DNA from: Candidatus Stoquefichus sp. SB1
Lineage (GTDB): Bacteria > Bacillota_I > Bacilli_A > Erysipelotrichales > Coprobacillaceae
Assembly (NCBI RefSeq): GCF_001244545.1
Contig: NZ_LN852696.1
Location: 186,001 to 250,000 of the forward strand
Direction of reading: 5' to 3'
Length of the DNA: 64,000 nt
Part shown: piece after piece, positions 1 through 64,000 of the stretch
How positions within the stretch are numbered: position 1 is the stretch's first letter
Layout of the letters: each line of letters opens with the position of its first letter
The notes under the pieces: generated by a model
Database searches by the model: none
What the model saw: only the letters and a program-made list of their open reading frames with translations
Told to the model about the DNA's origin: nothing
Made by a program: the position numbers and the translations under genes

Positions 1-987
<987 letters not shown>

Positions 988-997
988 GGGCGATAAA

Positions 998-1540
998 ATG
1001 GAAAAAAAGGTTTCATTGTTAAAAAGAAGTATAGCATTTTTTATTGATTTGTATTTAGGAGCATTATTAGCAAGCATTCCGATTTCTCTCATTTCATTAA
1101 TCCAAATCAATCAAATAACACAAAATATTTTTTTACTAGATAAATCAATAGCAATCATCGCTATCATCTTAAGTTTTGTTTGTTTAGGTTTCTATTATCT
1201 TTATATACCACTCTTTATTTATCCAGGACAGACACTAGGAAAAAGATTAATGGACATTCAAATTATAGCTTCTTCAAAAATATCATTAGTTAAAAGACAA
1301 ATTCTTTTTATGTTATTGTTTACATCAGCAAGTCATCTTTTTGCTCAATTGGTAAGTTTATTGACAGGATATAACTTGATTTCTTTAATGACAGATATCA
1401 CATTATCATTTTCATTGATGGCAATAATTAATTTATTTATTACCAAACAGATGCTATATGATCGACTTGCAAAAACATATATAACAGATTTTTCAAAACA
1501 AAAAACATTTATTAAAAATCAATTAAGGGAGGAAAAATAA
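998..1540 (+). CDS. RDD family membrane protein
   Basis: A 180-residue integral membrane protein. The start at 998 is chosen because AAGGG lies seven bases upstream; the in-frame ATG at 956 would overlap the preceding gene and has no ribosome site. RDD-family features are the N-terminal RSIAFFIDLYLG helix, YPGQTLGKRLMDIQI in the middle, and LYDRLAKTYI near the end, with about four hydrophobic segments. The function of RDD proteins is mostly unknown. Its stop codon overlaps the next start by one base (TAATG), so it is translationally coupled to the EIIC gene and probably serves the same uptake system. A second RDD protein is at 45370-46029. Confidence 0.85.
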   Translation: MEKKVSLLKRSIAFFIDLYLGALLASIPISLISLIQINQITQNIFLLDKSIAIIAIILSFVCLGFYYLYIPLFIYPGQTLGKRLMDIQIIASSKISLVKRQILFMLLFTSASHLFAQLVSLLTGYNLISLMTDITLSFSLMAIINLFITKQMLYDRLAKTYITDFSKQKTFIKNQLREEK

Positions 1541-2838
1541 TGGATTATTTTATGGATAAAATTGGTGAAGCCATTACACCAATAGCAACAAAAATGACAA
1601 GCAATAGATATTTAAGTGCGATTAAGGAAGGGTTCTTTGGATCGACTCCAATTTTAATTGCAGGTTCAATATTCCTATTGTTTACAAGTTTACCTTTTAA
1701 TGGGTATGCAGATTTTATGGCAGGTCTTTTTGGGGAAGGGTGGATGGATTTCTTCTATTTACCATATCAAGTGAGTTTTAAACTCATGGCATTCTTTGTT
1801 GTTGTAGGAATGGCACGTTCTCTAGCAAAATACTATAAAGTTGATAGTAAATTAGCAATCGCTTTATCCTTTGTAGGAATCTTTCTATTAACACCAATCA
1901 TCGCAACAGAAGAAGGATTAAAAGGATTACCATTAGATAATTTTAGTGCTCAAGGGTTATTTGTATGTATGATTTCAACTGCTATCTCAGTTGAAATTTA
2001 TAGATGGTGTGTTCAAAAAGGTTTTACAATTAAAATGCCAGATTCAGTTCCATCAAATGTCTCTACTGCTTTTGCAGCTGTTATACCAGCATTTCTGATT
2101 ATTCTTGTATTTAATTTTATGCGTATGGCTTTTGTAGCAACACCGTTTGGAAATGCTCAAACTTTTATCTTTTCGATTTTACAGCAACCATTACAATCAT
2201 TAGGTGGAACATTGCCTGCCACAATGCTTGTATTACTTATTGAAGCAGTTATATGGTGCTTTGGTATTCATGGTTCAAGTATTGTTTCATCAGTGATGAA
2301 TCCTATTTGGTATGCTTTATCAGCTGAAAATTTAGCAGCATTTGAGGCTGGGATTGTCCTACCACATATTGTTAATTATCAATTTATATCATTTTTTGTA
2401 AAGTTGGGTGGTGTTGGTGCCACACTCAGTTTAACATTATTATGTTTATTTAAGTCAAAATCAGATCAATATAAAGCTTTAGGAAAATTAGGTATTGGAG
2501 CTTCTTTATTTAATATTAATGAACCAATTATTTTTGGATTTCCAATTGTCTTGAATCCAATGATGATGATACCTTTTGTTTTATCAAATGTGATGGTAGG
2601 ACTTGTGACCTATTTATCAATTTGGGGTGGTTTAGTTCCTTATATTAATGGTGTGAATTTACCATATACAATTCCAGCTATTATTTCAGGATTTATGATT
2701 TGTGGTTGGCAAGGAGCAGTTTTACAAATTGTTTTATTATTAATGACTGGTTTTATTTATTATCCATTCTTTAAGGCTTGTGATAAACAAGCATATGAAG
2801 AAGAACAAGAAAAGAAAAAAGCATTAACTGTAGAATAG
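1540..2838 (+). CDS. PTS EIIC, cellobiose/lichenan type
   Basis: A 432-residue membrane permease of the lactose/cellobiose PTS family. It has about ten hydrophobic segments and the conserved IRMPDSVP-like stretch (here IKMPDSVPSNVS), GIHGSS, and NINEPIIFG, which form the substrate-binding core of EIICs. It would bring in a beta-linked disaccharide while EIIB and EIIA phosphorylate it. No EIIA or EIIB gene is next to it, so it probably uses components encoded elsewhere, for example those at 41049-41702. The GH1 gene upstream is the expected next enzyme. Family assignment is firm; the sugar is not known. Confidence 0.92.
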   Translation: MDYFMDKIGEAITPIATKMTSNRYLSAIKEGFFGSTPILIAGSIFLLFTSLPFNGYADFMAGLFGEGWMDFFYLPYQVSFKLMAFFVVVGMARSLAKYYKVDSKLAIALSFVGIFLLTPIIATEEGLKGLPLDNFSAQGLFVCMISTAISVEIYRWCVQKGFTIKMPDSVPSNVSTAFAAVIPAFLIILVFNFMRMAFVATPFGNAQTFIFSILQQPLQSLGGTLPATMLVLLIEAVIWCFGIHGSSIVSSVMNPIWYALSAENLAAFEAGIVLPHIVNYQFISFFVKLGGVGATLSLTLLCLFKSKSDQYKALGKLGIGASLFNINEPIIFGFPIVLNPMMMIPFVLSNVMVGLVTYLSIWGGLVPYINGVNLPYTIPAIISGFMICGWQGAVLQIVLLLMTGFIYYPFFKACDKQAYEEEQEKKKALTVE

Positions 2839-2847
2839 GAGAAAGAT

Positions 2848-3765
2848 ATGGATATCATGATTGTTGCGGAAAAGATGTTTCAACTATTTATCATTATTGG
2901 TATTGGTTTTATATTTGGGAAAACAAAATTGTTTAGTGATGATTTTCATAGTCAATTAATACAATTTGTCTTAAATTTAACAATGCCTTGTATGATTATT
3001 TCATCAGTTATGACATCAAATCAAAAGACTTCCTTAGCCTTATTTGATATCCTTATTTCGACATTCATTTTAATTGTTCTATTGCCTATATTTGCTTATA
3101 TATGTATAAAGATCTTACCATTTCGTAAAAATAAGGGATTATATATGTTTATGATGATGTACCCAAATGTTGGGTTTATGGGATTTCCTTTAATGCAGGC
3201 TATTTTTGGTAATGAATCTATTCTAAGTACTGCTATTGTGAATATGGCATTCAATCTTTCGCTTTTTTCACTAGGAACTATGGTTATGAATTATGAGAAT
3301 AATCAACATTTCACATTTGATTTTAAAAGTTTATTATCTCCAGGTATATTAGCGTCTTTATTAGCTATTATGATCTATATATTTCATCTTCAATTCCCAT
3401 CAACGATTATTGAGTCATTAACTTTAATTGGGAATATGACAACACCATTAGCTATGATGATTATTGGAACAACATTAGCCACTTACTCATTGAAAGATAT
3501 ATTTTACGACTCTAAAGTTTATGTTTTTTCTGGTTTTATTAATTTACTGATTCCAATACTCTTTTATCCTATTATTGATTATCTTTTAATTGATCCAATG
3601 ATTAAAGGAATAACGCTTATCATATTGGCTATGCCAGTAGCCAATGGAGCTGTTTTATTTGCTAAGACATATCAACAAGATGAATTTTTAGCAGCAAAAA
3701 CAGTATTTATTTCAACATTATTGGGTATTGTAACAATTCCTTTCTTAATTTATTTATTGAAATAA
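2848..3765 (+). CDS. AEC family transporter
   Basis: A 305-residue membrane protein with about ten hydrophobic helices. N-terminal GIGFIFGKTKLFSDD and NLTMPCMIISSV, and the central YPNVGFMGFPLMQAIFG, match the auxin-efflux-carrier (AEC) family, whose bacterial members export or import malate, other organic acids or amino acids. It begins nine bases after the EIIC stop with AGGAG upstream, so it is the last gene of the beta-glucoside operon. One plausible job is exporting a fermentation acid or the aglycone acid released from a plant glucoside; the sequence alone cannot decide. Confidence 0.85.
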   Translation: MDIMIVAEKMFQLFIIIGIGFIFGKTKLFSDDFHSQLIQFVLNLTMPCMIISSVMTSNQKTSLALFDILISTFILIVLLPIFAYICIKILPFRKNKGLYMFMMMYPNVGFMGFPLMQAIFGNESILSTAIVNMAFNLSLFSLGTMVMNYENNQHFTFDFKSLLSPGILASLLAIMIYIFHLQFPSTIIESLTLIGNMTTPLAMMIIGTTLATYSLKDIFYDSKVYVFSGFINLLIPILFYPIIDYLLIDPMIKGITLIILAMPVANGAVLFAKTYQQDEFLAAKTVFISTLLGIVTIPFLIYLLK

Positions 3766-3774
3766 GCATGAATA

Positions 3775-3793
3775 CCACATGTTTTACATGTGG
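3775..3793 (+). terminator. Hairpin after the AEC gene
   Basis: A perfect seven-base-pair stem CCACATG/CATGTGG with a TTTTA loop lies ten bases after the stop. There is no following T run, so it is a weak terminator or an mRNA 3'-end stabiliser. Confidence 0.4.
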
Positions 3794-3884
3794 AGTGTCA
3801 TTACATATATAGATAAAAGAAAATGGAACTTTAATCAAAAAATAGAGTTTTCTAAATTGCATATTTGCTTATTGCATAAATGCC

Positions 3885-3912
3885 TTGATATTTATGAAAA
3901 TTTGGTTATAAT
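3885..3912 (+). promoter_or_regulatory. Promoter of antitoxin RNA 1
   Basis: A -35 box TTGATA (3885-3890), a 16-base spacer, and a perfect -10 box TATAAT (3907-3912). It points toward the 3' end of toxin 1, as expected for an antisense regulator. Confidence 0.75.
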
Positions 3913-3918
3913 ATAAAT

Positions 3919-4004
3919 GAAAGGAATAATCGATAGACGGTTATGCCTTGGATTTATGTGGTAAAATAACTACCTCACAGTCAACAAAGTGGTAGTTATT
4001 TTTT
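3919..4004 (+). ncRNA. Putative antisense antitoxin RNA 1
   Basis: The predicted transcript runs from about seven bases after the -10 box to the T run after the hairpin AATAACTACC/GGTAGTTATT (3965-3974 with 3991-4000, Ts at 3999-4004). It is about 85 nucleotides long and has no good reading frame. It converges on the minus-strand toxin gene and overlaps its last codons, as in Fst/RNAII and TxpA/RatA type I systems, where the antisense RNA blocks translation or triggers decay of the toxin mRNA. Start and end are predicted, not measured. Confidence 0.65.
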
Positions 4005-4088
4005 GTTTTCCTTTATAATTTCAAGGAGTAGTTTCACAATGACTGCGATGATAGCTATCATTAAAGACAACATCTCAAAATCGCTCAT
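3996..4088 (-). CDS. Holin-like type I toxin peptide, copy 1
   Basis: A 30-residue peptide that starts MSDFEMLSLM, continues with a hydrophobic helix rich in I, A, V and L, and ends with a basic-polar tail KENKK. This is the layout of the small holin-like toxins of Firmicutes (Hol-Tox/BsrG/TxpA class), which insert in the cell membrane and lower the membrane potential. A very strong ribosome site GGAGGTGG sits just before the ATG. Its 3' end overlaps the terminator stem used by the convergent RNA. The size and layout fit the family; toxicity is inferred. Confidence 0.75.
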   Translation of the reverse strand: MSDFEMLSLMIAIIAVIVKLLLEIIKENKK

Positions 4089-4208
4089 GTTTCACCACCT
4101 CCGTTGTTTCAAATTTCTCATAAGAGATATCTATATCAACAGAGTTTCCGATCTCTGATCTTTCGACCAAAGCATAACCACCTACCGTTATGATTATTCC
4201 ATGATGAT

Positions 4209-4217
4209 ATTATAGCA
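4209..4217 (-). promoter_or_regulatory. Toxin 1 promoter, extended -10
   Basis: Read on the minus strand this is TGCTATAAT, a perfect -10 with an extended TGn. No good -35 is seen 17 bases upstream. The mRNA would start near 4202 and have a leader of about 110 bases with a CAGAG/CTCTG hairpin before the toxin start. Confidence 0.65.
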
Positions 4218-4358
4218 CAAAGCAAATTTTCTATCTATAAATATTTGCTTAAAGTTATCTATTGTGTTTACGAGCAAATGATCGAGAAGAAGATTCAAAA
4301 TCGACTTTTCAAAAGATTGAGTTATGGAAATTGTATATTTGCTTATTGCATAAATGTA

Positions 4359-4386
4359 TTGATATTTATTAAAAATTGGTTATAAT
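4359..4386 (+). promoter_or_regulatory. Promoter of antitoxin RNA 2
   Basis: TTGATA (4359-4364), 16 bases, TATAAT (4381-4386). The boxes and spacing are identical to copy 1. Confidence 0.75.
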
Positions 4387-4392
4387 ATAAAT

Positions 4393-4478
4393 GAAAGGAA
4401 TAATCGATAGACGGTTATGCCTTGGATTTTGGGTTTTAAATAACTACCACAGTTTCCTAGGCCGGGTAGTTATTTTTT
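4393..4478 (+). ncRNA. Putative antisense antitoxin RNA 2
   Basis: The predicted small RNA matches copy 1 at its 5' end (GGAATAATC then GGTTATGCCTTGG). It ends at the hairpin AATAACTACC/GGTAGTTATT (4439-4448 with 4465-4474) and a T run. The 16-base loop of this hairpin is quite different from that of copy 1, which would give each antitoxin its own specificity. Ends are predicted from the promoter and hairpin. Confidence 0.65.
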
Positions 4479-4562
4479 GTTTCCTTTTATAATTTCAAGG
4501 AGTAGCTTCACAATGATTGCGATGATAGCTATCATTAAAGATAAAATCTCATAATCGCTCAT
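4470..4562 (-). CDS. Holin-like type I toxin peptide, copy 2
   Basis: A 30-residue peptide, MSDYEILSLM followed by a hydrophobic helix and the tail KGNKK. It differs from copy 1 at only four positions (F4Y, M6I, V16I, E27G), all but one conservative. The same GGAGGTGG ribosome site precedes it. Conservation of the peptide while the RNA loop diverges suggests that both toxins are kept under selection. Confidence 0.75.
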   Translation of the reverse strand: MSDYEILSLMIAIIAIIVKLLLEIIKGNKK

Positions 4563-4682
4563 GTTTCACCACCTCCGTTGTTTCAAATTTCTCAAAAGAG
4601 ATATCTATATCAACAGAGTTTCCGATCTCTGATCTTTCGACCAAAGCATAACCACCTACCGTTATGATTATTCCATGACAAT

Positions 4683-4691
4683 ATTATAGCA
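4683..4691 (-). promoter_or_regulatory. Toxin 2 promoter, extended -10
   Basis: Minus-strand TGCTATAAT, identical to that of copy 1, about 120 bases upstream of the second toxin start. Confidence 0.65.
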
Positions 4692-4783
4692 CATAGCAAA
4701 TTCTCTATCTATAAATATTTGCCAAAAGTTAATTATCGTTTTTGCTTTATTTGTGATAAAATATTGGAAAGGATGGTGATTCA

Positions 4784-5533
4784 ATGAAATATAAAGATTA
4801 TGGAGTTGTTGTGACTGGTGGAGGTCATGGAATTGGAAAAGGAATTATTGAGGAATTTGTTCAAGAAGGAGCAAAAGTTTGTTTTATTGATATCAATGAG
4901 AGTTATGGGAAACTATTAGAGAGTGAATCCGTATTCTTTTATCATGGTGATGTCTCTTTAGAAAAAGATTTAAATCAATTTATTTCTTTTTGTAAAAAGA
5001 AATTGAATAGAATTGATATATTGATTAATAATGCCTGTGTTTCTCATCAGGGAATAATGAGTCAATGTGGTTATCAGGAATTTCAAAAAACTTTATCTAT
5101 TGGGTTAATAGCTCCTTATTATTTAAGTTCACAATTTCAAGATGAATTGAAGAAACAAAAAGGATCAATTATTAATATTGCATCTTCTCGAGCTTTTCAG
5201 TCTGAACCAAATACGGAGTCATATACAAGTGCTAAAGGTGGTATTGTGGCTTTAACACATGCTTTAGCTATTTCATTATCAGGAGATGTGAGAGTAAATT
5301 GTATTGCTCCAGGATGGATTGATGTCAATGATACTGAAGAATTTTCAAAAGAAGATCAAATGGCTATTCCTGTAGGAAGAGTTGGAAAACCAAAAGATAT
5401 TGCAAAGATGGTTACATTTCTCTGTAGTGAAGATGCTGGATTTATAACAGGTGAAACATTTATTGTTGATGGGGGAATGAGTAAGCGTATGATTTATCAT
5501 GGAGATCATGGCTGGCAATATCATATTGAATAA
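4784..5533 (+). CDS. SDR family NAD(P)-dependent oxidoreductase
   Basis: A 249-residue classical short-chain dehydrogenase. The Rossmann glycine motif TGGGHGIG is at residues 11-18, the NNA motif (INNACVS) in the middle, the catalytic serine in INIASSRA, and the YxxxK pair in SYTSAKGG. The C-terminal ITGETFIVDGGMSKRM is typical of the family. It would interconvert an alcohol and a ketone; the substrate cannot be told. It has its own weak promoter (extended -10 TGATAAAAT near 4754-4762) and is followed by the preQ1 riboswitch, so it is probably monocistronic. Confidence 0.9.
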   Translation: MKYKDYGVVVTGGGHGIGKGIIEEFVQEGAKVCFIDINESYGKLLESESVFFYHGDVSLEKDLNQFISFCKKKLNRIDILINNACVSHQGIMSQCGYQEFQKTLSIGLIAPYYLSSQFQDELKKQKGSIINIASSRAFQSEPNTESYTSAKGGIVALTHALAISLSGDVRVNCIAPGWIDVNDTEEFSKEDQMAIPVGRVGKPKDIAKMVTFLCSEDAGFITGETFIVDGGMSKRMIYHGDHGWQYHIE

Positions 5534-5554
5534 TATAGATTTGTATGTTAGAAT
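5526..5554 (+). promoter_or_regulatory. Promoter of the queT transcript
   Basis: TTGAAT (5526-5531), a 17-base spacer, and an extended -10 TGTTAGAAT ending at 5554. It overlaps the 3' end of the SDR gene and places the RNA start close to the riboswitch stem at 5561. Confidence 0.6.
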
Positions 5555-5559
5555 GTGTT

Positions 5560-5600
5560 CACTGGTTCGAGAGCCAAACCCAGTATAAAAAACTAAGGAC
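5560..5600 (+). promoter_or_regulatory. PreQ1-I riboswitch
   Basis: A compact element with stem ACTGG (5561-5565) pairing with CCAGT (5580-5584), an inner GGTTC run, and the A-rich tail ending in AAAAAACTAAGGA. This is the known preQ1 class I pseudoknot plan. It lies directly ahead of an expression-platform terminator (5611-5631) and the queuosine-precursor transporter gene, which is a standard target of this riboswitch. Binding of preQ1 should lower queT expression by premature termination. Confidence 0.82.
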
Positions 5601-5610
5601 ATGAAAGAAT

Positions 5611-5631
5611 GATGGCTCTGCCATCTTTTTT
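5611..5631 (+). terminator. Riboswitch expression-platform terminator
   Basis: Stem GATGGC/GCCATC with a three-base loop and TTTTTT, inside a longer outer stem GACATGAAA/TTTCATGTC. It is 11 bases downstream of the preQ1 aptamer and 44 bases before the queT start. Confidence 0.75.
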
Positions 5632-5674
5632 CATGTCTGGCTTCTAACTGTTTTTTAGAAGAGGAGGAAATCAA

Positions 5675-6151
5675 ATGAATAAAGGAGTTAAAGAAGTTGC
5701 AATCAATGCGATGATTGCTTGTGTTTATGCAGCACTTACAATTGCATGTTCAAGTATTGCCTATGGTGGGATTCAATTGAGAATTTCAGAAATATTAATA
5801 TTTCTAGCATTTTATAACAAAAAGTATATTCCAGGTCTTATTATAGGATGTTTTTTGGCTAATTTACCATCGCCATTAGGATTAGCTGATATGTGTTTTG
5901 GAACCCTTGCAACAGCAATAGCATGTTTAGGAATTTATAAAATAAAAAATATTTATATAGCAGGAATATTTGCTGCTATTGTCAATGGTATAATTGTGGG
6001 TGCAGAATTGTATTTTGTTCTTGATTTACCATTTGTGATTAATGCATTTTATGTGTTTGCAGGAGAAGTTATTGTTTTAATGATTGGTGCTTATTTATTC
6101 CAATTATTGGAGAGAAAAGAAGTATTCATGAAGAAATATATTTTAGAATAA
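5675..6151 (+). CDS. queT: Queuosine precursor transporter QueT
   Basis: A 158-residue membrane protein with about five hydrophobic helices, the size of the QueT substrate-binding (S) subunits of energy-coupling factor transporters. The conserved stretch IQLRISEILIFLAFYN and the ANLPSPLGLADMCFGTLATAIA motif match the family. It imports a 7-deazaguanine precursor of queuosine (preQ1 or queuine) and would work with ECF ATPase and T subunits encoded elsewhere. The preQ1-I riboswitch upstream independently supports the function. Confidence 0.92.
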   Translation: MNKGVKEVAINAMIACVYAALTIACSSIAYGGIQLRISEILIFLAFYNKKYIPGLIIGCFLANLPSPLGLADMCFGTLATAIACLGIYKIKNIYIAGIFAAIVNGIIVGAELYFVLDLPFVINAFYVFAGEVIVLMIGAYLFQLLERKEVFMKKYILE

Positions 6152-6170
6152 GGAACTGATGGTTCCTTTT
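6150..6170 (+). terminator. Terminator after queT
   Basis: Stem AAGGAAC/GTTCCTT with loop TGATG and a short T run, immediately after the stop. Confidence 0.75.
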
Positions 6171-6224
6171 CTTCATATAAAAGACATATTATTTGATTAT
6201 ACTCATACTTAAAGAGGTGGTTTA

Positions 6225-7379
6225 ATGAAAGCAACAGATAAGATGAGAGATTTAACTTTAAAGAATATGATAATACTTGTAACATATATTGCTGTATTAA
6301 TATTATGTTTAATGAATTTTGGAGCCATTATTGGTTTTATTGGACAATTGTTTAGGATTATCAAACCATTTATTATAGGTTTTATTTTGGCATTTATTTT
6401 TAATATACCTATGAAATATTTTATTAAGAAATTACCGATTCAAAATGAAAAAACAAAAAAATTGGTTTCTGCAGTACTATCAGTTGTTCTTGTTTTATTA
6501 ATTCTTGCGGTTTTAGTCATGGTTGTGTTACCCCAAGTGATTGATAATGTCAAAACATTAATAGATAATTTACCAGAAATATTTAGACAAGTGGAAGAAT
6601 GGGTCAATTATTTCTTAAAAGAAGTGAAAATAGCACCTGATATTATGACAAAAATAGAAGAATTCCAACAAACATTTGGACAAACTATTTTATCAAAACT
6701 CTCAACATGGGTACCAGGTATAGCAATAGGGGTTTCTCATCTTACAACCAGTGTTGTTAATATATTTATGGGATTTGTGATGGCTATTTATATGCTGTTT
6801 TCTAAAGATACATTAATGCGTCAGGTTAAAAGGGTTGGTCGAGCTTTTTTAAAGGATAAACAATTTAAACAGGCAACTGAAGTTGTAAGATTAACATCTT
6901 CAACATTTGAAAATTTCTTGGCAGGGCAATTAACAGAATCGGTTATTATTGGTGTGTTATGTTATATTGGATGTGTCATCTTAGATATTCCATATGCTTC
7001 TATTGCTGCAATTGTGATTGGTTTTACAAATATTATTCCATATTTTGGACCGATTATTGGTGCCTTTATTTCATCTGTGCTCATTGTTTTTGTTTCACCA
7101 ATGAAAGCTATTATCTTCTTAATATTTAGTACTTTATTACAACAATTTGAATCTAATTTAATTTATCCACATGTTGTAGGAAATTCAGTAGGTCTTTCGG
7201 CATTATGGGTACTATTTGCTGTGAGTGCTGGTGGTGGATTGTTTGGTATACCAGGAATGGTTTTTGGATTACCAACATTTTCAGTGATTTATGAATTGAT
7301 GAGACGTTGGACAAATCATCGTTTAAATCAAAAAAAGCAACTTCAAAAAGTTGCTTTAGATAATAATGAGAGTAATTGA
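6225..7379 (+). CDS. AI-2E family transporter
   Basis: A 384-residue membrane protein of the autoinducer-2 exporter (AI-2E/YtvI/TqsA) family. It has paired helices at the N-terminus, a central soluble segment (about 95-150), and the C-terminal half with the family motif GFTNIIPYFGPIIGAFIS. FGIPGMVFGLPTFSVIYE near the end is also typical. Family members export AI-2 or act as sodium/proton antiporters; which applies here is not decidable. AGAGGTGG precedes the start. It is monocistronic and convergent with the downstream peptidase gene. Confidence 0.88.
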   Translation: MKATDKMRDLTLKNMIILVTYIAVLILCLMNFGAIIGFIGQLFRIIKPFIIGFILAFIFNIPMKYFIKKLPIQNEKTKKLVSAVLSVVLVLLILAVLVMVVLPQVIDNVKTLIDNLPEIFRQVEEWVNYFLKEVKIAPDIMTKIEEFQQTFGQTILSKLSTWVPGIAIGVSHLTTSVVNIFMGFVMAIYMLFSKDTLMRQVKRVGRAFLKDKQFKQATEVVRLTSSTFENFLAGQLTESVIIGVLCYIGCVILDIPYASIAAIVIGFTNIIPYFGPIIGAFISSVLIVFVSPMKAIIFLIFSTLLQQFESNLIYPHVVGNSVGLSALWVLFAVSAGGGLFGIPGMVFGLPTFSVIYELMRRWTNHRLNQKKQLQKVALDNNESN

Positions 7380-7387
7380 TAAAATCT

Positions 7388-7427
7388 AAGATATGTTTTC
7401 CCATTGAAGGAAAAACATATCTTTTTT
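7388..7427. terminator. Bidirectional terminator
   Basis: Long stem AAGATATGTTTT pairing with AAAACATATCTT, followed by six Ts on the plus strand and Ts on the minus strand too. It serves the convergent AI-2E and peptidase genes. Confidence 0.8.
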
Positions 7428-7444
7428 AATAATACATTCTAATT

Positions 7445-9199
7445 TTAAATTTCTCTTGTATATTCTTTTAACCAAATTCTCTCTTCTTCATTTAAGAAAG
7501 GAGAAATCTTTTTATAAACCTCTTGATGATAATCATTTAACCATTTCTTCTCTTTATAAGTTAACATACTTATTTCAATAGCGTCTAAATCAATAGGAAC
7601 AAGTGTTAAACAATCAAAATGCATAAATTGACCATATTCATTTTCTTGACCTTCGACACACAATAACTCATTTTCAATACGAATACCATACTGACCTTCT
7701 AAATAAATACCTGGTTCATCAGTAACAATCATGCCTGCTTCTAATACACATCCTTCACCTTGAAATTTAGGTTTTGGACGAATACCATGAGGACCTTCAT
7801 GAACATTAAGAAAATGTCCAACGCCATGTCCTGTACCACATTGATAATCAATATTTTCAGACCACATAGGGGCTCTTGCAAGAATATCTAAGTTTTGTCC
7901 AGTACAACCATAAAGGAAAGATGCATTTTGTAATGCCAGCATACCTTGAAGAACCATTGTGAAATGTTCTTTTTGTGTTGTTGATATTTCTTTTAAAGCA
8001 TAAGTTCTTGTAATATCAGTTGTACCATCTAAATATTGACCGCCACTATCAATCAACAATAAACCATGACCCTCTATCTGTGAAAAGTCTTTTGTTGTTG
8101 GATGATAATGCATTAATGCAGCATTTTCATTCCATGCACAAATAGTTGTAAAACTAGGTTCAATAAATAAATCTTGTTGTTGTCTAAATTCTAAAACTTT
8201 TTGAGAAACACTCATTTCATCCATTGCAATTTTGCCATCATTTTGTTTTAACCAATACATAAATTTTGTCATAGCAACACCATCTTTGATATGAGCATTT
8301 TTTGTGTTTTGAATTTCTATGTCATTTTTAATGGCTTTAAAAGCTTGTGATGGATTCATTCCATTGACAATTTCACATTGAATTTGATTAAAAAGCTGAT
8401 AGTTAAGATTGCTTGTATTTAATAAAACACGTCCTTTTAATGATGCAGCATCTGCATATATTTGACGATAATCTTTGACTAAGACATTTTCTTGTTGAAG
8501 AACTTTTACCATATCTAAATCATATGTGCCATCTTGAAGATATAAATAAGATTGGCTATCAGTAATTAAAGCAAAGGCAAGCGCCATTGGTGAACAAGGA
8601 ATATCATTTCCTCTAATATTGAATATCCAGGCAATGTCATCTAATGCTGTAATAATATGAGATTGACAATCATTTTCCTTCATATATTCTTGGATGACTT
8701 CAATTTTTTCATGAACTGGCATACCATGATATTTTAAGTCATAACAGTAGACTTTTTGTTGTGACATAGCTGGACGATTTGTCCAGAAGTCTTTTAATAA
8801 ATCTACACATTCAAGGTTATAGTCTACATTGAGTGCATCATCTAAATCCAAAACAAATTGAGTCGTCATTGTTTGACCATCAAATGCAATTGTTTCTCCT
8901 TCTTTAACATTTTCTGCTAAAAATTCTATAAGTGTTGGTACACCTTTTTGAGCCATTTTCATAAGTGTGATACCATCTTCCAATTGATTAGCAGCTTGAA
9001 TAAAATAACGACCATCAGTCCATAAGTATGCAGCATTAGGTTGTACGAGTAAAGTTCCTGCACTGCCTGTAAAACCACTTAAATATGCACGTGATTGAAA
9101 ATAATCTCCAACATTTTCAGATTGATGATCATCATCAGTTGGAACAATATAATAATCAATTTTCTTTTCTGTTAATAATTTTTGAAATTCTTTTATCAT
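7445..9199 (-). CDS. Xaa-Pro aminopeptidase, M24B family
   Basis: A 584-residue cytoplasmic dipeptide-releasing peptidase acting on X-Pro N-termini. It has two creatinase-like N-terminal domains and a C-terminal pita-bread domain. Dimetal ligands are visible: the two Asp in DSGGQYLDGTTD, the His in GTGHGVGH, and Glu in TDEPGIY and IENELL. The length matches the long (three-domain) class. The start at 9199 is chosen because AGAGGTGAT lies five bases upstream; an ATG 27 bases earlier has no ribosome site. A shorter M24 enzyme is at 43086. Confidence 0.93.
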   Translation of the reverse strand: MIKEFQKLLTEKKIDYYIVPTDDDHQSENVGDYFQSRAYLSGFTGSAGTLLVQPNAAYLWTDGRYFIQAANQLEDGITLMKMAQKGVPTLIEFLAENVKEGETIAFDGQTMTTQFVLDLDDALNVDYNLECVDLLKDFWTNRPAMSQQKVYCYDLKYHGMPVHEKIEVIQEYMKENDCQSHIITALDDIAWIFNIRGNDIPCSPMALAFALITDSQSYLYLQDGTYDLDMVKVLQQENVLVKDYRQIYADAASLKGRVLLNTSNLNYQLFNQIQCEIVNGMNPSQAFKAIKNDIEIQNTKNAHIKDGVAMTKFMYWLKQNDGKIAMDEMSVSQKVLEFRQQQDLFIEPSFTTICAWNENAALMHYHPTTKDFSQIEGHGLLLIDSGGQYLDGTTDITRTYALKEISTTQKEHFTMVLQGMLALQNASFLYGCTGQNLDILARAPMWSENIDYQCGTGHGVGHFLNVHEGPHGIRPKPKFQGEGCVLEAGMIVTDEPGIYLEGQYGIRIENELLCVEGQENEYGQFMHFDCLTLVPIDLDAIEISMLTYKEKKWLNDYHQEVYKKISPFLNEEERIWLKEYTREI

Positions 9200-9263
9200 T
9201 TTTATCACCTCTAAATACTTTAACATATTTTTTATAGATTTGATAATAAAATATGTTAAAATA

Positions 9264-9345
9264 AAGTTGCAACTTGAAAAAAAGGCTTTTGCAACTTAAC
9301 GTTGACAAAAAGCAAGTCAATGTTGGTGGAGATAATGCCCCATTT
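9264..9345 (+). promoter_or_regulatory. Structured leader upstream of the XRE gene
   Basis: Two strong consecutive hairpins: AAGTTGCAA (9264-9272) with TTGCAACTT (9289-9297), and AACGTTGAC (9298-9306) with GTCAATGTT (9316-9324). They are followed by a GGTGGAGATAATGCCCC stretch and TTTTT. I do not recognise it as a known riboswitch. It lies between divergent genes and could be a regulatory 5' leader or a small RNA. Confidence 0.4.
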
Positions 9346-9374
9346 TTAATATGATATGAGTGAGGTGAGGATAT

Positions 9375-10280
9375 ATGGATTTTGGAATGAAATTACAGAA
9401 TTTAAGAAAAGGTAAAGGCTTGTCACAGGAGGCTTTAGCTGAGCAATTGAATGTCTCAAGACAGGCAGTAAGTAAGTGGGAATCTGGTGCAGGATATCCT
9501 GAAATGGATAAATTAATTTTATTAAGCAATTTATTTGGGGTTACAATTGATTATTTAGTAAAAGATAATCATGAGTGTAATCAGGATGCTGGATCTGAAA
9601 CAGACTCCAAATATTTTATGACCCATGAAAAGATTCAAGATTATCTAAAGTATAAGAAGAATTTTGGTATGGGGATTGGTGCTTGTGTTTCCATGATTAT
9701 TTTATCAGTTTGTATGCCTATCTTGTGTGAGGATTCACAATATGAAACAATCGGCACTTTTGGCTTTTTAGCAGTTGTTGCAATTGCGGTTTTTGGTATG
9801 ATTATATTGGGAATTAAAAGTGAATCATATGGTGAATTGGAAAAGCAGGAAATTAATATGAGTTTTCAGGATTTACAGGATTTACAAAAAAAGCATACAA
9901 AGTTTCAATCACAATTTGGTGTTTCGATTGCTTTTGGTGTATTTTTGATTATTATGTCTGTTGCTATTATTGTTTTTTTGGATAATACAGGATATGGAGA
10001 AAAGGCTTCGGCTGCTCAATTAATGGTTTGTGTTGCATTTTCAGTGTTTATATTTATTTATCAGGGTATAAAGTATACAATGTATCAGTTTTTAGTTCAA
10101 AATAAAAAACATATTGAGGAAATGCGAAAAGAAGAAAAAAGTTTATTTTCTTTAACAATGCCTTTGGCTGCTATGGTTTATTTGATTTTAGGATTTACAC
10201 AGGAGTTATGGCATCCTGGTTGGATTATCTTTCCGATAGTTGCTATTATTACAGCTTTTATTGAAAGGATAAGATATTAA
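9375..10280 (+). CDS. XRE-family regulator with C-terminal membrane domain
   Basis: A 301-residue protein. Residues 1-65 are a Cro/C1-type helix-turn-helix (LRKGKGLSQEALAEQLNVSR then QAVSKWESG). The rest holds five or so hydrophobic segments (from about 100 onward, ending near 295), so the DNA-binding domain is tethered to the membrane. Such proteins are common in gut Firmicutes, often as stress or envelope sensors, but no ligand is known. GAGGTGAGG lies just before the start. It is preceded by a strongly structured leader and stands alone. Confidence 0.82.
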   Translation: MDFGMKLQNLRKGKGLSQEALAEQLNVSRQAVSKWESGAGYPEMDKLILLSNLFGVTIDYLVKDNHECNQDAGSETDSKYFMTHEKIQDYLKYKKNFGMGIGACVSMIILSVCMPILCEDSQYETIGTFGFLAVVAIAVFGMIILGIKSESYGELEKQEINMSFQDLQDLQKKHTKFQSQFGVSIAFGVFLIIMSVAIIVFLDNTGYGEKASAAQLMVCVAFSVFIFIYQGIKYTMYQFLVQNKKHIEEMRKEEKSLFSLTMPLAAMVYLILGFTQELWHPGWIIFPIVAIITAFIERIRY

Positions 10281-10302
10281 GGCTCGTTGGAGTCTTTTTT
10301 TG
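10279..10302 (+). terminator. Terminator after XRE gene
   Basis: Stem AAGGCTC/GAGTCTT with loop GTTG, running straight into a T tract, overlapping the stop codon. Confidence 0.75.
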
Positions 10303-10378
10303 TTTTCAGCTAATCAATCTAGTATTAGGAAGTTAATTAAGATATAATAGAGATACGAGGAAATGATAGGAGGCTATT

Positions 10379-12046
10379 ATGTCTAGTATAACAAAAAGCG
10401 ATGATTTAAATGTTGATATCTTTTTTGACTTATTATCAGAAAGTACAGATGATTATCTTTTTATGTGGAATATTCAAAGTGGTATTTTTCATATATCTGA
10501 AAATGCTTTTGAAGATTTAAATATTAGTCATTCCATTCGTGAAAATGTGGTAGAAGTTTGGTCAAGTATTATGGTGAGTGAAGATATACCACTTTGGTTA
10601 CATGATATGCAGCTGATTCAAGAAGGGAAGAAAGAATATCATGATATGGAATACCGTGTGTATAATAAAGAAGGTCAAGTTATATGGGTTTCATGTCGTG
10701 GAAAAGTGAGTAAAGATCAATGCAATAGACCAACTTATATGGTTGGGAGAATTTCTAATATTGGTAAAGAAAATAAATTTGATAATATTACAGGATTAAA
10801 AAATAGAAAACAATTTGAAAAGGATTTAACAACACTTTTAAATTTGGGAGATCAAAAAGAAGGTGTTATTGTTGTTTTGGATATAGATAATTTTAAAAAT
10901 ATTAATGAACGGTATGGATATGCTTTTGGAGATCGAACTTTGAATTTGATTTCAACACAATTATTAACTGTTTTACCTAAAGGGTGCCAAATGTATCGCT
11001 TAGATGGTGATGAGTTTGCTTTTTTAATTGAAAATGGAACTGAAAATCTTACACAAACTATTTATGAAAATATTCAATTATTTGTAACAAATAATTTTAT
11101 TATGGATCATCAGCGTGTTTATATTTCTTTATCTGCTGGAGCATGTTTTTATCCTAAAGATGGACACAATTATCAGAAACTTTTTAGACATGCTGAAAAT
11201 GCTGTTGAAATCGCAAAAATGAATGGGAAAAATCAATTGGTTTTCTTTTCAAAAGAAATGTATCAAAGAAAATTAAAGATTATTGAATTACAGGAAAGTT
11301 TGCATAATACAGTTGTTAATGGATGTAATGAGTTTGAATTATATTATCAGCCTCAAATTGATGTACAAACGAAAGAAGTTGTTGGAGCAGAAGCTTTACT
11401 TCGTTGGCATTCTCCTCAACATGGTGAAGTTTCACCCATTGATTTTATTCCCTTGTTGGAGGAAAGTCAGTTAATTATTCAAGTTGGAAAATGGGTTTTT
11501 GAAGAAGCTGTTAAGCAATGTGAAATATGGCAAAAGTATAATCCGGATTTTATGATGAGTATTAATGTTTCTTATATTCAATTAAAAGAAAATGCTTTAT
11601 TAGAATATTTGAAAAATGAACATAATAAGAATCATTCGCCAATTAAAAATTGTATTTTAGAATTAACTGAGAATTGTTGGGTTCCTAATTTACAATTTAT
11701 TAATCAAGAATTTAAGAATATCCAAAAAATGGGTTATGGAGTGGCTATTGATGATTTTGGAACAGGCTATTCATCATTGAGCCATTTAAAAGAATTACCA
11801 GCAAATGTAATTAAAATTGATCGTAGTTTTGTTCAAGGAATTCATGAAGAAAGTTATGAGTATATCTTTTTAGAGTATATTGTGAAATTGGCTCATGTTA
11901 TTCATTTGAAAGTTTGTGTTGAGGGTGTGGAAACTGAAGAAGAATATCAGGTTGTGAAAAAGACAGATCCTGATTATATACAAGGGTTCTTATTTGGAAA
12001 ACCAATTCCAGTTTTAGAATTTGAAGAACGTTATTTTCATGATTAA
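10379..12046 (+). CDS. PAS-GGDEF-EAL cyclic-di-GMP protein
   Basis: A 555-residue cytoplasmic protein. Residues about 15-130 form a PAS sensor, 137-300 a diguanylate cyclase domain, and 305-553 an EAL phosphodiesterase domain. The cyclase signature is DGDEF (near residue 210) instead of GGDEF. The EAL domain looks intact: EALLRW, INVSY, ELTE, DDFGTGYSS, KIDRSF, EGVE and QGFLFGKP. The protein therefore most likely degrades c-di-GMP, possibly tuned by the PAS and GGDEF domains. AGGAGG precedes the start. The next cyclase gene begins 14 bases later, so synthesis and breakdown are probably co-expressed. Confidence 0.9.
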   Translation: MSSITKSDDLNVDIFFDLLSESTDDYLFMWNIQSGIFHISENAFEDLNISHSIRENVVEVWSSIMVSEDIPLWLHDMQLIQEGKKEYHDMEYRVYNKEGQVIWVSCRGKVSKDQCNRPTYMVGRISNIGKENKFDNITGLKNRKQFEKDLTTLLNLGDQKEGVIVVLDIDNFKNINERYGYAFGDRTLNLISTQLLTVLPKGCQMYRLDGDEFAFLIENGTENLTQTIYENIQLFVTNNFIMDHQRVYISLSAGACFYPKDGHNYQKLFRHAENAVEIAKMNGKNQLVFFSKEMYQRKLKIIELQESLHNTVVNGCNEFELYYQPQIDVQTKEVVGAEALLRWHSPQHGEVSPIDFIPLLEESQLIIQVGKWVFEEAVKQCEIWQKYNPDFMMSINVSYIQLKENALLEYLKNEHNKNHSPIKNCILELTENCWVPNLQFINQEFKNIQKMGYGVAIDDFGTGYSSLSHLKELPANVIKIDRSFVQGIHEESYEYIFLEYIVKLAHVIHLKVCVEGVETEEEYQVVKKTDPDYIQGFLFGKPIPVLEFEERYFHD

Positions 12047-12059
12047 GAGGGACGAATGT

Positions 12060-14756
12060 ATGGAAGAAAAACAAGTGATACAATTTGCAAAAGAGTTTTT
12101 ACATGGTTATTTTGATAGAAATATGACGTCTCTTTTACCGATGATGCATCCTCATATATGTTGGAGTCCCTTTTATAATCGAGAGATTATAAAAGGAGTA
12201 GATGCAGTTTTAGAAATGCTTATTCAAGAAGCAAAACAAGGTTATATTTTTGTTTTTGATGATGTGATTTTCTATGATGTTCAATTTTCTGATTCTGTTT
12301 GGCATATGTCTTATAAGATGAATTTAGGGATTAAAGAAGATCATGAACAAAGTTCTTTTTATACTTATGGAAATTTAAGCATCTTACAAGAAAAAGAACA
12401 TATTCTATTAACAGAAGTAAGTATGTCGTTATTTGAAACAGAGAAACAGATGATTGATCATATTGTAGAGGAATCTCATGCAAAACAGAATTATCGTTTT
12501 AAAGCAATACAGTATGAGGATATATTGCGTTTAAAACAAGTGAATGATGATTTAGAGGTTTTAACTGATAATATTCCAGGAGGTATTTTTAAATGTCTTT
12601 ATGATGAAAAATTAACTATTCGTTATATGAGTGAAGGCTTTTTGTCTATGTTTGGTTATACACGCAAGGATATTGAAGAACGTTTTCATAATAGTTTTTG
12701 GGAAATGATTGTTCCAGAAGATCGTCAAATAACACTGCAGGAAGTGCAAAGACAAATGGCTTTAGGAAAGACAAAACAGATAGAATATAGAGTTATTCAT
12801 AAGGATGGACATCCTGTTTGGGTTTTGGATAAAGGGCAGTTAATTGAGGATGTTTTGGGAGGGGTCCCATCTTTTCATTGTATTATTATTGATATTACAG
12901 AAGAAAAAGTGATTCGTGAAGAACTGAAATTAAGTTTAGAGAGATATGATATTATTATGAATCAGACGGATGATATTATTATTGAATGGGATATTGTTCA
13001 TGGGCAAGTTAGATTTTCAAGAAATTGGAAGAATGTTTTTGATAATAATATTTTTAAATTACATAACCAGGGATTAGATAATCAGGGAATAAAAAAAGTT
13101 TTTCATCCAGATGATATCGAAAAAGTTAGTCAGTTATTAGATGAAATTAATCATGGAAAGCATTATATAGAAAAAGAAGTTCGAATTATTAATAAACAAC
13201 AAAAGTATCAATGGTGGAAATTGCGTTTAACAGCTCAATTTGATAAACAGAATAAACCTTTGCGAGCTATTGGTGTTATTATTGATATCGATGAAGAGAA
13301 ACGTCGTTCTCAGTATCTATTGCGTAAGGCACAGCAGGATGCATTAACAGGGATATATAATAAAATTACAACACAAAATCTAATTAAAGATTATTTGGCT
13401 CAAATGTCAAGTGATGAGATGTGTGCAATGATGATTATTGATATTGACAATTTTAAAGAAATTAATGATTTTCAGGGACATTTGTTTGGTGATGCTATTT
13501 TAAGTGATATTGCAAGAAGAATGAAAAATAATTTTAGTGATAAAGATATTATTGGGCGTATTGGTGGTGATGAGTTCCTTATTTTCTTTAAAGATGTACA
13601 AAATAGAGAAATGATTCAGTCTCATGCTCAAAAAATGTTGAATCAAATGCAGTTGCTTGAAGAGAGTCATGGTGATCAGTTACATATTTCATGTAGTATT
13701 GGCGTTTCGATTGCACCACAAGATGGTATAGAATTTACTGAATTGTTTCAAAAAGCAGATAGAGCATTATATCAAGCAAAGAATGAGGGAAAGAAACAAT
13801 TTGTCATTTTTGATGAATCGATTACGCAGGAATATTTGATATTTAGTAAACCAAGATCATATATTAATGAAACGATTGATTCCAATGAGCGTAATAGAAT
13901 ATCTGGTGGTCAATTTTCTGAGTATGTTTTTCGTGTTTTATATAATTCATCTGATGTTGGTGTGGCTGTGAAAGCAATGTTAGAAATTGTTGGGTTACAG
14001 TTTGATGTGAGTCGTGTTTATATTTTTGAGAATGTTGATAATGATTTGTATTGTTGTAATACTTTTGAATGGTGTAATCAAGGTGTGGAACCTCAGATTG
14101 ATTCTTTAAAGCATGTATCTTATGAAAAAGATCTTGGAGGTCATTATATTGATAATTTTAATGAAGAAGGGATATTCTATTGTTCTGATATTAAACAACT
14201 TCCAAAATTACAATATCAAATTTTAGCTCCTCAAGGTATTAAATCAATGTTACAATGTGCAATCAAAGATAATGGTCATTTCAAAGGATATGTTGGTTTT
14301 GATGAATGTCGAAAAAATCGTTATTGGACACAAGATCAGATAGATGTGTTAGTTTTTATTTCTGAAATTTTAAGTATTTTCTTATTAAAAACAAGAGCAG
14401 AAACAGCATTAAAAAGAGAAAAAGATGGACTTTTAAATCTTTTAGATAATCAAAGTTCATGGATTTATGTTATTGATCCAAAAGATTATCAGATGTTATT
14501 TATTAATAAAAAAACCAAAGAAATATGTCCTCAGGCTAAAGAAGGAATGCCTTGCTATCAAGTTGTTATGCAACGAGAAACACCGTGTGAGTTTTGTCCT
14601 GTTAAAAACATAAAAGGTGATTGTACAAATCAGAAATTAGAAGTGTATAATCCATATTTTAATCTTTGGGTTGATGTAGATGCAACATATGTAAAATGGC
14701 AGGGACAAGATGCTATTATGCTTAGTTGTCATGATGTGACTGCATATAAAAAATGA
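12060..14756 (+). CDS. NTF2-like/PAS/GGDEF/GAF multi-sensor diguanylate cyclase
   Basis: An 898-residue cytoplasmic protein. The start at 12060 has AAGAGGG eight bases upstream. Visible parts in order: an NTF2/SnoaL-like sensor (1-130), two PAS domains (about 160-285 and 290-415, each ending in a PAC-like IIDI stretch), a GGDEF cyclase domain (415-585, GRIGGDEF near 500), a GAF-like domain (about 615-755), and a terminal PAS-like domain with cysteines (ETPCEFCP). The inhibitory RxxD I-site is missing (SDKD at that position), so product inhibition may be absent. It should make c-di-GMP in response to several signals; no ligand can be named. Confidence 0.85.
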   Translation: MEEKQVIQFAKEFLHGYFDRNMTSLLPMMHPHICWSPFYNREIIKGVDAVLEMLIQEAKQGYIFVFDDVIFYDVQFSDSVWHMSYKMNLGIKEDHEQSSFYTYGNLSILQEKEHILLTEVSMSLFETEKQMIDHIVEESHAKQNYRFKAIQYEDILRLKQVNDDLEVLTDNIPGGIFKCLYDEKLTIRYMSEGFLSMFGYTRKDIEERFHNSFWEMIVPEDRQITLQEVQRQMALGKTKQIEYRVIHKDGHPVWVLDKGQLIEDVLGGVPSFHCIIIDITEEKVIREELKLSLERYDIIMNQTDDIIIEWDIVHGQVRFSRNWKNVFDNNIFKLHNQGLDNQGIKKVFHPDDIEKVSQLLDEINHGKHYIEKEVRIINKQQKYQWWKLRLTAQFDKQNKPLRAIGVIIDIDEEKRRSQYLLRKAQQDALTGIYNKITTQNLIKDYLAQMSSDEMCAMMIIDIDNFKEINDFQGHLFGDAILSDIARRMKNNFSDKDIIGRIGGDEFLIFFKDVQNREMIQSHAQKMLNQMQLLEESHGDQLHISCSIGVSIAPQDGIEFTELFQKADRALYQAKNEGKKQFVIFDESITQEYLIFSKPRSYINETIDSNERNRISGGQFSEYVFRVLYNSSDVGVAVKAMLEIVGLQFDVSRVYIFENVDNDLYCCNTFEWCNQGVEPQIDSLKHVSYEKDLGGHYIDNFNEEGIFYCSDIKQLPKLQYQILAPQGIKSMLQCAIKDNGHFKGYVGFDECRKNRYWTQDQIDVLVFISEILSIFLLKTRAETALKREKDGLLNLLDNQSSWIYVIDPKDYQMLFINKKTKEICPQAKEGMPCYQVVMQRETPCEFCPVKNIKGDCTNQKLEVYNPYFNLWVDVDATYVKWQGQDAIMLSCHDVTAYKK

Positions 14757-14778
14757 CTTCTTATTGAGGTCATTTTTT
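14748..14778. terminator. Bidirectional terminator between cyclase genes
   Basis: Stem AAAAAATGACTTC pairing with GAGGTCATTTTTT around the loop TTATT. It overlaps the last codons of both convergent genes. Confidence 0.8.
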
Positions 14779-15753
14779 ATATGCAAACTGTGATTTTCCA
14801 GCAGCTTTACTATGATATAAAGCTTTATCAGATTGTGAAAATAATTTTGAAAATGAACATAATTGTTCATTAGAAATTGCTATTCCAATTGAACAGCTCA
14901 TTTGACATTGATGTAAAGATGATAACTCTACACATTCATCAATGACTTGTTGTGCTTTTGTTTCAATATCTACCTGTGATAAAACTTCAGTTACAAAAAC
15001 AACAAATTCATCTCCACCAACTCTACCAATGTATGCTATTTTACTAAAAATCTTTTTTAATATTTCTGAAATCTCTAGTAGAATGATATCACCTAATGGA
15101 TGACCATAGGTATCGTTAATATGTTTGAAGTTATCAATATCTAACATATAAAAAGCATAATTTTCATGATGTGTCTGAAGGAATTCATCAATTTTATTTT
15201 CGATTGCTATTCTATTATAGAGTTCAGTTAAAGCATCTAATTCAACTATTTTTTCTAAATACTGCGAATATTCTAAAGCTTGATTAGCTTTTTCGGTAAT
15301 TGTTCTAGGATAGTATTCATTTTCACTTTGATCTAGGTATGGCATTGAGTGATGAATATGGACAATTTTAATTTCAGAATTAACAAGCTGACAAATAATA
15401 CTAAAACGTGTATCCATATCAATAATAATAGGTTTTTGATCAGCATCTTTTTCTTTAAGCCATAGTTTACCATAAATGATACAAGTTACATCATTGATAG
15501 GTGTCCCATAGTATTCTTCATTTAAAATATCAAATTCAATATCTTTAGCTTCTTGTTGACTTAAAATCAAATCATTTATGAAATCTTTTTTATTATGATA
15601 AAATTCATGCTTTCCTGTTCCAATAACTGAAAGATGATCATCTAATAACTCTACAAGTGAGTATAAGTTTTGTTGAGAATTCAAGCCAATATACAAATAA
15701 CAAAAATCTTTAGCAAATTCTAATGACGAGTTTAAAAATTCTGTTTTATCCAT
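14770..15753 (-). CDS. NTF2-like-GGDEF diguanylate cyclase
   Basis: A 327-residue protein with an N-terminal NTF2/SnoaL-like sensor domain (about 1-140) and a C-terminal cyclase domain (about 165-327). The active motif GRVGGDEFVVF lies near residue 245, and DIDNFKHINDTYGH is the usual metal and substrate segment. No RxxD I-site precedes GGDEF. The sensor domain resembles the N-terminus of the divergent-convergent neighbour, so the two may sense related signals. The only ribosome-like sequence (AGAGG) is about 16 bases before the start, so translation may be weak. Confidence 0.85.
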   Translation of the reverse strand: MDKTEFLNSSLEFAKDFCYLYIGLNSQQNLYSLVELLDDHLSVIGTGKHEFYHNKKDFINDLILSQQEAKDIEFDILNEEYYGTPINDVTCIIYGKLWLKEKDADQKPIIIDMDTRFSIICQLVNSEIKIVHIHHSMPYLDQSENEYYPRTITEKANQALEYSQYLEKIVELDALTELYNRIAIENKIDEFLQTHHENYAFYMLDIDNFKHINDTYGHPLGDIILLEISEILKKIFSKIAYIGRVGGDEFVVFVTEVLSQVDIETKAQQVIDECVELSSLHQCQMSCSIGIAISNEQLCSFSKLFSQSDKALYHSKAAGKSQFAYKK

Positions 15754-15888
15754 ATAATTCTTACACCATCCTCTAATAAATTCATCATAACATGTGATTT
15801 ATGAAAATGCAATCACATTACAATCACAACTTGCTTTATCATATCATAAAAACTGTGTATAATAAATAGAGAATAAAGGAGATAGATT

Positions 15889-17625
15889 ATGGATAGAAAA
15901 TGGAGTTTAAAAGAATTATATACATCTTTTCAAGATGAAGACTTTTTAAATGATTTAAAACAGATAGAACTTATTCTTACAGATATGAAAAAATATCCTG
16001 CATGTATGCAAACAGAAGATAACCTTGTTGCATATTTAAAACAAGAAAATATTTTAGATGATCTTGTAGAAAAGGTATATGCTTTTATCAGTTTAATAAT
16101 GAATGCTGATACGAATAATCTTGATGCATTAAAATATGCTTCTGTAATAGAAAATCTTTTAGCATCTTTTGCTGATACAAGTGCTAAAATTCAAAAATGG
16201 ATAGCAAAATTTGATTTATCCAAAATAGACAATGAAGATATTAAAAATCATCTTTTTGTTTTAAATGAAATTAAACAACAAAATCAATACTTGTTAGATG
16301 ATCAAAGTGAATCTGTTTTAGCTAATATGAAAACAACTGGATCAAGTGCATGGCTAAAATATAAAGATCAACTTATTTCTTCATTAATGATTACAATGGA
16401 TGATAAGACGTATCCTTTAACTGAAATCTTAAATATGGCTTATTCAAAAGATAAAGAAATCAGAAAAAAGGCCTATGAAGCTGAAATAGCAGCTTACCAA
16501 AATATTGAATTAGGAATAGCAAGTGCTTTAAATGCAATTAAAGGTGAAGCTATTACGGTTGCAAAATTAAGAGGTTATCACTCTGTTTTAGAAAGAACAC
16601 TCATAGATTCGAGAATGTCTCAAAAAACATTAGATGTTTTATTAAAAACAATGAAAAAAGCATTGCCTATGTTTGAAAAATATTTTCAAACAAAAGCCAA
16701 ACATTTAGGATATGAAAATGGATTGCCTTGGTATGATATGTATGCACCAATTGTTGATGTGAATAGTGAATATAATTATGAAAAAGGAAGCCAATTCGTT
16801 ATTGAACAATTCTCATCATTCTCACAAAATTTAGGTGATTATGCCAAAATGGCAATAGAAAAGAATTGGATTGATGTTTATCCTAGACAAGGGAAAGTTG
16901 GTGGAGCATTTTGTCATAATTTACATTGCATTCAAGAAAGTCGTTTCTTATTGAATTATGGAAATGATTTTAGTGATGTGATTACTATGGCACATGAACT
17001 TGGACATGGTTTTCATGGACATTGTTTAAATAGTCAAACAGCTTTGAATGCTCAATATCCAATGCCAATAGCTGAAACAGCTTCAACATTCTGTGAAACA
17101 ATTGTGAAAAAAGCAGCCTTAAAAAATGCTTCAAAAGCAGAACAACTCATGATTTTAGAAAATGAGTTATCAGATTGTGCACAAGTTATTGTAGATATTT
17201 ATTCACGTTTCTTATTTGAAAGTCGTTTGATTGAAAAACGAGAAGAAGGACCGCTTAGTGTTGATGAAATAAAATCTTTAATGATTGAAGCACAAAAGGA
17301 AGCTTATGGTCAAGGTTTGGATCATGAGACATTGCATCCTTATATGTGGACATGGAAGCCTCATTATTATGAAGCAGATTATGCTTTCTATAATTTTCCT
17401 TATGCATTTGGTTTGTTATTGGCGAAAGGTTTATATGGATTGTATTTAAAAGAAGGAGCATCTTTTGCAAAGACATATGAGAACTTCTTATCATTAACAG
17501 GCAAGATGAATCTAGAAGATGTTGGAAAGAGTGTTGGTATTGATTTGACATCTGAAGAATTTTGGCAAAATTCATTAGATATGATTAAGGAAGATTTAGA
17601 ATTATTCTATGAATTACTTAGTTAA
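15889..17625 (+). CDS. pepF: Oligoendopeptidase F, M3 family
   Basis: A 578-residue zinc peptidase. The HExxH zinc motif is HELGH at residues 369-373, followed by the third ligand region ETASTFCETI. Full-length relatives are about 600 residues, so it is complete. PepF cleaves peptides of roughly 7-17 residues in the cytoplasm and helps with protein turnover or peptide use. AAAGGAGA lies before the start. The gene stands alone, between a cyclase on the other strand and the LicT operon. Confidence 0.93.
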   Translation: MDRKWSLKELYTSFQDEDFLNDLKQIELILTDMKKYPACMQTEDNLVAYLKQENILDDLVEKVYAFISLIMNADTNNLDALKYASVIENLLASFADTSAKIQKWIAKFDLSKIDNEDIKNHLFVLNEIKQQNQYLLDDQSESVLANMKTTGSSAWLKYKDQLISSLMITMDDKTYPLTEILNMAYSKDKEIRKKAYEAEIAAYQNIELGIASALNAIKGEAITVAKLRGYHSVLERTLIDSRMSQKTLDVLLKTMKKALPMFEKYFQTKAKHLGYENGLPWYDMYAPIVDVNSEYNYEKGSQFVIEQFSSFSQNLGDYAKMAIEKNWIDVYPRQGKVGGAFCHNLHCIQESRFLLNYGNDFSDVITMAHELGHGFHGHCLNSQTALNAQYPMPIAETASTFCETIVKKAALKNASKAEQLMILENELSDCAQVIVDIYSRFLFESRLIEKREEGPLSVDEIKSLMIEAQKEAYGQGLDHETLHPYMWTWKPHYYEADYAFYNFPYAFGLLLAKGLYGLYLKEGASFAKTYENFLSLTGKMNLEDVGKSVGIDLTSEEFWQNSLDMIKEDLELFYELLS

Positions 17626-17679
17626 AAAATAATGTTTTGTATTTATTGATAGAAAATAATTATTATTTTCTAAAATATA

Positions 17680-17708
17680 TTGACAAAATGAATAATGCAT
17701 ATTATGAT
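17680..17708 (+). promoter_or_regulatory. Promoter of the LicT/beta-glucoside operon
   Basis: A perfect -35 TTGACA (17680-17685), a 17-base spacer, and TATGAT (17703-17708). It places the RNA start a few bases before the antiterminator site. Confidence 0.75.
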
Positions 17709-17726
17709 TAATTTGTAAATAGAAAA

Positions 17727-17754
17727 GGATTGTCACTCTTCGGGAGGCATAACC
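17727..17754 (+). promoter_or_regulatory. RAT site 1 (LicT-binding antiterminator)
   Basis: GGATTGTCACT then GGGAGGCATAACC matches the ribonucleic antiterminator bound by BglG/LicT proteins (GGATTGTTACTG and GGCAAAACC halves). It overlaps the left arm of the terminator that follows. When LicT binds it, the terminator cannot form. Confidence 0.8.
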
Positions 17755-17799
17755 AAAATATATATATACATATATTTTGGTTGCACCGAGGAGTTTTTT
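17735..17799 (+). terminator. Leader terminator 1
   Basis: Outer stem ACTCTTCGG/CCGAGGAGT and inner stem AACCAAAATATAT/ATATATTTTGGTT, then six Ts. It shares sequence with RAT site 1, so the two structures exclude each other. Confidence 0.8.
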
Positions 17800-17819
17800 A
17801 TTTTCAGAAAGGTGGAATT

Positions 17820-18293
17820 ATGTTGAATTTTTTTAAAAAGAAAAATGAAGCAAAGATATATGCTCCAGTTGACGGGAAATGTATTGATATTATTGATGTT
17901 AAAGATGAAGTATTTGCATCTAAGATGTTGGGTGAAGGTTTTGCAGTTATTCCAGATAATTGTATGATTTGTTCACCAAGTGATGGAGTGATTACAATGA
18001 TTTTTCCTACTAAACATGCTTTTGGAGTGAGAATGAAAGACGGAAAGGATATTCTTGTTCATATTGGAATAGATACAGTTAATCTTGGTGGAAAAGGTTT
18101 TGAAACTTTAAAAACTGTCAATCAAAAAGTTAAAGCAGGAGATCCAATTATAAAAATAGATAAAGATTATATTGAGAGCCAGCACTATGATTTAACAACA
18201 GTGGTTGTTATGACTGATCAAAAAGAAATGATCGAAAAAAGAAGTATAGGTGAAAATGTTTGTTGTCATGATTTGATTATCAATTATTCATAA
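17820..18293 (+). CDS. PTS glucose-type EIIA component
   Basis: A 157-residue soluble phosphocarrier of the glucose/beta-glucoside PTS family. The two active-site histidines are His66 (PTKHAFG) and the phosphorylated His81 (LVHIGIDTV), with the family's 15-residue spacing. The start at 17820 has AAAGGTGG upstream; an earlier in-frame ATG would lie in the leader terminator. It should pass phosphate from HPr to the EIIB domain of the EIIBC protein at 19270, which lacks its own EIIA domain, and may phosphorylate LicT as well. Confidence 0.93.
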   Translation: MLNFFKKKNEAKIYAPVDGKCIDIIDVKDEVFASKMLGEGFAVIPDNCMICSPSDGVITMIFPTKHAFGVRMKDGKDILVHIGIDTVNLGGKGFETLKTVNQKVKAGDPIIKIDKDYIESQHYDLTTVVVMTDQKEMIEKRSIGENVCCHDLIINYS

Positions 18294-18310
18294 AAAGGTG
18301 GGAATCAAGA

Positions 18311-19162
18311 ATGAGGCTTATAAAAAAGATTAATAATAATTTTGCTATGGCAGTTGATAGTCAAGGTGAAGAAGTGATTGTGTCTGGCAAAGGAATTGGT
18401 TTTATCAAAATTCCTTGTGAGATAACTGATTTAAGTGTAGTTGATCGGACATATTATGGGATTGATTCTAAATATATTGGTTTGTTAAATGAAATACCTG
18501 AAGATATTTTAGAAATATCTATTAAGGTTGTAGATTATGCAAAACATAAGTTAAAGAATAGATTGAACCCTAATTTAATGTTTACTTTGGCTGATCATAT
18601 CCATTTTAGTATTGAAAGATACCAAAAGGGAATTGTATTTGATTTCCCCTTGACTTATGATTTTGAGCAACTTTATTCAAATGAAATACAAATTAGCAAG
18701 TATGCATTAATGATTATCCAAAAACAACTCAATATTTCTTTACCTAAAGAAGAACTCAGTGGAATAGCAATGAATATTATTAATTCAGAATTATACTCTT
18801 CTTTAGGAAATACTGAACAAAATTTAGATTTATTAATTGAAAAAATGACGATAGTCATTGAAGAATTTTTTGGAATAGAAGTCAAAAGAGATACAGTTAA
18901 TTTTTCTCGTTTTGCTACGCATTTAAGATATTTATTTAAACGTATTTCAGAGAAAAAATCTATTTCTAGTGATAATTTAAAAATATATCAATCATTAAAA
19001 AATGAAACACCAGAAACATATCAATGTGTTATTAAATTAGCAGATTATTTAAATAAAGAAAAAAATTGGATTTTAGATGAGGAAGAATTACTTTATTTAA
19101 TTCTTCATGTCAATCGATTATGTACAAGAGAGGACTGTAACCGTAAGGGCATAACCCCCTAG
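18311..19162 (+). CDS. licT: BglG/LicT family transcription antiterminator
   Basis: A 283-residue RNA-binding regulator. Residues 1-56 form the CAT RNA-binding domain (KINNNFAMAVDSQGEE, GKGIGF), followed by two PTS regulation domains with conserved histidines (for example DHIHFSIERY in PRD1 and LILHVNRL in PRD2). In the presence of sugar it binds RAT sites and lets transcription pass the terminator. Two RAT sites are in this operon, one before the EIIA gene and one inside the end of this gene. GGTGGGAA precedes the start. Confidence 0.93.
   Translation: MRLIKKINNNFAMAVDSQGEEVIVSGKGIGFIKIPCEITDLSVVDRTYYGIDSKYIGLLNEIPEDILEISIKVVDYAKHKLKNRLNPNLMFTLADHIHFSIERYQKGIVFDFPLTYDFEQLYSNEIQISKYALMIIQKQLNISLPKEELSGIAMNIINSELYSSLGNTEQNLDLLIEKMTIVIEEFFGIEVKRDTVNFSRFATHLRYLFKRISEKKSISSDNLKIYQSLKNETPETYQCVIKLADYLNKEKNWILDEEELLYLILHVNRLCTREDCNRKGITP
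19132..19156 (+). promoter_or_regulatory. RAT site 2, inside the licT 3' end
   Basis: GGACTGTAACCG then GGGCATAACC matches the same antiterminator consensus. It overlaps the last codons of licT and the left arm of the next terminator. Confidence 0.72.
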
Positions 19163-19200
19163 ATCATAAGAGAGTTAATCTTTTATGTATGGGGGTTTTT
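19153..19200 (+). terminator. Leader terminator 2
   Basis: Stem AACCCCC (19153-19159) with GGGGG (19191-19195), an inner CATAAGAG/CTTTTATG stem, and five or more Ts. The licT stop codon (19160-19162) is inside it. It separates licT from the EIIBC gene. Confidence 0.8.
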
Positions 19201-19269
19201 GTTTTAGCAATTTCATTGCAGAGTGCACATGTAATGTTTGCAAATATAAAAGAAATGAGGAGAGAAAAA

Positions 19270-20661
19270 ATGTCGAAAAAGTATGAAAAACTTGCAAAAG
19301 TTATTTTAGAATCTATTGGTGGAAAAGAAAATATAAGTTATTTTCAACACTGTACAACAAGATTACGTTTTAATTTAAAAGATCGTGGATTAGTTCATTT
19401 AGAAGCGATAGAAAATGCAGATAAAGTTTTAGGAATACAATGGTCTAATGATGAATTACAAATTATTATTGGACCAGCTGTTGCTGACGCTTATGCAGAG
19501 ATTTGTGATTTTGGTGGATTGCAAAGAGAAGATGCAATTGATGAAAATCTTGATGTAAATACAGAAAAGAAAAAAGTCACTCCAAAGTCTGTGCTTATGG
19601 GGATTATGGATGGAATTTCAGGAAGTATTACACCTCTTATCCCAATGATGATTGGTGGTGGAATGATTAAAGTTATTTACATGTTAGCCAATATGGCAGG
19701 AATTTTACCAGAAACAAGTACAACTTATCAGATTCTTTATTGGTTAGGAGATGCTTTTATTTATTTCTTCCCAGTCTTTTTAGGAGCGACAGCTGCTAAA
19801 AAATTTGGTGCTAATCAGGGATTAGGTATGTTGTTAGGAGCTTTACTTATTTATCCAAGTTTTATTGAAGCAGCAGCCAATGGAACTGCTATGACCATTT
19901 TTGGATTGCCTGTTTATATGGCTAATTATTCTACAACTGTTATACCTATTATTATGACAGTATATGTTTTAAGTAAAATTGAAAAATTGATAAGTCAATA
20001 TTGCCCAGATATTTTAAAATCATTTGTTGTTCCAACATTTTCATTAATCATTATTTTGCCACTTATGTTAGTTGTGATAGCACCACTTGGTTATTATATA
20101 GGGACATATGTTGCAGCAGGTGTTATCTGGATTTATGAAACAATTGGTTTCTTAGGCGTATCTATATTGTGTGCATTACTCCCTTTAATGGTTATGACTG
20201 GAATGCATACAATGATGACCCCATATTGGACATCGGCTTTTGCTTCACTAGGATATGATCCATTCTTTTTACCAGCTATGATTATTTCTAATATGAATCA
20301 GTTTGCAGCAAGTCTTGCTATAGGTGTAAAAGCGAAAACAAAAAAAGTAAAATCTACAGCTATGTCATGTGCTGTTACAGCAATTGTAGGTGGAGTTACA
20401 GAACCTGCTATGTTCGGAATTACATTTAAGTATAAAAAACCACTATATGCAGCAATGGTTGGAAATGCAGTTGGCGGGCTTATTGCTGGATTACTAAAAG
20501 TGTCTTGTTATGCATTTCCAGGTTCAGGGGGAATATTTGCAACAGTTACATTTACAGGTCCAGGTAATAATTTAGTTTTCTTTTTAATTGCAGCAGTTGT
20601 AGGTATGATTGTTACATTTGTATTAACTTATATTTTAGGAATAGATGAGAAAGAGGTGTAG
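19270..20661 (+). CDS. PTS beta-glucoside EIIBC
   Basis: A 463-residue membrane permease. The EIIB domain (1-90) has the phosphorylated Cys28 in HCTTRLRF; the EIIC domain (about 105-460) has some ten helices and GGVTEPAMFG. The EIIA domain found at the C-terminus of BglF is absent and is supplied by the separate gene at 17820. The start at 19270 has GAGGAGAG upstream; an in-frame ATG at 19189 would lie within the terminator. It imports and phosphorylates an aryl-beta-glucoside or similar sugar. Confidence 0.93.
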   Translation: MSKKYEKLAKVILESIGGKENISYFQHCTTRLRFNLKDRGLVHLEAIENADKVLGIQWSNDELQIIIGPAVADAYAEICDFGGLQREDAIDENLDVNTEKKKVTPKSVLMGIMDGISGSITPLIPMMIGGGMIKVIYMLANMAGILPETSTTYQILYWLGDAFIYFFPVFLGATAAKKFGANQGLGMLLGALLIYPSFIEAAANGTAMTIFGLPVYMANYSTTVIPIIMTVYVLSKIEKLISQYCPDILKSFVVPTFSLIIILPLMLVVIAPLGYYIGTYVAAGVIWIYETIGFLGVSILCALLPLMVMTGMHTMMTPYWTSAFASLGYDPFFLPAMIISNMNQFAASLAIGVKAKTKKVKSTAMSCAVTAIVGGVTEPAMFGITFKYKKPLYAAMVGNAVGGLIAGLLKVSCYAFPGSGGIFATVTFTGPGNNLVFFLIAAVVGMIVTFVLTYILGIDEKEV

Positions 20662-22141
<1,480 letters not shown>

Positions 22142-22143
<2 letters not shown>

Positions 22144-22168
22144 GAACAAAGTCTAACTTTGTTCTTTT
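22142..22168 (+). terminator. Terminator of the LicT operon
   Basis: A perfect ten-base-pair stem AAGAACAAAG/CTTTGTTCTT followed by Ts, overlapping the GH1 stop codon. Confidence 0.85.
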
Positions 22169-22227
22169 CATTTATTGAACGTTCTTCTTTAAAAAGTGGT
22201 ATAATGAAAGTTAAAGAAGGTGTATAT

Positions 22228-22854
22228 ATGAAGAATAAAAAAATAGATATTTTATTGAAATTAAGTATTGGTATTTATATCATTACATTGATATATGCAT
22301 TTTATATCAATTGGCAAGGAAAATATTTTATGATGACCTTTGTTGCATGTTTAACTCCTTTTATAATGCCTATTTTGATGAAACTTTGTAAAGTCAAAGT
22401 TCCTACTGAGTTTTATTTAATTAATGTTGTATTTGTTTATTTTGCTAGTCTGTGGGGAAGTTGTTTAGGTGGTTATTCAACACCTTATTATGATAAATTT
22501 ACACATTGTGCAAGTGGAGTTGTTATTGCAGAACTCGTTTATATTGTTTATAAACATTATCTAAGAGATGATCAGCGTAAGATATTGATGTTTTTATTTG
22601 TCAATGCAGTCAATGCAATGGTTGCCTTATTTTGGGAATTTTATGAATATGCTTTACTGGTATTTTTTCAATATGATGCGATTCGTAATGTGACAGGTGT
22701 TCATGATACCATAACGGATATGTTAGTTGCTGTCATTGGAGGATTGGTTTTAAGTCTTTATCTGATTCATTTTGATCAAAGTCCTAAAGAACATTTCTTT
22801 GTTTCTTTAGAAAGAAAAATACATCAATTAAATACAAAGGAACAAGTTGAATGA
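22228..22854 (+). CDS. Integral membrane protein, YjdF/DUF2238-like
   Basis: A 208-residue protein with about six hydrophobic helices. The start at 22228 has AGAAGGTG upstream; earlier in-frame codons belong to the promoter region (TATAAT at 22199-22204). The charged motifs DKFTHCASG, LFWEFYEYA and HDTITDMLVAVIGG inside membrane segments resemble the D-H-G, WE-E and D-D pattern of the YjdF/DUF2238 family, whose function is unknown. Convergent with the DUF3021 gene. The family match is by eye and moderate. Confidence 0.6.
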   Translation: MKNKKIDILLKLSIGIYIITLIYAFYINWQGKYFMMTFVACLTPFIMPILMKLCKVKVPTEFYLINVVFVYFASLWGSCLGGYSTPYYDKFTHCASGVVIAELVYIVYKHYLRDDQRKILMFLFVNAVNAMVALFWEFYEYALLVFFQYDAIRNVTGVHDTITDMLVAVIGGLVLSLYLIHFDQSPKEHFFVSLERKIHQLNTKEQVE

Positions 22855-22865
22855 CTTGTTCCTTT
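22836..22865. terminator. Bidirectional terminator
   Basis: A perfect twelve-base-pair stem AAAGGAACAAGT/ACTTGTTCCTTT between convergent genes, overlapping the end of the YjdF-like gene. Confidence 0.8.
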
Positions 22866-22869
22866 AAAA

Positions 22870-23319
22870 TTATTCATGATGAACTTGAGCGTTCATTTTT
22901 TTAATTCTCAATTTCCAAAATGTATATTGTATAAACCAAACAATGATAAACACAATAATAAAGATACCAAAATAAATGAAGAATCCTCGAATACTGTGCT
23001 CCATCCAATAAGTGAAATAAGCAATTGGTAACATTATCATTGCTATTCCAATTCCATAAACAATCGTTTGTTTAAGAAGACTCCATTCATCTTTTTCCCA
23101 TACTATTGATAAACCACCAAAACCACCACCTAAGATGACTAATAATATCAGTTGGACTAAGACTGCATGGCTTTGATTTCCAAACTGTTCAATAAGGAAA
23201 GGAGAACAAGGTAAATAATTTCCTTCACCATAGCCAAGCGAAATGATAACAGTGATAAGATATCCAATAGTAATACCAATTGGAATTCCCATAAAAATTC
23301 TTAATAATATTTTTTTCAT
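22870..23319 (-). CDS. DUF3021 family membrane protein
   Basis: A 149-residue protein with four hydrophobic helices. The start at 23319 is preceded by AGGTGAG; a GTG nine bases earlier lies in that ribosome site. DUF3021 proteins are regularly encoded next to a LytTR regulator, as here, with the regulator stop only ten bases upstream. In such pairs the membrane protein is thought to hold or modulate the regulator. The signal is unknown. Confidence 0.75.
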   Translation of the reverse strand: MKKILLRIFMGIPIGITIGYLITVIISLGYGEGNYLPCSPFLIEQFGNQSHAVLVQLILLVILGGGFGGLSIVWEKDEWSLLKQTIVYGIGIAMIMLPIAYFTYWMEHSIRGFFIYFGIFIIVFIIVWFIQYTFWKLRIKKMNAQVHHE

Positions 23320-23329
23320 TTTTCTCACC

Positions 23330-23770
23330 TCATATTTCTAATATTTTTTTAATCTTAGAGACATATCGTCGTGATACATAAGTTGTTGTATTATCTTTCA
23401 ATGTTACACAAATTGTTCCTACAAAATTTAAATCAAAAGACTTGACCATTTTTAAATTAATAATTTCTGAATGAGATATCCTGACGAAAACATTGTGATT
23501 TAATCTTTCTTCTAACTGGTAGAGCCTTAATTTAATACTATATTCTCCTTGCATTGTACAGACATAGACTTTTTGATTAGCAGCATAAGCACGAATAATT
23601 TGTTCAGGTGGAATGATTTCTATTGTTTGGTTTTTGCTGCCAATGATAAATTCATTTTTATCTTTTGAGAGTTTATCAACAAGATCGTTGATTTCTTCTG
23701 TCAATTGATCAGTAATGATTATAATTTTAGGAGTAGACTGTTTTTCATCAATCTTAACTTCTACTTGCAT
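23330..23770 (-). CDS. LytTR DNA-binding regulator
   Basis: A 146-residue protein with no receiver domain. The C-terminal half is a LytTR domain: RAYAANQKVYVCTMQGEY, ERLNHNVFVRISHSEIINL, and the end TTTYVSRRYVSKIKKIL. The first 45 residues are a short leader domain. It forms a two-gene operon with the DUF3021 membrane protein, a known arrangement of single-component LytTR regulatory systems, which usually control their own operon. AAAGGATG precedes the start. Confidence 0.85.
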   Translation of the reverse strand: MQVEVKIDEKQSTPKIIIITDQLTEEINDLVDKLSKDKNEFIIGSKNQTIEIIPPEQIIRAYAANQKVYVCTMQGEYSIKLRLYQLEERLNHNVFVRISHSEIINLKMVKSFDLNFVGTICVTLKDNTTTYVSRRYVSKIKKILEI

Positions 23771-23925
23771 GTGACATCATCCTTTCGACACTATCAGTAT
23801 AATCAATGTGTTAAGGAAATTCTAGACCTTTTATATAAGTGGTTAGAATTGTTATATATATGGTCTGTTTTGATATTTCATATAAATTATTTAATCATTT
23901 TGAAAGTGTCTTATCATTTATTGTC

Positions 23926-23954
23926 TTGACTTTTCATCTATCTAGATTTATACT
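23926..23954 (+). promoter_or_regulatory. Promoter of the tetR gene
   Basis: TTGACT (23926-23931), a 17-base spacer, TATACT (23949-23954), immediately upstream of the operator-like inverted repeat. Confidence 0.7.
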
Positions 23955-23977
23955 GACTAAGTAATAACAAATAGTCA
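23954..23977. promoter_or_regulatory. TetR operator 1
   Basis: TGACTA, 12 bases, TAGTCA. It starts at the last base of the -10 box, so a bound repressor would block initiation. The same half-sites and spacing recur before the ABC genes. Confidence 0.7.
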
Positions 23978-23992
23978 AAAAGAGGTGAGAGA

Positions 23993-24577
23993 GTGCCTAA
24001 GATATATTCCCAAAGTGAAAAAGATGATATTAAAGCACGTTTAAAGGAAGCTGCACAAAAAAGCCTAATGATGAATGGTGTGAAGAAAACAACAGTTGAT
24101 CATCTTGTTGAGGAAGTACATATTCCTAAAGGAACTTTTTATCTCTTTTATAAATCTAAAGAAGTTTTGATTTTTGAGGTTCTAATTGAATTTCATGAGC
24201 AATTTGAACATGCTCTGCAAAGTGGTTTATCGCAGATGGATTTTCAAAATATAACGGCTGAACAATTGACGCAGTTTATATTTGAATTCTTTAAAATGGC
24301 TAGAGATAATCCTTTGTTTCAAACATTGACATCTGGGGGATTAGAAGAACTTGCTAGGAAATTACCACCTGAAATAATAACTGAACATTTTTTGCATGAT
24401 GATCAAATGATAGAGAAAATTCTGATGTTGATACCTCATCAGGACAATATAGATGTAAAGTCTATATCAGCGGCTTTTAGAGATTTGTTTATGTTAATGT
24501 TTTCAGATTTTTATCAGGAAGATACATCATTGAAGATGCTCATTCATGGTTTGGTATTACAATTTATAAAACAGTAA
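23993..24577 (+). CDS. TetR family transcriptional repressor
   Basis: A 194-residue regulator starting with GTG, supported by AGAGGTGAG upstream. The N-terminal helix-turn-helix reads TTVDHLVEEVHIPKGTFYLFYKSKE, as VxxVAxxAGVxKGTFYxYF in the family. The remainder is the ligand-binding and dimer domain. It probably represses itself and the ABC exporter that follows, since both have the same inverted repeat in their promoter regions. The inducer would be a compound pumped by the exporter. Confidence 0.9.
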   Translation: MPKIYSQSEKDDIKARLKEAAQKSLMMNGVKKTTVDHLVEEVHIPKGTFYLFYKSKEVLIFEVLIEFHEQFEHALQSGLSQMDFQNITAEQLTQFIFEFFKMARDNPLFQTLTSGGLEELARKLPPEIITEHFLHDDQMIEKILMLIPHQDNIDVKSISAAFRDLFMLMFSDFYQEDTSLKMLIHGLVLQFIKQ

Positions 24578-24597
24578 CTTGGTCATATGACCAAGTT
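24576..24597 (+). terminator. Palindrome after the tetR gene
   Basis: A perfect 22-base palindrome AACTTGGTCAT/ATGACCAAGTT at the stop codon. No long T run follows, so termination may be partial and some readthrough into the ABC operon is possible. Confidence 0.5.
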
Positions 24598-24611
24598 CAT
24601 TTATCGATTTA

Positions 24612-24639
24612 TTTGACTAAAATATAAATAATAGTCAAA
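24612..24639. promoter_or_regulatory. TetR operator 2
   Basis: TTTGACTA, 12 bases, TAGTCAAA: the same half-sites and spacing as operator 1. It overlaps a TATAAA -10-like sequence and ends 18 bases before the ABC ATPase start. Confidence 0.72.
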
Positions 24640-24657
24640 AAGGAAGAGGGGAATATA

Positions 24658-25503
24658 ATGATAGAAGTTAAGGATTTAACATTTAGTTATAATCAAAAAG
24701 AGTTTATAAAAGATATTCATTTTCAAGTTGAAAAAGGTATGATTTTTGGTTTTTTAGGACCATCTGGAGCTGGAAAATCTACATTACAGAAGATATTAAC
24801 AGGATTGATTACAAATTATAAGGGGCATGCGATTGTGAATGGAGTAGAATGTAAAAATCATACTAATGCTTTTTATGAAAATATTGGTGTTGATTTTGAA
24901 TTTCCAACTTTATATGAAAAATTAACTGCCAGAGAAAATCTTGAATTTTTTGCTTCTCTTTATAGTCAGCCAACACAATCAATAGATCAGTTATTAGAAT
25001 CAGTTGGTTTACAAAATGATGCTCATAAGAAAGTAAGAGACTATTCTAAAGGAATGAAATCAAGATTAAATTTTATTAAATCTTTATTAAATGATCCCGA
25101 TGTTCTTTTTTTAGATGAACCAACAAGCGGATTAGATCCTACCAATAGTCGGATTATGAAAGATTTAATATTGAATGAAAAGAGGAAAGGCAAAACCATT
25201 ATTTTAACAACTCATAATATGGAAGATGCGACAGAACTTTGTGATCAAGTTGCTTTTATTATGAATGGACAAATATGTGCAATGGATAGTCCTCAAAATC
25301 TTATCATGTCCCATGGAGCAGCACAAATTGTTTATACTTATGAAGAAGAAGGATTACAACAACGTACTTGTCCATTAGATAAACTCTCTTTCGATACGAA
25401 ACTTAATGAGCTTATTCGTGACAATCAGTTATTATCGATTCATAGTAGTGAACCAACATTGAATGATATTTTTATGGAAGTCACTGGGAGGACTTTGTTA
25501 TGA
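24658..25503 (+). CDS. ABC transporter ATP-binding protein
   Basis: A 281-residue ATPase. Walker A is GPSGAGKST (34-42), the signature is YSKGMKSRL, Walker B is VLFLDEPTSGLDP, and the switch His is in LTTHNMED. The C-terminal extension of about 60 residues is typical of drug or lipid exporters. It overlaps the first permease gene by four bases. With the two permeases it should form an ABC-2 type exporter under TetR control, probably for an antimicrobial or toxic compound; the substrate is not known. Confidence 0.92.
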   Translation: MIEVKDLTFSYNQKEFIKDIHFQVEKGMIFGFLGPSGAGKSTLQKILTGLITNYKGHAIVNGVECKNHTNAFYENIGVDFEFPTLYEKLTARENLEFFASLYSQPTQSIDQLLESVGLQNDAHKKVRDYSKGMKSRLNFIKSLLNDPDVLFLDEPTSGLDPTNSRIMKDLILNEKRKGKTIILTTHNMEDATELCDQVAFIMNGQICAMDSPQNLIMSHGAAQIVYTYEEEGLQQRTCPLDKLSFDTKLNELIRDNQLLSIHSSEPTLNDIFMEVTGRTLL

Positions 25504-26180
25504 GATTATTTCATCTAATTAAGGGAGATATTTCTTTTCAAATTAGATATGGATTTTATCTCTTATATGGCATACTGACTTTTATATATACTTTTATTTT
25601 ATTTGTTTTACCGGTTGAGTGGCGAGGAATTGTGTCTCATCTTTTGATATTTTCAGATCCCGCAGCAATGGGGCTGTTTTTTATGGGGGCAATGATTCTA
25701 TTTGAAAAGAGTCAGCGTGTTTTAGATAGTCTCGCTGTTTCACCAGTAACAACTCAGGAATATATTTTCTCTAAAATGATGTCATTTGCTATTATATCTG
25801 AAATTGTTGCAATGATTCTTGCTTATGCATCACATCAATCAGATTTGTTGTTGGTTTTCATAGGAACATTAATGACTTCATTTATTTTTAGTTTGTTAGG
25901 AATTATCGTGTCGACTCAGATTCAGAGTTTAAATCAATTTATTTTATGGACAGTCCCTGTTGAAATCGTTTGTTTTCTTCCACCAGCACTTTCTTTATTT
26001 ATAGATAATATGGTTTTGAAAATGTATCCAATAACACATTGTTTATTTTTAATAAGAGGAGAAAGTTCTTATATCATATTAAGCATGAGCATGATTATTT
26101 TCACAATTGCTTGTTTATGGTTCATTGCAAACCATTTCACAAAACAAATGTTTAAAAGAATTGGAGGTGTTCATTTATGA
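25500..26180 (+). CDS. ABC-2 type permease subunit 1
   Basis: A 226-residue membrane protein with six hydrophobic helices. It resembles permeases paired with fluoroquinolone-exporter-like ATPases: short N-terminus, then GLFFMGAMILFEKSQRVLDSL and AVSPVTTQEYI, the cytoplasmic coupling segment of ABC-2 permeases. It overlaps both neighbours by four bases, so the three genes are translationally coupled. Confidence 0.82.
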   Translation: MRLFHLIKGDISFQIRYGFYLLYGILTFIYTFILFVLPVEWRGIVSHLLIFSDPAAMGLFFMGAMILFEKSQRVLDSLAVSPVTTQEYIFSKMMSFAIISEIVAMILAYASHQSDLLLVFIGTLMTSFIFSLLGIIVSTQIQSLNQFILWTVPVEIVCFLPPALSLFIDNMVLKMYPITHCLFLIRGESSYIILSMSMIIFTIACLWFIANHFTKQMFKRIGGVHL

Positions 26181-26884
26181 AAGCAATTTATGCAAGTTTT
26201 AAACAATATCTTCGTTTTATCAAAAGAGATAAAATGTTATTAGTAATATGTTTTATGCCTATTGTTTGTGGATTTATTTTCCGTTATGTAATTCCTTTTC
26301 TCAATCTCCAATTGATAAAGTATTTATCTTTAGATTTGTCAGCCTATTATTCTTTAGTAGATATATTTTATGGTATTGTTAATGCAACAATGTTTTGTAT
26401 TGTCTCTGCACTTGTTATATTAGAAGAGCGAGATGATCATTTGATAAATAGTTTATTTGTGACTCCATTAGGTAAGAATGGATATCTTGTATCAAGACTG
26501 GGGATTCCTGCTTTGTTAAGTTTCATCATTACGCTTATTTTATTTCCCATTTTTCATCTCACATCTTTTTCATTAGGGATGGCATTTGTCTTTATTTGTG
26601 CTGGAACATTACAGGGAACAATTATCTCTTTGCTTGTTGTGAGTTTATCATCTCATAAACTAGAAGGTATGGCGGTTGCTAAAATGGCATCTCTAGAATC
26701 AATGGTTATCTTGGTTCCGTTTTTTATCAAAGATGCAACTTCTTATTTATTGAGTTGGATACCCTCTTTTTGGATAGGAAAAGCCCTTATTCATAATCAA
26801 AGTTTTTTTCTGTTAGTCGCTATAGTTATATCAATGATATGGATTTTAGGACTTGTTACTTTTTTTCAGAAAAAGATTGCTTAA
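26177..26884 (+). CDS. ABC-2 type permease subunit 2
   Basis: A 235-residue membrane protein with six hydrophobic helices, similar in plan to the preceding gene (LEERDDHLINSLFVTPLGKNGYL matches the same coupling segment). The pair probably forms a heterodimeric channel. GGAGG lies just upstream. Last gene of the TetR-controlled operon; no clear terminator follows. Confidence 0.82.
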   Translation: MKAIYASFKQYLRFIKRDKMLLVICFMPIVCGFIFRYVIPFLNLQLIKYLSLDLSAYYSLVDIFYGIVNATMFCIVSALVILEERDDHLINSLFVTPLGKNGYLVSRLGIPALLSFIITLILFPIFHLTSFSLGMAFVFICAGTLQGTIISLLVVSLSSHKLEGMAVAKMASLESMVILVPFFIKDATSYLLSWIPSFWIGKALIHNQSFFLLVAIVISMIWILGLVTFFQKKIA

Positions 26885-26982
26885 TTCATTAAATAAAGAT
26901 TGCTTATTGCATATTTTTGTGTGAAAATATATAATATATGTAGAAAATTAAAAAAGTTTCTCATAAAAAAAGAAAAATGAAG

Positions 26983-27040
26983 ATTTTATTTGTATATATA
27001 AGTAGGGGCTACTTTTCAAGAAAGGATATACAAATAAAAT
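26983..27040 (+). promoter_or_regulatory. Inverted repeat enclosing the Rpn-gene ribosome site
   Basis: Left arm ATTTTATTTGTATAT (26983-26997) and right arm ATATACAAATAAAAT (27026-27040) are perfect 15-base complements. The right arm includes the first two bases of the ATG at 27039. The loop holds an inner hairpin AAGTAG/CTACTT and the ribosome site AAAGG. If folded, the mRNA would hide its start codon. Confidence 0.7.
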
Positions 27041-27929
27041 GAGTCAAAACAAACAAGGAAAAAAAGGAGTTTCATTATTCTGTTCGGATTATTTTTTTCA
27101 TTACCTGATGCATCATAGCGAAAACTTTCGAAGGGAACTTTGCAGTTGTGTTTCTGGCTATGATGATATGAGTGTAGTCGAAGTTGTCTATTGTGATACA
27201 TACGGTTTGAACAAAGAAAGTTCTAAGATGGTTTTAGATGTTGTGGTTAAGGATGATTTTGGAAGATACTATAATTTTGAAATGCAGAATGGATATATCG
27301 GTAAGGACGAACTTGGAAGATTTCAGCTTTATGCAATGAGACTGGTAGAACGACAGCTACAGGATGGCAAAAACTATGGAGAACTTGAAAAAGTAATACA
27401 ACTGATTATTTATACAGGTTCACCTGTTAAAAATTATGATCATGACTATCATATTGCACGATTATATGATGACCAGTATCAGATAATGATGGAAAAAGGA
27501 TTATTGGAATTTCATATCTTACAGACACAAAGAATGGAGGCAGATAATATGGAATTAAAAAGTGAAGGTATCAGAGAGGTATTTTGGATGTTTGCAGATG
27601 AGGAGAATCATAAGAAAAAACCTAAAACAAAATTAGGGGAAGAAGTGGTTGGGTTATATGAAAGTTATCAGAACTCAGATGAATTTCTCACTTATTGTAA
27701 TATTGAAAGAGATAGGCTTATTATTAAATCAAGAATGATGCAATCTGAGAAAAAAGGTAAAGAGGAAGAAAAACGGAAAAACTGCTTAAAAATCGCTGAA
27801 GTAAAATATCCAGATTCCTCATTGGAATGGTTAAAGACATGTACAATGGAACAGTTGGATAAAGTTTTTGAACTTATTTTTCAGGATATCAGTTATGAAG
27901 AATTCAAAATACAAGTCTTAAACAATTGA
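27039..27929 (+). CDS. Rpn family recombination-promoting nuclease/putative transposase
   Basis: A 296-residue protein of the PD-(D/E)XK nuclease family transposase group. The nuclease core is visible: Asp in VLDVVVKDDFGRYY and the ExQ-like catalytic pair in NFEMQNG, followed by RFQLYAMRLVERQL. The C-terminal part is highly charged (KKGKEEEKRKN) as in the family. Related Rpn proteins promote RecA-independent DNA exchange and some act in phage defence. The gene is solitary, with no terminal repeats of an insertion sequence around it, and its start sits inside an inverted repeat. Confidence 0.85.
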   Translation: MSQNKQGKKGVSLFCSDYFFHYLMHHSENFRRELCSCVSGYDDMSVVEVVYCDTYGLNKESSKMVLDVVVKDDFGRYYNFEMQNGYIGKDELGRFQLYAMRLVERQLQDGKNYGELEKVIQLIIYTGSPVKNYDHDYHIARLYDDQYQIMMEKGLLEFHILQTQRMEADNMELKSEGIREVFWMFADEENHKKKPKTKLGEEVVGLYESYQNSDEFLTYCNIERDRLIIKSRMMQSEKKGKEEEKRKNCLKIAEVKYPDSSLEWLKTCTMEQLDKVFELIFQDISYEEFKIQVLNN

Positions 27930-27942
27930 AAAACAATCAATA

Positions 27943-27980
27943 GGAAAATCCATCATTTTTGATAGATTTTCTTTTATTTT
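27943..27980 (+). terminator. Terminator after the Rpn gene
   Basis: Stem GGAAAATC/GATTTTC with a 14-base loop, followed by a T-rich run. Confidence 0.65.
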
Positions 27981-28051
27981 CCGTATATTCGTTCACCATT
28001 ATTCGGTATTTTGGATGTTTAAAAAAAGTATAAAAAATTGTCAAAATATTG

Positions 28052-28080
28052 TTGACGAATAAGGTGAAAGCGGTTATATT
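28052..28080 (+). promoter_or_regulatory. Promoter of the EIIC gene at 28140
   Basis: TTGACG (28052-28057), 17 bases, TATATT (28075-28080). The operator-like palindromes begin ten bases downstream. Confidence 0.7.
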
Positions 28081-28089
28081 GAATATGTA

Positions 28090-28122
28090 ATACGGAATTA
28101 CGTATATAATTCGTAAATACGG
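28090..28122. promoter_or_regulatory. Operator-like palindromes downstream of the EIIC promoter
   Basis: ATACG, six bases, CGTAT (28090-28105) is a perfect inverted repeat and is followed by AATTCGTAAATACGG, which repeats the same half-sites. The position, just after the transcription start, suits a repressor; the IclR protein encoded at 29550 is the nearest candidate. Confidence 0.5.
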
Positions 28123-28139
28123 ATAAGGGAGGAAAAGAA

Positions 28140-29462
28140 ATGAATTTTTCGGAAGCGGCAACTGAAAAGTTGCTAATGATTGCTGATAAAATCAGTAATC
28201 AAAAACATATGAGTGCTATCAAGAATGCTTTCTCAACATTAATGCCAGTCATTATTACTGGTGCATTCTGTACACTTATTTCAAATGTTGTTTGCTCTAC
28301 AACAACAAATGGTATTTCACTTGCAAAAGTACCAGGTATGGCATGGTTAGAATTTTTACAACCAATCTTTACTTCAGCTAACTATGCAACATTAAATTTC
28401 TTTACAATTGGAGCAGTTGTTTTGATTGGTCTTGAACTTGGAAAGACAAATAAAATGAAAGGGTATGCACCAGCATTTATTGCTTTATGTTCTTATGTTG
28501 CATGTTGTCCATCTTTTATTAACTTCACATTGGAAAATAAAGAAGTGATCCAAGTCGCAGATGTATTTGGAAAAGACTATACAGCAGCTAAAGGATTATT
28601 CTTAGGAATGGTTATTGCGATGTTATCTGTTGAATTGTTCTCATGGGTTGTTAAATCAGGAAAAATGAAAATTTCTATGCCTGATTCAGTACCACCAAAT
28701 GTGTCTAACTCATTTAATGTGTTATTCCCTGCAATGTTTACTATTATTGCTTTTTCAGCAATTAACTTTGGAATTACGCAAGTGACTGGTATGACTTTAT
28801 ATGACATTATCTATACAATGTTACAAAAACCATTAGAAGCAGTTATGCAAGGGTTACCAGGTTTATTAATTTTAATGTTGGTTGCTCAATTGTTCTGGGT
28901 CATTGGAATTCATGGGAATCAAATTATTAAACCAGTTCGTGAACCTTTATTAAATGCTGCAATTATGGCAAATACAGATATGGTGAATTCAGGAAACTTT
29001 GCACGTGGAGACTTAAATGTTATTAACATGTCTTTCTGGGATGTTTATATGTCTATGGGAGGATCTGGGGTGACAATTGGTTTGGTCATTGCTATCTTCA
29101 TCTTCTCTAAACGTGAAGATTATAAAGGAATTGCTAAATTATCATTAGTTCCAGGTATTTTCAATATTAATGAAACAATGACTTTTGGATTACCAATTAT
29201 GTTAAACCCAATTATGGCTATTCCATTTATTATTACACCATTAATTACTGGTACAATTGGTTATGTCTTAACAACAATTGGTTTTGCTGATGTACTTGTC
29301 TATGCAGTGCCATGGACAACGCCACCAATTTTAAGTGCTTGGTTAGCAAGTGGTGGAAGTATTACATGTATTATTACACAAGTGATTTGTATGGCAGTAT
29401 CAATCCTTATTTATATTCCATTTGTTATGGCAGCAAATAAACAAAAAATGGCTTCAGAATAG
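28140..29462 (+). CDS. PTS EIIC, cellobiose/lichenan type
   Basis: A 440-residue membrane permease with about ten helices and the family marks ISMPDSVPPNVSNSF, GIHGNQI and NINETMTFG. In this last motif the usual NEP is NET, a change in the substrate-binding loop that may reflect an unusual sugar. No EIIA or EIIB is beside it. It has its own promoter and terminator and stands just ahead of the IclR gene and sugar-acid genes, so it probably imports their substrate. Confidence 0.92.
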   Translation: MNFSEAATEKLLMIADKISNQKHMSAIKNAFSTLMPVIITGAFCTLISNVVCSTTTNGISLAKVPGMAWLEFLQPIFTSANYATLNFFTIGAVVLIGLELGKTNKMKGYAPAFIALCSYVACCPSFINFTLENKEVIQVADVFGKDYTAAKGLFLGMVIAMLSVELFSWVVKSGKMKISMPDSVPPNVSNSFNVLFPAMFTIIAFSAINFGITQVTGMTLYDIIYTMLQKPLEAVMQGLPGLLILMLVAQLFWVIGIHGNQIIKPVREPLLNAAIMANTDMVNSGNFARGDLNVINMSFWDVYMSMGGSGVTIGLVIAIFIFSKREDYKGIAKLSLVPGIFNINETMTFGLPIMLNPIMAIPFIITPLITGTIGYVLTTIGFADVLVYAVPWTTPPILSAWLASGGSITCIITQVICMAVSILIYIPFVMAANKQKMASE

Positions 29463-29466
29463 TTTC

Positions 29467-29495
29467 ATACAACCACCTTATAAGGTGGTTTGTAT
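29467..29495 (+). terminator. Terminator after the EIIC gene
   Basis: Stem CCACCTT/AAGGTGG extended by ATACAA/TTTGTAT pairs, followed by a T-rich stretch. Confidence 0.75.
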
Positions 29496-29549
29496 TTATA
29501 TTTGTGATAACGTGTGCTATGATTATCTTAACGAGGAAGGTGAAATGGT

Positions 29550-30326
29550 ATGAAATTAAATCGAACATTATTAAGAGCTATTGAAATTCTTGAATTGTTA
29601 TCAAAGACAAAAGAAGGATATACATTGGCTCAATTATCAAGTTTGTTAGATTCACCGAAATCAAGTGTGTTTGATATTGTCAAAACACTTGTCTATAAAA
29701 ACATGATTGTAGAAGATAATCAGAGTGGTATCACCAAATATAAAATAGGGTTACAAACATTTTTAATTGGAAGTAGTTATTTAAATGATATAGATATTGT
29801 CAATATTGCAAAACAAGATTTGATTGATTTGGCAAATAAAATGCAGGCAACAACTTTTATGGCAATTTTAGATGATGATATGGTGACTTATTTATATAAG
29901 TATGAATCGGAAAAAACAATTATTACGACAGCCAATATTGGGAGTCGCCGATCAGTTCATTCTGCTGCTTTAGGAAAAGTTATGCTAGCTTTTGGCTCAG
30001 ATGAAGATTTAAAGAGAGCTATTCAAAAAACAGAGTTTGTGGCTTATACAGAATATACAATCACTTCAGTAGAAAAATATTTAGATGAACTCAAAGAAGT
30101 GAGAAAGTTAGGATATGCAAAAAGTGATCGTGAAGATACTTTACAGCAAATTGCAGCAGCAGCACCGATTCGTGATCATGATGGAACAGTCATAGCTGCT
30201 ATTAGTTGTGTTGGTTTTTATGAAAGTCAAATCAATTTAGATGATTTAGGAGTCATTGTCAAAGAAGTGGCTGATAGAATTTCATCCAAACTTGGTTATG
30301 CTCCATGTAATGAGGTGAGAAAATGA
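29550..30326 (+). CDS. IclR family transcriptional regulator
   Basis: A 258-residue regulator. The N-terminal winged helix (1-70, [21 protein letters not shown]) is followed by the IclR effector domain (about 80-250) with [17 protein letters not shown] and GYAKSDRED, where GYA-x-DxEE is usual. IclR-type KdgR proteins sense 2-keto-3-deoxygluconate and repress hexuronate genes. The gene overlaps uxuA by four bases and heads the sugar-acid operon, so an effector of that type is likely. Confidence 0.9.
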
Positions 30327-31357
30327 AAATGACATTTCGCTGGTACGGCGAAGATGATCCTGTCTCATTAGAGAATATCAAACAAATTCCCAATGTAACA
30401 GGAGTTGTCAGTGCAATCTATGATATACCAGTTGGTGAAGTTTGGCCAATAGAACGTATTGAACAGTTGAAGCAGACAGTTGAAAAAGCAGGACTGGAAT
30501 TAGAAGTCATTGAAAGTGTACCGGTTCATGAAGATATAAAATTAAAAAGAAATGATTATCAAAGATATATTGATAATTATAAAGAAACAATCAGAAATCT
30601 CGCAAAGTGTGGAATCAAATGTATATGTTATAATTTTATGCCAGTTTTTGACTGGACAAGATCATCAATTGATCATCAATTAGCAGATGGTTCACAAGCT
30701 TTGGTTTACTATAAAGATGAAGTGAATCAACTTGATCCAACAAAACTTACTTTACCTGGCTGGGATGCCTCTTATTCACCACAAGAAGTGAGTCAACTGA
30801 TTCAAGCTTATCAGGAATTAGGAGAAGAAGGTTTATGGAAAAATCTTCAATATTTTATTGAAGAAATCATACCAATAGCAATCGCCTATGATGTCAAGAT
30901 GGCAATCCATCCAGACGATCCACCTTGGTCAATTTTTAATATCCCAAGAATTATAACAAATGAAAAGAATTTAGACAGATTCCTAGAACTCTATGATGAT
31001 GTTCATCATGGTTTAACTTTATGTAGTGGATCATTGGGCTGTGCATCATTTAATGATGTTGCCAGTCTGATTAGAAAATATGGGGCTATGAAAAGAATTC
31101 ACTTTGCGCATGTGAGAAATGTAAAGATTTTGGCTGATGGGTCTTTTGAAGAAAGTGCTCATTATTCAAGTTGTGGATCGCTAGATATGGTTGATATTAT
31201 GAAAGCTTATTTAGAAACAGGGTTTGAAGGCTATATCAGACCAGATCATGGACGTATGATTTGGGGAGAAACAGGAAAACCAGGCTATGGTTTATATGAC
31301 AGAGCCCTTGGTGCGATGTATCTTGGTGGTATTATTGATGGATTGAAAGGAAAATAA
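30323..31357 (+). CDS. uxuA: Mannonate dehydratase UxuA
   Basis: A 344-residue enzyme that dehydrates D-mannonate to 2-keto-3-deoxygluconate. Starts MKMTFRWYG; the family segments [38 protein letters not shown] (metal-binding His), CSGSLG, HFAHVRN and RPDHGRMIW are all present. Length agrees with the family. GAGGTGAG precedes the start. No UxuB or UxaC gene is in the window, so mannonate would come from elsewhere or from a mannonate-containing substrate. Confidence 0.95.
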
Positions 31358-31358
31358 A

Positions 31359-32795
31359 ATGAAAAAGAAAGTCAAATTACCTGATGATTTTTTCTTGGGT
31401 GCAGCGGCTAGTGCATGGCAGACAGAGGGCTGGATAGGGAAAAAAGAACATCAAGACTCATATATAGATTTATGGTATAAAGAAAATAAAAATGTTTGGC
31501 ATAATGGTTATGGGCCAGCAATCGCAACCAATTATTATGAAAGATATCGAGAAGATATTGGCTACATGAAAGAGATTGGAATGAATTGTTATCGGACATC
31601 ATTGAATTGGTCACGTTTTTTAACAGATTATGAAAATGTGATTGTCGATGAAGACTATGCCGCTTACTATGATAAGATGTTAGACGAATTGATTGCTCAA
31701 GGGATTGAACCAATGGTCTGTTTAGAACATTATGAAATTCCAGGAGAGTTATTTAAAAAATACGATGGATTTGCGAGTAAGCATGTTGTTGATTTGTTTG
31801 TCAAATATGCTGAGAAAGCATTTCAAAGATTTGGTCATAAGGTGAAATATTGGTTTGCATTTAATGAACCAGTTGTTGTTCAAACCAGAATTCATCTTGA
31901 TGCATTGCGTTATCCTTTTTATCAGGACAGCCAAGCGTGGATGCAGTGGAACTATCATAAAGCACTTGCAACGAATATGGTTATGAAAGTTTATAAAGAA
32001 GGTGGATACCGCATAAAAGGTGGGAAGTTTGGGACAATTATTAATATTGAAACAGCTTATCCTAGAGGAAACGCACCAAGAGATTTAGAAGCTGCTGATA
32101 AATATGACTTATTCTATAATCGTGTATTCTTAGATCCAGCAATTTTAGGATATTACGAAGAAGGCTTCTTTGATTTATTAAAACAACATGATATTTTAAT
32201 GGATTATACGAAAGAAGAATTAGACATTATCAAAAATAATACATTGGACTGGGTTGGGATTAACCTATATCATCCTAACCGTGTCAAAGCACGTACAACA
32301 GCAATTCATCCAGATGCTCCATTCCACCCTGATTTTTACTATGAAGATTTCAATATGCCAGGGAAAAAGATGAATCCTCATCGTGGCTGGGAAATCTATC
32401 CAAAGATTATGTATGATATGGCTATGCGTATGAAAAATCATTATCATAATTTTGAATGGTTTATTGCTGAAAGTGGTATGGGTGTTGAAAATGAAAAACA
32501 ATATAAAGATGAAACAGGGATGATTCAAGATGATTATCGTATTGAATTTATAAAAATGCATCTTGATTGGTTAATCAAAGGTATTGAAGAAGGATCAAAT
32601 TGTAAAGGTTATATGTTATGGGCTTTTACAGATAACGTATCACCAATGAATGCTTTTAAAAATCGTTATGGATTAGTAGAAATAGATTTAGAGGATCATA
32701 GAAATAGACATTTAAAAAAGTCAGCTTATTTTTATAAGAATATAATTCAAACAAGAGAATTTGAAATAGAGGATGAAGAAAACGATTATAAGTAA
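31359..32795 (+). CDS. GH1 glycosidase, atypical phosphate-binding loop
   Basis: A 478-residue family 1 enzyme. The acid/base is in AFNEP and the nucleophile in IAESGMG, where ENG is the usual form. The 6-phosphate loop is VSPMNAFKNRYG: one residue shorter than in the other GH1 proteins here, with the Lys displaced and Asn at its place. It begins one base after uxuA stops, within a sugar-acid operon. It may therefore hydrolyse a glycoside whose other half is an aldonate or uronate, with or without a 6-phosphate. Family certain; specificity open. Confidence 0.88.
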   Translation: MKKKVKLPDDFFLGAAASAWQTEGWIGKKEHQDSYIDLWYKENKNVWHNGYGPAIATNYYERYREDIGYMKEIGMNCYRTSLNWSRFLTDYENVIVDEDYAAYYDKMLDELIAQGIEPMVCLEHYEIPGELFKKYDGFASKHVVDLFVKYAEKAFQRFGHKVKYWFAFNEPVVVQTRIHLDALRYPFYQDSQAWMQWNYHKALATNMVMKVYKEGGYRIKGGKFGTIINIETAYPRGNAPRDLEAADKYDLFYNRVFLDPAILGYYEEGFFDLLKQHDILMDYTKEELDIIKNNTLDWVGINLYHPNRVKARTTAIHPDAPFHPDFYYEDFNMPGKKMNPHRGWEIYPKIMYDMAMRMKNHYHNFEWFIAESGMGVENEKQYKDETGMIQDDYRIEFIKMHLDWLIKGIEEGSNCKGYMLWAFTDNVSPMNAFKNRYGLVEIDLEDHRNRHLKKSAYFYKNIIQTREFEIEDEENDYK

Positions 32796-32809
32796 AGAAA
32801 GAGGTTAGA

Positions 32810-34528
32810 ATGATGAAAAGCCAGGAATTAAGAACAATAGCACCTGAATTAGATCCATTAAGAATTGGAACAGGTTGGAAAATAGAAGATTTAGAGAAAA
32901 TGCAGGTTTTTATAGCAAGCACTTATGGAGATTCACATCCAGGAAGTGTCCATTTAAATGAATTGGTTGGTTATGTTGAAGAAAGTTTAAAGGCAGTGAA
33001 CATAAAAGGTGCAAAATATTATACAACTGATATTTGTGATGGAGAAGCACAAGGCCATGATGGTATCAATTATTCATTATGTTCAAGAGAAATGATGACA
33101 AATATGATTGAAATTCAATATAATGCGACGCCTTTTGATGGCTGTATTTTCTTATCAAGCTGTGACAAGGCTGTTCCAGCTCATTTAAAAGCGATTGCAC
33201 GATTAAATGCACCAGCGATTATGATTCCTGGTGGGGTTATGAATGCGGGGCCAAACTTATTAACATTGGAACAGATTGGGAAGTACTCTGCTCAATATCA
33301 ACGTGGTGAAATCACTTTAGATGAATTTAATTTCTATAAACAAAATGCTTGTCCGAGTTGTGGAGCGTGCAGTTTTATTGGAACTGCAACAACAATGCAA
33401 ATCATGGCTGAAGCTTTAGGATTAGCATTACCTGGAACATCCCTTCTTCCAGCTACAAGTGAAGAGTTAAAGGATGTTGCTAAAAATATTGGACAACATA
33501 TTCAATTCCTGGTTGAAAAAGACATCAAACCTTCAGATATTTTAACAAAAGAAGCATTTGAAAATGCGATTATGGTTCATGCGGCCATTGCTGGTTCAAC
33601 CAATGCATTGTTGCATTTACCAGCGATTGCACATGAAGCTGGCATTGAATTAACAGGTGATGATTTTGATCGTATTCATCGCACAATTCCTTATATCCTC
33701 AATTTAAGACCCAGTGGTTTTTATCCTGCACAGTACTATTATTATGCAGGCGGTACACCAGCGATTATGGAAGCGATTAAAGATCACTTACACCTTGATG
33801 TCATGACTGTAACAGGTAAGACTTTAGGTGAAAACTTAGAAGACTTAAAACAAAATGGTTATTATGAAAAGTGTTTTGCTTTCTTAGAAGATATCAAAGT
33901 TCAACGCACTGATATTATCTATCCTATTGATAAACCATTAAATCAAGAAGGTGCAATTGCTATTTTAAAAGGGAACCTAGCACCAGAAGGAGCAGTTGTG
34001 AAACATTCAGCAGTTCCTACTGCTATGCAGGAAGTGGTTTTATCAGCACGTGTGTTTGATTGTGAAGAAGAAGCCATTGCTGCTATTTTAAATCATAAAA
34101 TCAATCCTGGAGAGGCTGTCTTTATTCGTTATGAAGGGCCTAAAGGAAGTGGAATGCCAGAGATGTTTTATACAACCGAAGCGATTGCCAGTGATCCAGA
34201 ATTATCAGCTTCAATCGCACTATTAACTGATGGGCGTTTTTCAGGCGCAAGTAAAGGACCAGCCATTGGACATATTTCTCCTGAAGCAGCAAGTGGTGGA
34301 CCGATTGCTTTGGTAGAAGATGGAGATTTAATTGAAATCAGTGTTAAGAAACGTTCTTTAAATATTGTTGGTATTCATGGAAAAAGAACACCTTTAGATT
34401 TGGTTGATAAAATCTTAAAAGAGAGAAAAGAAAAATGGTCTCCACGTACTCCAAAATATCAAAAGGGTGTCTTGGCGCTTTATACACAACATGCAGTATC
34501 ACCAATGAAAGGTGGGTATATGGAATAA
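32810..34528 (+). CDS. IlvD/Edd family sugar-acid dehydratase
   Basis: A 572-residue Fe-S dehydratase. Cluster-binding cysteines are visible in TDICDGEAQGHDG, SSCDKAVPAH and CPSCGACSFIGTATTM. Further family marks are GRFSGASKGPAIGHISPEA and DGD. The family covers dihydroxy-acid dehydratase (valine/isoleucine synthesis), 6-phosphogluconate dehydratase and several aldonate dehydratases. With UxuA, KDG kinase and KDPG aldolase as neighbours, and no branched-chain amino acid genes, an aldonate dehydratase yielding 2-keto-3-deoxygluconate is most likely. AGAGG precedes the start. Confidence 0.88.
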   Translation: MMKSQELRTIAPELDPLRIGTGWKIEDLEKMQVFIASTYGDSHPGSVHLNELVGYVEESLKAVNIKGAKYYTTDICDGEAQGHDGINYSLCSREMMTNMIEIQYNATPFDGCIFLSSCDKAVPAHLKAIARLNAPAIMIPGGVMNAGPNLLTLEQIGKYSAQYQRGEITLDEFNFYKQNACPSCGACSFIGTATTMQIMAEALGLALPGTSLLPATSEELKDVAKNIGQHIQFLVEKDIKPSDILTKEAFENAIMVHAAIAGSTNALLHLPAIAHEAGIELTGDDFDRIHRTIPYILNLRPSGFYPAQYYYYAGGTPAIMEAIKDHLHLDVMTVTGKTLGENLEDLKQNGYYEKCFAFLEDIKVQRTDIIYPIDKPLNQEGAIAILKGNLAPEGAVVKHSAVPTAMQEVVLSARVFDCEEEAIAAILNHKINPGEAVFIRYEGPKGSGMPEMFYTTEAIASDPELSASIALLTDGRFSGASKGPAIGHISPEAASGGPIALVEDGDLIEISVKKRSLNIVGIHGKRTPLDLVDKILKERKEKWSPRTPKYQKGVLALYTQHAVSPMKGGYME

Positions 34529-34818
34529 TGGCAACAAAAAAACAGAAAAAGGATAAGTTAGATGGATTAACGGATCGTCAAAAACATATTGTAGAACTAC
34601 GTGAAAAACTCAATCAACCTGATCCAAATGCAATTCATGTTTTTACTCCTTATAAAATCATTACCTATATTTTTAATGTTTTATTTCCACCCTATGCACT
34701 TTATCGTATATGGAATAAAAATTCAGAATTTAATAAAAATGAAAAAGGAATTCAAACAGCTGTCTGTGTCATTTATATAATTGTATTATTAAGCATATTA
34801 ACAGGAGGAATGTCATAA
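34528..34818 (+). CDS. Small membrane protein of unknown function
   Basis: A 96-residue protein not recognised as a known family. The first 40 residues are charged (MATKKQKKDKLDGLTDRQKH), followed by hydrophobic segments at about 48-60 and 78-92. It starts on the TAATG overlap with the dehydratase stop, and its own stop overlaps the aldolase start by one base, so it is tightly coupled to both. The upstream in-frame ATG at 34435 lies inside the dehydratase gene and is not used. It may anchor or tune sugar-acid transport. Confidence 0.7.
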   Translation: MATKKQKKDKLDGLTDRQKHIVELREKLNQPDPNAIHVFTPYKIITYIFNVLFPPYALYRIWNKNSEFNKNEKGIQTAVCVIYIIVLLSILTGGMS

Positions 34819-35465
34819 TGAAAAAATCAGAAACAATGATGGAATTAAAAAATCAAGGTGTTGTTGCAGTGATTAGGGGAAATAGTTTAGAAGAAGGTAT
34901 CAATATTTCTGTGGCTTGTATTCAAGGTGGTTTAAAAGCCATTGAAATGGCTTATACCAATTCATCAGCTTCTGAAATTATCAAACAATTATCTCAAATG
35001 TATAAAGATGATGCTGAGGTTTGTATAGGAGCTGGAACAGTATTAGATGCTCCAACTGCAAGATTGGCGATTTTAGCTGGTGCCAAATATATTGTTTCAC
35101 CATCATTTGATCAAGAAACAGCCATTCTTTGTAATCGTTATGGAGTTCCTTATATTCCTGGTTGTATGACAATAAAAGAAATTGTGAATGCGATGGAAGC
35201 AGGAAGTGAAATGATTAAATTATTCCCTGGAAGTGCCTTTGGTCCTGGCTATGTTGGAGCCATTAAATCACCATTACCACAAGTGTCATTAATGGTCACT
35301 GGTGGTGTAAAATTAGATAATTTAGATCAATGGTTTGATGCTGGTGTTGATGCAATTGGTGTTGGTGGAGAATTGAATAAACTTGGCGAACAAGGGCAAT
35401 TTGATGAAATCACACGAATTGCAAGTGAATATGTCCAAAAAACAAAAGAGGCGAGACAATCATGA
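34818..35465 (+). CDS. eda: KDPG/KHG aldolase
   Basis: A 215-residue class I aldolase that splits 2-keto-3-deoxy-6-phosphogluconate into pyruvate and glyceraldehyde-3-phosphate. The catalytic Glu is in AIEMAYTN, the Schiff-base Lys in MIKLFPGSAFGP, and the phosphate-binding region in VTGGV and IGVGGEL. GAGTVLDA is also typical. TIKE replaces the common TPSE. AGGAGG precedes the start. Next step after the kinase encoded directly downstream. Confidence 0.93.
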   Translation: MKKSETMMELKNQGVVAVIRGNSLEEGINISVACIQGGLKAIEMAYTNSSASEIIKQLSQMYKDDAEVCIGAGTVLDAPTARLAILAGAKYIVSPSFDQETAILCNRYGVPYIPGCMTIKEIVNAMEAGSEMIKLFPGSAFGPGYVGAIKSPLPQVSLMVTGGVKLDNLDQWFDAGVDAIGVGGELNKLGEQGQFDEITRIASEYVQKTKEARQS

Positions 35466-36460
35466 AAGTCTTATGCATGGGAGAAACGCTGCTTCGTTAT
35501 TCAACCAAAAAAGGACACCGTATGAGTGAACTTGATTTTCAAGTTCATATTGGTGGTAGTGAAACAAATATTGCTGTGAGTCTAGCACAATATGGTTTTG
35601 AAACATCATTATTAACAAAACTGCCTCGTCATGCTTTAGGAGATGCAGTTATTTCCTTTTTGAAAAGCTTTGATGTTGATACTTCAAAAATATTAAGAAA
35701 TGATATGAGAATGGGGAGTTATTTTTTAGAAAATGGCAGTGGAAACAGAACAAGTCAGGTCATTTATGATAGACAATATAGTGCAATGACATCATTTTGT
35801 TTAGATGATATTGTCTTAGAAGATATATTTCAAGGCGTTGAAGTTTTTGTTGTTTCTGGCATTACAGTGGCATTAAATGAAACAGTTCGTCATGCAGTGT
35901 TAAAGATGCTTGAATATTGCCGAGGAAATGATATTCTTGTCGTTTATGATAGTAACTATCGTGCAAAGATGTGGTCGATTGAAGAAGCGAGAAAAGCATT
36001 TCAAAGTATTTTGCCATATGTAGATATCTTATCCGCTGGGATATTAGATGCACAAAACTTTTTAGGTTTAACAAGTCAGGAAAGTGAATTTGAAAAGCAG
36101 TTAACTGATTTATATCAGCAGATGAAAAAAATGTATCCTCATTTAAAATATATCACAAGCACAAAAAGGGAAATTGTTTCAACAAGTGTTAACAATTTAA
36201 CAGGGTATTTATATGATGAGAAACTTCATGTATCAAGGACTTATCATATTGATGATATTGTAGATAGAGTTGGCGGTGGAGATGCTTATTTATCTGGTTT
36301 ATTATATGGCTTGTTAAATCACAAAGAAAAAGATTATAGTTTGGAATTTGGATGCTGTGCTTCTGTTTTAAAACATACAATTCATGGTGATGCGAATACT
36401 TTTAGCATTCATGAAATTGAAAGTTTTATGGAATCAGGCACATCAAGAATAAATAGATAG
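35462..36460 (+). CDS. kdgK: 2-keto-3-deoxygluconate kinase, PfkB family
   Basis: A 332-residue sugar kinase. The N-terminal GGSETNIAVSLAQYG matches the first PfkB signature and DIVDRVGGGDAYLSGL the second, with the catalytic Asp. DRVGGGD is the form seen in KDG kinases rather than the DTTGAGD of ribokinases. It phosphorylates 2-keto-3-deoxygluconate, the product of UxuA, to KDPG for the aldolase. It overlaps the aldolase gene by four bases. Confidence 0.9.
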   Translation: MKVLCMGETLLRYSTKKGHRMSELDFQVHIGGSETNIAVSLAQYGFETSLLTKLPRHALGDAVISFLKSFDVDTSKILRNDMRMGSYFLENGSGNRTSQVIYDRQYSAMTSFCLDDIVLEDIFQGVEVFVVSGITVALNETVRHAVLKMLEYCRGNDILVVYDSNYRAKMWSIEEARKAFQSILPYVDILSAGILDAQNFLGLTSQESEFEKQLTDLYQQMKKMYPHLKYITSTKREIVSTSVNNLTGYLYDEKLHVSRTYHIDDIVDRVGGGDAYLSGLLYGLLNHKEKDYSLEFGCCASVLKHTIHGDANTFSIHEIESFMESGTSRINR

Positions 36461-37894
<1,434 letters not shown>

Positions 37895-37907
37895 ATAGTA
37901 TAATGAG

Positions 37908-37946
37908 AAAACAAGTTTCAGTGTCATACAATGGAACTTGTTTTTT
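37908..37946 (+). terminator. Terminator of the sugar-acid operon
   Basis: Stem AAAACAAGTT/AACTTGTTTT followed by a T run, 14 bases after the GH1 stop. Confidence 0.8.
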
Positions 37947-38100
37947 CTTTTGGATAAAATGAAGCAAACGCAGAATGTGAAAGGAGCAAGATATAAAATG
38001 GATAATATTAGGAAAAATATTGCACTTTTATATGTAGAATTTTGCCTTTTCTTGGAAGGGCTCACATCATATAATGGCATTGTGGAAAGGAGGAATATAT

Positions 38101-40005
38101 ATGAGATTATATACAATGATGAGTGATTTTAAAGAAAAAGAAAATTATCTTCCTATTGAATTTTTTATGCAAAAATATGGAGTATCTAAAAGAACCATTC
38201 AAAACGATATTTCTTATCTCATGAGAATTTCTCCACGCAATGGTTTTCAAATACATATTAAAAGAGGTCAGGGCTATTTATTAGAAGTGACCAATGAAGA
38301 ATTATTTAAAGATTTTGTTGAGTCATTAAATGATGGATTATCTATGAATACAAAAGAAAGACCTGCTCACATCTTAGCTTATTTAGCAGTTAGGAAAGGC
38401 TTTGTTTCCATGGAACAAATTGCAGATTTTTTCCAGATATCAAAAACTTTAGTGAAAACAGAAATGAATGATGTGGATATCCTAGCAAAGTCATATCATT
38501 TGTTGTTGGAAAGAAAAAGTCATTATGGTATTCGAATCATGAGTGAAGATAAATATCTTAAAAAGTATCTTGTTGATGAATATCTTAATCAGAATGTAAT
38601 TATTCAAACAGTGATTAATGATGTTGTCAAAGATTTTACTTTCATTGAGGAAGAATTGATTAATCAGTTAAATAGAGAAACATTAAATATTAATTATAAT
38701 GAGTTACTGAATGTAACAGAATATTTAAAAGTGATGGTTTTTATTGCTGATCTTCATCAGGAGAAAACAGAAAGTTTTCAATACGATGACACAGATGCAT
38801 TACAAAGAGTGACTTCATTTCTTATTCACTTATTAGAAAAGCATTATCATGTCAATTTCAATATAGCAACAATACAAGAGTTATTAATCCTTCTTCAAAA
38901 AAATGTTCGTAAGAAAATAGGAAACATATCTTTCACAGATTATTTAGGAAATGATATTGATTTGTTTTTAGAAAGTACAGATCAAATTTATAATACAGCA
39001 TTTCGATTAGATAAAGATTTTAAAAAACTATTAGAAATACATGTTTCTTTATTGGTAGATAGACTCCATAATAAAATTTCTTATAAAAACCCTTTAGCTA
39101 ATGAATTAAGTATTACTAATCCGATGATTTTTAATATTGCGATTCAATTTTGCGATATGTTAAATGAGAAATATGGTGTAGAGGCAACTTTTGATGAAAT
39201 TGGATTTATTGCAACGCACTTTGGGGCACATATGGAAAAAGAAAAACAGCAGAAATTACAATCATACAATAGAATAGGTGTTGTCTGTTCATCAGGTGGA
39301 GGAAGTGCCTATATGATTAAAATGCAGATTGCCTCATTATTTCCAACTGCTATTGTCAATACGTTTTCCTTTTTACAACAAAAAGAACTTCTACAGTATC
39401 ATCCTGATCTTATCTTTACTGTGATGCCTTTATCTTTAGATGTCAATATTCCTATTATTTATATCAAGGAACTTCTTGATGATCGAGATTTATATCGCAT
39501 TAAACAACTTTTACAATGTGATGATTATGATCCATATACACTTATTCATGAAAACCCTGTTTATTATTCATATTTTTCTAAAGAGTTTTTCAAAATTTCC
39601 AAAGGAAATGATTATCATCAAGTGATTACTGAAATGGCTAAGGAATTGGAAGATAAGGGATATGGGAAAAAGGGTTATACCCAACTGGTTTTGGAAAGAG
39701 AAACTTATGTCAGTACTGTTTATATGAATGGTGTGTGTATACCCCATCCTTTAGAAACAGATGCAATTCAAAATATGATATCAGTTCGTATTATGCAAAA
39801 ACCATTTTTTCATAACACGAAAGAGGTCAAAATCATATTTATGATTTGTTTAAGAAAAGATCAAATTGAGGTTTATAAAATGCTTACAAGAAAACTTTAT
39901 CAGTTAATGAAAGATCAAAAGTATTTAGAGAGAATTGTCAATGTGAAATCATTTGAAGAAATGATGGCAGTTATAAAAGAGATGGGAGGTGTAAATCATG
40001 AATAG
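38101..40005 (+). CDS. PRD-containing transcriptional regulator (BglG/LicR type)
   Basis: A 634-residue DNA-binding activator. Start chosen at 38101, with AAAGGAGG seven bases upstream. Parts in order: a winged helix (about 1-65, EFFMQKYGVSKRTIQNDI), a second HTH (about 85-150), two PTS regulation domains (about 185-390), a galactitol-type EIIB domain (about 400-490, Cys in VVCSSGGGSAY) and a fructose-type EIIA domain (about 500-634, His in CIPHPLE). Phosphorylation at these sites couples it to sugar supply. It should control the PTS genes that follow; it overlaps the M42 gene by eight bases. Confidence 0.92.
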   Translation: MRLYTMMSDFKEKENYLPIEFFMQKYGVSKRTIQNDISYLMRISPRNGFQIHIKRGQGYLLEVTNEELFKDFVESLNDGLSMNTKERPAHILAYLAVRKGFVSMEQIADFFQISKTLVKTEMNDVDILAKSYHLLLERKSHYGIRIMSEDKYLKKYLVDEYLNQNVIIQTVINDVVKDFTFIEEELINQLNRETLNINYNELLNVTEYLKVMVFIADLHQEKTESFQYDDTDALQRVTSFLIHLLEKHYHVNFNIATIQELLILLQKNVRKKIGNISFTDYLGNDIDLFLESTDQIYNTAFRLDKDFKKLLEIHVSLLVDRLHNKISYKNPLANELSITNPMIFNIAIQFCDMLNEKYGVEATFDEIGFIATHFGAHMEKEKQQKLQSYNRIGVVCSSGGGSAYMIKMQIASLFPTAIVNTFSFLQQKELLQYHPDLIFTVMPLSLDVNIPIIYIKELLDDRDLYRIKQLLQCDDYDPYTLIHENPVYYSYFSKEFFKISKGNDYHQVITEMAKELEDKGYGKKGYTQLVLERETYVSTVYMNGVCIPHPLETDAIQNMISVRIMQKPFFHNTKEVKIIFMICLRKDQIEVYKMLTRKLYQLMKDQKYLERIVNVKSFEEMMAVIKEMGGVNHE

Positions 40006-41056
40006 TTTATTATTAAAAAGATTATGTGAAGCTGATAGTATTGCTTCTCATGAAGATGAAGTGAGAAAAATTCTTTATAGTGAATTAGCAAAGTTAAGTG
40101 ATGAGATTTTTTGTGATGATTTAGGAAGTCTTATTTTTTACAAAAAAGGTCGCTCAAAGAATCCTTTAAAACTTATGTTTTGTGCTCATATGGATGAAGT
40201 TGGATTTATGGTCAGACATATTTCTGATATTGGATTTATATACTTGATTGCTGTTGGCGGGGTTCTTGATAAAAGCAAAGAAATGCAGATGGTAAGAATT
40301 ACGACTGACAGTGGTCAAAAAATTGAAGGACTTTTAAACGTAACAAAAGATAGTCAAGGAAATGTGCAAGAAATGTATGTTGATATTGGTGTTGAAACAG
40401 CTCAAGAAGTCTATGACTGTGGAATTGAAATTGGTAATATGGTTTGTTTTGCAAGTGAGACAAAACAGCTTCAGCCTCATGTTTATGCCGGTAAAGCAAT
40501 GGATGATCGAAGTGGCTGTTATGTTTTGATTGAAGCAATGAAGAAAATGGCAACAGATATAGAGAATGATGTCTATTTTGTTGGAACAAGTAGTGAAGAA
40601 GTAGGAATACGTGGTGGCAAAACGGCAACTTATCTGATAGACCCAGATATTGTATTTGCGATTGATGTAGCGAATCATCCAGAACTAAGCAGAAATTATA
40701 CCAATCATCGATATATCGGAAAAGGACCAATGATTGTTCACTATGATAAGACGATGTCACCTAATCGAAAACTATTGGCGTATGTCAAACGTCTTGCTAA
40801 AGAAAATAACATACCCTATCAATGTGATATGTTTAGTGGTGGTGGGACTGATGCAGGGAATGCCCATCTTGAAAAAGGCGGGAGATTATCTTTGGTTTTA
40901 GGCATACCATTAAGATATTGCCATAGTTGTTATTCATTTGTACATCAGAATGATTTAGACAATTTAATAGAATTAATAGGGTTATTGGTTGAGAAAATAA
41001 CACGCGAAGATTATGTAGAATTTATTAATTATATGGGAGGATATAAAAATGACTGA
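39998..41056 (+). CDS. M42 family metallopeptidase
   Basis: A 352-residue dinuclear-metal aminopeptidase, formerly annotated as glutamyl aminopeptidase or endoglucanase. Metal ligands and catalytic residues appear in CAHMDEVGFMV, GKAMDDRSGC, GTSSEEVGIRGG, AIDVANHPE and a late His (PLRYCHSCYS). It cleaves N-terminal residues from short peptides. Its place inside a PTS operon, between the regulator and EIIA, is notable; M42 genes are sometimes found with cellobiose PTS genes. It overlaps both neighbours by eight bases. Confidence 0.93.
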   Translation: MNSLLLKRLCEADSIASHEDEVRKILYSELAKLSDEIFCDDLGSLIFYKKGRSKNPLKLMFCAHMDEVGFMVRHISDIGFIYLIAVGGVLDKSKEMQMVRITTDSGQKIEGLLNVTKDSQGNVQEMYVDIGVETAQEVYDCGIEIGNMVCFASETKQLQPHVYAGKAMDDRSGCYVLIEAMKKMATDIENDVYFVGTSSEEVGIRGGKTATYLIDPDIVFAIDVANHPELSRNYTNHRYIGKGPMIVHYDKTMSPNRKLLAYVKRLAKENNIPYQCDMFSGGGTDAGNAHLEKGGRLSLVLGIPLRYCHSCYSFVHQNDLDNLIELIGLLVEKITREDYVEFINYMGGYKND

Positions 41057-41369
41057 ATTAGAAAAAATTATTATTGGGATGATTTCTTCATCGGGTGAAA
41101 GTAAAACAAAGGCTTTTGAAGCTTTAAAGAAAGTCAAGACAGGTGAATATGATGCCGCAAGACAACTGCTTAATGAAGCAAGAGAAGCGGATTTAAAAGC
41201 GCATCAAATTCAAACAAAACTTATCCAGGCTGAAATGTCAGATAGTGGGGATAAGGTTGAAGTTGGGTTATTAATGGTTCATGCGCAGGATCATTATATG
41301 ACTTCTCAATTAGCGAGAGATCTTATTGAGGAATTAATAAATGTATTTGAAGAAAAGGAGGGAAAATAA
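41049..41369 (+). CDS. PTS lactose/cellobiose EIIA
   Basis: A 106-residue phosphocarrier. Helical protein with GMISSSGESKTKAFEALKKV at the N-terminus and the active histidine motif LMVHAQDHYMTS. It forms trimers and passes phosphate from HPr to EIIB. The only EIIA of this family in the window, so it may also serve the orphan EIIC proteins at 1540 and 28140. Confidence 0.95.
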   Translation: MTELEKIIIGMISSSGESKTKAFEALKKVKTGEYDAARQLLNEAREADLKAHQIQTKLIQAEMSDSGDKVEVGLLMVHAQDHYMTSQLARDLIEELINVFEEKEGK

Positions 41370-41702
41370 ATGAAAATTGTTTTATGTTGTGCTGGTGGTT
41401 TTTCTACGACTATGTTAATGGACAGTATGAAGAATACTGTGAAAAACAGTGCAAAGCTTAATGATGCTGATTTTAGTTTTGTAGCAATTCCGGTGGATAT
41501 TTTACAAAGTGAAGTTGAAAACTGTGATGTTTTGGTTATTGGACCACAAATTGCTCACAAATTAGATTACATTAAACCAATTATTGATCCATACAAGATT
41601 CCTTATGTCATTGTTGATCAAGATACATATGGAAAAATGGATGGAGCAACTGTTATGAAACAAGTTCTTATTGCTCGTAGAAAAGCAGATATGGAAAAAT
41701 AA
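41370..41702 (+). CDS. PTS lactose/cellobiose EIIB
   Basis: A 110-residue phosphocarrier. The phosphorylated cysteine is Cys7 in CAGGFSTTM. VLVIGPQIAHKLDYIKP is typical of the fold. The gene begins on the base after the EIIA stop, with AGGAGGG upstream. Confidence 0.95.
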   Translation: MKIVLCCAGGFSTTMLMDSMKNTVKNSAKLNDADFSFVAIPVDILQSEVENCDVLVIGPQIAHKLDYIKPIIDPYKIPYVIVDQDTYGKMDGATVMKQVLIARRKADMEK

Positions 41703-41718
41703 AAGGGAGGATTTGAAA

Positions 41719-43038
41719 ATGTTTAATGCATTTGAGTCTTTTATGACAAAGTACTTAACACCACTTGCTAATAAAATGGATAAACAAGTTCATTTAAGTG
41801 CTGTTAAAAAATCAATGGTTGCATTAACACCATTGTTAATTATTGGAAGTTTCTGTTTAATTCCAGAAGCCATTCCTAATATGATTGGGGAAACAAATCC
41901 AATTTCAGTTTGGATCTTAGCTAACTTAGATATTATCTATATTCCTTACAATGTAGGTATGGCCTTAATGTCTATTTACGTCACAGCATTTATAGCCTAT
42001 CATTTGGCTACATCTTATAAACAGGATGTTCCTGGATCAATCAGTATGGCTTTAATTGCATTTTTGATGATGACAGTTCAATATACTGAAGATGGCGGAA
42101 TTGATAAAGGTTTCATGGGACCTAAAGGTTTATTTGCAGCAATGTTTGCATCAATTATTGCAGTTGAATTATTCCGTTGGTGTAAAAAGAAGAAATTTAC
42201 GATTAGAATGCCTGAATCAGTACCTGATTTCGTATCACGTTCTTTTGAAATGATACCTATTTCAGTCATTGTTATTGGATTTTTCTTAATCGTGCGTATT
42301 GTATGTGTGAATGTTTTTAATACAATGCCACCACTAATCTTTACAAACTTATTAGCACCATTAGTTGGATCAATGGATAACCCAATCGCATATACATTCT
42401 TAAAGATGTTACAATGTTTATTGTTCTTCTTTGGTATTCATCCATCTGTATTAAGTCCAATTACAAGTCCAATTTCTACTCAGTTCTTAGCTGAAAATGT
42501 AGCAGCTAGTCAAGCACATATGGCTTTACCACATTTCTATTGTCCAGGTCCTGAATCAGCATTTGGTAACTTTACGGGAACTGGAGTGACTTTTGGATTG
42601 GTTTTCTGGTGTTTAGTTTCTAAGAATAAAGCTTTAAAGCAGATTGGTCGTGTTGCTTTAATTCCAGCATTATTTGGAATTAATGAACCTATCTTATTTG
42701 GTGCTCCGATTGTCTTAAATCCAGTGTTCTTTATTCCTTATGTTATCTTTGGTGGTATCATAGGAAGTTTAGGTGGCTGGGCAATGTATTTAGGTATAAT
42801 GGGTAAATCAATATTCACACCACCATATGTAGGCGTATTCTTAGAGGGATGGTTAACAAACTTAGATGTTATGTCTATTGTTGTGAATGCAGTTCAGTTA
42901 TTGTTGTCATTACTTGTTTGGTATCCTTTCTTTAAAATTTATGAAAAGCGTTATGGCGATAAAGAAAATATAGAAAAGAAAAATCAATTAAGTGATGAAG
43001 ATGCTGAAATCTTAAATGATCTCGATTTAGATTTCTAA
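41719..43038 (+). CDS. PTS lactose/cellobiose EIIC
   Basis: A 439-residue membrane permease with about ten helices. IRMPESVPDFVSRSF, FFGIHPSVLSPI and GINEPILFGAP match the family. Start at 41719 with GGGAGG upstream; an earlier in-frame ATG overlaps the EIIB gene. It completes a PTS with the preceding EIIA and EIIB. The sugar is probably a beta-linked disaccharide. Confidence 0.93.
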   Translation: MFNAFESFMTKYLTPLANKMDKQVHLSAVKKSMVALTPLLIIGSFCLIPEAIPNMIGETNPISVWILANLDIIYIPYNVGMALMSIYVTAFIAYHLATSYKQDVPGSISMALIAFLMMTVQYTEDGGIDKGFMGPKGLFAAMFASIIAVELFRWCKKKKFTIRMPESVPDFVSRSFEMIPISVIVIGFFLIVRIVCVNVFNTMPPLIFTNLLAPLVGSMDNPIAYTFLKMLQCLLFFFGIHPSVLSPITSPISTQFLAENVAASQAHMALPHFYCPGPESAFGNFTGTGVTFGLVFWCLVSKNKALKQIGRVALIPALFGINEPILFGAPIVLNPVFFIPYVIFGGIIGSLGGWAMYLGIMGKSIFTPPYVGVFLEGWLTNLDVMSIVVNAVQLLLSLLVWYPFFKIYEKRYGDKENIEKKNQLSDEDAEILNDLDLDF

Positions 43039-43043
43039 AAAAT

Positions 43044-43065
43044 AGGCAAGCTTTGGCTTGCCTTT
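43044..43065 (+). terminator. Terminator after the EIIC gene
   Basis: Perfect stem AGGCAAGC/GCTTGCCT with loop TTTG and a short T run, between the PTS genes and the M24 gene. Confidence 0.75.
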
Positions 43066-43085
43066 AAGAATAGGATGATGAAAGT

Positions 43086-44174
43086 ATGGCAAAACGGATA
43101 AACAAAATACAAAGTTTTTTGAATGAAAAAGGGATAGATGCTTTATTATTGACAAGTAAAACGATGAAGAAATGGATGTCCACAATGTTAGGAAGTGGCT
43201 GTCGTGTTTTGATGACTCAAAAACAGGGATATTTAATTCTTGATGGTAGATATATAACGGAAGCGAAAGAAAAGGAACATGATTTAGAAATTGTTTTACA
43301 TAATCCTCATACCACTGGTCAAAGTTATTTAGCAGCAGTATCGAAGATTCTACAAGATGAACACTGTCATTCTTTAGGTGTTGAAGCGAGTGAAGTTTTA
43401 GTGAAAGAGTATCAAAAATTACAGAGTTTGAATGTTGATATTCATTTGCTAGATGATGATATTATGAATTTAAGAATCATTAAAGATGAAGAAGAAATAA
43501 AGGCGATGCAAACATGTATTGCACTAACTGATGAAATTTATGCGAAAGTGATTGAAAAAATTCATGTAGGAATGAGTGAATATGAAATTAGCGCCCTTGT
43601 TCAATATTATGCGATTGCTGCTGGAGCACAGCAGATGTCTTTTGATACAGTTGTCACTAGTGGTGAAAGAACAGCTTTACCTCATGGGAGACCAACTGAC
43701 CGTAAAGTCAAAGCTCATGAACCGATTATGATTGATTTTGGGATTCAATATGAAAACTATCAATCAGATATGACACGCGTTTGTTTTATTGGTGAACCTG
43801 CATATGAATATAAGAAAATTTATGATGTTGTTTTAAAGGCACAGTTAGCAGGGTTAGATGCTATTCAATCAGGGGTTAAAGCCAGTGATGTTGATTTGGC
43901 AGCGAGAACAGTTATTGAAGAAGCTGGCTATGGTGATTACTTTGATCATGGATTAGGACATGGGATTGGTGTGACAGATAGTGGAGAAGGTCCAATTTTA
44001 AATAGCACAAGTTCAACTATTTTAAAAGATCATATGATGATGTCTTGTGAACCAGGAGTTTATGTTCCAGGACTTGGAGGAATTCGGATTGAAGATGATG
44101 TTGTGATTATCGATGGGAAAGGGATACCTATGAATAAAACAACAAAAGATTATATTATTTTGGAGGAAAGATAG
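43086..44174 (+). CDS. M24 family aminopeptidase (Xaa-Pro type)
   Basis: A 362-residue peptidase of the two-domain class. Metal ligands are in MIDFGIQYENYQSDMTR (two Asp), GLGHGIG (His), SCEPGVY and IRIEDDVV (Glu). It removes an N-terminal residue before proline, or splits X-Pro dipeptides. It starts 21 bases after a terminator and is followed with no gap by the MalY-type gene, so the two form a unit. Confidence 0.92.
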   Translation: MAKRINKIQSFLNEKGIDALLLTSKTMKKWMSTMLGSGCRVLMTQKQGYLILDGRYITEAKEKEHDLEIVLHNPHTTGQSYLAAVSKILQDEHCHSLGVEASEVLVKEYQKLQSLNVDIHLLDDDIMNLRIIKDEEEIKAMQTCIALTDEIYAKVIEKIHVGMSEYEISALVQYYAIAAGAQQMSFDTVVTSGERTALPHGRPTDRKVKAHEPIMIDFGIQYENYQSDMTRVCFIGEPAYEYKKIYDVVLKAQLAGLDAIQSGVKASDVDLAARTVIEEAGYGDYFDHGLGHGIGVTDSGEGPILNSTSSTILKDHMMMSCEPGVYVPGLGGIRIEDDVVIIDGKGIPMNKTTKDYIILEER

Positions 44175-45356
44175 ATGAAATACAATTTTGATGAAGTGCA
44201 TAATCGATTAGGAACTTATTGTACACAATGGGATTACATTGAAGATCGTTTTCATAAAAAAGATCTGATTCCTTTTTCTATATCAGATACAGATTTTATC
44301 ATTCCGCAACCTATTACTGATAAAATATATGAAATTGCTAAACACCAGATCTATGGTTATACAAGATGGAACCATCATGATTTTAAGTCATCTATTACAA
44401 ATTATTTTCAAAGAAGATTTGAAACATCTTTACAGGAAGATTGGATTTTATATAGTCCAAGTGTTATGTATTCTGTATCTTTGCTCATTCGTTTATTGAG
44501 TGAGCCAGGAGATAAAGTTGTGACATTTAATCCAATGTATGATTCATTTTTTACAGTTATTGAGGATAATGGACGTGAACTTGTTTCACATTATTTACAG
44601 TTTATAGACAATACATTTCAAATTGATTTCAATCTTTTAGAAAAACAACTCCAAGATGCGCAAATTTTATTATTATGTGCACCTCATAATCCAACAGGAA
44701 GAATCTGGACTGATCAGGAAATGATGACAATGATTCAACTTTGTCAAAAATATCAGGTGAAAATCATATCAGATGAAATTCATATGGATATCCAAATAGG
44801 TGATAGAAAACATATTCCTTTACTCAAATATTTTCATCAATATAATGAGTTATATACTGCTTCATCATCAAGTAAGACATTAAATACACCAGGATTAATT
44901 GGTTCTTATGTCATTATTCCTAATGATGATGTAAGAGATGCATTTTTAAATCAGACAAGAAAAAAAGACTTTCTCAATTCAGCAAGTATTTTTGGAATGC
45001 ATGCGACAATGATTGGTTATACACAATGTGATGATTATATTGACCAATTGAATGAATATATTCGTCATAATATGCAGTATGTAGAAGATTTTATCAAAAG
45101 AGAATTACCTGATTTTCAATTTCATCAACCTGATGCAACATATCTTGCATGGATAGATATTCGTCACGTTCCTTATACTTCTGATGAAGTTCAAGATGCT
45201 CTTGTGAATATTGGTGGTGTTGCGATTATGCGTGGTGAAACATATGGAGAAAATGGAAATAAGTATTTAAGAATGAATTTAGGATGTCCGCTTTCTAAAA
45301 TAGAAGAGGGATTAAAGCGTATAAAGCTAGCAATGGATGCTTTATATCAAAAATAG
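44175..45356 (+). CDS. MalY/PatB-type PLP-dependent C-S lyase
   Basis: A 393-residue class I/II aminotransferase-fold enzyme. The PLP lysine is in SSSSKTLNTPGL; further marks are CAPHNPTGRIW, ISDEIHMDI and the C-terminal MNLGCP with the carboxylate-binding Arg. MalY/PatB enzymes are cystathionine beta-lyases that release thiols from cysteine conjugates and sometimes also regulate sugar genes. It begins on the base after the M24 stop, with GGAGGAAAG upstream. Confidence 0.9.
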   Translation: MKYNFDEVHNRLGTYCTQWDYIEDRFHKKDLIPFSISDTDFIIPQPITDKIYEIAKHQIYGYTRWNHHDFKSSITNYFQRRFETSLQEDWILYSPSVMYSVSLLIRLLSEPGDKVVTFNPMYDSFFTVIEDNGRELVSHYLQFIDNTFQIDFNLLEKQLQDAQILLLCAPHNPTGRIWTDQEMMTMIQLCQKYQVKIISDEIHMDIQIGDRKHIPLLKYFHQYNELYTASSSSKTLNTPGLIGSYVIIPNDDVRDAFLNQTRKKDFLNSASIFGMHATMIGYTQCDDYIDQLNEYIRHNMQYVEDFIKRELPDFQFHQPDATYLAWIDIRHVPYTSDEVQDALVNIGGVAIMRGETYGENGNKYLRMNLGCPLSKIEEGLKRIKLAMDALYQK

Positions 45357-45369
45357 GAGGAAAAGTTTT

Positions 45370-46029
45370 ATGCAAAAATTATGGAGAAAATTAACACCTT
45401 GGCTTGATCGAAAACCAACAAAAGTCAAATTCATTACACGTTTTATTGCCTATGTTATTGACTGGGCTATTGGCGGTATCATTGCAGGATTCCCAGCTGT
45501 TTTCATTTATGCTGCTGTTACTAAGCGTTCAGATATGTTTAGTGATCTGTATGTTTTTCCGGCTTTAGATTTTCCTATTTATTGGTCTTTTATTGCTGGT
45601 ATTTTCTGCGTTTTGGTGGCTTTGGTTTATTATGTTTATATTCCTTATAAAAAATATCCAGGACAAACATTAGGTAAAAAATGGATGAAAATTAAGATTA
45701 TGCGATTAGATGGTCAACCATTAGATCTCAAGACATTATTCATCAGACAAATATTGGGTTTAATGCTATTAGAAGGTGTTTCAATGGTTGCGACAAATTA
45801 TATAAGGCAAATGCTAACTCTGGCAACAGGCTTCTATTTAGATTACTATCTTTTAGCGTTTGGGTCTTTTATCACAGTGATTTCTTGCATTTTGGTATTT
45901 AACACACCTTCTGCTCGTGCTATCCATGATTATATGGCAAAAACCAGAGTGGCTTTGGAAGATGAAGAGTATCATATTACTGAGAAAAAAAAGAAATCAA
46001 AGTCAAAATTAAAAAATCAACATAAGTAA
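45370..46029 (+). CDS. RDD family membrane protein
   Basis: A 219-residue membrane protein with four helices and a basic C-terminal tail (KKKKSKSKLKNQHK). RDD marks are TRFIAYVIDWAIGG, YPGQTLGKKWMKIKIM and AIHDYMAKTRV. Start at 45370 with AGGAGG upstream. It closes the M24-MalY unit. Like the RDD protein at 998, it accompanies a sugar- or peptide-use operon; the role is unknown. Confidence 0.85.
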   Translation: MQKLWRKLTPWLDRKPTKVKFITRFIAYVIDWAIGGIIAGFPAVFIYAAVTKRSDMFSDLYVFPALDFPIYWSFIAGIFCVLVALVYYVYIPYKKYPGQTLGKKWMKIKIMRLDGQPLDLKTLFIRQILGLMLLEGVSMVATNYIRQMLTLATGFYLDYYLLAFGSFITVISCILVFNTPSARAIHDYMAKTRVALEDEEYHITEKKKKSKSKLKNQHK

Positions 46030-46062
46030 TTGCATAAAAAGAATTAACACTTCTATAACAAT

Positions 46063-46089
46063 AAAAAACAAGTCTCTGACTTGTTTTTT
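46063..46089. terminator. Bidirectional terminator
   Basis: Twelve-base-pair stem AAAAAACAAGTC/GACTTGTTTTTT with loop TCT between convergent genes. Confidence 0.85.
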
Positions 46090-47068
46090 AAATAATCAAC
46101 CATGGATTTTCTTTGTTTTCATGCATGGCTAAAGAACTGGTTATCGAATATTCTACCATATTACTAACAGCTTGATGCGTAAAGAAAGCTGTATGAGGTG
46201 TCAAAAATACATTTGGGAAAGAACGTAATATGGCAAGATTTCGATTATCTAAAACTTCATTTTTTAAATCCTTATAATAGAGGTGAGATTCATTTTCTAC
46301 AACATCTAATGCTGCATAACCTATTTTTTTGTTTTCCAATGCATCAATAAGATCACTTGTATTAATCAAGGCACCACGTGCAGTATTAATAATGATGACA
46401 TCATCTTTCATTTTTGCAATACTTTCTTGATTAATCATATGATATGTTTCATCTGCATTAGGTGCATGTAAAGAAATAATATCACTACGTTGATACAATG
46501 TATCTAAATCAACATACTCTATTTGATTTTTTAAAGTCTCATTTGGATATAAGTCATATGCAATAATATGACAAGAAAAATGAGATAACAATCGGATGAC
46601 TTCCTGTCCAATTTTTCCAGTCCCAATAATACCAACAGTTAAATCCTTGAGTTCACGTCCACGAATATGATTTAAACTAAAATCCTGACTTGAAAACCTT
46701 TCTAAAATAAGTTTAATGTTTCTTAGTGACATTAAAATCATCATTACTGTGTATTCAGCAACACTACTTAAAGAATAACTCACATTACCAACATGAATAC
46801 CATATTCCTGACATGCTTTTAAATCAATATGATCAAAGCCTATTGTTCTTGTTGAAATATATTGAATATTGTATTCTTTTAATTTTTCAATAATCTTCCT
46901 ATCTGTTTTGGTTGTCATAATACTGATAGCTGTTGCATCTTTACAAAGATGAACATTTTCTAATGTTAAGGCTTCTCGACATATTGAAATCTCTATCTGA
47001 TATTTTTTGGCATATTGACTGACAAAATCATATTCATCATCTCTGACACTAAAAAAAGCTATTTTCAT
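46088..47068 (-). CDS. D-2-hydroxyacid dehydrogenase (D-lactate dehydrogenase-like)
   Basis: A 326-residue NAD-dependent enzyme. The cofactor fold has VGIIGTGKIGQEV; the catalytic Arg is in INTARGALI, the Glu in VVENE and the His in TPHTAFFTHQAV. SYSLSSVAEYTVMMIL is typical of the LdhA/VanH branch. It would reduce pyruvate to D-lactate in fermentation or act on a related 2-ketoacid. AAGGGAG precedes the start; a TATAAT on the minus strand lies near 47096-47101. Confidence 0.9.
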   Translation of the reverse strand: MKIAFFSVRDDEYDFVSQYAKKYQIEISICREALTLENVHLCKDATAISIMTTKTDRKIIEKLKEYNIQYISTRTIGFDHIDLKACQEYGIHVGNVSYSLSSVAEYTVMMILMSLRNIKLILERFSSQDFSLNHIRGRELKDLTVGIIGTGKIGQEVIRLLSHFSCHIIAYDLYPNETLKNQIEYVDLDTLYQRSDIISLHAPNADETYHMINQESIAKMKDDVIIINTARGALINTSDLIDALENKKIGYAALDVVENESHLYYKDLKNEVLDNRNLAILRSFPNVFLTPHTAFFTHQAVSNMVEYSITSSLAMHENKENPWLII

Positions 47069-47177
47069 TTTTCTAACTCCCTTCTTACATACATATTATA
47101 ATGGAGTAAAAGTACTATCAAAAGGTGATATTTTGCATTTTTAAGTGCAGTTTTTTAATGATTAAATGGGTTAAATA

Positions 47178-47225
47178 AGAGCGAAAATCACTAAGTATAA
47201 GGGCAATGTGTCTTTCGCTTTTTTT
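47178..47225 (+). terminator. Terminator-like hairpin with no gene upstream
   Basis: Stem AGCGAAA (47180-47186) with TTTCGCT (47213-47219) and seven Ts. On the plus strand there is no gene ahead of it, since the LDH gene reads away. It may end a short untranslated RNA or protect the next promoter. Confidence 0.5.
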
Positions 47226-47252
47226 GGTTATATGATATAGTTAGTTTATAAT
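47224..47252 (+). promoter_or_regulatory. Promoter of the 47340 gene
   Basis: TTGGTT (47224-47229), 17 bases, TATAAT (47247-47252). Confidence 0.65.
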
Positions 47253-47339
47253 CAATAGTGATATGTTTTAAATAGCTATCTAGTTGATATGGGATTTGAA
47301 TGATTTTTAATGAATAACATGAAAAAAGGAGTGAGGGGC

Positions 47340-47945
47340 ATGGATCCTTTTTATCGAACAGAGAATATAGAGATATTTAGAAAATGGGTCTATTTTCAAG
47401 TTATGAATGATCCTCGTTTAACGCTTGAAGAATATGATTCTAGAACGTATAAAATTTATTATCAAAAAAGGGTAGCAAGATTTGTTATATGGCCAATTGG
47501 GATTGTGGAAGAGGCTGTGACTGAAGGTGAAGAATTATTATTTTATTTACATTATCAGTTTTATAACTTTTGTTTTGCAACTGATTTATTTCATCGGATG
47601 ATTCAAAAGCTGACTGAAGTTCATGAAGAGAAAAAATCGATTTTACTTTGTTGTAGTGGTGGTATGACAACTGGTTATTTTGCAGAAAAAATGAATAAAT
47701 ACTGTCAATTAAATAAGTTGCCTTATACAATTCAGGCTGCTCCAGCATATCATTTACAAGATGTTTATCAAAAGTTTGATTTAATATTAGTAGCACCACA
47801 ATTAAGATATAAAGCCGCTGAGTTAATGCAACAGTTACAGCCAGTTACAGTGAAATGTATAGAACCGACGACTTTTGCAACTTATGATTGTCAGGCTTTG
47901 CTAGATCAGATAGAAGATTTTTATAAGAATGAGGAGAAAGTATGA
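47340..47945 (+). CDS. Unknown N-terminal domain fused to a PTS EIIB-like domain
   Basis: A 201-residue protein. Residues 1-95 match nothing I recognise; they are aromatic-rich and mixed in character. Residues 98-195 are an EIIB of the lactose/cellobiose type: a short strand, the phosphorylatable Cys105 in LLCCSGGMTT, then LILVAPQLRYKAAEL. No EIIA or EIIC gene is beside it. It may be a phosphorylation-controlled sensor rather than a sugar carrier. Start at 47340 with AAGGAG nine bases upstream. It overlaps the acetyltransferase gene by four bases. Confidence 0.72.
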   Translation: MDPFYRTENIEIFRKWVYFQVMNDPRLTLEEYDSRTYKIYYQKRVARFVIWPIGIVEEAVTEGEELLFYLHYQFYNFCFATDLFHRMIQKLTEVHEEKKSILLCCSGGMTTGYFAEKMNKYCQLNKLPYTIQAAPAYHLQDVYQKFDLILVAPQLRYKAAELMQQLQPVTVKCIEPTTFATYDCQALLDQIEDFYKNEEKV

Positions 47946-48517
47946 GTGAAAAAGAAAAGATGCTAGATGGGCATCTGTATCAAGCTTATCATGGTGAACT
48001 TTATAAAGATAGAGAATTTTGTAAAGCTTTATTACATGAGTATAATATGTTAAGTCCAATTGATAAAGAGGATAGAGATTTGTTATTGAAGAGACTTTTA
48101 AATGTAAAAGGAGAGTTATGTATTGAACAGCCATTTTATTGTAGTTATGGCTATAATATTACAATTGGATTGAATTTTTATAGTGATGTGAATTTGACTA
48201 TTTTAGATCAAGGAACTGTTACGATTGGAGATAATGTAATTTTAGGACCTAATGTCAATATCTATACTGCAGCACATCCTTATAATGAAATTCAAAGGAT
48301 TAAAGGTTTAGAATATGCTAAGCCAGTTAAAATCTATGATAATGTCTGGATTGGTGGAAATGTTACTATTTTACCAGGTGTGAAAATTAATCAGGGTGCT
48401 ATTATTGGTGCTGGAAGTGTTGTAACACATGATATTCCACCTTATGTTATTGCAGCAGGGAATCCATGTCAAGTTCTACGTTCTATTACAAAAGAAGATG
48501 TACACAAAGTGTGGTAA
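47942..48517 (+). CDS. Maltose/galactoside O-acetyltransferase
   Basis: A 191-residue hexapeptide-repeat enzyme. Residues 1-55 are the Mac domain (KMLDGHLYQAYHGEL); the left-handed beta helix follows, with the catalytic His in YTAAHPYN and terminal NPCQVLRSI. It acetylates sugars with acetyl-CoA, often as detoxification of sugars that cannot be used. GGAGAAAG lies before the start. Coupled to the EIIB-fusion gene. Confidence 0.9.
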   Translation: MSEKEKMLDGHLYQAYHGELYKDREFCKALLHEYNMLSPIDKEDRDLLLKRLLNVKGELCIEQPFYCSYGYNITIGLNFYSDVNLTILDQGTVTIGDNVILGPNVNIYTAAHPYNEIQRIKGLEYAKPVKIYDNVWIGGNVTILPGVKINQGAIIGAGSVVTHDIPPYVIAAGNPCQVLRSITKEDVHKVW

Positions 48518-48548
48518 AAGAAAAAATGGCTACTAGCCATTTTTCTTT
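48517..48548. terminator. Bidirectional terminator
   Basis: Stem AAAGAAAAAATGGC/GCCATTTTTCTTT with loop TACTA, between convergent genes. Confidence 0.8.
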
Positions 48549-49276
48549 ATATTTGAGAAATTAATTAATTCAATATGATTTTCTTCAATAAATTGTCTTA
48601 ATTCAGGAGAAAGAATAAGTTGAAGTTCTTTCATACGTGGTAAACAATAACTTGTCATATCATATAATCGTTGATCAACATAGGCTGGATGACACATAAA
48701 TTCTAATATTTCATCATCAGTATTAAATGCATTTGTAACAAAATCATAGTTGGCATCATCACCATACATACGATCATCACAGCGAGCATATTCATAAGTA
48801 TCTAAGACTTGTTCTCTTTGACGCATTGGTAAATCATATTCTTTAGCTAGTCTTTTAGCAACTTCAACATGCCAAGGCAATAAATGAACATGATGGTGAG
48901 AATCAATATGAGTAGGTTTATGTCCTGCCACAGCAATAAATTTTTCCATTTGTGCTTTCCATTCTACATATAGTTCTTCTGGATCAGCATGAGGATGATT
49001 GTCTGGATAATCCTTAGGTCTGATAAAGTTTCCATCTTTATCAGTATAAGATGTAGCTCCTTCCACTAATGGTCTACCAACAGTTAATACAAAGTGAATT
49101 CCTACACCTAATTGAGGGAATTTTTTTGCTTGCTCTAAAGCAAACTGGGCATAAGGCATATTCATCATACATGTTGTAGATGTTAAAATACCTTGTGCAT
49201 GTGCCATTAAAATTCCAATTGAATTTCCTTGAGTCATCCCAAAATCATCAGCATTCATAATTAATTTTTTAATCAT
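48533..49276 (-). CDS. ChbG/YdjC-type carbohydrate deacetylase
   Basis: A 247-residue metal-dependent deacetylase. NADDFGMTQGNS at the N-terminus holds the metal Asp pair and THIDSHHHVHLLPW the histidines. Family members remove an acetyl group from chito-oligosaccharides such as chitobiose, sometimes as the 6-phosphate, so that beta-glucosidases can act. GGGAGG lies upstream of the start. Monocistronic. Confidence 0.9.
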   Translation of the reverse strand: MIKKLIMNADDFGMTQGNSIGILMAHAQGILTSTTCMMNMPYAQFALEQAKKFPQLGVGIHFVLTVGRPLVEGATSYTDKDGNFIRPKDYPDNHPHADPEELYVEWKAQMEKFIAVAGHKPTHIDSHHHVHLLPWHVEVAKRLAKEYDLPMRQREQVLDTYEYARCDDRMYGDDANYDFVTNAFNTDDEILEFMCHPAYVDQRLYDMTSYCLPRMKELQLILSPELRQFIEENHIELINFSNIKKNG

Positions 49277-49380
49277 TATTATAGTCCTCCCGTTTATGAT
49301 TTTATTATATAGCGAAAATAAGTAAAAAGGAAATTATTTTAATATTCTGAAAATAAAAATAGACATTTATGAATTGGACT

Positions 49381-49409
49381 TTGTATTTAAAGAGGCTTTG
49401 CTATATAAT
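49381..49409 (+). promoter_or_regulatory. Promoter of the aroE-rdgB-trmL operon
   Basis: TTGTAT (49381-49386), 17 bases, TATAAT (49404-49409). Confidence 0.7.
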
Positions 49410-49436
49410 AAGGGAAGAAAAAAGGAGATGAATCAC

Positions 49437-50288
49437 TTGAATAAAAATACAATTACAGGTTATACCGGTTTATATGGTATTGTGGCTAATCCAATCAAAC
49501 ATTCGTTTTCACCAATGATGCATAATACTGCTTTTCAAACATTGGGAATTGATGATGTTTATTTAGCATTTGAAGTTATGGAAGATAAACTGGCTGATTA
49601 TATAACAAGTGTGAAAACATTAAATATTAAAGGATTTAATGTTTCTATGCCATATAAATTAAAAATAATGGATTATTTGGATGATTTGACAAATGAAGCG
49701 AAACTATGTCAGGCTGTGAATACAGTTAAAAATGTGAATGGAAAACTAATAGGGCATATTAGTGATGGCAAAGGGTTTGTTATGGCATGTGAAGAAAAGG
49801 GATGGCATATTCAAAACCAAAAAATTGTTGTTCTAGGAGCAGGTGGAGCTGCTCAGGCAATTATTGTAGAAATGGCATTACAGGGGGCTAAAGAGATTGT
49901 TGTCTATAATCGTAGTGTAAAACCATTTATAGAAGAACTTAATCAAAAGTTAGATTGTTCTATTTATTTAAAATCTTTAACAGACAAAGGGGAATTAAAA
50001 AAAGATTTAAAAGATGCCTATTTGTTAGTTCAAACAACAAATGTTGGAATGAGTCCAAACATTGATCAATGTTTAATTGATGAATCTTATTTATCTCCTC
50101 AATTAAAAGTTGCAGATATTATTTATAAGCCTGTTCAAACGCAGTTGTTAAAAATAGCAGAAAAATTAGGATTAGAATATATGAATGGTGAAGGCATGAT
50201 TTTATATCAGGGTGCTGTCTCTTTTGAATTTTGGACTGGCCAGAAAATGCCTATTAAAGAAGTAAAACTTGCATTAGGAATGGAGTGA
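49437..50288 (+). CDS. aroE: Shikimate dehydrogenase-like protein
   Basis: A 283-residue NADP-dependent dehydrogenase. Start is taken as TTG at 49437, because AAAGGAG ends nine bases upstream; the ATG at 49428 touches that site directly and cannot use it. HSFSPMMHN and the catalytic Lys in NVSMPYKLK bind the substrate, and GAGGAAQAI binds the cofactor. The usual HNTDG motif reads HISDG here: catalytic Asp kept, Asn and Thr changed. It may be an AroE paralogue acting on quinate or a related acid. Five bases before rdgB. Confidence 0.85.
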   Translation: MNKNTITGYTGLYGIVANPIKHSFSPMMHNTAFQTLGIDDVYLAFEVMEDKLADYITSVKTLNIKGFNVSMPYKLKIMDYLDDLTNEAKLCQAVNTVKNVNGKLIGHISDGKGFVMACEEKGWHIQNQKIVVLGAGGAAQAIIVEMALQGAKEIVVYNRSVKPFIEELNQKLDCSIYLKSLTDKGELKKDLKDAYLLVQTTNVGMSPNIDQCLIDESYLSPQLKVADIIYKPVQTQLLKIAEKLGLEYMNGEGMILYQGAVSFEFWTGQKMPIKEVKLALGME

Positions 50289-50292
50289 AAAT

Positions 50293-50877
50293 ATGAAAGA
50301 AATTATTGTCGCATCTACAAATGAAGGAAAAATTAAAGAAATCAAAGCGATGTTGAGTGAGATTGGGATTGAAGTGAAATCTATAAAAGATGTTTTTGAT
50401 GAGGATATAGATATTGAAGAAACGGGTCAAACATTTCAAGAAAATGCTTTAATTAAGGCTCAAACGATTTGTGATATGATTCATAAACCAACATTGGCAG
50501 ATGATTCAGGATTAGAAGTTGATGCACTAGATGGTGCACCTGGTATTTATTCAGCACGATTTATGGGTCACGATACAAGTTATGATATTAAAAATCAATA
50601 TATTATAGATGCTGTCAAAGGGAAAGAAAGAGGAGCACGATTTGTCTGTGCAATGGCTTTATGTATACCTCATGAAGAACCTATTTTGATTGAAGAATAT
50701 TTTAATGGTGAAATCTATGATCATATAGAGGGTGAAAATGGCTTTGGGTATGATCCGATATTTTATGTCCCTGAATTGAAGAAAACATCAGCATCATTAA
50801 CTTTAGAAGAAAAAAATCAATATTCACATCGTGCAAAAGCACTAAAAAAACTATATCAAATATTAAAGGAGAAATAA
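50293..50877 (+). CDS. rdgB: XTP/dITP diphosphatase (RdgB/HAM1)
   Basis: A 194-residue house-cleaning enzyme that hydrolyses non-canonical purine triphosphates. IVASTNEGKIKEIK at the start, LADDSGLEVDALDG and APGIYSARFMG, and GYDPIF and SHRAKALKK at the end are diagnostic. Length is normal. The next gene starts three bases after the stop. Confidence 0.96.
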   Translation: MKEIIVASTNEGKIKEIKAMLSEIGIEVKSIKDVFDEDIDIEETGQTFQENALIKAQTICDMIHKPTLADDSGLEVDALDGAPGIYSARFMGHDTSYDIKNQYIIDAVKGKERGARFVCAMALCIPHEEPILIEEYFNGEIYDHIEGENGFGYDPIFYVPELKKTSASLTLEEKNQYSHRAKALKKLYQILKEK

Positions 50878-50879
50878 TC

Positions 50880-51383
50880 ATGAATCATATTGTTTTAGTA
50901 CACCCAGCAATACCTCAAAATACGGGGAATATTATGCGTACATGTGTTGCAACACATTCAAAATTACATATTATTAAACCAATGGGTTTTTCATTAGATG
51001 ATAAACATATGAAAAGAGCAGGTTTAGATTATATTAAAGATTTAGATATGCAAATTTATGAAAACTGGGAAGAGTTTGTAACAAAAAATCCAGGTGATTA
51101 TCATTTCTTTACACGTTATTCTAAACTTTGTTATACTGATCAAAGTTATGTATCTCATCAAGATCAATATTTGTTATTTGGTCATGAACATGATGGGATA
51201 CCACATGATATTTTAAAAGATCATTTAGATGAGTGTGTACGTATTCCAATGGATGGTAATGCGAGAAGTCTTAATTTGTCAAATTGTGTAGCTATTGGCA
51301 TCTATGAAGCTTTACGTCAACAAGATTATCCAAGTTTATCAAAAGTAGAGGTCCAAAAAGGTGAAGACTTTATTTACGAATAG
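50880..51383 (+). CDS. trmL: tRNA (cytidine(34)-2'-O)-methyltransferase
   Basis: A 167-residue SPOUT methyltransferase that modifies the wobble base of tRNA-Leu. PAIPQNTGNIMRTCVAT, FGHEHDGIP and IPMDGNARSLNLSNCVAIG form the knotted cofactor site. Length matches TrmL. AAGGAG precedes the start. Its 3' end overlaps the start of the next gene. Confidence 0.93.
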   Translation: MNHIVLVHPAIPQNTGNIMRTCVATHSKLHIIKPMGFSLDDKHMKRAGLDYIKDLDMQIYENWEEFVTKNPGDYHFFTRYSKLCYTDQSYVSHQDQYLLFGHEHDGIPHDILKDHLDECVRIPMDGNARSLNLSNCVAIGIYEALRQQDYPSLSKVEVQKGEDFIYE

Positions 51384-52023
51384 GAAGAGAGACATTGTAT
51401 TAGCCTTACTGCTAACAATTTGTATTATTTGTTTTGCAGTTATTATCACAGTATTTTTTAAACAACTGTATTATTTTGATATTGATTATTTAAATATTGT
51501 ACAGAATACAGGTTTATCAAAAGAGGTGATTAAAAATAATTATGATATCTTAATTCAATACCAAAGTATTTTTTATCAAGGAACATTAGCGTTACCAGAT
51601 TTTGTGATGTCTACAACAGGACGTATTCATTTTGAAGAAGTCAAAAGAGTTTTTGAGGTAATACAAATTATGTTTGTTATAACTGGTATCATTTCAGGTG
51701 TTATGATTTATCAAAATGTAAAACAAAAAGAATATCGTTTTTTACAGTTAACTGCTCTTTTTGCTGTAGGGATTCCAACAATATTAGGGTTCTTTGTCGC
51801 TTTAGATTTTGATAAAGCTTTTGTTATTTTCCATAATATTGTTTTTAGAAATAATTATTGGATATTTGATTATACAACCGATCCAGTTATTACAATTTTA
51901 CCAGAAGACTTTTTCATGCATTGTTTTATGATGATTATTGTAATTGTTATTGTCATAAGTTTAACAATGTATTGGATATATCGAAGAAAAAGAAAAATGA
52001 TATTACAAACACAAGTTCAATAG
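51361..52023 (+). CDS. TIGR01906/DUF1461 membrane protein
   Basis: A 220-residue protein with four to five membrane helices. The segment after helix 1 (LPDFVMSTTGRIHFEEVKRVF) matches the conserved external loop of the DUF1461 family, often found beside trmL-like or HAD genes in Firmicutes. The start is GTG at 51361, overlapping the trmL end by 23 bases, with AGAGG nine bases upstream. Function unknown. Confidence 0.78.
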   Translation: MKTLFTNRKRDIVLALLLTICIICFAVIITVFFKQLYYFDIDYLNIVQNTGLSKEVIKNNYDILIQYQSIFYQGTLALPDFVMSTTGRIHFEEVKRVFEVIQIMFVITGIISGVMIYQNVKQKEYRFLQLTALFAVGIPTILGFFVALDFDKAFVIFHNIVFRNNYWIFDYTTDPVITILPEDFFMHCFMMIIVIVIVISLTMYWIYRRKRKMILQTQVQ

Positions 52024-52034
52024 CTTGTGTTTTT
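52007..52034 (+). terminator. Terminator of the aroE operon
   Basis: Stem AAACACAAG/CTTGTGTTTT around the stop codon, followed by a T-rich stretch. Confidence 0.75.
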
Positions 52035-52101
52035 ATATTTTTACATCATTTTCTGGTAATTTTACTATAATGAAAAGATATAGTTGAATAGAGGTGATTT
52101 T

Positions 52102-52830
52102 TTGAAAAAAAGATTAATCTTATTCTTTATAATATTTTTGTTAGGTATATGTTTGATTTGTATAAAAATAAATAGGAAAAATCTATGGATGAGTAGTGAT
52201 AAGCAGACAGAAAGTTTATTCTTCAATCAAGATATCAAAAGTGCTGATGATTGTAAGAAAGTTATTGATATAGATGAGATTTTACAAAATCCTGAATTAC
52301 CAACAGGATGTGAAGTCACTTCATTAGCAATGGTTTTAAATTATTGGGGGTATGATATTGATAAATTAACTTTAGCCACCGATTATTTGAAAAAAGGTGA
52401 AATTGGTTCAGTTAATTTTAAAGAAGCGTTTGTAGGTGATCCTAGAAGTGCTGAAGCATATGGCTGTTATGTGGAAGTTATTGTAGATTGTGCTCATAAT
52501 TATTTATCTGATGTTTCTTCTTTAATGCAAGTGACAAATGTGAGTGGCAGTGAACTGAGTGATTTATATGCCTATATTCAACAAGATATACCAGTTATAG
52601 TATGGACAACGATTGACTTAGTAGAACCAGTTTATACAACAGAGTGGGTTATTAATGGTGAAACGCTCAAATGGCTATCAAATGAACATTGTGTTGTTTT
52701 GACAGGTTATAATCAAGAAGAAAATGTGGTTTATGCAGCTGATCCACTTAAGGGAAATGTCACTTATGATGCAAGTCTTTTTGAACAAAGATATAATCAA
52801 CTTTTTTCCCAGGCAGTTATTATTAATTAA
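52102..52830 (+). CDS. C39-like cysteine peptidase, membrane-anchored
   Basis: A 242-residue protein. The start is taken as TTG at 52102, as AGAGGTGAT lies just upstream. An N-terminal hydrophobic helix (about residues 4-22) anchors or exports it. The papain-like C39_2 domain has Cys70 in LPTGCEVTSLAMVLNYWGYD and His196 in NEHCVVLTGY, and an Asp in AADPLKGN. Such proteins act outside the membrane, possibly on cell-wall peptides or bacteriocin leaders. No partner is seen nearby. Confidence 0.85.
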   Translation: MKKRLILFFIIFLLGICLICIKINRKNLWMSSDKQTESLFFNQDIKSADDCKKVIDIDEILQNPELPTGCEVTSLAMVLNYWGYDIDKLTLATDYLKKGEIGSVNFKEAFVGDPRSAEAYGCYVEVIVDCAHNYLSDVSSLMQVTNVSGSELSDLYAYIQQDIPVIVWTTIDLVEPVYTTEWVINGETLKWLSNEHCVVLTGYNQEENVVYAADPLKGNVTYDASLFEQRYNQLFSQAVIIN

Positions 52831-52838
52831 TAAATCTG

Positions 52839-52875
52839 AAAAGACTTTAAAAGATTAATTTTTTAAAGTCTTTTT
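52839..52875 (+). terminator. Terminator after the C39-like gene
   Basis: Stem AAAAGACTTTAAAA/TTTTAAAGTCTTTT with trailing Ts. Confidence 0.75.
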
Positions 52876-52883
52876 AAAAACAC

Positions 52884-52912
52884 TTGACCAACTTGTTATA
52901 AGATGTTATATT
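52884..52912 (+). promoter_or_regulatory. Promoter of the SIS gene at 52962
   Basis: TTGACC (52884-52889), 17 bases, TATATT (52907-52912). The spacer is largely filled by the first operator word. Confidence 0.7.
52893..52906 (+). promoter_or_regulatory. Operator word TTGTTATAAGATGT, site 1
   Basis: Lies between -35 and -10 and abuts the -10. An identical 14-base word is 31 bases downstream (52924-52937), and 13 of its bases recur at 57045. The likely ligand is the GntR regulator encoded at 54683. Confidence 0.65.
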
Positions 52913-52923
52913 ATATATGTAAG

Positions 52924-52937
52924 TTGTTATAAGATGT
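52924..52937 (+). promoter_or_regulatory. Operator word TTGTTATAAGATGT, site 2
   Basis: A perfect copy of site 1, about three helical turns downstream, after the transcription start and before the ribosome site. Confidence 0.65.
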
Positions 52938-52961
52938 ATTAAAACAAACAAGGAGAGAAAT

Positions 52962-53930
52962 ATGGAAATCAAAGAAATTATTGCAACAATTAAACAAGAA
53001 AAACCACAAGTGAAATCAATTTATTATGTAGGGTGTGGCGCTTCACAGGCAGAACTTTATCCTGCTAAATATTTTTTAGAAGCTAATGCTCAACATTTAC
53101 GTATTGCATTATATACTGCTAATGAATTTAATTATGCAACACCTGCAGGATTGAATGAAGATGCAATTGTCATTACTTGCTCATTAGGAGGAACAACACC
53201 AGAAACAGTTGCGGCTTCAAAATTAGCTATGGAAAAAGGGGCAGCAGTCATTGCTATCACAAATAATGGGAACTCTCCATTAGCGAAAGCATGTCATTAT
53301 TTAGTTGTTCATGACTGGGAAGGCAGTTATTCAGCAAAAATGGATAAAATGAATAAAGCTCTTCTCGTTGCCATTGAAATTTTAAATCAATATGAAGGTT
53401 TTGAAACATATGATACAATGATTAAAGCTAATCAGGATATTTATCAAATTATTGATGAAGCTGTTCAAAGTGTTTTGCCACAAGCTAAAGCATTCGCTGA
53501 AAGTTATAAAGATGATGAAGTCATTTATGTGATGTCATCAGGAGCAACTCATAAAGTTGCCTATTCATTTTCTATATGTTTATTAATGGAAATGCAATGG
53601 ATGAATTCTGGTTCATTCCATGATGGAGAATTCTTCCATGGTCCATTTGAAATTACTGATAAAGATGTACCTTTTATCTTATTAATGAATGATGGACGTA
53701 CACGTGCAATGGATTCAAGAGCACTTACATTTTTAGAAAGATTTGATGCAAAAACAACTGTTATAGATGCTAAAGATTTTGGATTAGGTTCATTATTACC
53801 TGGTGGAGTTGCAGAATATTATAGTCCAATGGTGATTTCAGCAGTTTTAAGAATTTATGCTGAACAATTAGCTATTGTCAGAAATCATCCACTTACAAAA
53901 CGTAGATATATGTGGAAATTAGAATATTAG
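52962..53930 (+). CDS. SIS domain sugar isomerase/deglycase (FrlB-like)
   Basis: A 322-residue protein with two SIS domains. YVGCGASQAELYP and ITCSLGGTTPETVAAS match the phosphosugar-binding loops of the first, YVMSSGATHKVAYS the second. EFFHGPFEITD and the C-terminal NHPLTKRRYMWKLEY are typical of fructoselysine-6-phosphate deglycases (FrlB, GfrE, GfrF). It would split a glycated amino acid phosphate into amine and sugar phosphate. A second protein of the same type is at 62504. Preceded by two operator words. Confidence 0.85.
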   Translation: MEIKEIIATIKQEKPQVKSIYYVGCGASQAELYPAKYFLEANAQHLRIALYTANEFNYATPAGLNEDAIVITCSLGGTTPETVAASKLAMEKGAAVIAITNNGNSPLAKACHYLVVHDWEGSYSAKMDKMNKALLVAIEILNQYEGFETYDTMIKANQDIYQIIDEAVQSVLPQAKAFAESYKDDEVIYVMSSGATHKVAYSFSICLLMEMQWMNSGSFHDGEFFHGPFEITDKDVPFILLMNDGRTRAMDSRALTFLERFDAKTTVIDAKDFGLGSLLPGGVAEYYSPMVISAVLRIYAEQLAIVRNHPLTKRRYMWKLEY

Positions 53931-53963
53931 TTTATAATAATAGGGGCAAAGGGGGAATCGTGT

Positions 53964-54614
53964 ATGCGTCCAGAATTAGTGATTTTTGATGTTGATGGTT
54001 TAATGTTAGATACTGAGGCAAGATGGCAACAGGCATGGCAGGAAGTAGGATTAAAACATGGTATTGCTGATTTGGGTTATACAACTTTTTTAAGGTGTGT
54101 AGGTAGAAACGGTCAAGAAGTTGAACAAATTGTTTATGATGATTTGAAGGAGGACCATGTTGAACCACAAAGTATTTTAGAGGAAGCACGCCTTTATGGT
54201 AGACAATTATTAGAGGAACATATTGATCCAAAACCAGGTATTTATGAATTGCTTAAATTGTTAGATGATTTACAAATACCTAAGGCAGTTGCGACTGCAA
54301 CTGATCGTGATTTAACTATCGAAAGATTGCAGAGACTTCATTTGCTTCATCATTTTGATTATTTACTTTGTGGTAATGAAGTGACAAAACGTAAACCTCA
54401 TCCAGAAATCTATCAAAAAGTGATTCATCATTTTGGTGTTGATTCAAAAAAAGCTTTGGTTTTGGAAGATTCAGTTGTGGGAGTGGAAGCAGCTTATCGA
54501 GCTGATATTCCTTGTATTATGGTTCCTGATCTGATTGCTCCTCAAGAAACTCAAAAACAACAAGCTATAGCCATTGTTTCTTCTTTACATGATGTTATTC
54601 AGTTATTTGAATAA
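53964..54614 (+). CDS. HAD family sugar-phosphate hydrolase
   Basis: A 216-residue haloacid dehalogenase-like enzyme of the beta-phosphoglucomutase group. The nucleophile Asp is in IFDVDGLMLDTE, the Lys in KRKPHPEIY, and metal-binding residues in LVLEDSVVGVEAA. It probably dephosphorylates or isomerises a sugar phosphate made by the neighbouring SIS enzyme. AAAGGGGGA precedes the start. Confidence 0.9.
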   Translation: MRPELVIFDVDGLMLDTEARWQQAWQEVGLKHGIADLGYTTFLRCVGRNGQEVEQIVYDDLKEDHVEPQSILEEARLYGRQLLEEHIDPKPGIYELLKLLDDLQIPKAVATATDRDLTIERLQRLHLLHHFDYLLCGNEVTKRKPHPEIYQKVIHHFGVDSKKALVLEDSVVGVEAAYRADIPCIMVPDLIAPQETQKQQAIAIVSSLHDVIQLFE

Positions 54615-54638
54615 GCGATAGTTTGACTATCGCTTTTT
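54614..54638 (+). terminator. Terminator after the HAD gene
   Basis: Perfect stem AGCGATAGT/ACTATCGCT with loop TTG and five Ts, at the stop codon. Confidence 0.85.
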
Positions 54639-54682
54639 GCTTAAAAATAGCCTATAATAGAAAATAAGTGAGGTAGAGATAT

Positions 54683-55399
54683 ATGAAATTAGATGATAAT
54701 AATTCAATGCCTTTATATTTGCAGTTAAAAAATACAATTAAAGGTTTGATTGATAGTGGTGAAATCAATAAAGGTGATAAAATTCCTTCAGAAAATGAAC
54801 TCTGTAAAAAATATAATGTGAGTCGTATTACTGTTAGAAATGCTTTGGCTGATTTAGAAAGTGAAGGGTATCTCATAAAAAAACAAGGAAAAGGAACATT
54901 TGCAACAACACCTAAATTATTTAGACCTTTACAAGATAGTATTGGTTTTAGTGAATCATGTAAAAATGCGGGTATGGAAAGTTCTTCTATTGTTTTAAAA
55001 AGAGAAATATTACCATTAGATGATCGTATGAAAGATATTTTAAAATTAGCTGATGATGACCAGGTTCTTTATATTCAAAGACTCAGATTAGCTGATGGAA
55101 TACCTTTAATGATTGAAAATAATTATTATTCTTATCAGAAATTTGGTTTCCTTTATAATGAACCTTTAATAGGTTCATTGTATGAATTGTTAGCAGAGAA
55201 AAAGGGAATCATTTGTGATCGTTCATTAAAAACAGTGATTACTGTAACAACAGCAAGTGGTGAACTTGTGAAAATGTTACAAGTTTCTATTGGAGCACCA
55301 TTGTTTGTTATGGATGGGATTATGGGCGATGAACATGGTGAGCCGGTTCATTATAGTTTACAGTATATTGTTGGTGAAAGATATTCGTTTGTTAGATAA
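54683..55399 (+). CDS. GntR family regulator (HutC/FrlR type)
   Basis: A 238-residue regulator. The N-terminal winged helix (about 8-72) reads PLYLQLKNTIKGLIDSGEI, GDKIPSENELCKKYNVSRIT and VRNALADLESEGYL. The rest is a UTRA ligand domain (about 90-235), as in HutC, FrlR and MngR. FrlR-type proteins repress fructosamine-use genes and respond to the sugar phosphate. It probably binds the words at 52893, 52924 and 57045. It has its own TATAAT near 54653. Confidence 0.9.
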   Translation: MKLDDNNSMPLYLQLKNTIKGLIDSGEINKGDKIPSENELCKKYNVSRITVRNALADLESEGYLIKKQGKGTFATTPKLFRPLQDSIGFSESCKNAGMESSSIVLKREILPLDDRMKDILKLADDDQVLYIQRLRLADGIPLMIENNYYSYQKFGFLYNEPLIGSLYELLAEKKGIICDRSLKTVITVTTASGELVKMLQVSIGAPLFVMDGIMGDEHGEPVHYSLQYIVGERYSFVR

Positions 55400-55414
55400 T
55401 TTTAAAATGAAAAA

Positions 55415-55463
55415 GAAGTGTTTGAATTCTCAAAACAGTGTTGAGTCTTTAAACACTTTTTTT
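55415..55463 (+). terminator. Terminator after the gntR gene
   Basis: Stem AAGTGTTT (55416-55423) with AAACACTT (55451-55458), a long loop and seven Ts. Confidence 0.65.
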
Positions 55464-55514
55464 ATTTTGTTGAGAAATCCATATAATAAATGATATGAAA
55501 AAGGGGGAATGAAG

Positions 55515-56885
55515 ATGAATGGACTTAGAAATTATATAGGATCTAAAGCCTTTTATAAACGTGCTTGTCTGATTGCTATTCCATTAGGATTACAGCAGTT
55601 AATTACAAGCTGTATGGGAATTATTGATTCGCTTATGGTCTCTTGGATTGGTCAGGTTACAGCTGTTGGAACAGCCGTTCAATTAGAAACATTATGTACA
55701 TCAGTTTCTTGGGCATGTGCGGCAGGGGTAGGTATTTATTCGGTTCAGTTTTTTGGTGCTGGTGATTTAAAGAACTTGAGACGTTCATTTGGGTTGAGTC
55801 TCGTATTGGCAGTTATTTCTGGGGGATTTTGGTTTTTATTAGCTGCATTTTTTGGTAAGGATATTTTAAGTTTTTATATACAGGATGTGACAGTAGTTAA
55901 TAATGGCTTGCAATATTTAAACATTGCTATGTTTTCTTATATTTTTTTAGCTTTAGAATTTGCTTTTAATATCATTTATCGCAATATCAATAAACCACGA
56001 GTTCCTTTGTTTATTGGTTTAATGACTATGGTTATCAATGTAGTCTGTAACTATGTTTTTATTTTTGGATTATATGGTTTTCCTGAAATGGGAATCCAAG
56101 GAGCAGCGTTAGGAACCTGCATGGCTCATATGAGTGGGGTTATTGTTCATTTTATTTATGCCTATCATACTCATCAGCCATTTCTTGGTCATTTCCATGA
56201 ATTGTTTTCTTTTGATACATTATTTGTTAAAAATATTATGCGTAAGACTCAACCAATGATTATTAATGAGTTATTCTTTGGCTTTGGGTCGACTTTATTT
56301 ATTAAAGCTTTTGGTGCTTTAGGAACAAGTTCAATGGATGCTTATTATGTAGGTGCAAAGATTTCAGATATTTTTTATGCTTTTGCTAACGGTTTTTCAA
56401 ATGCAGTTGCTGCTATTATTGGAATGTCTTTGGGGGCTGGCGATATTGATAAAGCCAAACGTGAAGCTAATTATTTCGTCAGTATGGCCATTTGTTTATC
56501 GGTTGGAGTGATGGGATTAATTTTCACAGCTGCACCATTATTCGTTTCTATTTTTGATCTTAATAGTTTTTCCGTTATTCATGAGGCTATCTTAATTGTT
56601 AAAGTTTTTGCTTTAAGAATTGCTTTACGTTTCTTTATTGTCATTGTCTTTTCATCACTTCGTGCTGGTGGTGATTCAAAAGTATTAACAATTTTAGATA
56701 GTGGATTAATGTGGAGCATAGGTATTCCGCTCGCTTTTTTAAGTGTTCATTTCTTCCATATCCATAGTATTGCTCTTGTCTTTTTGATTTGTCAAATTGA
56801 ACAGGTTATTCGTGTTTGTTTTGGTATGAAACGTTATGCTAAAGGAGAATGGGCCATTAATTTGACAGCTTTGATTTCTAAATAA
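55515..56885 (+). CDS. MATE family efflux protein
   Basis: A 456-residue membrane protein with about 12 helices of the multidrug and toxin extrusion family. IPLGLQQLITSCMGIIDSLM and the repeated second half with FGFGSTLFIKAFGALG are typical. Start at 55515, seven bases after GGGGG; an ATG six bases earlier touches the ribosome site. It may export an unwanted compound, perhaps the amine released by the deglycases; that link is only positional. Confidence 0.88.
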   Translation: MNGLRNYIGSKAFYKRACLIAIPLGLQQLITSCMGIIDSLMVSWIGQVTAVGTAVQLETLCTSVSWACAAGVGIYSVQFFGAGDLKNLRRSFGLSLVLAVISGGFWFLLAAFFGKDILSFYIQDVTVVNNGLQYLNIAMFSYIFLALEFAFNIIYRNINKPRVPLFIGLMTMVINVVCNYVFIFGLYGFPEMGIQGAALGTCMAHMSGVIVHFIYAYHTHQPFLGHFHELFSFDTLFVKNIMRKTQPMIINELFFGFGSTLFIKAFGALGTSSMDAYYVGAKISDIFYAFANGFSNAVAAIIGMSLGAGDIDKAKREANYFVSMAICLSVGVMGLIFTAAPLFVSIFDLNSFSVIHEAILIVKVFALRIALRFFIVIVFSSLRAGGDSKVLTILDSGLMWSIGIPLAFLSVHFFHIHSIALVFLICQIEQVIRVCFGMKRYAKGEWAINLTALISK

Positions 56886-56960
56886 GAAAAGCCATTATAT
56901 ATCCCTTTGAATGATGTAAAATAAAGATAGATTCAACTGTCTAACCTCTTTATGCTTTAC

Positions 56961-57041
56961 AAGTGTCGAAACGTGTTGAGAAGTGTTGAAAATATCAATG
57001 TTTATCCAAATAATTAAAAAGTGTGTCAAAGAATTCAACAC
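56961..57041. repeat. GTGTTGAA repeat array upstream of the levR-like gene
   Basis: Three adjoining ten-base units, AAGTGTCGAA, ACGTGTTGAG and AAGTGTTGAA (56961-56990), then GTGTCAAA (57023-57030) and the inverted form TTCAACAC (57034-57041). The ten-base period puts the units on one face of the helix. Likely a binding array for a regulator of the 57125 gene. Confidence 0.55.
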
Positions 57042-57063
57042 TAATGTTATAAGATGTCATAAT
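57034..57063 (+). promoter_or_regulatory. Promoter of the levR-like gene with operator word, site 3
   Basis: TTCAAC (57034-57039), 18 bases, CATAAT (57058-57063). The spacer contains TGTTATAAGATGT (57045-57057), identical to 13 bases of the words at 52893 and 52924 and again abutting the -10. Confidence 0.6.
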
Positions 57064-57124
57064 ACGATATAGTAGAGTTGTCAGGCAGGGATGAATCAGA
57101 AAACTCATGAAAGGATGATAAAAA

Positions 57125-59848
57125 ATGGCCAGTAGTACAAAAGATCTTATATTAAACTATCTGAGTGATCTGAGTGAAAACTTTGATTTCACACAAGTCC
57201 AGCATTTCACTGCTTCTTCGATTAGTGATGAAATGCATATCAGTAGAAGCCTTGCAAGTCAATATCTCAATGAACTCGTTAAAGAAAAGTCAGTTATGAA
57301 AATTAACTCTCGACCTGTTTACTTCTTACATCGTCAAAAAATGGAGGAACTTTATCAGACAACATTTCAAGATGATGACTTCTATGATTTAGAAGAAGTT
57401 AAGCAATATGTGATGAATCACTCTCAAGGAGTAGGAGATTATTCTCATATTATTGGAAGTGACAAGTCTTTAACAGGTGTTATTAAACAATTACGAGAAA
57501 GCATTGAGTATCCACCAGCCGGTTTACCAGTTGTTGTGTATGGTGAAAAAGGTGCTGGTAAACGTACTTTGTGTACAACAGTCTATGAAAATGCTGCAAG
57601 AAAGGGAATTATTGGAGAAAATACAAAACTTGTGAAATTAGAATTTTCTCCACATAATCAAGAAGAACTTCTTCAGAGTGTCTTTGGACAAAAGAATAAG
57701 CCAGGATTGATTGAAACAAATCATCAAATTGTCTTTATTTTCTGTGGAGCACAGCATATGTCAGAAGCTTTCCAAACACAATTATGTCAATTGATGGAAG
57801 CTGATAAGAATCATATGTCTATGAATCATAAAAATAAAATTATTCGTTATATGTTTGTGAGTGATTTACATCCAAGTTTATTTATGAGCGAAAGACTTTT
57901 AAAGAATATTCCTGTAATTGTGAAAGTTCCTTCCTTAACAGACAAAAGCAATGAAGAAAAAGAAGAATTAATCATTTACTTTGTTCAACAAGAAGGCAAG
58001 AAAATGAATAAAACAATGAAAATCAGTAATGTTGTTTTACGTGCTCTTGTCAATGGAGATTACGATAACAATATGATCGGTCTTCAATCTACAATTCGCA
58101 TTATGTGTGCAAGTGCACTTAGAGAAAGTGCAGGTAAAAACGAAGCCATTATTCACACATATCATTTACCAGAACATCTTCTCCAAACAATGCCAATTAT
58201 GATTAATGAAGATGTCATCTACATCAATACAACAACTTACAAAAAAAGTGAACAAATTGAATTTATCTTAGATTACTTCAACCGTATCCTAAAGCCTTTT
58301 GTCAAAACACAGAGTTTTCTAGAATCAGTTAATGAAAGTAAACATAACTTTGATTTATTAAGTGATTATCTTTCTTACAAGCAAAGAATACCACCTGAAA
58401 GAATCAAAGGAACAGAAATATCATTATCCAATATGATGGATATTGTCTTAAAAAAACGTTATATCAATTTACCAAGTGGTTTTTGTACAACCTTGGCTAA
58501 ATTAATTTATATTAATGATTTGTATAGTTCATCTATCCAAAAATGGCAACAGGATAATCGGAATTTGATTGATGATGTTCTTTCACAAATGAAAGAACAC
58601 CTCTTCAATGAATCATTAATTGTTGAAGATATTATAAGATTAATGAGTACAAACTTAGAAATTCATGCAACTGATTTCTTATCTGTAATTATGATGGTTT
58701 ATTTACAACATTATAATTCAGAATTGACGAATCGAAAGATTTTTGGAATCATTGTCTGTCATGGTTATTCAACAGCAACAAGTATTGCAGATGCTGTGAA
58801 TAGTTTACTTGAAACATATGTTTTTGATGCTGTTGATATGCCACTAGATATTACAGTAGATGAAATTAAAGAAATATTGATGGAAAAATTGAATCGTATG
58901 AATACCAATGCTGATGTTATTGTGATGGTAGATATGGGGTCTCTTGAACAGCTTGGTAAAAGTTTAAGTAGTGCAATTAATTGTAATGTTGGAGTGATTA
59001 ATAATGTTTCTACAAGATTAGCACTTAATGTTGCCAATTGTATCTTAAATGAGAAAGATATGAAAACGACATTACAAAAAGTAAGTGAAGATTCGCTTGC
59101 TCATTATACAATTATTGATCGTAAAAAGAATGATACGATATTATTTACAAGTGAAAGTGGCATTCATATGGCCCAAAGAATGAGAGAATTATTTGAAAAT
59201 AGTTTTCCTCTTCAAGTACCAGTTGATTTAGAGGTCTGTGATTATAACCAGCTCTTAGCAAGTGGTTCAAATCATGAGATTTTTACAAGTAGTAATGTCC
59301 TGTTTATGACAGGGACAGCAAATCCACAAATTGAAGGTCAAATCTTTATTGCCTTAGAAGAAATTATTTCAGGCAATAACATTGATATTATTATGAAACG
59401 TTTATCTAAATATTTAAAACCAGATGAATTAAATCAGTTATTAGATGATTTAAGAAAGAATTTTACATTACAGAATGTTGTTGGATACTTAACGATTTTA
59501 AATCCAAAGGTATTATTAGATAATGTCAGTCAAGCTGTAGAAGAATTACAAGATCATCTTGAAAAGAGATTTGGTGGAAAAACACTGATTGGTATTTATA
59601 TTCATGTTTGTTGTTTGATTGAAAGATTGGTTACAAAATCTGCTATTACTGAATTTGATCATTTAGAAGATTTTGAAAAACATAATCAAAGTTTTATACA
59701 AGATGTTCATGATTCCTTTCAAACATTATCTAAGCGTTATAATGTGACTTTTCCAACGAGTGAAATCGCTTATTTGTATGAATTTATTGCAGCTGATGAA
59801 AAAAGATTTGGAGATGGTGAATTATTATCAAAATTAGAGAAGAAATAG
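57125..59848 (+). CDS. LevR/ManR-family PTS regulator with degenerate AAA+ domain
   Basis: A 907-residue regulator. Parts in order: a winged helix (about 1-75), an AAA+ domain (about 105-330, Walker A-like GEKGAGKRT), PRD1 (about 440-545), a mannose-type EIIA domain (about 545-670, His in IVCHGYST), an EIIB-like domain without its Cys (SESG) and PRD2 (about 790-895, His in YIHVCCL). In LevR proteins the AAA+ domain drives sigma-54 promoters through a GAFTGA loop; here that loop and the Walker B acidic pair (FIFCGA) are missing. It probably controls the PTS genes that follow by another route. Confidence 0.88.
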   Translation: MASSTKDLILNYLSDLSENFDFTQVQHFTASSISDEMHISRSLASQYLNELVKEKSVMKINSRPVYFLHRQKMEELYQTTFQDDDFYDLEEVKQYVMNHSQGVGDYSHIIGSDKSLTGVIKQLRESIEYPPAGLPVVVYGEKGAGKRTLCTTVYENAARKGIIGENTKLVKLEFSPHNQEELLQSVFGQKNKPGLIETNHQIVFIFCGAQHMSEAFQTQLCQLMEADKNHMSMNHKNKIIRYMFVSDLHPSLFMSERLLKNIPVIVKVPSLTDKSNEEKEELIIYFVQQEGKKMNKTMKISNVVLRALVNGDYDNNMIGLQSTIRIMCASALRESAGKNEAIIHTYHLPEHLLQTMPIMINEDVIYINTTTYKKSEQIEFILDYFNRILKPFVKTQSFLESVNESKHNFDLLSDYLSYKQRIPPERIKGTEISLSNMMDIVLKKRYINLPSGFCTTLAKLIYINDLYSSSIQKWQQDNRNLIDDVLSQMKEHLFNESLIVEDIIRLMSTNLEIHATDFLSVIMMVYLQHYNSELTNRKIFGIIVCHGYSTATSIADAVNSLLETYVFDAVDMPLDITVDEIKEILMEKLNRMNTNADVIVMVDMGSLEQLGKSLSSAINCNVGVINNVSTRLALNVANCILNEKDMKTTLQKVSEDSLAHYTIIDRKKNDTILFTSESGIHMAQRMRELFENSFPLQVPVDLEVCDYNQLLASGSNHEIFTSSNVLFMTGTANPQIEGQIFIALEEIISGNNIDIIMKRLSKYLKPDELNQLLDDLRKNFTLQNVVGYLTILNPKVLLDNVSQAVEELQDHLEKRFGGKTLIGIYIHVCCLIERLVTKSAITEFDHLEDFEKHNQSFIQDVHDSFQTLSKRYNVTFPTSEIAYLYEFIAADEKRFGDGELLSKLEKK

Positions 59849-59858
59849 GGGATAGGAA

Positions 59859-60284
59859 ATGGAAAGAGAAAAGAAAGTTGTTATAGCAACACATGGTCAT
59901 CTTGCTGAGGGATTTGTGAGTGCCCTTAAGATTATTGTGGGTGATAATCCACAGGTGACAAGTGTATGTGGATATACAACACCGGATTTTAATTTAGATG
60001 AAACAATTGAAAATATCATGAAAAATCATGATTTTGAAGCATTTGATTTGGTTATATGTACAGATATGATGGGTGGAAGTGTCAATAATGGCTTTATTAA
60101 GTATTTAGGTCAATATCCATTCCATTTGGTAACAAATATCAATTTAGCCTTTTTGGTTGATTTGTTGTTAACACCTGGTGGTATCAATAAAGCAATGCTA
60201 ACAAATAAGGTAAATGAAGAGTTAGTATCTGTAAAATATATTAATAATGTCGTTGAAAGTTTTACTGATGAAGATGATTTATAA
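59859..60284 (+). CDS. PTS mannose-family EIIA
   Basis: A 141-residue phosphocarrier with the phosphorylated His12 in IATHGHLAEG and the CTDMMGGSVNNGF loop. It accepts phosphate from HPr and hands it to EIIB. It begins ten bases after the regulator stop, so the regulator and PTS share a transcript. Confidence 0.94.
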   Translation: MEREKKVVIATHGHLAEGFVSALKIIVGDNPQVTSVCGYTTPDFNLDETIENIMKNHDFEAFDLVICTDMMGGSVNNGFIKYLGQYPFHLVTNINLAFLVDLLLTPGGINKAMLTNKVNEELVSVKYINNVVESFTDEDDL

Positions 60285-60302
60285 AAGGATGGAGGTGAAA
60301 GA

Positions 60303-60767
60303 ATGATTAAGGCAGTTAGAATTGATCATCGATTGGTACATGGTCAGGTCGCATTTACTTGGACACATTTCTTAGCAGCAACAAGAATTATTGTTATTGA
60401 TGATAAGGCTGCAAATGATGAATTTCAAAAGATGGCATTAAATATGTCTAAACCAGCTGGGGTGAAGTTAAATATTTTCACTGTTGAAAAGGCTTTATCA
60501 AAGATGGCAAAAGTAGAAACATTAAATGATACAATCTTTATCATTTTTGGTGGAACGCATGATGCAGCAAGATTTATAGAGGCATATCCAAAGATTAAGG
60601 AAATTAATTATGGAGGGATTGCTAAAAAAGAGGGATCAAATTCGTATGGTGATGTTGTTTATTTAAACGCTGAGGAAGTCGCTGATACGAAAAAGATATT
60701 AAGCTGTGGAACAAAAATCTTTATGCAACAGCTTCCAACGAGTAAAAAAGAAGAATTAAAATTATAG
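60303..60767 (+). CDS. PTS mannose-family EIIB
   Basis: A 154-residue phosphocarrier. The phosphorylated His13 lies in RIDHRLVHGQVAFTW, the signature of this family. GGAGGTGAAAG precedes the start. It is a separate polypeptide here, not fused to EIIA as in ManX. Confidence 0.95.
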   Translation: MIKAVRIDHRLVHGQVAFTWTHFLAATRIIVIDDKAANDEFQKMALNMSKPAGVKLNIFTVEKALSKMAKVETLNDTIFIIFGGTHDAARFIEAYPKIKEINYGGIAKKEGSNSYGDVVYLNAEEVADTKKILSCGTKIFMQQLPTSKKEELKL

Positions 60768-60785
60768 GATTGAGGAGGAAAAAGG

Positions 60786-61583
60786 ATGTTAATAGAAGCA
60801 ATTATCGTGGGATTGATTGCAGTCTTTGCAAGAATTGATTCACGTATGTTAGGACGTTTAAATTTTGAAAGACCATTAATTACATGTACACTTGTAGGTT
60901 TGTTCTTGGGAGATGTGAAAACTGGTTTGGCAGTTGGAGCATCAATGGAAATGGTAAGTTTAGGATTTATGAGTATTGGAGCTTCTGGCTTTGATATGAA
61001 TATGGGATCTATTGCTGGGTGTGCTTTGGTTATTATGACAGGAGCAAATATTGAAACAGCTTTAGCAATTGCAACACCAATGACTTTATTGATTACATTG
61101 ATTGAAACTGGAGCAAGTGTTGTTCGTATCAGTATGACTCATATGTGTGATAATTATGTTGATAATGGTGAATATCAAAAAGCGAAGATGGTTGATATTT
61201 TCTGGGGTCCATTATTATATGCAGTTTGTACTTTTGTTCCTGTATTTATGGCTGTTTATTTAGGTGCTGATGTTATTAATGCAATTGTTAATGCAGTTCC
61301 TGAATTTGTATTAAATGGAATTACTTTGGGAGCTAATTTGGTTGCCTTCTTTGGTTTTGCTATGTTGTTGTCAGTTATGATTAATAAGAAAAATGCAATA
61401 TTCTTCTTCTTAGGATTTGCGATTGCAGCTTATTCAGGATTAAGTTTAACTGCAATTGCTGTGATTTCAGTGATTATGGCTGTCTTATTTTATCAGTTGA
61501 AATATGGTGATGGTTCATCTCTTCAAGGAGCAGGAGCAAGCGTTGATGAGTTAGATGAACTTGATGATGAATTAGATGATTAG
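60786..61583 (+). CDS. PTS mannose-family EIIC
   Basis: A 265-residue membrane subunit with seven or more helices. RIDSRMLGRLNFERP, GLFLGDVKTGLAVGASMEM and MNMGSIAGCALV are family motifs. The tail is very acidic (VDELDELDDELDD). It forms the sugar channel with EIID. Confidence 0.94.
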   Translation: MLIEAIIVGLIAVFARIDSRMLGRLNFERPLITCTLVGLFLGDVKTGLAVGASMEMVSLGFMSIGASGFDMNMGSIAGCALVIMTGANIETALAIATPMTLLITLIETGASVVRISMTHMCDNYVDNGEYQKAKMVDIFWGPLLYAVCTFVPVFMAVYLGADVINAIVNAVPEFVLNGITLGANLVAFFGFAMLLSVMINKKNAIFFFLGFAIAAYSGLSLTAIAVISVIMAVLFYQLKYGDGSSLQGAGASVDELDELDDELDD

Positions 61584-61595
61584 GAGGAGAAAAAG

Positions 61596-62432
61596 ATGTC
61601 ACAAAAAGGATTAGAAGCACAAAGAAATTATCCATTACGTAAAAAAGTTAGAGAGTTTTTCTGGGGTGGATGGTGTATGCAGACAAACTGGAACTATGAA
61701 AGACAGATGAATACAGCATTCATGTGGGGAATTTCTAAAACAATTGATCGTCTGTATCCCAATCCAGATGAAGATGAAAAGAAAAAAGAAAGATATCGTG
61801 CAGGGTTAGAGTTCTTTAATATTACACCACAATTTGGTTCATTCGTATTAGGTTTGACTGCTGCAATGGAAGAAGAATATGCTGAAAAACCAGAAGTCTT
61901 TGATCCTAAAATGATTACATCAGTCAAAACGGCTTTGATGGGTCCATTATCTGGAATTGGTGATTCTCTGTTCCAAGGGACAGTAAGAATTATTGCAATG
62001 AGTATTGGTATTTCATTAGCTCAGCAAGGATCAATCTTAGGTCCGATCTTAGCGATGTTGATTTCATTTGGAGTTAGTTTCCCAATTACATGGTTTGGTG
62101 GGAAGTTAGGTTATACAAAAGGACAAGAATTAATTCGTCAAATTTCTGAAAGTAACTTAATGGATAAATTAATGTATGGATGTTCCATTGCTGGATTAAT
62201 GGTTGTTGGTGGAATGTCTGCAACATTAGTTAATGTTACAACACCACTTAAATATGGTGAAACATTGATTGTTCAGGAGATTTTAGATGGTATTATGCCA
62301 ATGATGTTACCATTAGCATTAACTGGTTTTATGTATTTCTTAGTGAAAAAGGGTGTTCACCCAATCGCAATTGTTGTTTGTTGCTTTATTGCTGGAATTA
62401 TCTTAAATTACTTTGGTATTTTAGCAGCTTAG
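61596..62432 (+). CDS. PTS mannose-family EIID
   Basis: A 278-residue membrane subunit. FFWGGWCMQTNWNYERQMN at the N-terminus, FFNITPQFGSFVLGLTAAMEE, LMGPLSGIGDSLFQGT and the two C-terminal helices match the family. It follows EIIC by 12 bases with AGGAGG upstream. Such four-part PTSs import mannose, fructosamines or related sugars; the deglycase next to it points to glycated amino acids. Confidence 0.94.
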   Translation: MSQKGLEAQRNYPLRKKVREFFWGGWCMQTNWNYERQMNTAFMWGISKTIDRLYPNPDEDEKKKERYRAGLEFFNITPQFGSFVLGLTAAMEEEYAEKPEVFDPKMITSVKTALMGPLSGIGDSLFQGTVRIIAMSIGISLAQQGSILGPILAMLISFGVSFPITWFGGKLGYTKGQELIRQISESNLMDKLMYGCSIAGLMVVGGMSATLVNVTTPLKYGETLIVQEILDGIMPMMLPLALTGFMYFLVKKGVHPIAIVVCCFIAGIILNYFGILAA

Positions 62433-62503
62433 AATTTACTTAGTCATAAGTTAATTCATAGATTATTGAACGTTAGAAAAGGATAAAGAGGAGGAAAAGG
62501 AAA

Positions 62504-63469
62504 ATGTTCGATGTTAAAAAAATGATTGAAGAGATTACTTCAAAAAAAGAAATCAAAAATATTAGTTTTACTGGAGTAGGAGGTTCATTAGCTTGTTTCT
62601 ATGCACCATATTATTATGTGACAAGAGAAGCTAAAAATGTGACAACAAGCTATACATCATCAAATGAATTTGTTCATGATACACCATCATGTATAGGGGA
62701 AAATTCAATTGTTGTGATTTCATCACGTGGTGGAAATACTGCTGAAACAGTTGAAGCTGGACGTGTTGCTAAAAAATTAGGAGCAACTGTTATTGGTATG
62801 ACACATGAAGAAGGAGACAATGGAATTCATGAAGTTTCTGATTATGTCATCTTATTTAAAGATTTATCTGAGGATGTTTATGAGGTCAGCAAAACTGGAT
62901 ATATCTTACGTATTGCAGTTGAAACATTACATCAAGTTGAAGGAACTGGAAAATATGAATTGATGATTGATGCAATGAAAAAAATGAATACTCTTGTTCC
63001 TGCAGCTGAAAAAGCAATTATTCCAGAAGCTATTCAATTTTCAATCAATTATAAAAATGATAATATCATTTATACAATGGGATCAGGAACAGCATGGTCT
63101 GCTGCTCAACAACAACAAATTTGTATTTTAATGGAAATGCAATGGATCAACTCTGCAGTTATTCATACTGGTGAATTCTTCCATGGACCATTTGAAATTA
63201 CAGATCCAGATACAGCATTCTTATTACTTAAATCAACTGGTAAGACAAAACCATTAGATGAAAGAGCAATCTCATTCTTAAGTCAATATAATCATCATTT
63301 CACAGTTATTGATGGTGAAAAATATGGTATGAATGATTTAGGTGAAGTCAGTGAATACTTCGATTATGATTTCCATACAGCAATGTTAGGTGTATTCAAT
63401 AACTTACTTGCAGATATGAGAAATCATCCATTAAGTAAAAGAAAATATATGTGGAAATATAAATATTAA
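62504..63469 (+). CDS. SIS domain deglycase (FrlB/GfrF-like)
   Basis: A 321-residue double-SIS protein, similar in plan to the one at 52962. Phosphosugar loops are FTGVGGSLACFYAP, ISSRGGNTAETVEAG and YTMGSGTAWSAAQQ. EFFHGPFEITD and the end NHPLSKRKYMWKYKY are shared with the other copy. It probably splits a glycated amino acid 6-phosphate imported by the PTS encoded just upstream. In Salmonella the gfr operon has two such deglycases, for glucoselysine and fructoselysine; the same split of duties is likely here. Confidence 0.86.
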   Translation: MFDVKKMIEEITSKKEIKNISFTGVGGSLACFYAPYYYVTREAKNVTTSYTSSNEFVHDTPSCIGENSIVVISSRGGNTAETVEAGRVAKKLGATVIGMTHEEGDNGIHEVSDYVILFKDLSEDVYEVSKTGYILRIAVETLHQVEGTGKYELMIDAMKKMNTLVPAAEKAIIPEAIQFSINYKNDNIIYTMGSGTAWSAAQQQQICILMEMQWINSAVIHTGEFFHGPFEITDPDTAFLLLKSTGKTKPLDERAISFLSQYNHHFTVIDGEKYGMNDLGEVSEYFDYDFHTAMLGVFNNLLADMRNHPLSKRKYMWKYKY

Positions 63470-63477
63470 GAGTGATG

Positions 63478-63511
63478 TCTGGCAATGCAAATTGCCAGAT
63501 TCATTCTTTTT
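63478..63511 (+). terminator. Terminator after the PTS/SIS operon
   Basis: Stem TCTGGCAAT/ATTGCCAGA with loop GCAA; the T run comes six bases later, so strength is uncertain. Confidence 0.6.
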
Positions 63512-63524
63512 AAGGAGGTAAAAA

Positions 63525-64000
63525 ATGTTTCGTAAGATGCGTCGATATAAACAAGAACTTTCACTTCAAGAAAGTCAAGCCGTTTTAATGAGAGGAACTT
63601 CAGGTGTATTAGCAGTGTTGGGTGATGATGATTATCCATATGCTGTTCCTTTAAGTTATTTGTATGATGGTTCAAGAATTATTTTTCATATGGCTAAAAC
63701 AGGTCATAAGATGGATGCTATTGAAAAGCATTCAAAGGTTTCTTTTTGTGTCATTGATCAAGATCAAATTGTTGAAGAAAAGTATACAACATATTTTAGA
63801 AGTGTGATTGTTTTTGGTAAGGCTCATATTTTATCTGAAGAGATAGAGAAACGTGAAGCTTTTGAAAACTTTGCAGCTAAGTATTCACCTCGTGATGAAA
63901 AAGGCAGAAAAGCAGAAATTCAAAAACTATTTCAGCAGACAATGATTGTTGTTATTGAGATTGAACATATGAGTGGTAAAGAAGCCATTGAGTTAAAAAA
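63525..64000 (+). CDS. NimA-like FMN flavoprotein (pyridoxamine 5'-phosphate oxidase family), 3' end outside window
   Basis: The first 158 residues of a flavin-binding split-barrel protein; the frame is open to the window end, so a few residues at most may be missing. TAAGGAGGT lies just before the ATG. LQESQAVLMRGTSGVLAVLGD, YPYAVPLSYLYD, IIFHMAKTGHKMDAI and KVSFCVID match the nitroimidazole-resistance NimA/5-nitroimidazole reductase-like family. It probably reduces small nitro or quinone compounds with FMN. Separated from the SIS gene by a hairpin. Confidence 0.85.
   Translation, partial: MFRKMRRYKQELSLQESQAVLMRGTSGVLAVLGDDDYPYAVPLSYLYDGSRIIFHMAKTGHKMDAIEKHSKVSFCVIDQDQIVEEKYTTYFRSVIVFGKAHILSEEIEKREAFENFAAKYSPRDEKGRKAEIQKLFQQTMIVVIEIEHMSGKEAIELK

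Follow-up and report, generated by a model that had tools for sequence, protein, structure and literature searches.

PRD activators of the MtlR/LicR type act on sigma-A promoters, and gfr operons combine genes for a mannose-family PTS with genes for SIS-domain deglycases. GfrR and the gfr operon of Clostridium and Clostridioides are listed among sigma-54 regulons (PMC6615313). The portion of PMC10864463 that we draw on gives the domain order of MtlR/LicR-type proteins and describes LevR and CelR, which share both of the histidine positions considered below, as activators. The release of an EBP from sigma-54 is itself a known idea: in the sections of PMC3162934 consulted, TyrR, DhaR and HupR are sigma-54-independent and depend on sigma-70, and VpsR and YplP are described as probably not sigma-54 dependent. 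A LevR-type clade freed in this way was not found in the literature searched by title and abstract.

The window, a 64,000-nucleotide stretch of Candidatus Stoquefichus sp. SB1 DNA, encodes a regulator that resembles LevR (B. subtilis), DagR and CelR in its alignment (residues 6-888), its EIIA and PRD2 histidines and its adjoining mannose-family PTS operon, and that has a half-site in common with the nearest sigma-54-dependent LevR-type relatives. It differs from LevR, DagR and CelR in lacking GAFTGA, Walker B, the Arg finger and the EIIB Cys, in having no rpoN or -24/-12 promoter found in the genome and flanks searched, and in lying 10 nt ahead of the PTS genes with sites upstream of its own gene. 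With TyrR, DhaR, HupR, VpsR and YplP, as far as the source above describes them, it shares an AAA+ fold of the EBP type whose GAFTGA is altered or deleted; unlike them, it is expected to come under PTS phosphorylation via EIIA/PRD, and compared with the TyrR/VpsR type it also lacks Walker B and Arg fingers. MtlR/LicR-type proteins are likewise PTS-phosphorylated PRD activators, but theirs is a Mga-like domain with no AAA+, whereas the window regulator has an EBP fold and LevR-related sequence. Like GfrR, it is a LevR-type regulator accompanied by mannose-family PTS and SIS deglycase-like genes; GfrR, however, is listed under sigma-54 regulons, and the SIS proteins of the window score far below the deglycase cut-off. 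Judging from sequence, we consider it likely (probability about 0.65) that the regulator, under the control of phosphorylation, activates its own PTS operon from a sigma-A promoter.

A LevR-type regulator without the sigma-54 interface

57125..59848, + strand: LevR/DagR-type regulator, predicted to be sigma-54-independent, 907 aa (NF047795, 293 bits)
57194..57325, + strand: N-terminal winged-HTH-like DNA-binding region, residues ~24-67 (sub-cut-off TrmB match; invariant residues)
57437..58174, + strand: degenerate AAA+ domain, residues ~105-350 (no GAFTGA, Walker B or Arg finger; fold kept)
58316..58729, + strand: PRD1-like helical region, residues ~398-535 (predicted helices; no Pfam match)
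58736..59104, + strand: EIIA-Man-like domain, His546 at codon 58760-58762 (Pfam PF03610; PDB relatives 3gx1 and 3gdw)
59126..59509, + strand: EIIB-Gat-like domain, Cys replaced by Ser676 at codon 59150-59152 (alignment)
59531..59791, + strand: PRD2, His827 at codon 59603-59605 (Pfam PF00874, 40.5 bits)

The protein is a full-length member of its family, its alignment to the DagR model NF047795 spanning residues 6-888 of 907 (293 bits; equivalog cut-off 1400), and its domains follow the collinear order HTH-AAA+-PRD1-EIIA-EIIB-PRD2, PRD1 being without a Pfam match. In the winged-HTH-like region, where the Pfam TrmB match reaches 15.6 bits, below the cut-off of 25.6, residues S40, R41, S45, Y47 and N49 are invariant across 37 aligned sequences, 4 of them from intact relatives.

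The initial annotation had read this gene as a LevR-type regulator that has lost its sigma-54 interface, and that reading is confirmed in each of the particulars it gave for the AAA+ domain. The Walker A-like loop is present as GEKGAGKR, with the Lys retained and the Ser/Thr replaced by Arg; the GAFTGA loop is deleted in the alignments; and the acidic Walker B is missing, its DE position occupied by CG. The Arg-finger pair is KN instead of RR. The Pfam Sigma54_activat profile gives 21.2 bits (cut-off 20.2) versus 132.9 and 129.8 in two intact relatives, and we infer from these residues that the domain has lost its ATPase. An AlphaFold model (pLDDT 82.7) displays an EBP-type AAA+ fold without GAFTGA, matching the sigma-54 activator 1ojl with a TM by target of up to 0.77. 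Fold comparison also recovered the VpsR structures 7v2v and 7v2b (TM 0.46 for 7v2v), although by sequence VpsR reached only E 0.079. Since the AAA+ fold is present, the Mga-like plan of MtlR/LicR-type proteins does not apply.

In the C-terminal half, the EIIB-like domain lacks its Cys and the EIIA-type His is kept, as had been proposed. Ser676 occupies the position that is Cys in 32/32 intact proteins and in 0/15 of the D1 degenerate proteins, and the position of His546 is His in all 71 aligned proteins. The accompanying claim that both PRDs are kept holds for PRD2, the single PRD reported by Pfam (residues 803-889), whose His827 position is His in 69 of the 71. It does not extend to a recognizable PRD1: the corresponding region (~398-531) is all-helical in the AlphaFold model but has no Pfam match, and no conserved PRD1 histidine was seen in the inspected alignment blocks of this clade or of intact relatives.

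Operon and promoter region

59859..60284, + strand: PTS EIIA (mannose family), 10 nt downstream of the regulator
60303..60767, + strand: PTS EIIB (sorbose/mannose family)
60786..61583, + strand: PTS EIIC
61596..62432, + strand: PTS EIID
62504..63469, + strand: SIS-domain protein, distant fructoselysine-6-P deglycase relative (73 bits, cut-off 430)
52962..53930, + strand: second SIS-domain deglycase-like protein, upstream gene block (92 bits, cut-off 430)
54683..55399, + strand: GntR-UTRA regulator, upstream gene block (domain profile match)

Close spacing between regulator and following gene is typical of degenerate loci: among loci with a gap call, the gap to the next frame of at least 90 aa is at most 30 nt in 26/37 degenerate versus 3/30 intact loci. 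Because both SIS proteins score so far below the fructoselysine-6-P deglycase cut-off, the substrate is a guess. The genome contains two HPr genes. A 576-aa Massilimicrobiota protein considered as a HAD-GntR fusion was rejected, as Pfam gives HAD-SIS.

56963..56989, + strand: three direct half-sites GTGTCGA / GTGTTGA / GTGTTGA, 10 bp apart (putative distal operator array)
57023..57041, + strand: proximal dyad GTGTCAA-N5-TCAACAC, overlapping the -35 region
57035..57063, + strand: predicted sigma-A-type promoter, -35 TCAACA, 17 bp, extended -10 TGtCATAAT

The distal array is the only instance of an exact tandem pair (GTGTYGA-N3-6-GTGTYGA) in the 3.59-Mb genome, and two of its three half-sites are invariant in three genomes. 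The proximal dyad begins 40 bp further on (last distal to first proximal half-site starts); its first half is one mismatch from GTGTYGA, both halves are invariant in the three genomes, and its spacing recurs in other loci. The predicted promoter scores 9 of 12, a score that region-wide is not above chance numbers, and a 27-nt invariant block (57045-57071) covers part of it. Invariant runs across the three genomes fall mainly on the half-sites, the promoter core, a leader block and the RBS. The orthologue in Longibaculum muris DSM 29487, 75% identical to the window regulator, shares this promoter block.

Proposed mechanism and direction of control

The winged HTH would bind half-sites of the AGTGTYGA kind ahead of its own gene, the array of three lying near -84 to -104 and the dyad being centered near -38 of the putative start. 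The bound regulator would thereby control a sigma-A promoter whose -10 is extended and whose -35 is weak, and which is predicted to drive the regulator and EIIA-EIIB-EIIC-EIID-SIS as one operon. Phosphate passed from HPr to EIIA His546 would stimulate the regulator and phosphate from EIIB on PRD2, probably on His827, would inhibit it, so that this input, inherited from LevR, would report sugar uptake. The AAA+ domain, probably with neither ATPase nor sigma-54 contact, may be kept as a folded, selected scaffold. In B. thuringiensis CelR, activity was raised by a change at PRD2 His-839 and not at the conserved His-822 (PMC10864463, in the part used here); hence, the inhibiting PRD2 site of the window regulator may differ from His827. 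The earlier suggestion of a phosphorylation-controlled regulator of ordinary sigma-A promoters is supported by the clade-wide interface loss, by both histidines and by the retained site beside a sigma-A-type promoter.

Activation is favored over repression because LevR and CelR, with the same two His positions, are activators in the source just cited. The regulator could alternatively repress the sigma-A promoter, the dyad and the distal array blocking the operon, via a loop, until phosphorylation or dephosphorylation releases it. A dyad lying over the -35 suits a repressor as well, the 40-bp distance between clusters allows a loop, and an extended TGn -10 might fire unaided. Besides the precedent of LevR and CelR, repression is opposed by the poor -35 (TCAACA, 4 of 6) and by the occurrence of the site in sigma-54-dependent relatives, where an activating role would be expected, and we regard it as unlikely, though it is the most serious competitor.

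AGTGTYGA sites across loci

AGTGTYGA upstream of the interface-less clade emerged from 7-mer enumeration. In 54 degenerate loci, none of them used to find the motif, GTGTYGA on either strand lies upstream of the regulator in 33 (shuffled mean 4.6, maximum 10 in 200 shuffles); the other 21 have no exact upstream site, and several Coriobacteriia carry sites in the regulator-PTS gap rather than upstream. The nearest sigma-54-dependent relatives have AGTGTYGA around the end of the regulator gene, ahead of the -24/-12 promoter, and ten new intact relatives have the site downstream in 9 (shuffled mean 0.9, maximum 3) and upstream in 1. Among intact loci the signal is restricted to a subgroup: beyond the nearest relatives, many loci lack the site, and a PWM test over intact loci overall finds a match in 16/27 (shuffled mean 10.5, maximum 15), which is weak support.

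In seven intact relatives the site falls within the last codons of the regulator, and the possibility that the AGTGTCGAAA match there is an artefact of a conserved peptide, YSVE, was rejected on codon choice. All seven use AGT-GTC-GAA, even though in three of these relatives GTC accounts for 3-8% of Val codons; with each gene's codon usage as background, this has a probability of ~5e-12 if the genes are treated as independent, relatedness being ignored. Loci L063-L065, close mutual relatives with a different peptide at the regulator 3' end, also carry GTGTCGA, and on both grounds the site in intact relatives is retained.

The presence of a GntR-UTRA gene 1.7 kb upstream in the window raises the possibility that the sites serve that regulator and not the LevR-type protein. 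This is very improbable: of 31 listed degenerate loci that have the site upstream, just 5 show a GntR homologue in the DNA covered, up to 5 kb on either side, and the site also occurs in intact LevR relatives. Separately, that GntR regulator could have a part in control here as well.

Selection on the regulator

The degenerate AAA+ domain is under purifying selection, with a dN/dS of 0.07-0.09 among three close relatives, in which the HTH gives 0.06-0.12 and the other domains at most 0.06; at greater divergence, with dS >1, the AAA+ value is 0.17-0.24. These values, together with a full-length open frame in many species and the conserved upstream site, make it very doubtful that the regulator has lost its function and is decaying like a pseudogene, as might be supposed from Ca. 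Stoquefichus massiliensis of the same genus, where the gene is split into two frames with the EIIA piece duplicated, and from G001, where it is also split into two frames.

Sigma-54 in the genome and in relatives

The genome (3.59 Mb, 6 contigs) is estimated to be 100% complete. A profile search for the rpoN DNA-binding domain, positive in four control genomes that include E. coli and B. subtilis, did not find it here, nor was the AID domain found; for the CBD nothing exceeded the cut-off, a single 35-residue piece reaching 16.7 bits. A search for rpoN is the check that the initial annotation proposed. Its statement that no -24/-12 promoter lies nearby stands, as no site with at least 9 of 11 matches occurs on the strand of the gene within 450 b on either side of the frame, coding body apart, these regulator flanks being the extent of the scan in this genome. 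An rpoN gene together with a -24/-12 promoter, the pairing named as contrary evidence, was thus sought and not found in this genome and these flanks. Across loci, a downstream -24/-12 site is present in 0/39 degenerate versus 23/32 intact loci.

Of 28 degenerate loci checked, 16 lie in genomes without rpoN found and 9 in genomes where rpoN is strongly matched. Sigma-54 is therefore not always absent, and the idea that interface loss is a mere by-product of rpoN loss was rejected. Cryptic use of sigma-54, through an unrecognized rpoN or one on a missing replicon, could appeal to the sub-threshold CBD piece and to the nine rpoN-positive loci but is strongly disfavored by the search for three rpoN domains in an estimated-complete genome, the loss of GAFTGA loop, Walker B and Arg fingers, and the -24/-12 contrast between degenerate and intact loci.

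Origin and distribution of the clade

A phylogeny of degenerate LevR proteins, as the initial annotation had proposed, places 67/67 interface-less proteins in one clade of a 104-protein tree built without the degenerate groups D2 and D3. Interface loss is thus a property of the clade and not of one gene. The clade spans Erysipelotrichia, Clostridia and Coriobacteriia, and its intact sister, a Clostridium puniceum protein, is already without the EIIB Cys and keeps GAFTGA and Walker B. A Caproiciproducens protein has GAFAGA in place of GAFTGA. A second lineage of the order Erysipelotrichales, absent from this tree, lost the interface separately; a single origin of all degenerate proteins was rejected (AU p 7e-41; 33 rows, the group having been named after the first tree was seen).

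As a tentative history, which we would rate as somewhat less than even, the clade may have moved from sigma-54 to sigma-A by losing first the EIIB Cys, then GAFTGA and then the ATPase residues, while AGTGTYGA sites were relocated from the vicinity of the regulator-PTS gap to a position ahead of the regulator gene; the AAA+ domain, though dead, would still assemble without ATP, joining distal and proximal sites on sigma-A polymerase, and another lineage of the order would have lost the interface independently. The intact sister and half-decayed members give a natural series in which the turn from an ATP-driven enhancer system to an ordinary regulator can be studied in existing species.

Automated pipelines will probably label such proteins as activators that depend on sigma-54, PF00158 passing by one bit here, and often in genomes without rpoN found (the 16 of 28 above). 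If our preferred reading of a sigma-A-dependent activator is true, regulons of Collinsella, Erysipelothrix, Lachnospiraceae and others would have to be predicted with a different motif, AGTGTYGA plus sigma-A. The same interface loss is seen in many relatives from other gut bacteria.

Domains and gene neighbourhood of the regulator

57125-59848, + strand: LevR-type regulator, open reading frame of 907 aa

The alignment of this protein to NF047795 (DagR family) spans residues 6-888, nearly its whole length, and scores 293 bits, below the equivalog cut-off of 1400. In addition to a marginal Sigma54_activat match (21.2 bits against a cut-off of 20.2), Pfam recognizes an EIIA-Man domain and one PRD. 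The initial annotation had both PRDs kept; one is recovered by Pfam and the PRD2 His is retained, but Pfam finds no second PRD, leaving that claim upheld in part.

A mannose-family PTS (EIIA, EIIB, EIIC, EIID) starts 10 bases 3' of the regulator and is followed by a SIS-domain protein, and on the 5' side lie a second SIS protein, a HAD phosphatase, a GntR-UTRA regulator and a MATE transporter. Both SIS proteins appear to be only distantly related to fructoselysine-6-phosphate deglycase (73 and 92 bits, cut-off 430), and the sugar of this PTS is therefore a guess. The SIS protein and HAD phosphatase, separate neighbours at 52962 and 53964 in the window, are fused in Massilimicrobiota (locus L077:3956-5683); a 578-aa frame in locus L081 is taken for a second HAD-SIS fusion from its start and length only. 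In Ca. Stoquefichus massiliensis (genome G033), the same-genus relative of the regulator (L080:7592-10839, - strand) consists of two frames of 680 and 395 aa that each carry an EIIA-Man domain, an arrangement such as a partial tandem duplication would leave, or possibly an assembly error.

Inputs apparently retained, output machinery lost

Residues were compared across 71 LevR-type proteins (72 were collected and one ClpB-like frame dropped). Walker and finger motifs go under their customary names, and the -24/-12 consensus is the usual one for sigma-54 promoters. The Walker B Asp-Glu and both finger arginines occur in 32/32 proteins with an intact sigma-54 interface. In the window regulator, Cys-Gly replaces Asp-Glu, Lys-Asn replaces the arginine pair, and the GAFTGA loop is deleted; the EIIB Cys, found in 32/32 intact proteins versus 0/15 of the regulator's clade, is missing as well. 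The initially reported absences of GAFTGA, Walker B and this Cys are thereby borne out, as is retention of the EIIA-type His, which is present in 71/71 proteins; the PRD2 His is present in 69/71. Because the regulatory histidines are retained and GAFTGA, Walker B and the finger arginines are absent, the protein seems to have kept its main inputs, and its output machinery is gone. PMC10864463 describes, for B. subtilis LevR, stimulating phosphorylation of the EIIA His by HPr and inhibiting phosphorylation of the PRD2 His by EIIB, and for B. thuringiensis CelR, lower activity upon change of the EIIB Cys and a different inhibiting PRD2 His, His-839.

For an AlphaFold model built from 37 sequences (pLDDT 82.7), Foldseek matches the AAA+ part both to VpsR and to sigma-54 activators, with a TM by target of up to 0.77 for 1ojl. 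Among three close relatives in D1, the degenerate (interface-less) clade of the window regulator, dN/dS is 0.07-0.09 for AAA+, similar to 0.06-0.12 for their HTH; three intact pairs give 0.03-0.05 for AAA+ and 0.15-0.21 for HTH, and more distant D1 pairs 0.17-0.24 for AAA+ with dS > 1. These values indicate that selection still acts on the dead AAA+ domain and that DNA binding carries relatively more of the weight.

Judged from sequence, the protein most likely activates its own operon from a sigma-A promoter under the control of PTS phosphorylation; it may alternatively act as a repressor. EBPs freed from sigma-54, as proposed here for the window regulator, are already known: according to PMC3162934, TyrR, DhaR and HupR are sigma-70 dependent, VpsR and YplP lack an intact loop, and LevR-like proteins are a sigma-54 group. 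PMC6615313 sought EBPs in sigma-54-bearing Clostridiales. Among the papers listed in a literature search that covered few subscription journals, none dealt with a LevR-type loss of the interface.

Conserved sites before the regulator gene

56963, 56973, 56983: three direct half-sites (GTGTYGA / AGTGTYGA, candidate operator) before the regulator gene
57023-57041: dyad GTGTCAA-N5-TCAACAC before the regulator gene
Overlapping the dyad: predicted promoter TCAACA-17-CATAAT, with TG before the -10

By itself the promoter scan does not exceed chance, with 54 matches against 44.2 expected (sd 6.6); the case for this promoter rests on conservation. Alignment of the window with Longibaculum muris and Ca. 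S. massiliensis shows these stretches of at least 7 invariant positions ahead of the start codon: 4/5 half-sites, a 27-nt promoter block, a leader block of 18 nt, the RBS and a run at the left edge. Identity across the three genomes reaches 59/68 positions in 57034-57101 versus 61/148 upstream; the transcription start site of the regulator is one that we infer. The exact tandem half-site pair is unique in the window genome, from which the reversed pattern is absent. Longibaculum, Massilimicrobiota and an uncultured relative (38% identity) share the dyad spacing, one half being mismatched in the first two as it is in the window, and C. cadaveris has it with two mismatches. The invariant leader block (AGGCAGGGATGAATCAGA, 57083-57100) contains an ATG; the short frame that it opens, 14 codons long in the window, overlaps the start of the regulator.

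A shared site in a different place

Counting of 7-mers yielded AGTGTYGA upstream of D1 regulators and, in intact relatives, the -24 box plus GTGTCGA on the downstream side. In seven intact relatives TAGTGTCGAAA lies 52-70 b before the regulator's end, read as AGT-GTC-GAA codons in 7/7; such a site is absent from many of the remaining intact loci (27 in all). Among 54 degenerate loci unused in motif finding, GTGTYGA is present upstream (-300 to +100 of the frame opening) in 33 (4.6 on average and at most 10 in 200 shuffles) and downstream in 8 (3.9 on average, at most 9). Near-identical loci were retained; L130 was omitted for its short flank, L118 and L172 for their short frames. Ten new intact loci carry it downstream in 9 cases (shuffled mean 0.9, maximum 3) and upstream in 1, and several Coriobacteriia have sites within the regulator-PTS gap. 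This distribution argues that the same site is kept and that its place has moved in most cases. The GntR regulator does not explain the sites, since a homologue of its gene stands at just 5/31 degenerate loci listed with upstream sites. Upstream of regulators of D2, a further degenerate group, AGTGTAT and GTGTATA are enriched (12 and 13 of 19 regions, of which L111 belongs to D1).

The initial annotation found no -24/-12 promoter nearby. In a stretch that opens 20 b ahead of the regulator's end and closes 450 b past it, matches occur at 0/39 degenerate versus 23/32 intact loci (upstream, 1/39 and 2/32). In loci from named species' genomes, 2/66 degenerate versus 12/14 intact rows have a downstream match, counting L182 (GAFTDA) as intact; the 51-aa pick for L172 was of no use. 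The next frame follows within 30 nt in 26/37 degenerate versus 3/30 intact loci with a gap call, and in 36/62 versus 3/14 named loci. Between one intact gene and its PTS (L085:6080-6491, genome G010) sits a tandem array of ~6 units of 67 bp with -24/-12 matches at the same period; several such matches also occur in G012, G031 and G027.

Distribution of rpoN

The window genome (3.59 Mb, estimated 100% complete) was searched for three rpoN domains. It gave no match to DBD or AID and, for CBD, just one 35-residue piece at 16.7 bits, under the cut-off, in keeping with the loss of sigma-54 dependence originally proposed; it holds two HPr genes. Across the order, 60/294 genomes have some DBD match, 53 over the cut-off. 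In the 71-protein sample, 31/32 intact proteins have a strong DBD match in their genome (the one genome lacking it is 75% complete) and 38/39 degenerate ones do not, weak or fragmentary DBD being taken as absent. This sample is uneven: the 30 best P0001 loci supplied 24 proteins and the 30 best DagR loci 27, while 19 derive from 20 regions hand-picked in rpoN-negative genomes and 1 from a region chosen for an RpoN-like piece, the picks preceding any view of their AAA+ sequence.

In the named set, 34 of 80 loci, hand-picked but not selected on rpoN and of unstated genome completeness, were checked. All 6/6 intact loci are in rpoN-positive genomes; for 28 degenerate loci, the match is strong in 9 genomes, a piece only in 3 (Longibaculum, a Hungatella MAG, Enterocloster) and none in 16. 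In these samples, an intact regulator accompanies rpoN, but rpoN need not be missing where the regulator is degenerate. Interface loss is therefore not just clean-up after rpoN loss, a reading ruled out by the 9/28 degenerate loci in rpoN-positive genomes. In Enterocloster alcoholdehydrogenati (genome of L137), the sole sigma-54 DBD match, a 41-residue piece in a 71-aa frame (G647:C8:180320-180442), looks like an rpoN remnant. In G010, G012, G027, G029 and G031, an intact LevR-type gene has rpoN no more than ~2 kb away, as though the sigma factor moved along with a single operon as its private partner.

Repeated and apparently stepwise loss

Both trees are quick ones with some long branches. 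The order-level tree (71 proteins, AAA+ columns removed) needs three intact/degenerate changes, of which the starred branches force two, and a single clade of all degenerate proteins is rejected (AU p 7e-41, 33-row subset). The interface was thus lost at least twice: in D1, in D2 and perhaps in a small third group, D3. D2 is a clade of 22 beside lactose/cellobiose-type PTS genes (judged by eye); D1 accompanies mannose-type PTS.

The initial annotation had proposed a phylogeny of degenerate LevR proteins, and in a second tree of 104 rows its 67/67 degenerate proteins form one clade (SH-aLRT 91). This tree holds D1, its intact relatives and 62 of 80 named proteins (the best 80 of 191 relatives, 18 omitted as identical or <800 aa), with D2 and D3 left out. 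The sister of the clade is an intact Clostridium puniceum protein (99; 95 and 95 in the 33-row analysis), in which the EIIB Cys is already gone and GAFTGA and LFLDE are present; in its regulator-PTS gap, a GTGTCGA precedes a weak -24/-12-like site (8/11) by 13 b. A Caproiciproducens protein has GAFAGA with Walker B, Hungatella/Enterocloster relatives are without GAFTGA and keep FFDE, and most other degenerate relatives have lost both GAFTGA and Walker B. Because of these intermediates, interface loss in the window regulator's clade looks like a stepwise path.

D3 is represented by L089:5824-8631 (- strand) in Longibaculum muris (G028) and by L090 in G091. In L089, residues 4-53 at the N-terminus match the sigma-54 DNA-binding domain PF04552 (33.7 bits) where the usual HTH would be, and an EIIA_2 domain stands in place of PRD2 at the C-terminus; this PF04552 match is the only one in G028.
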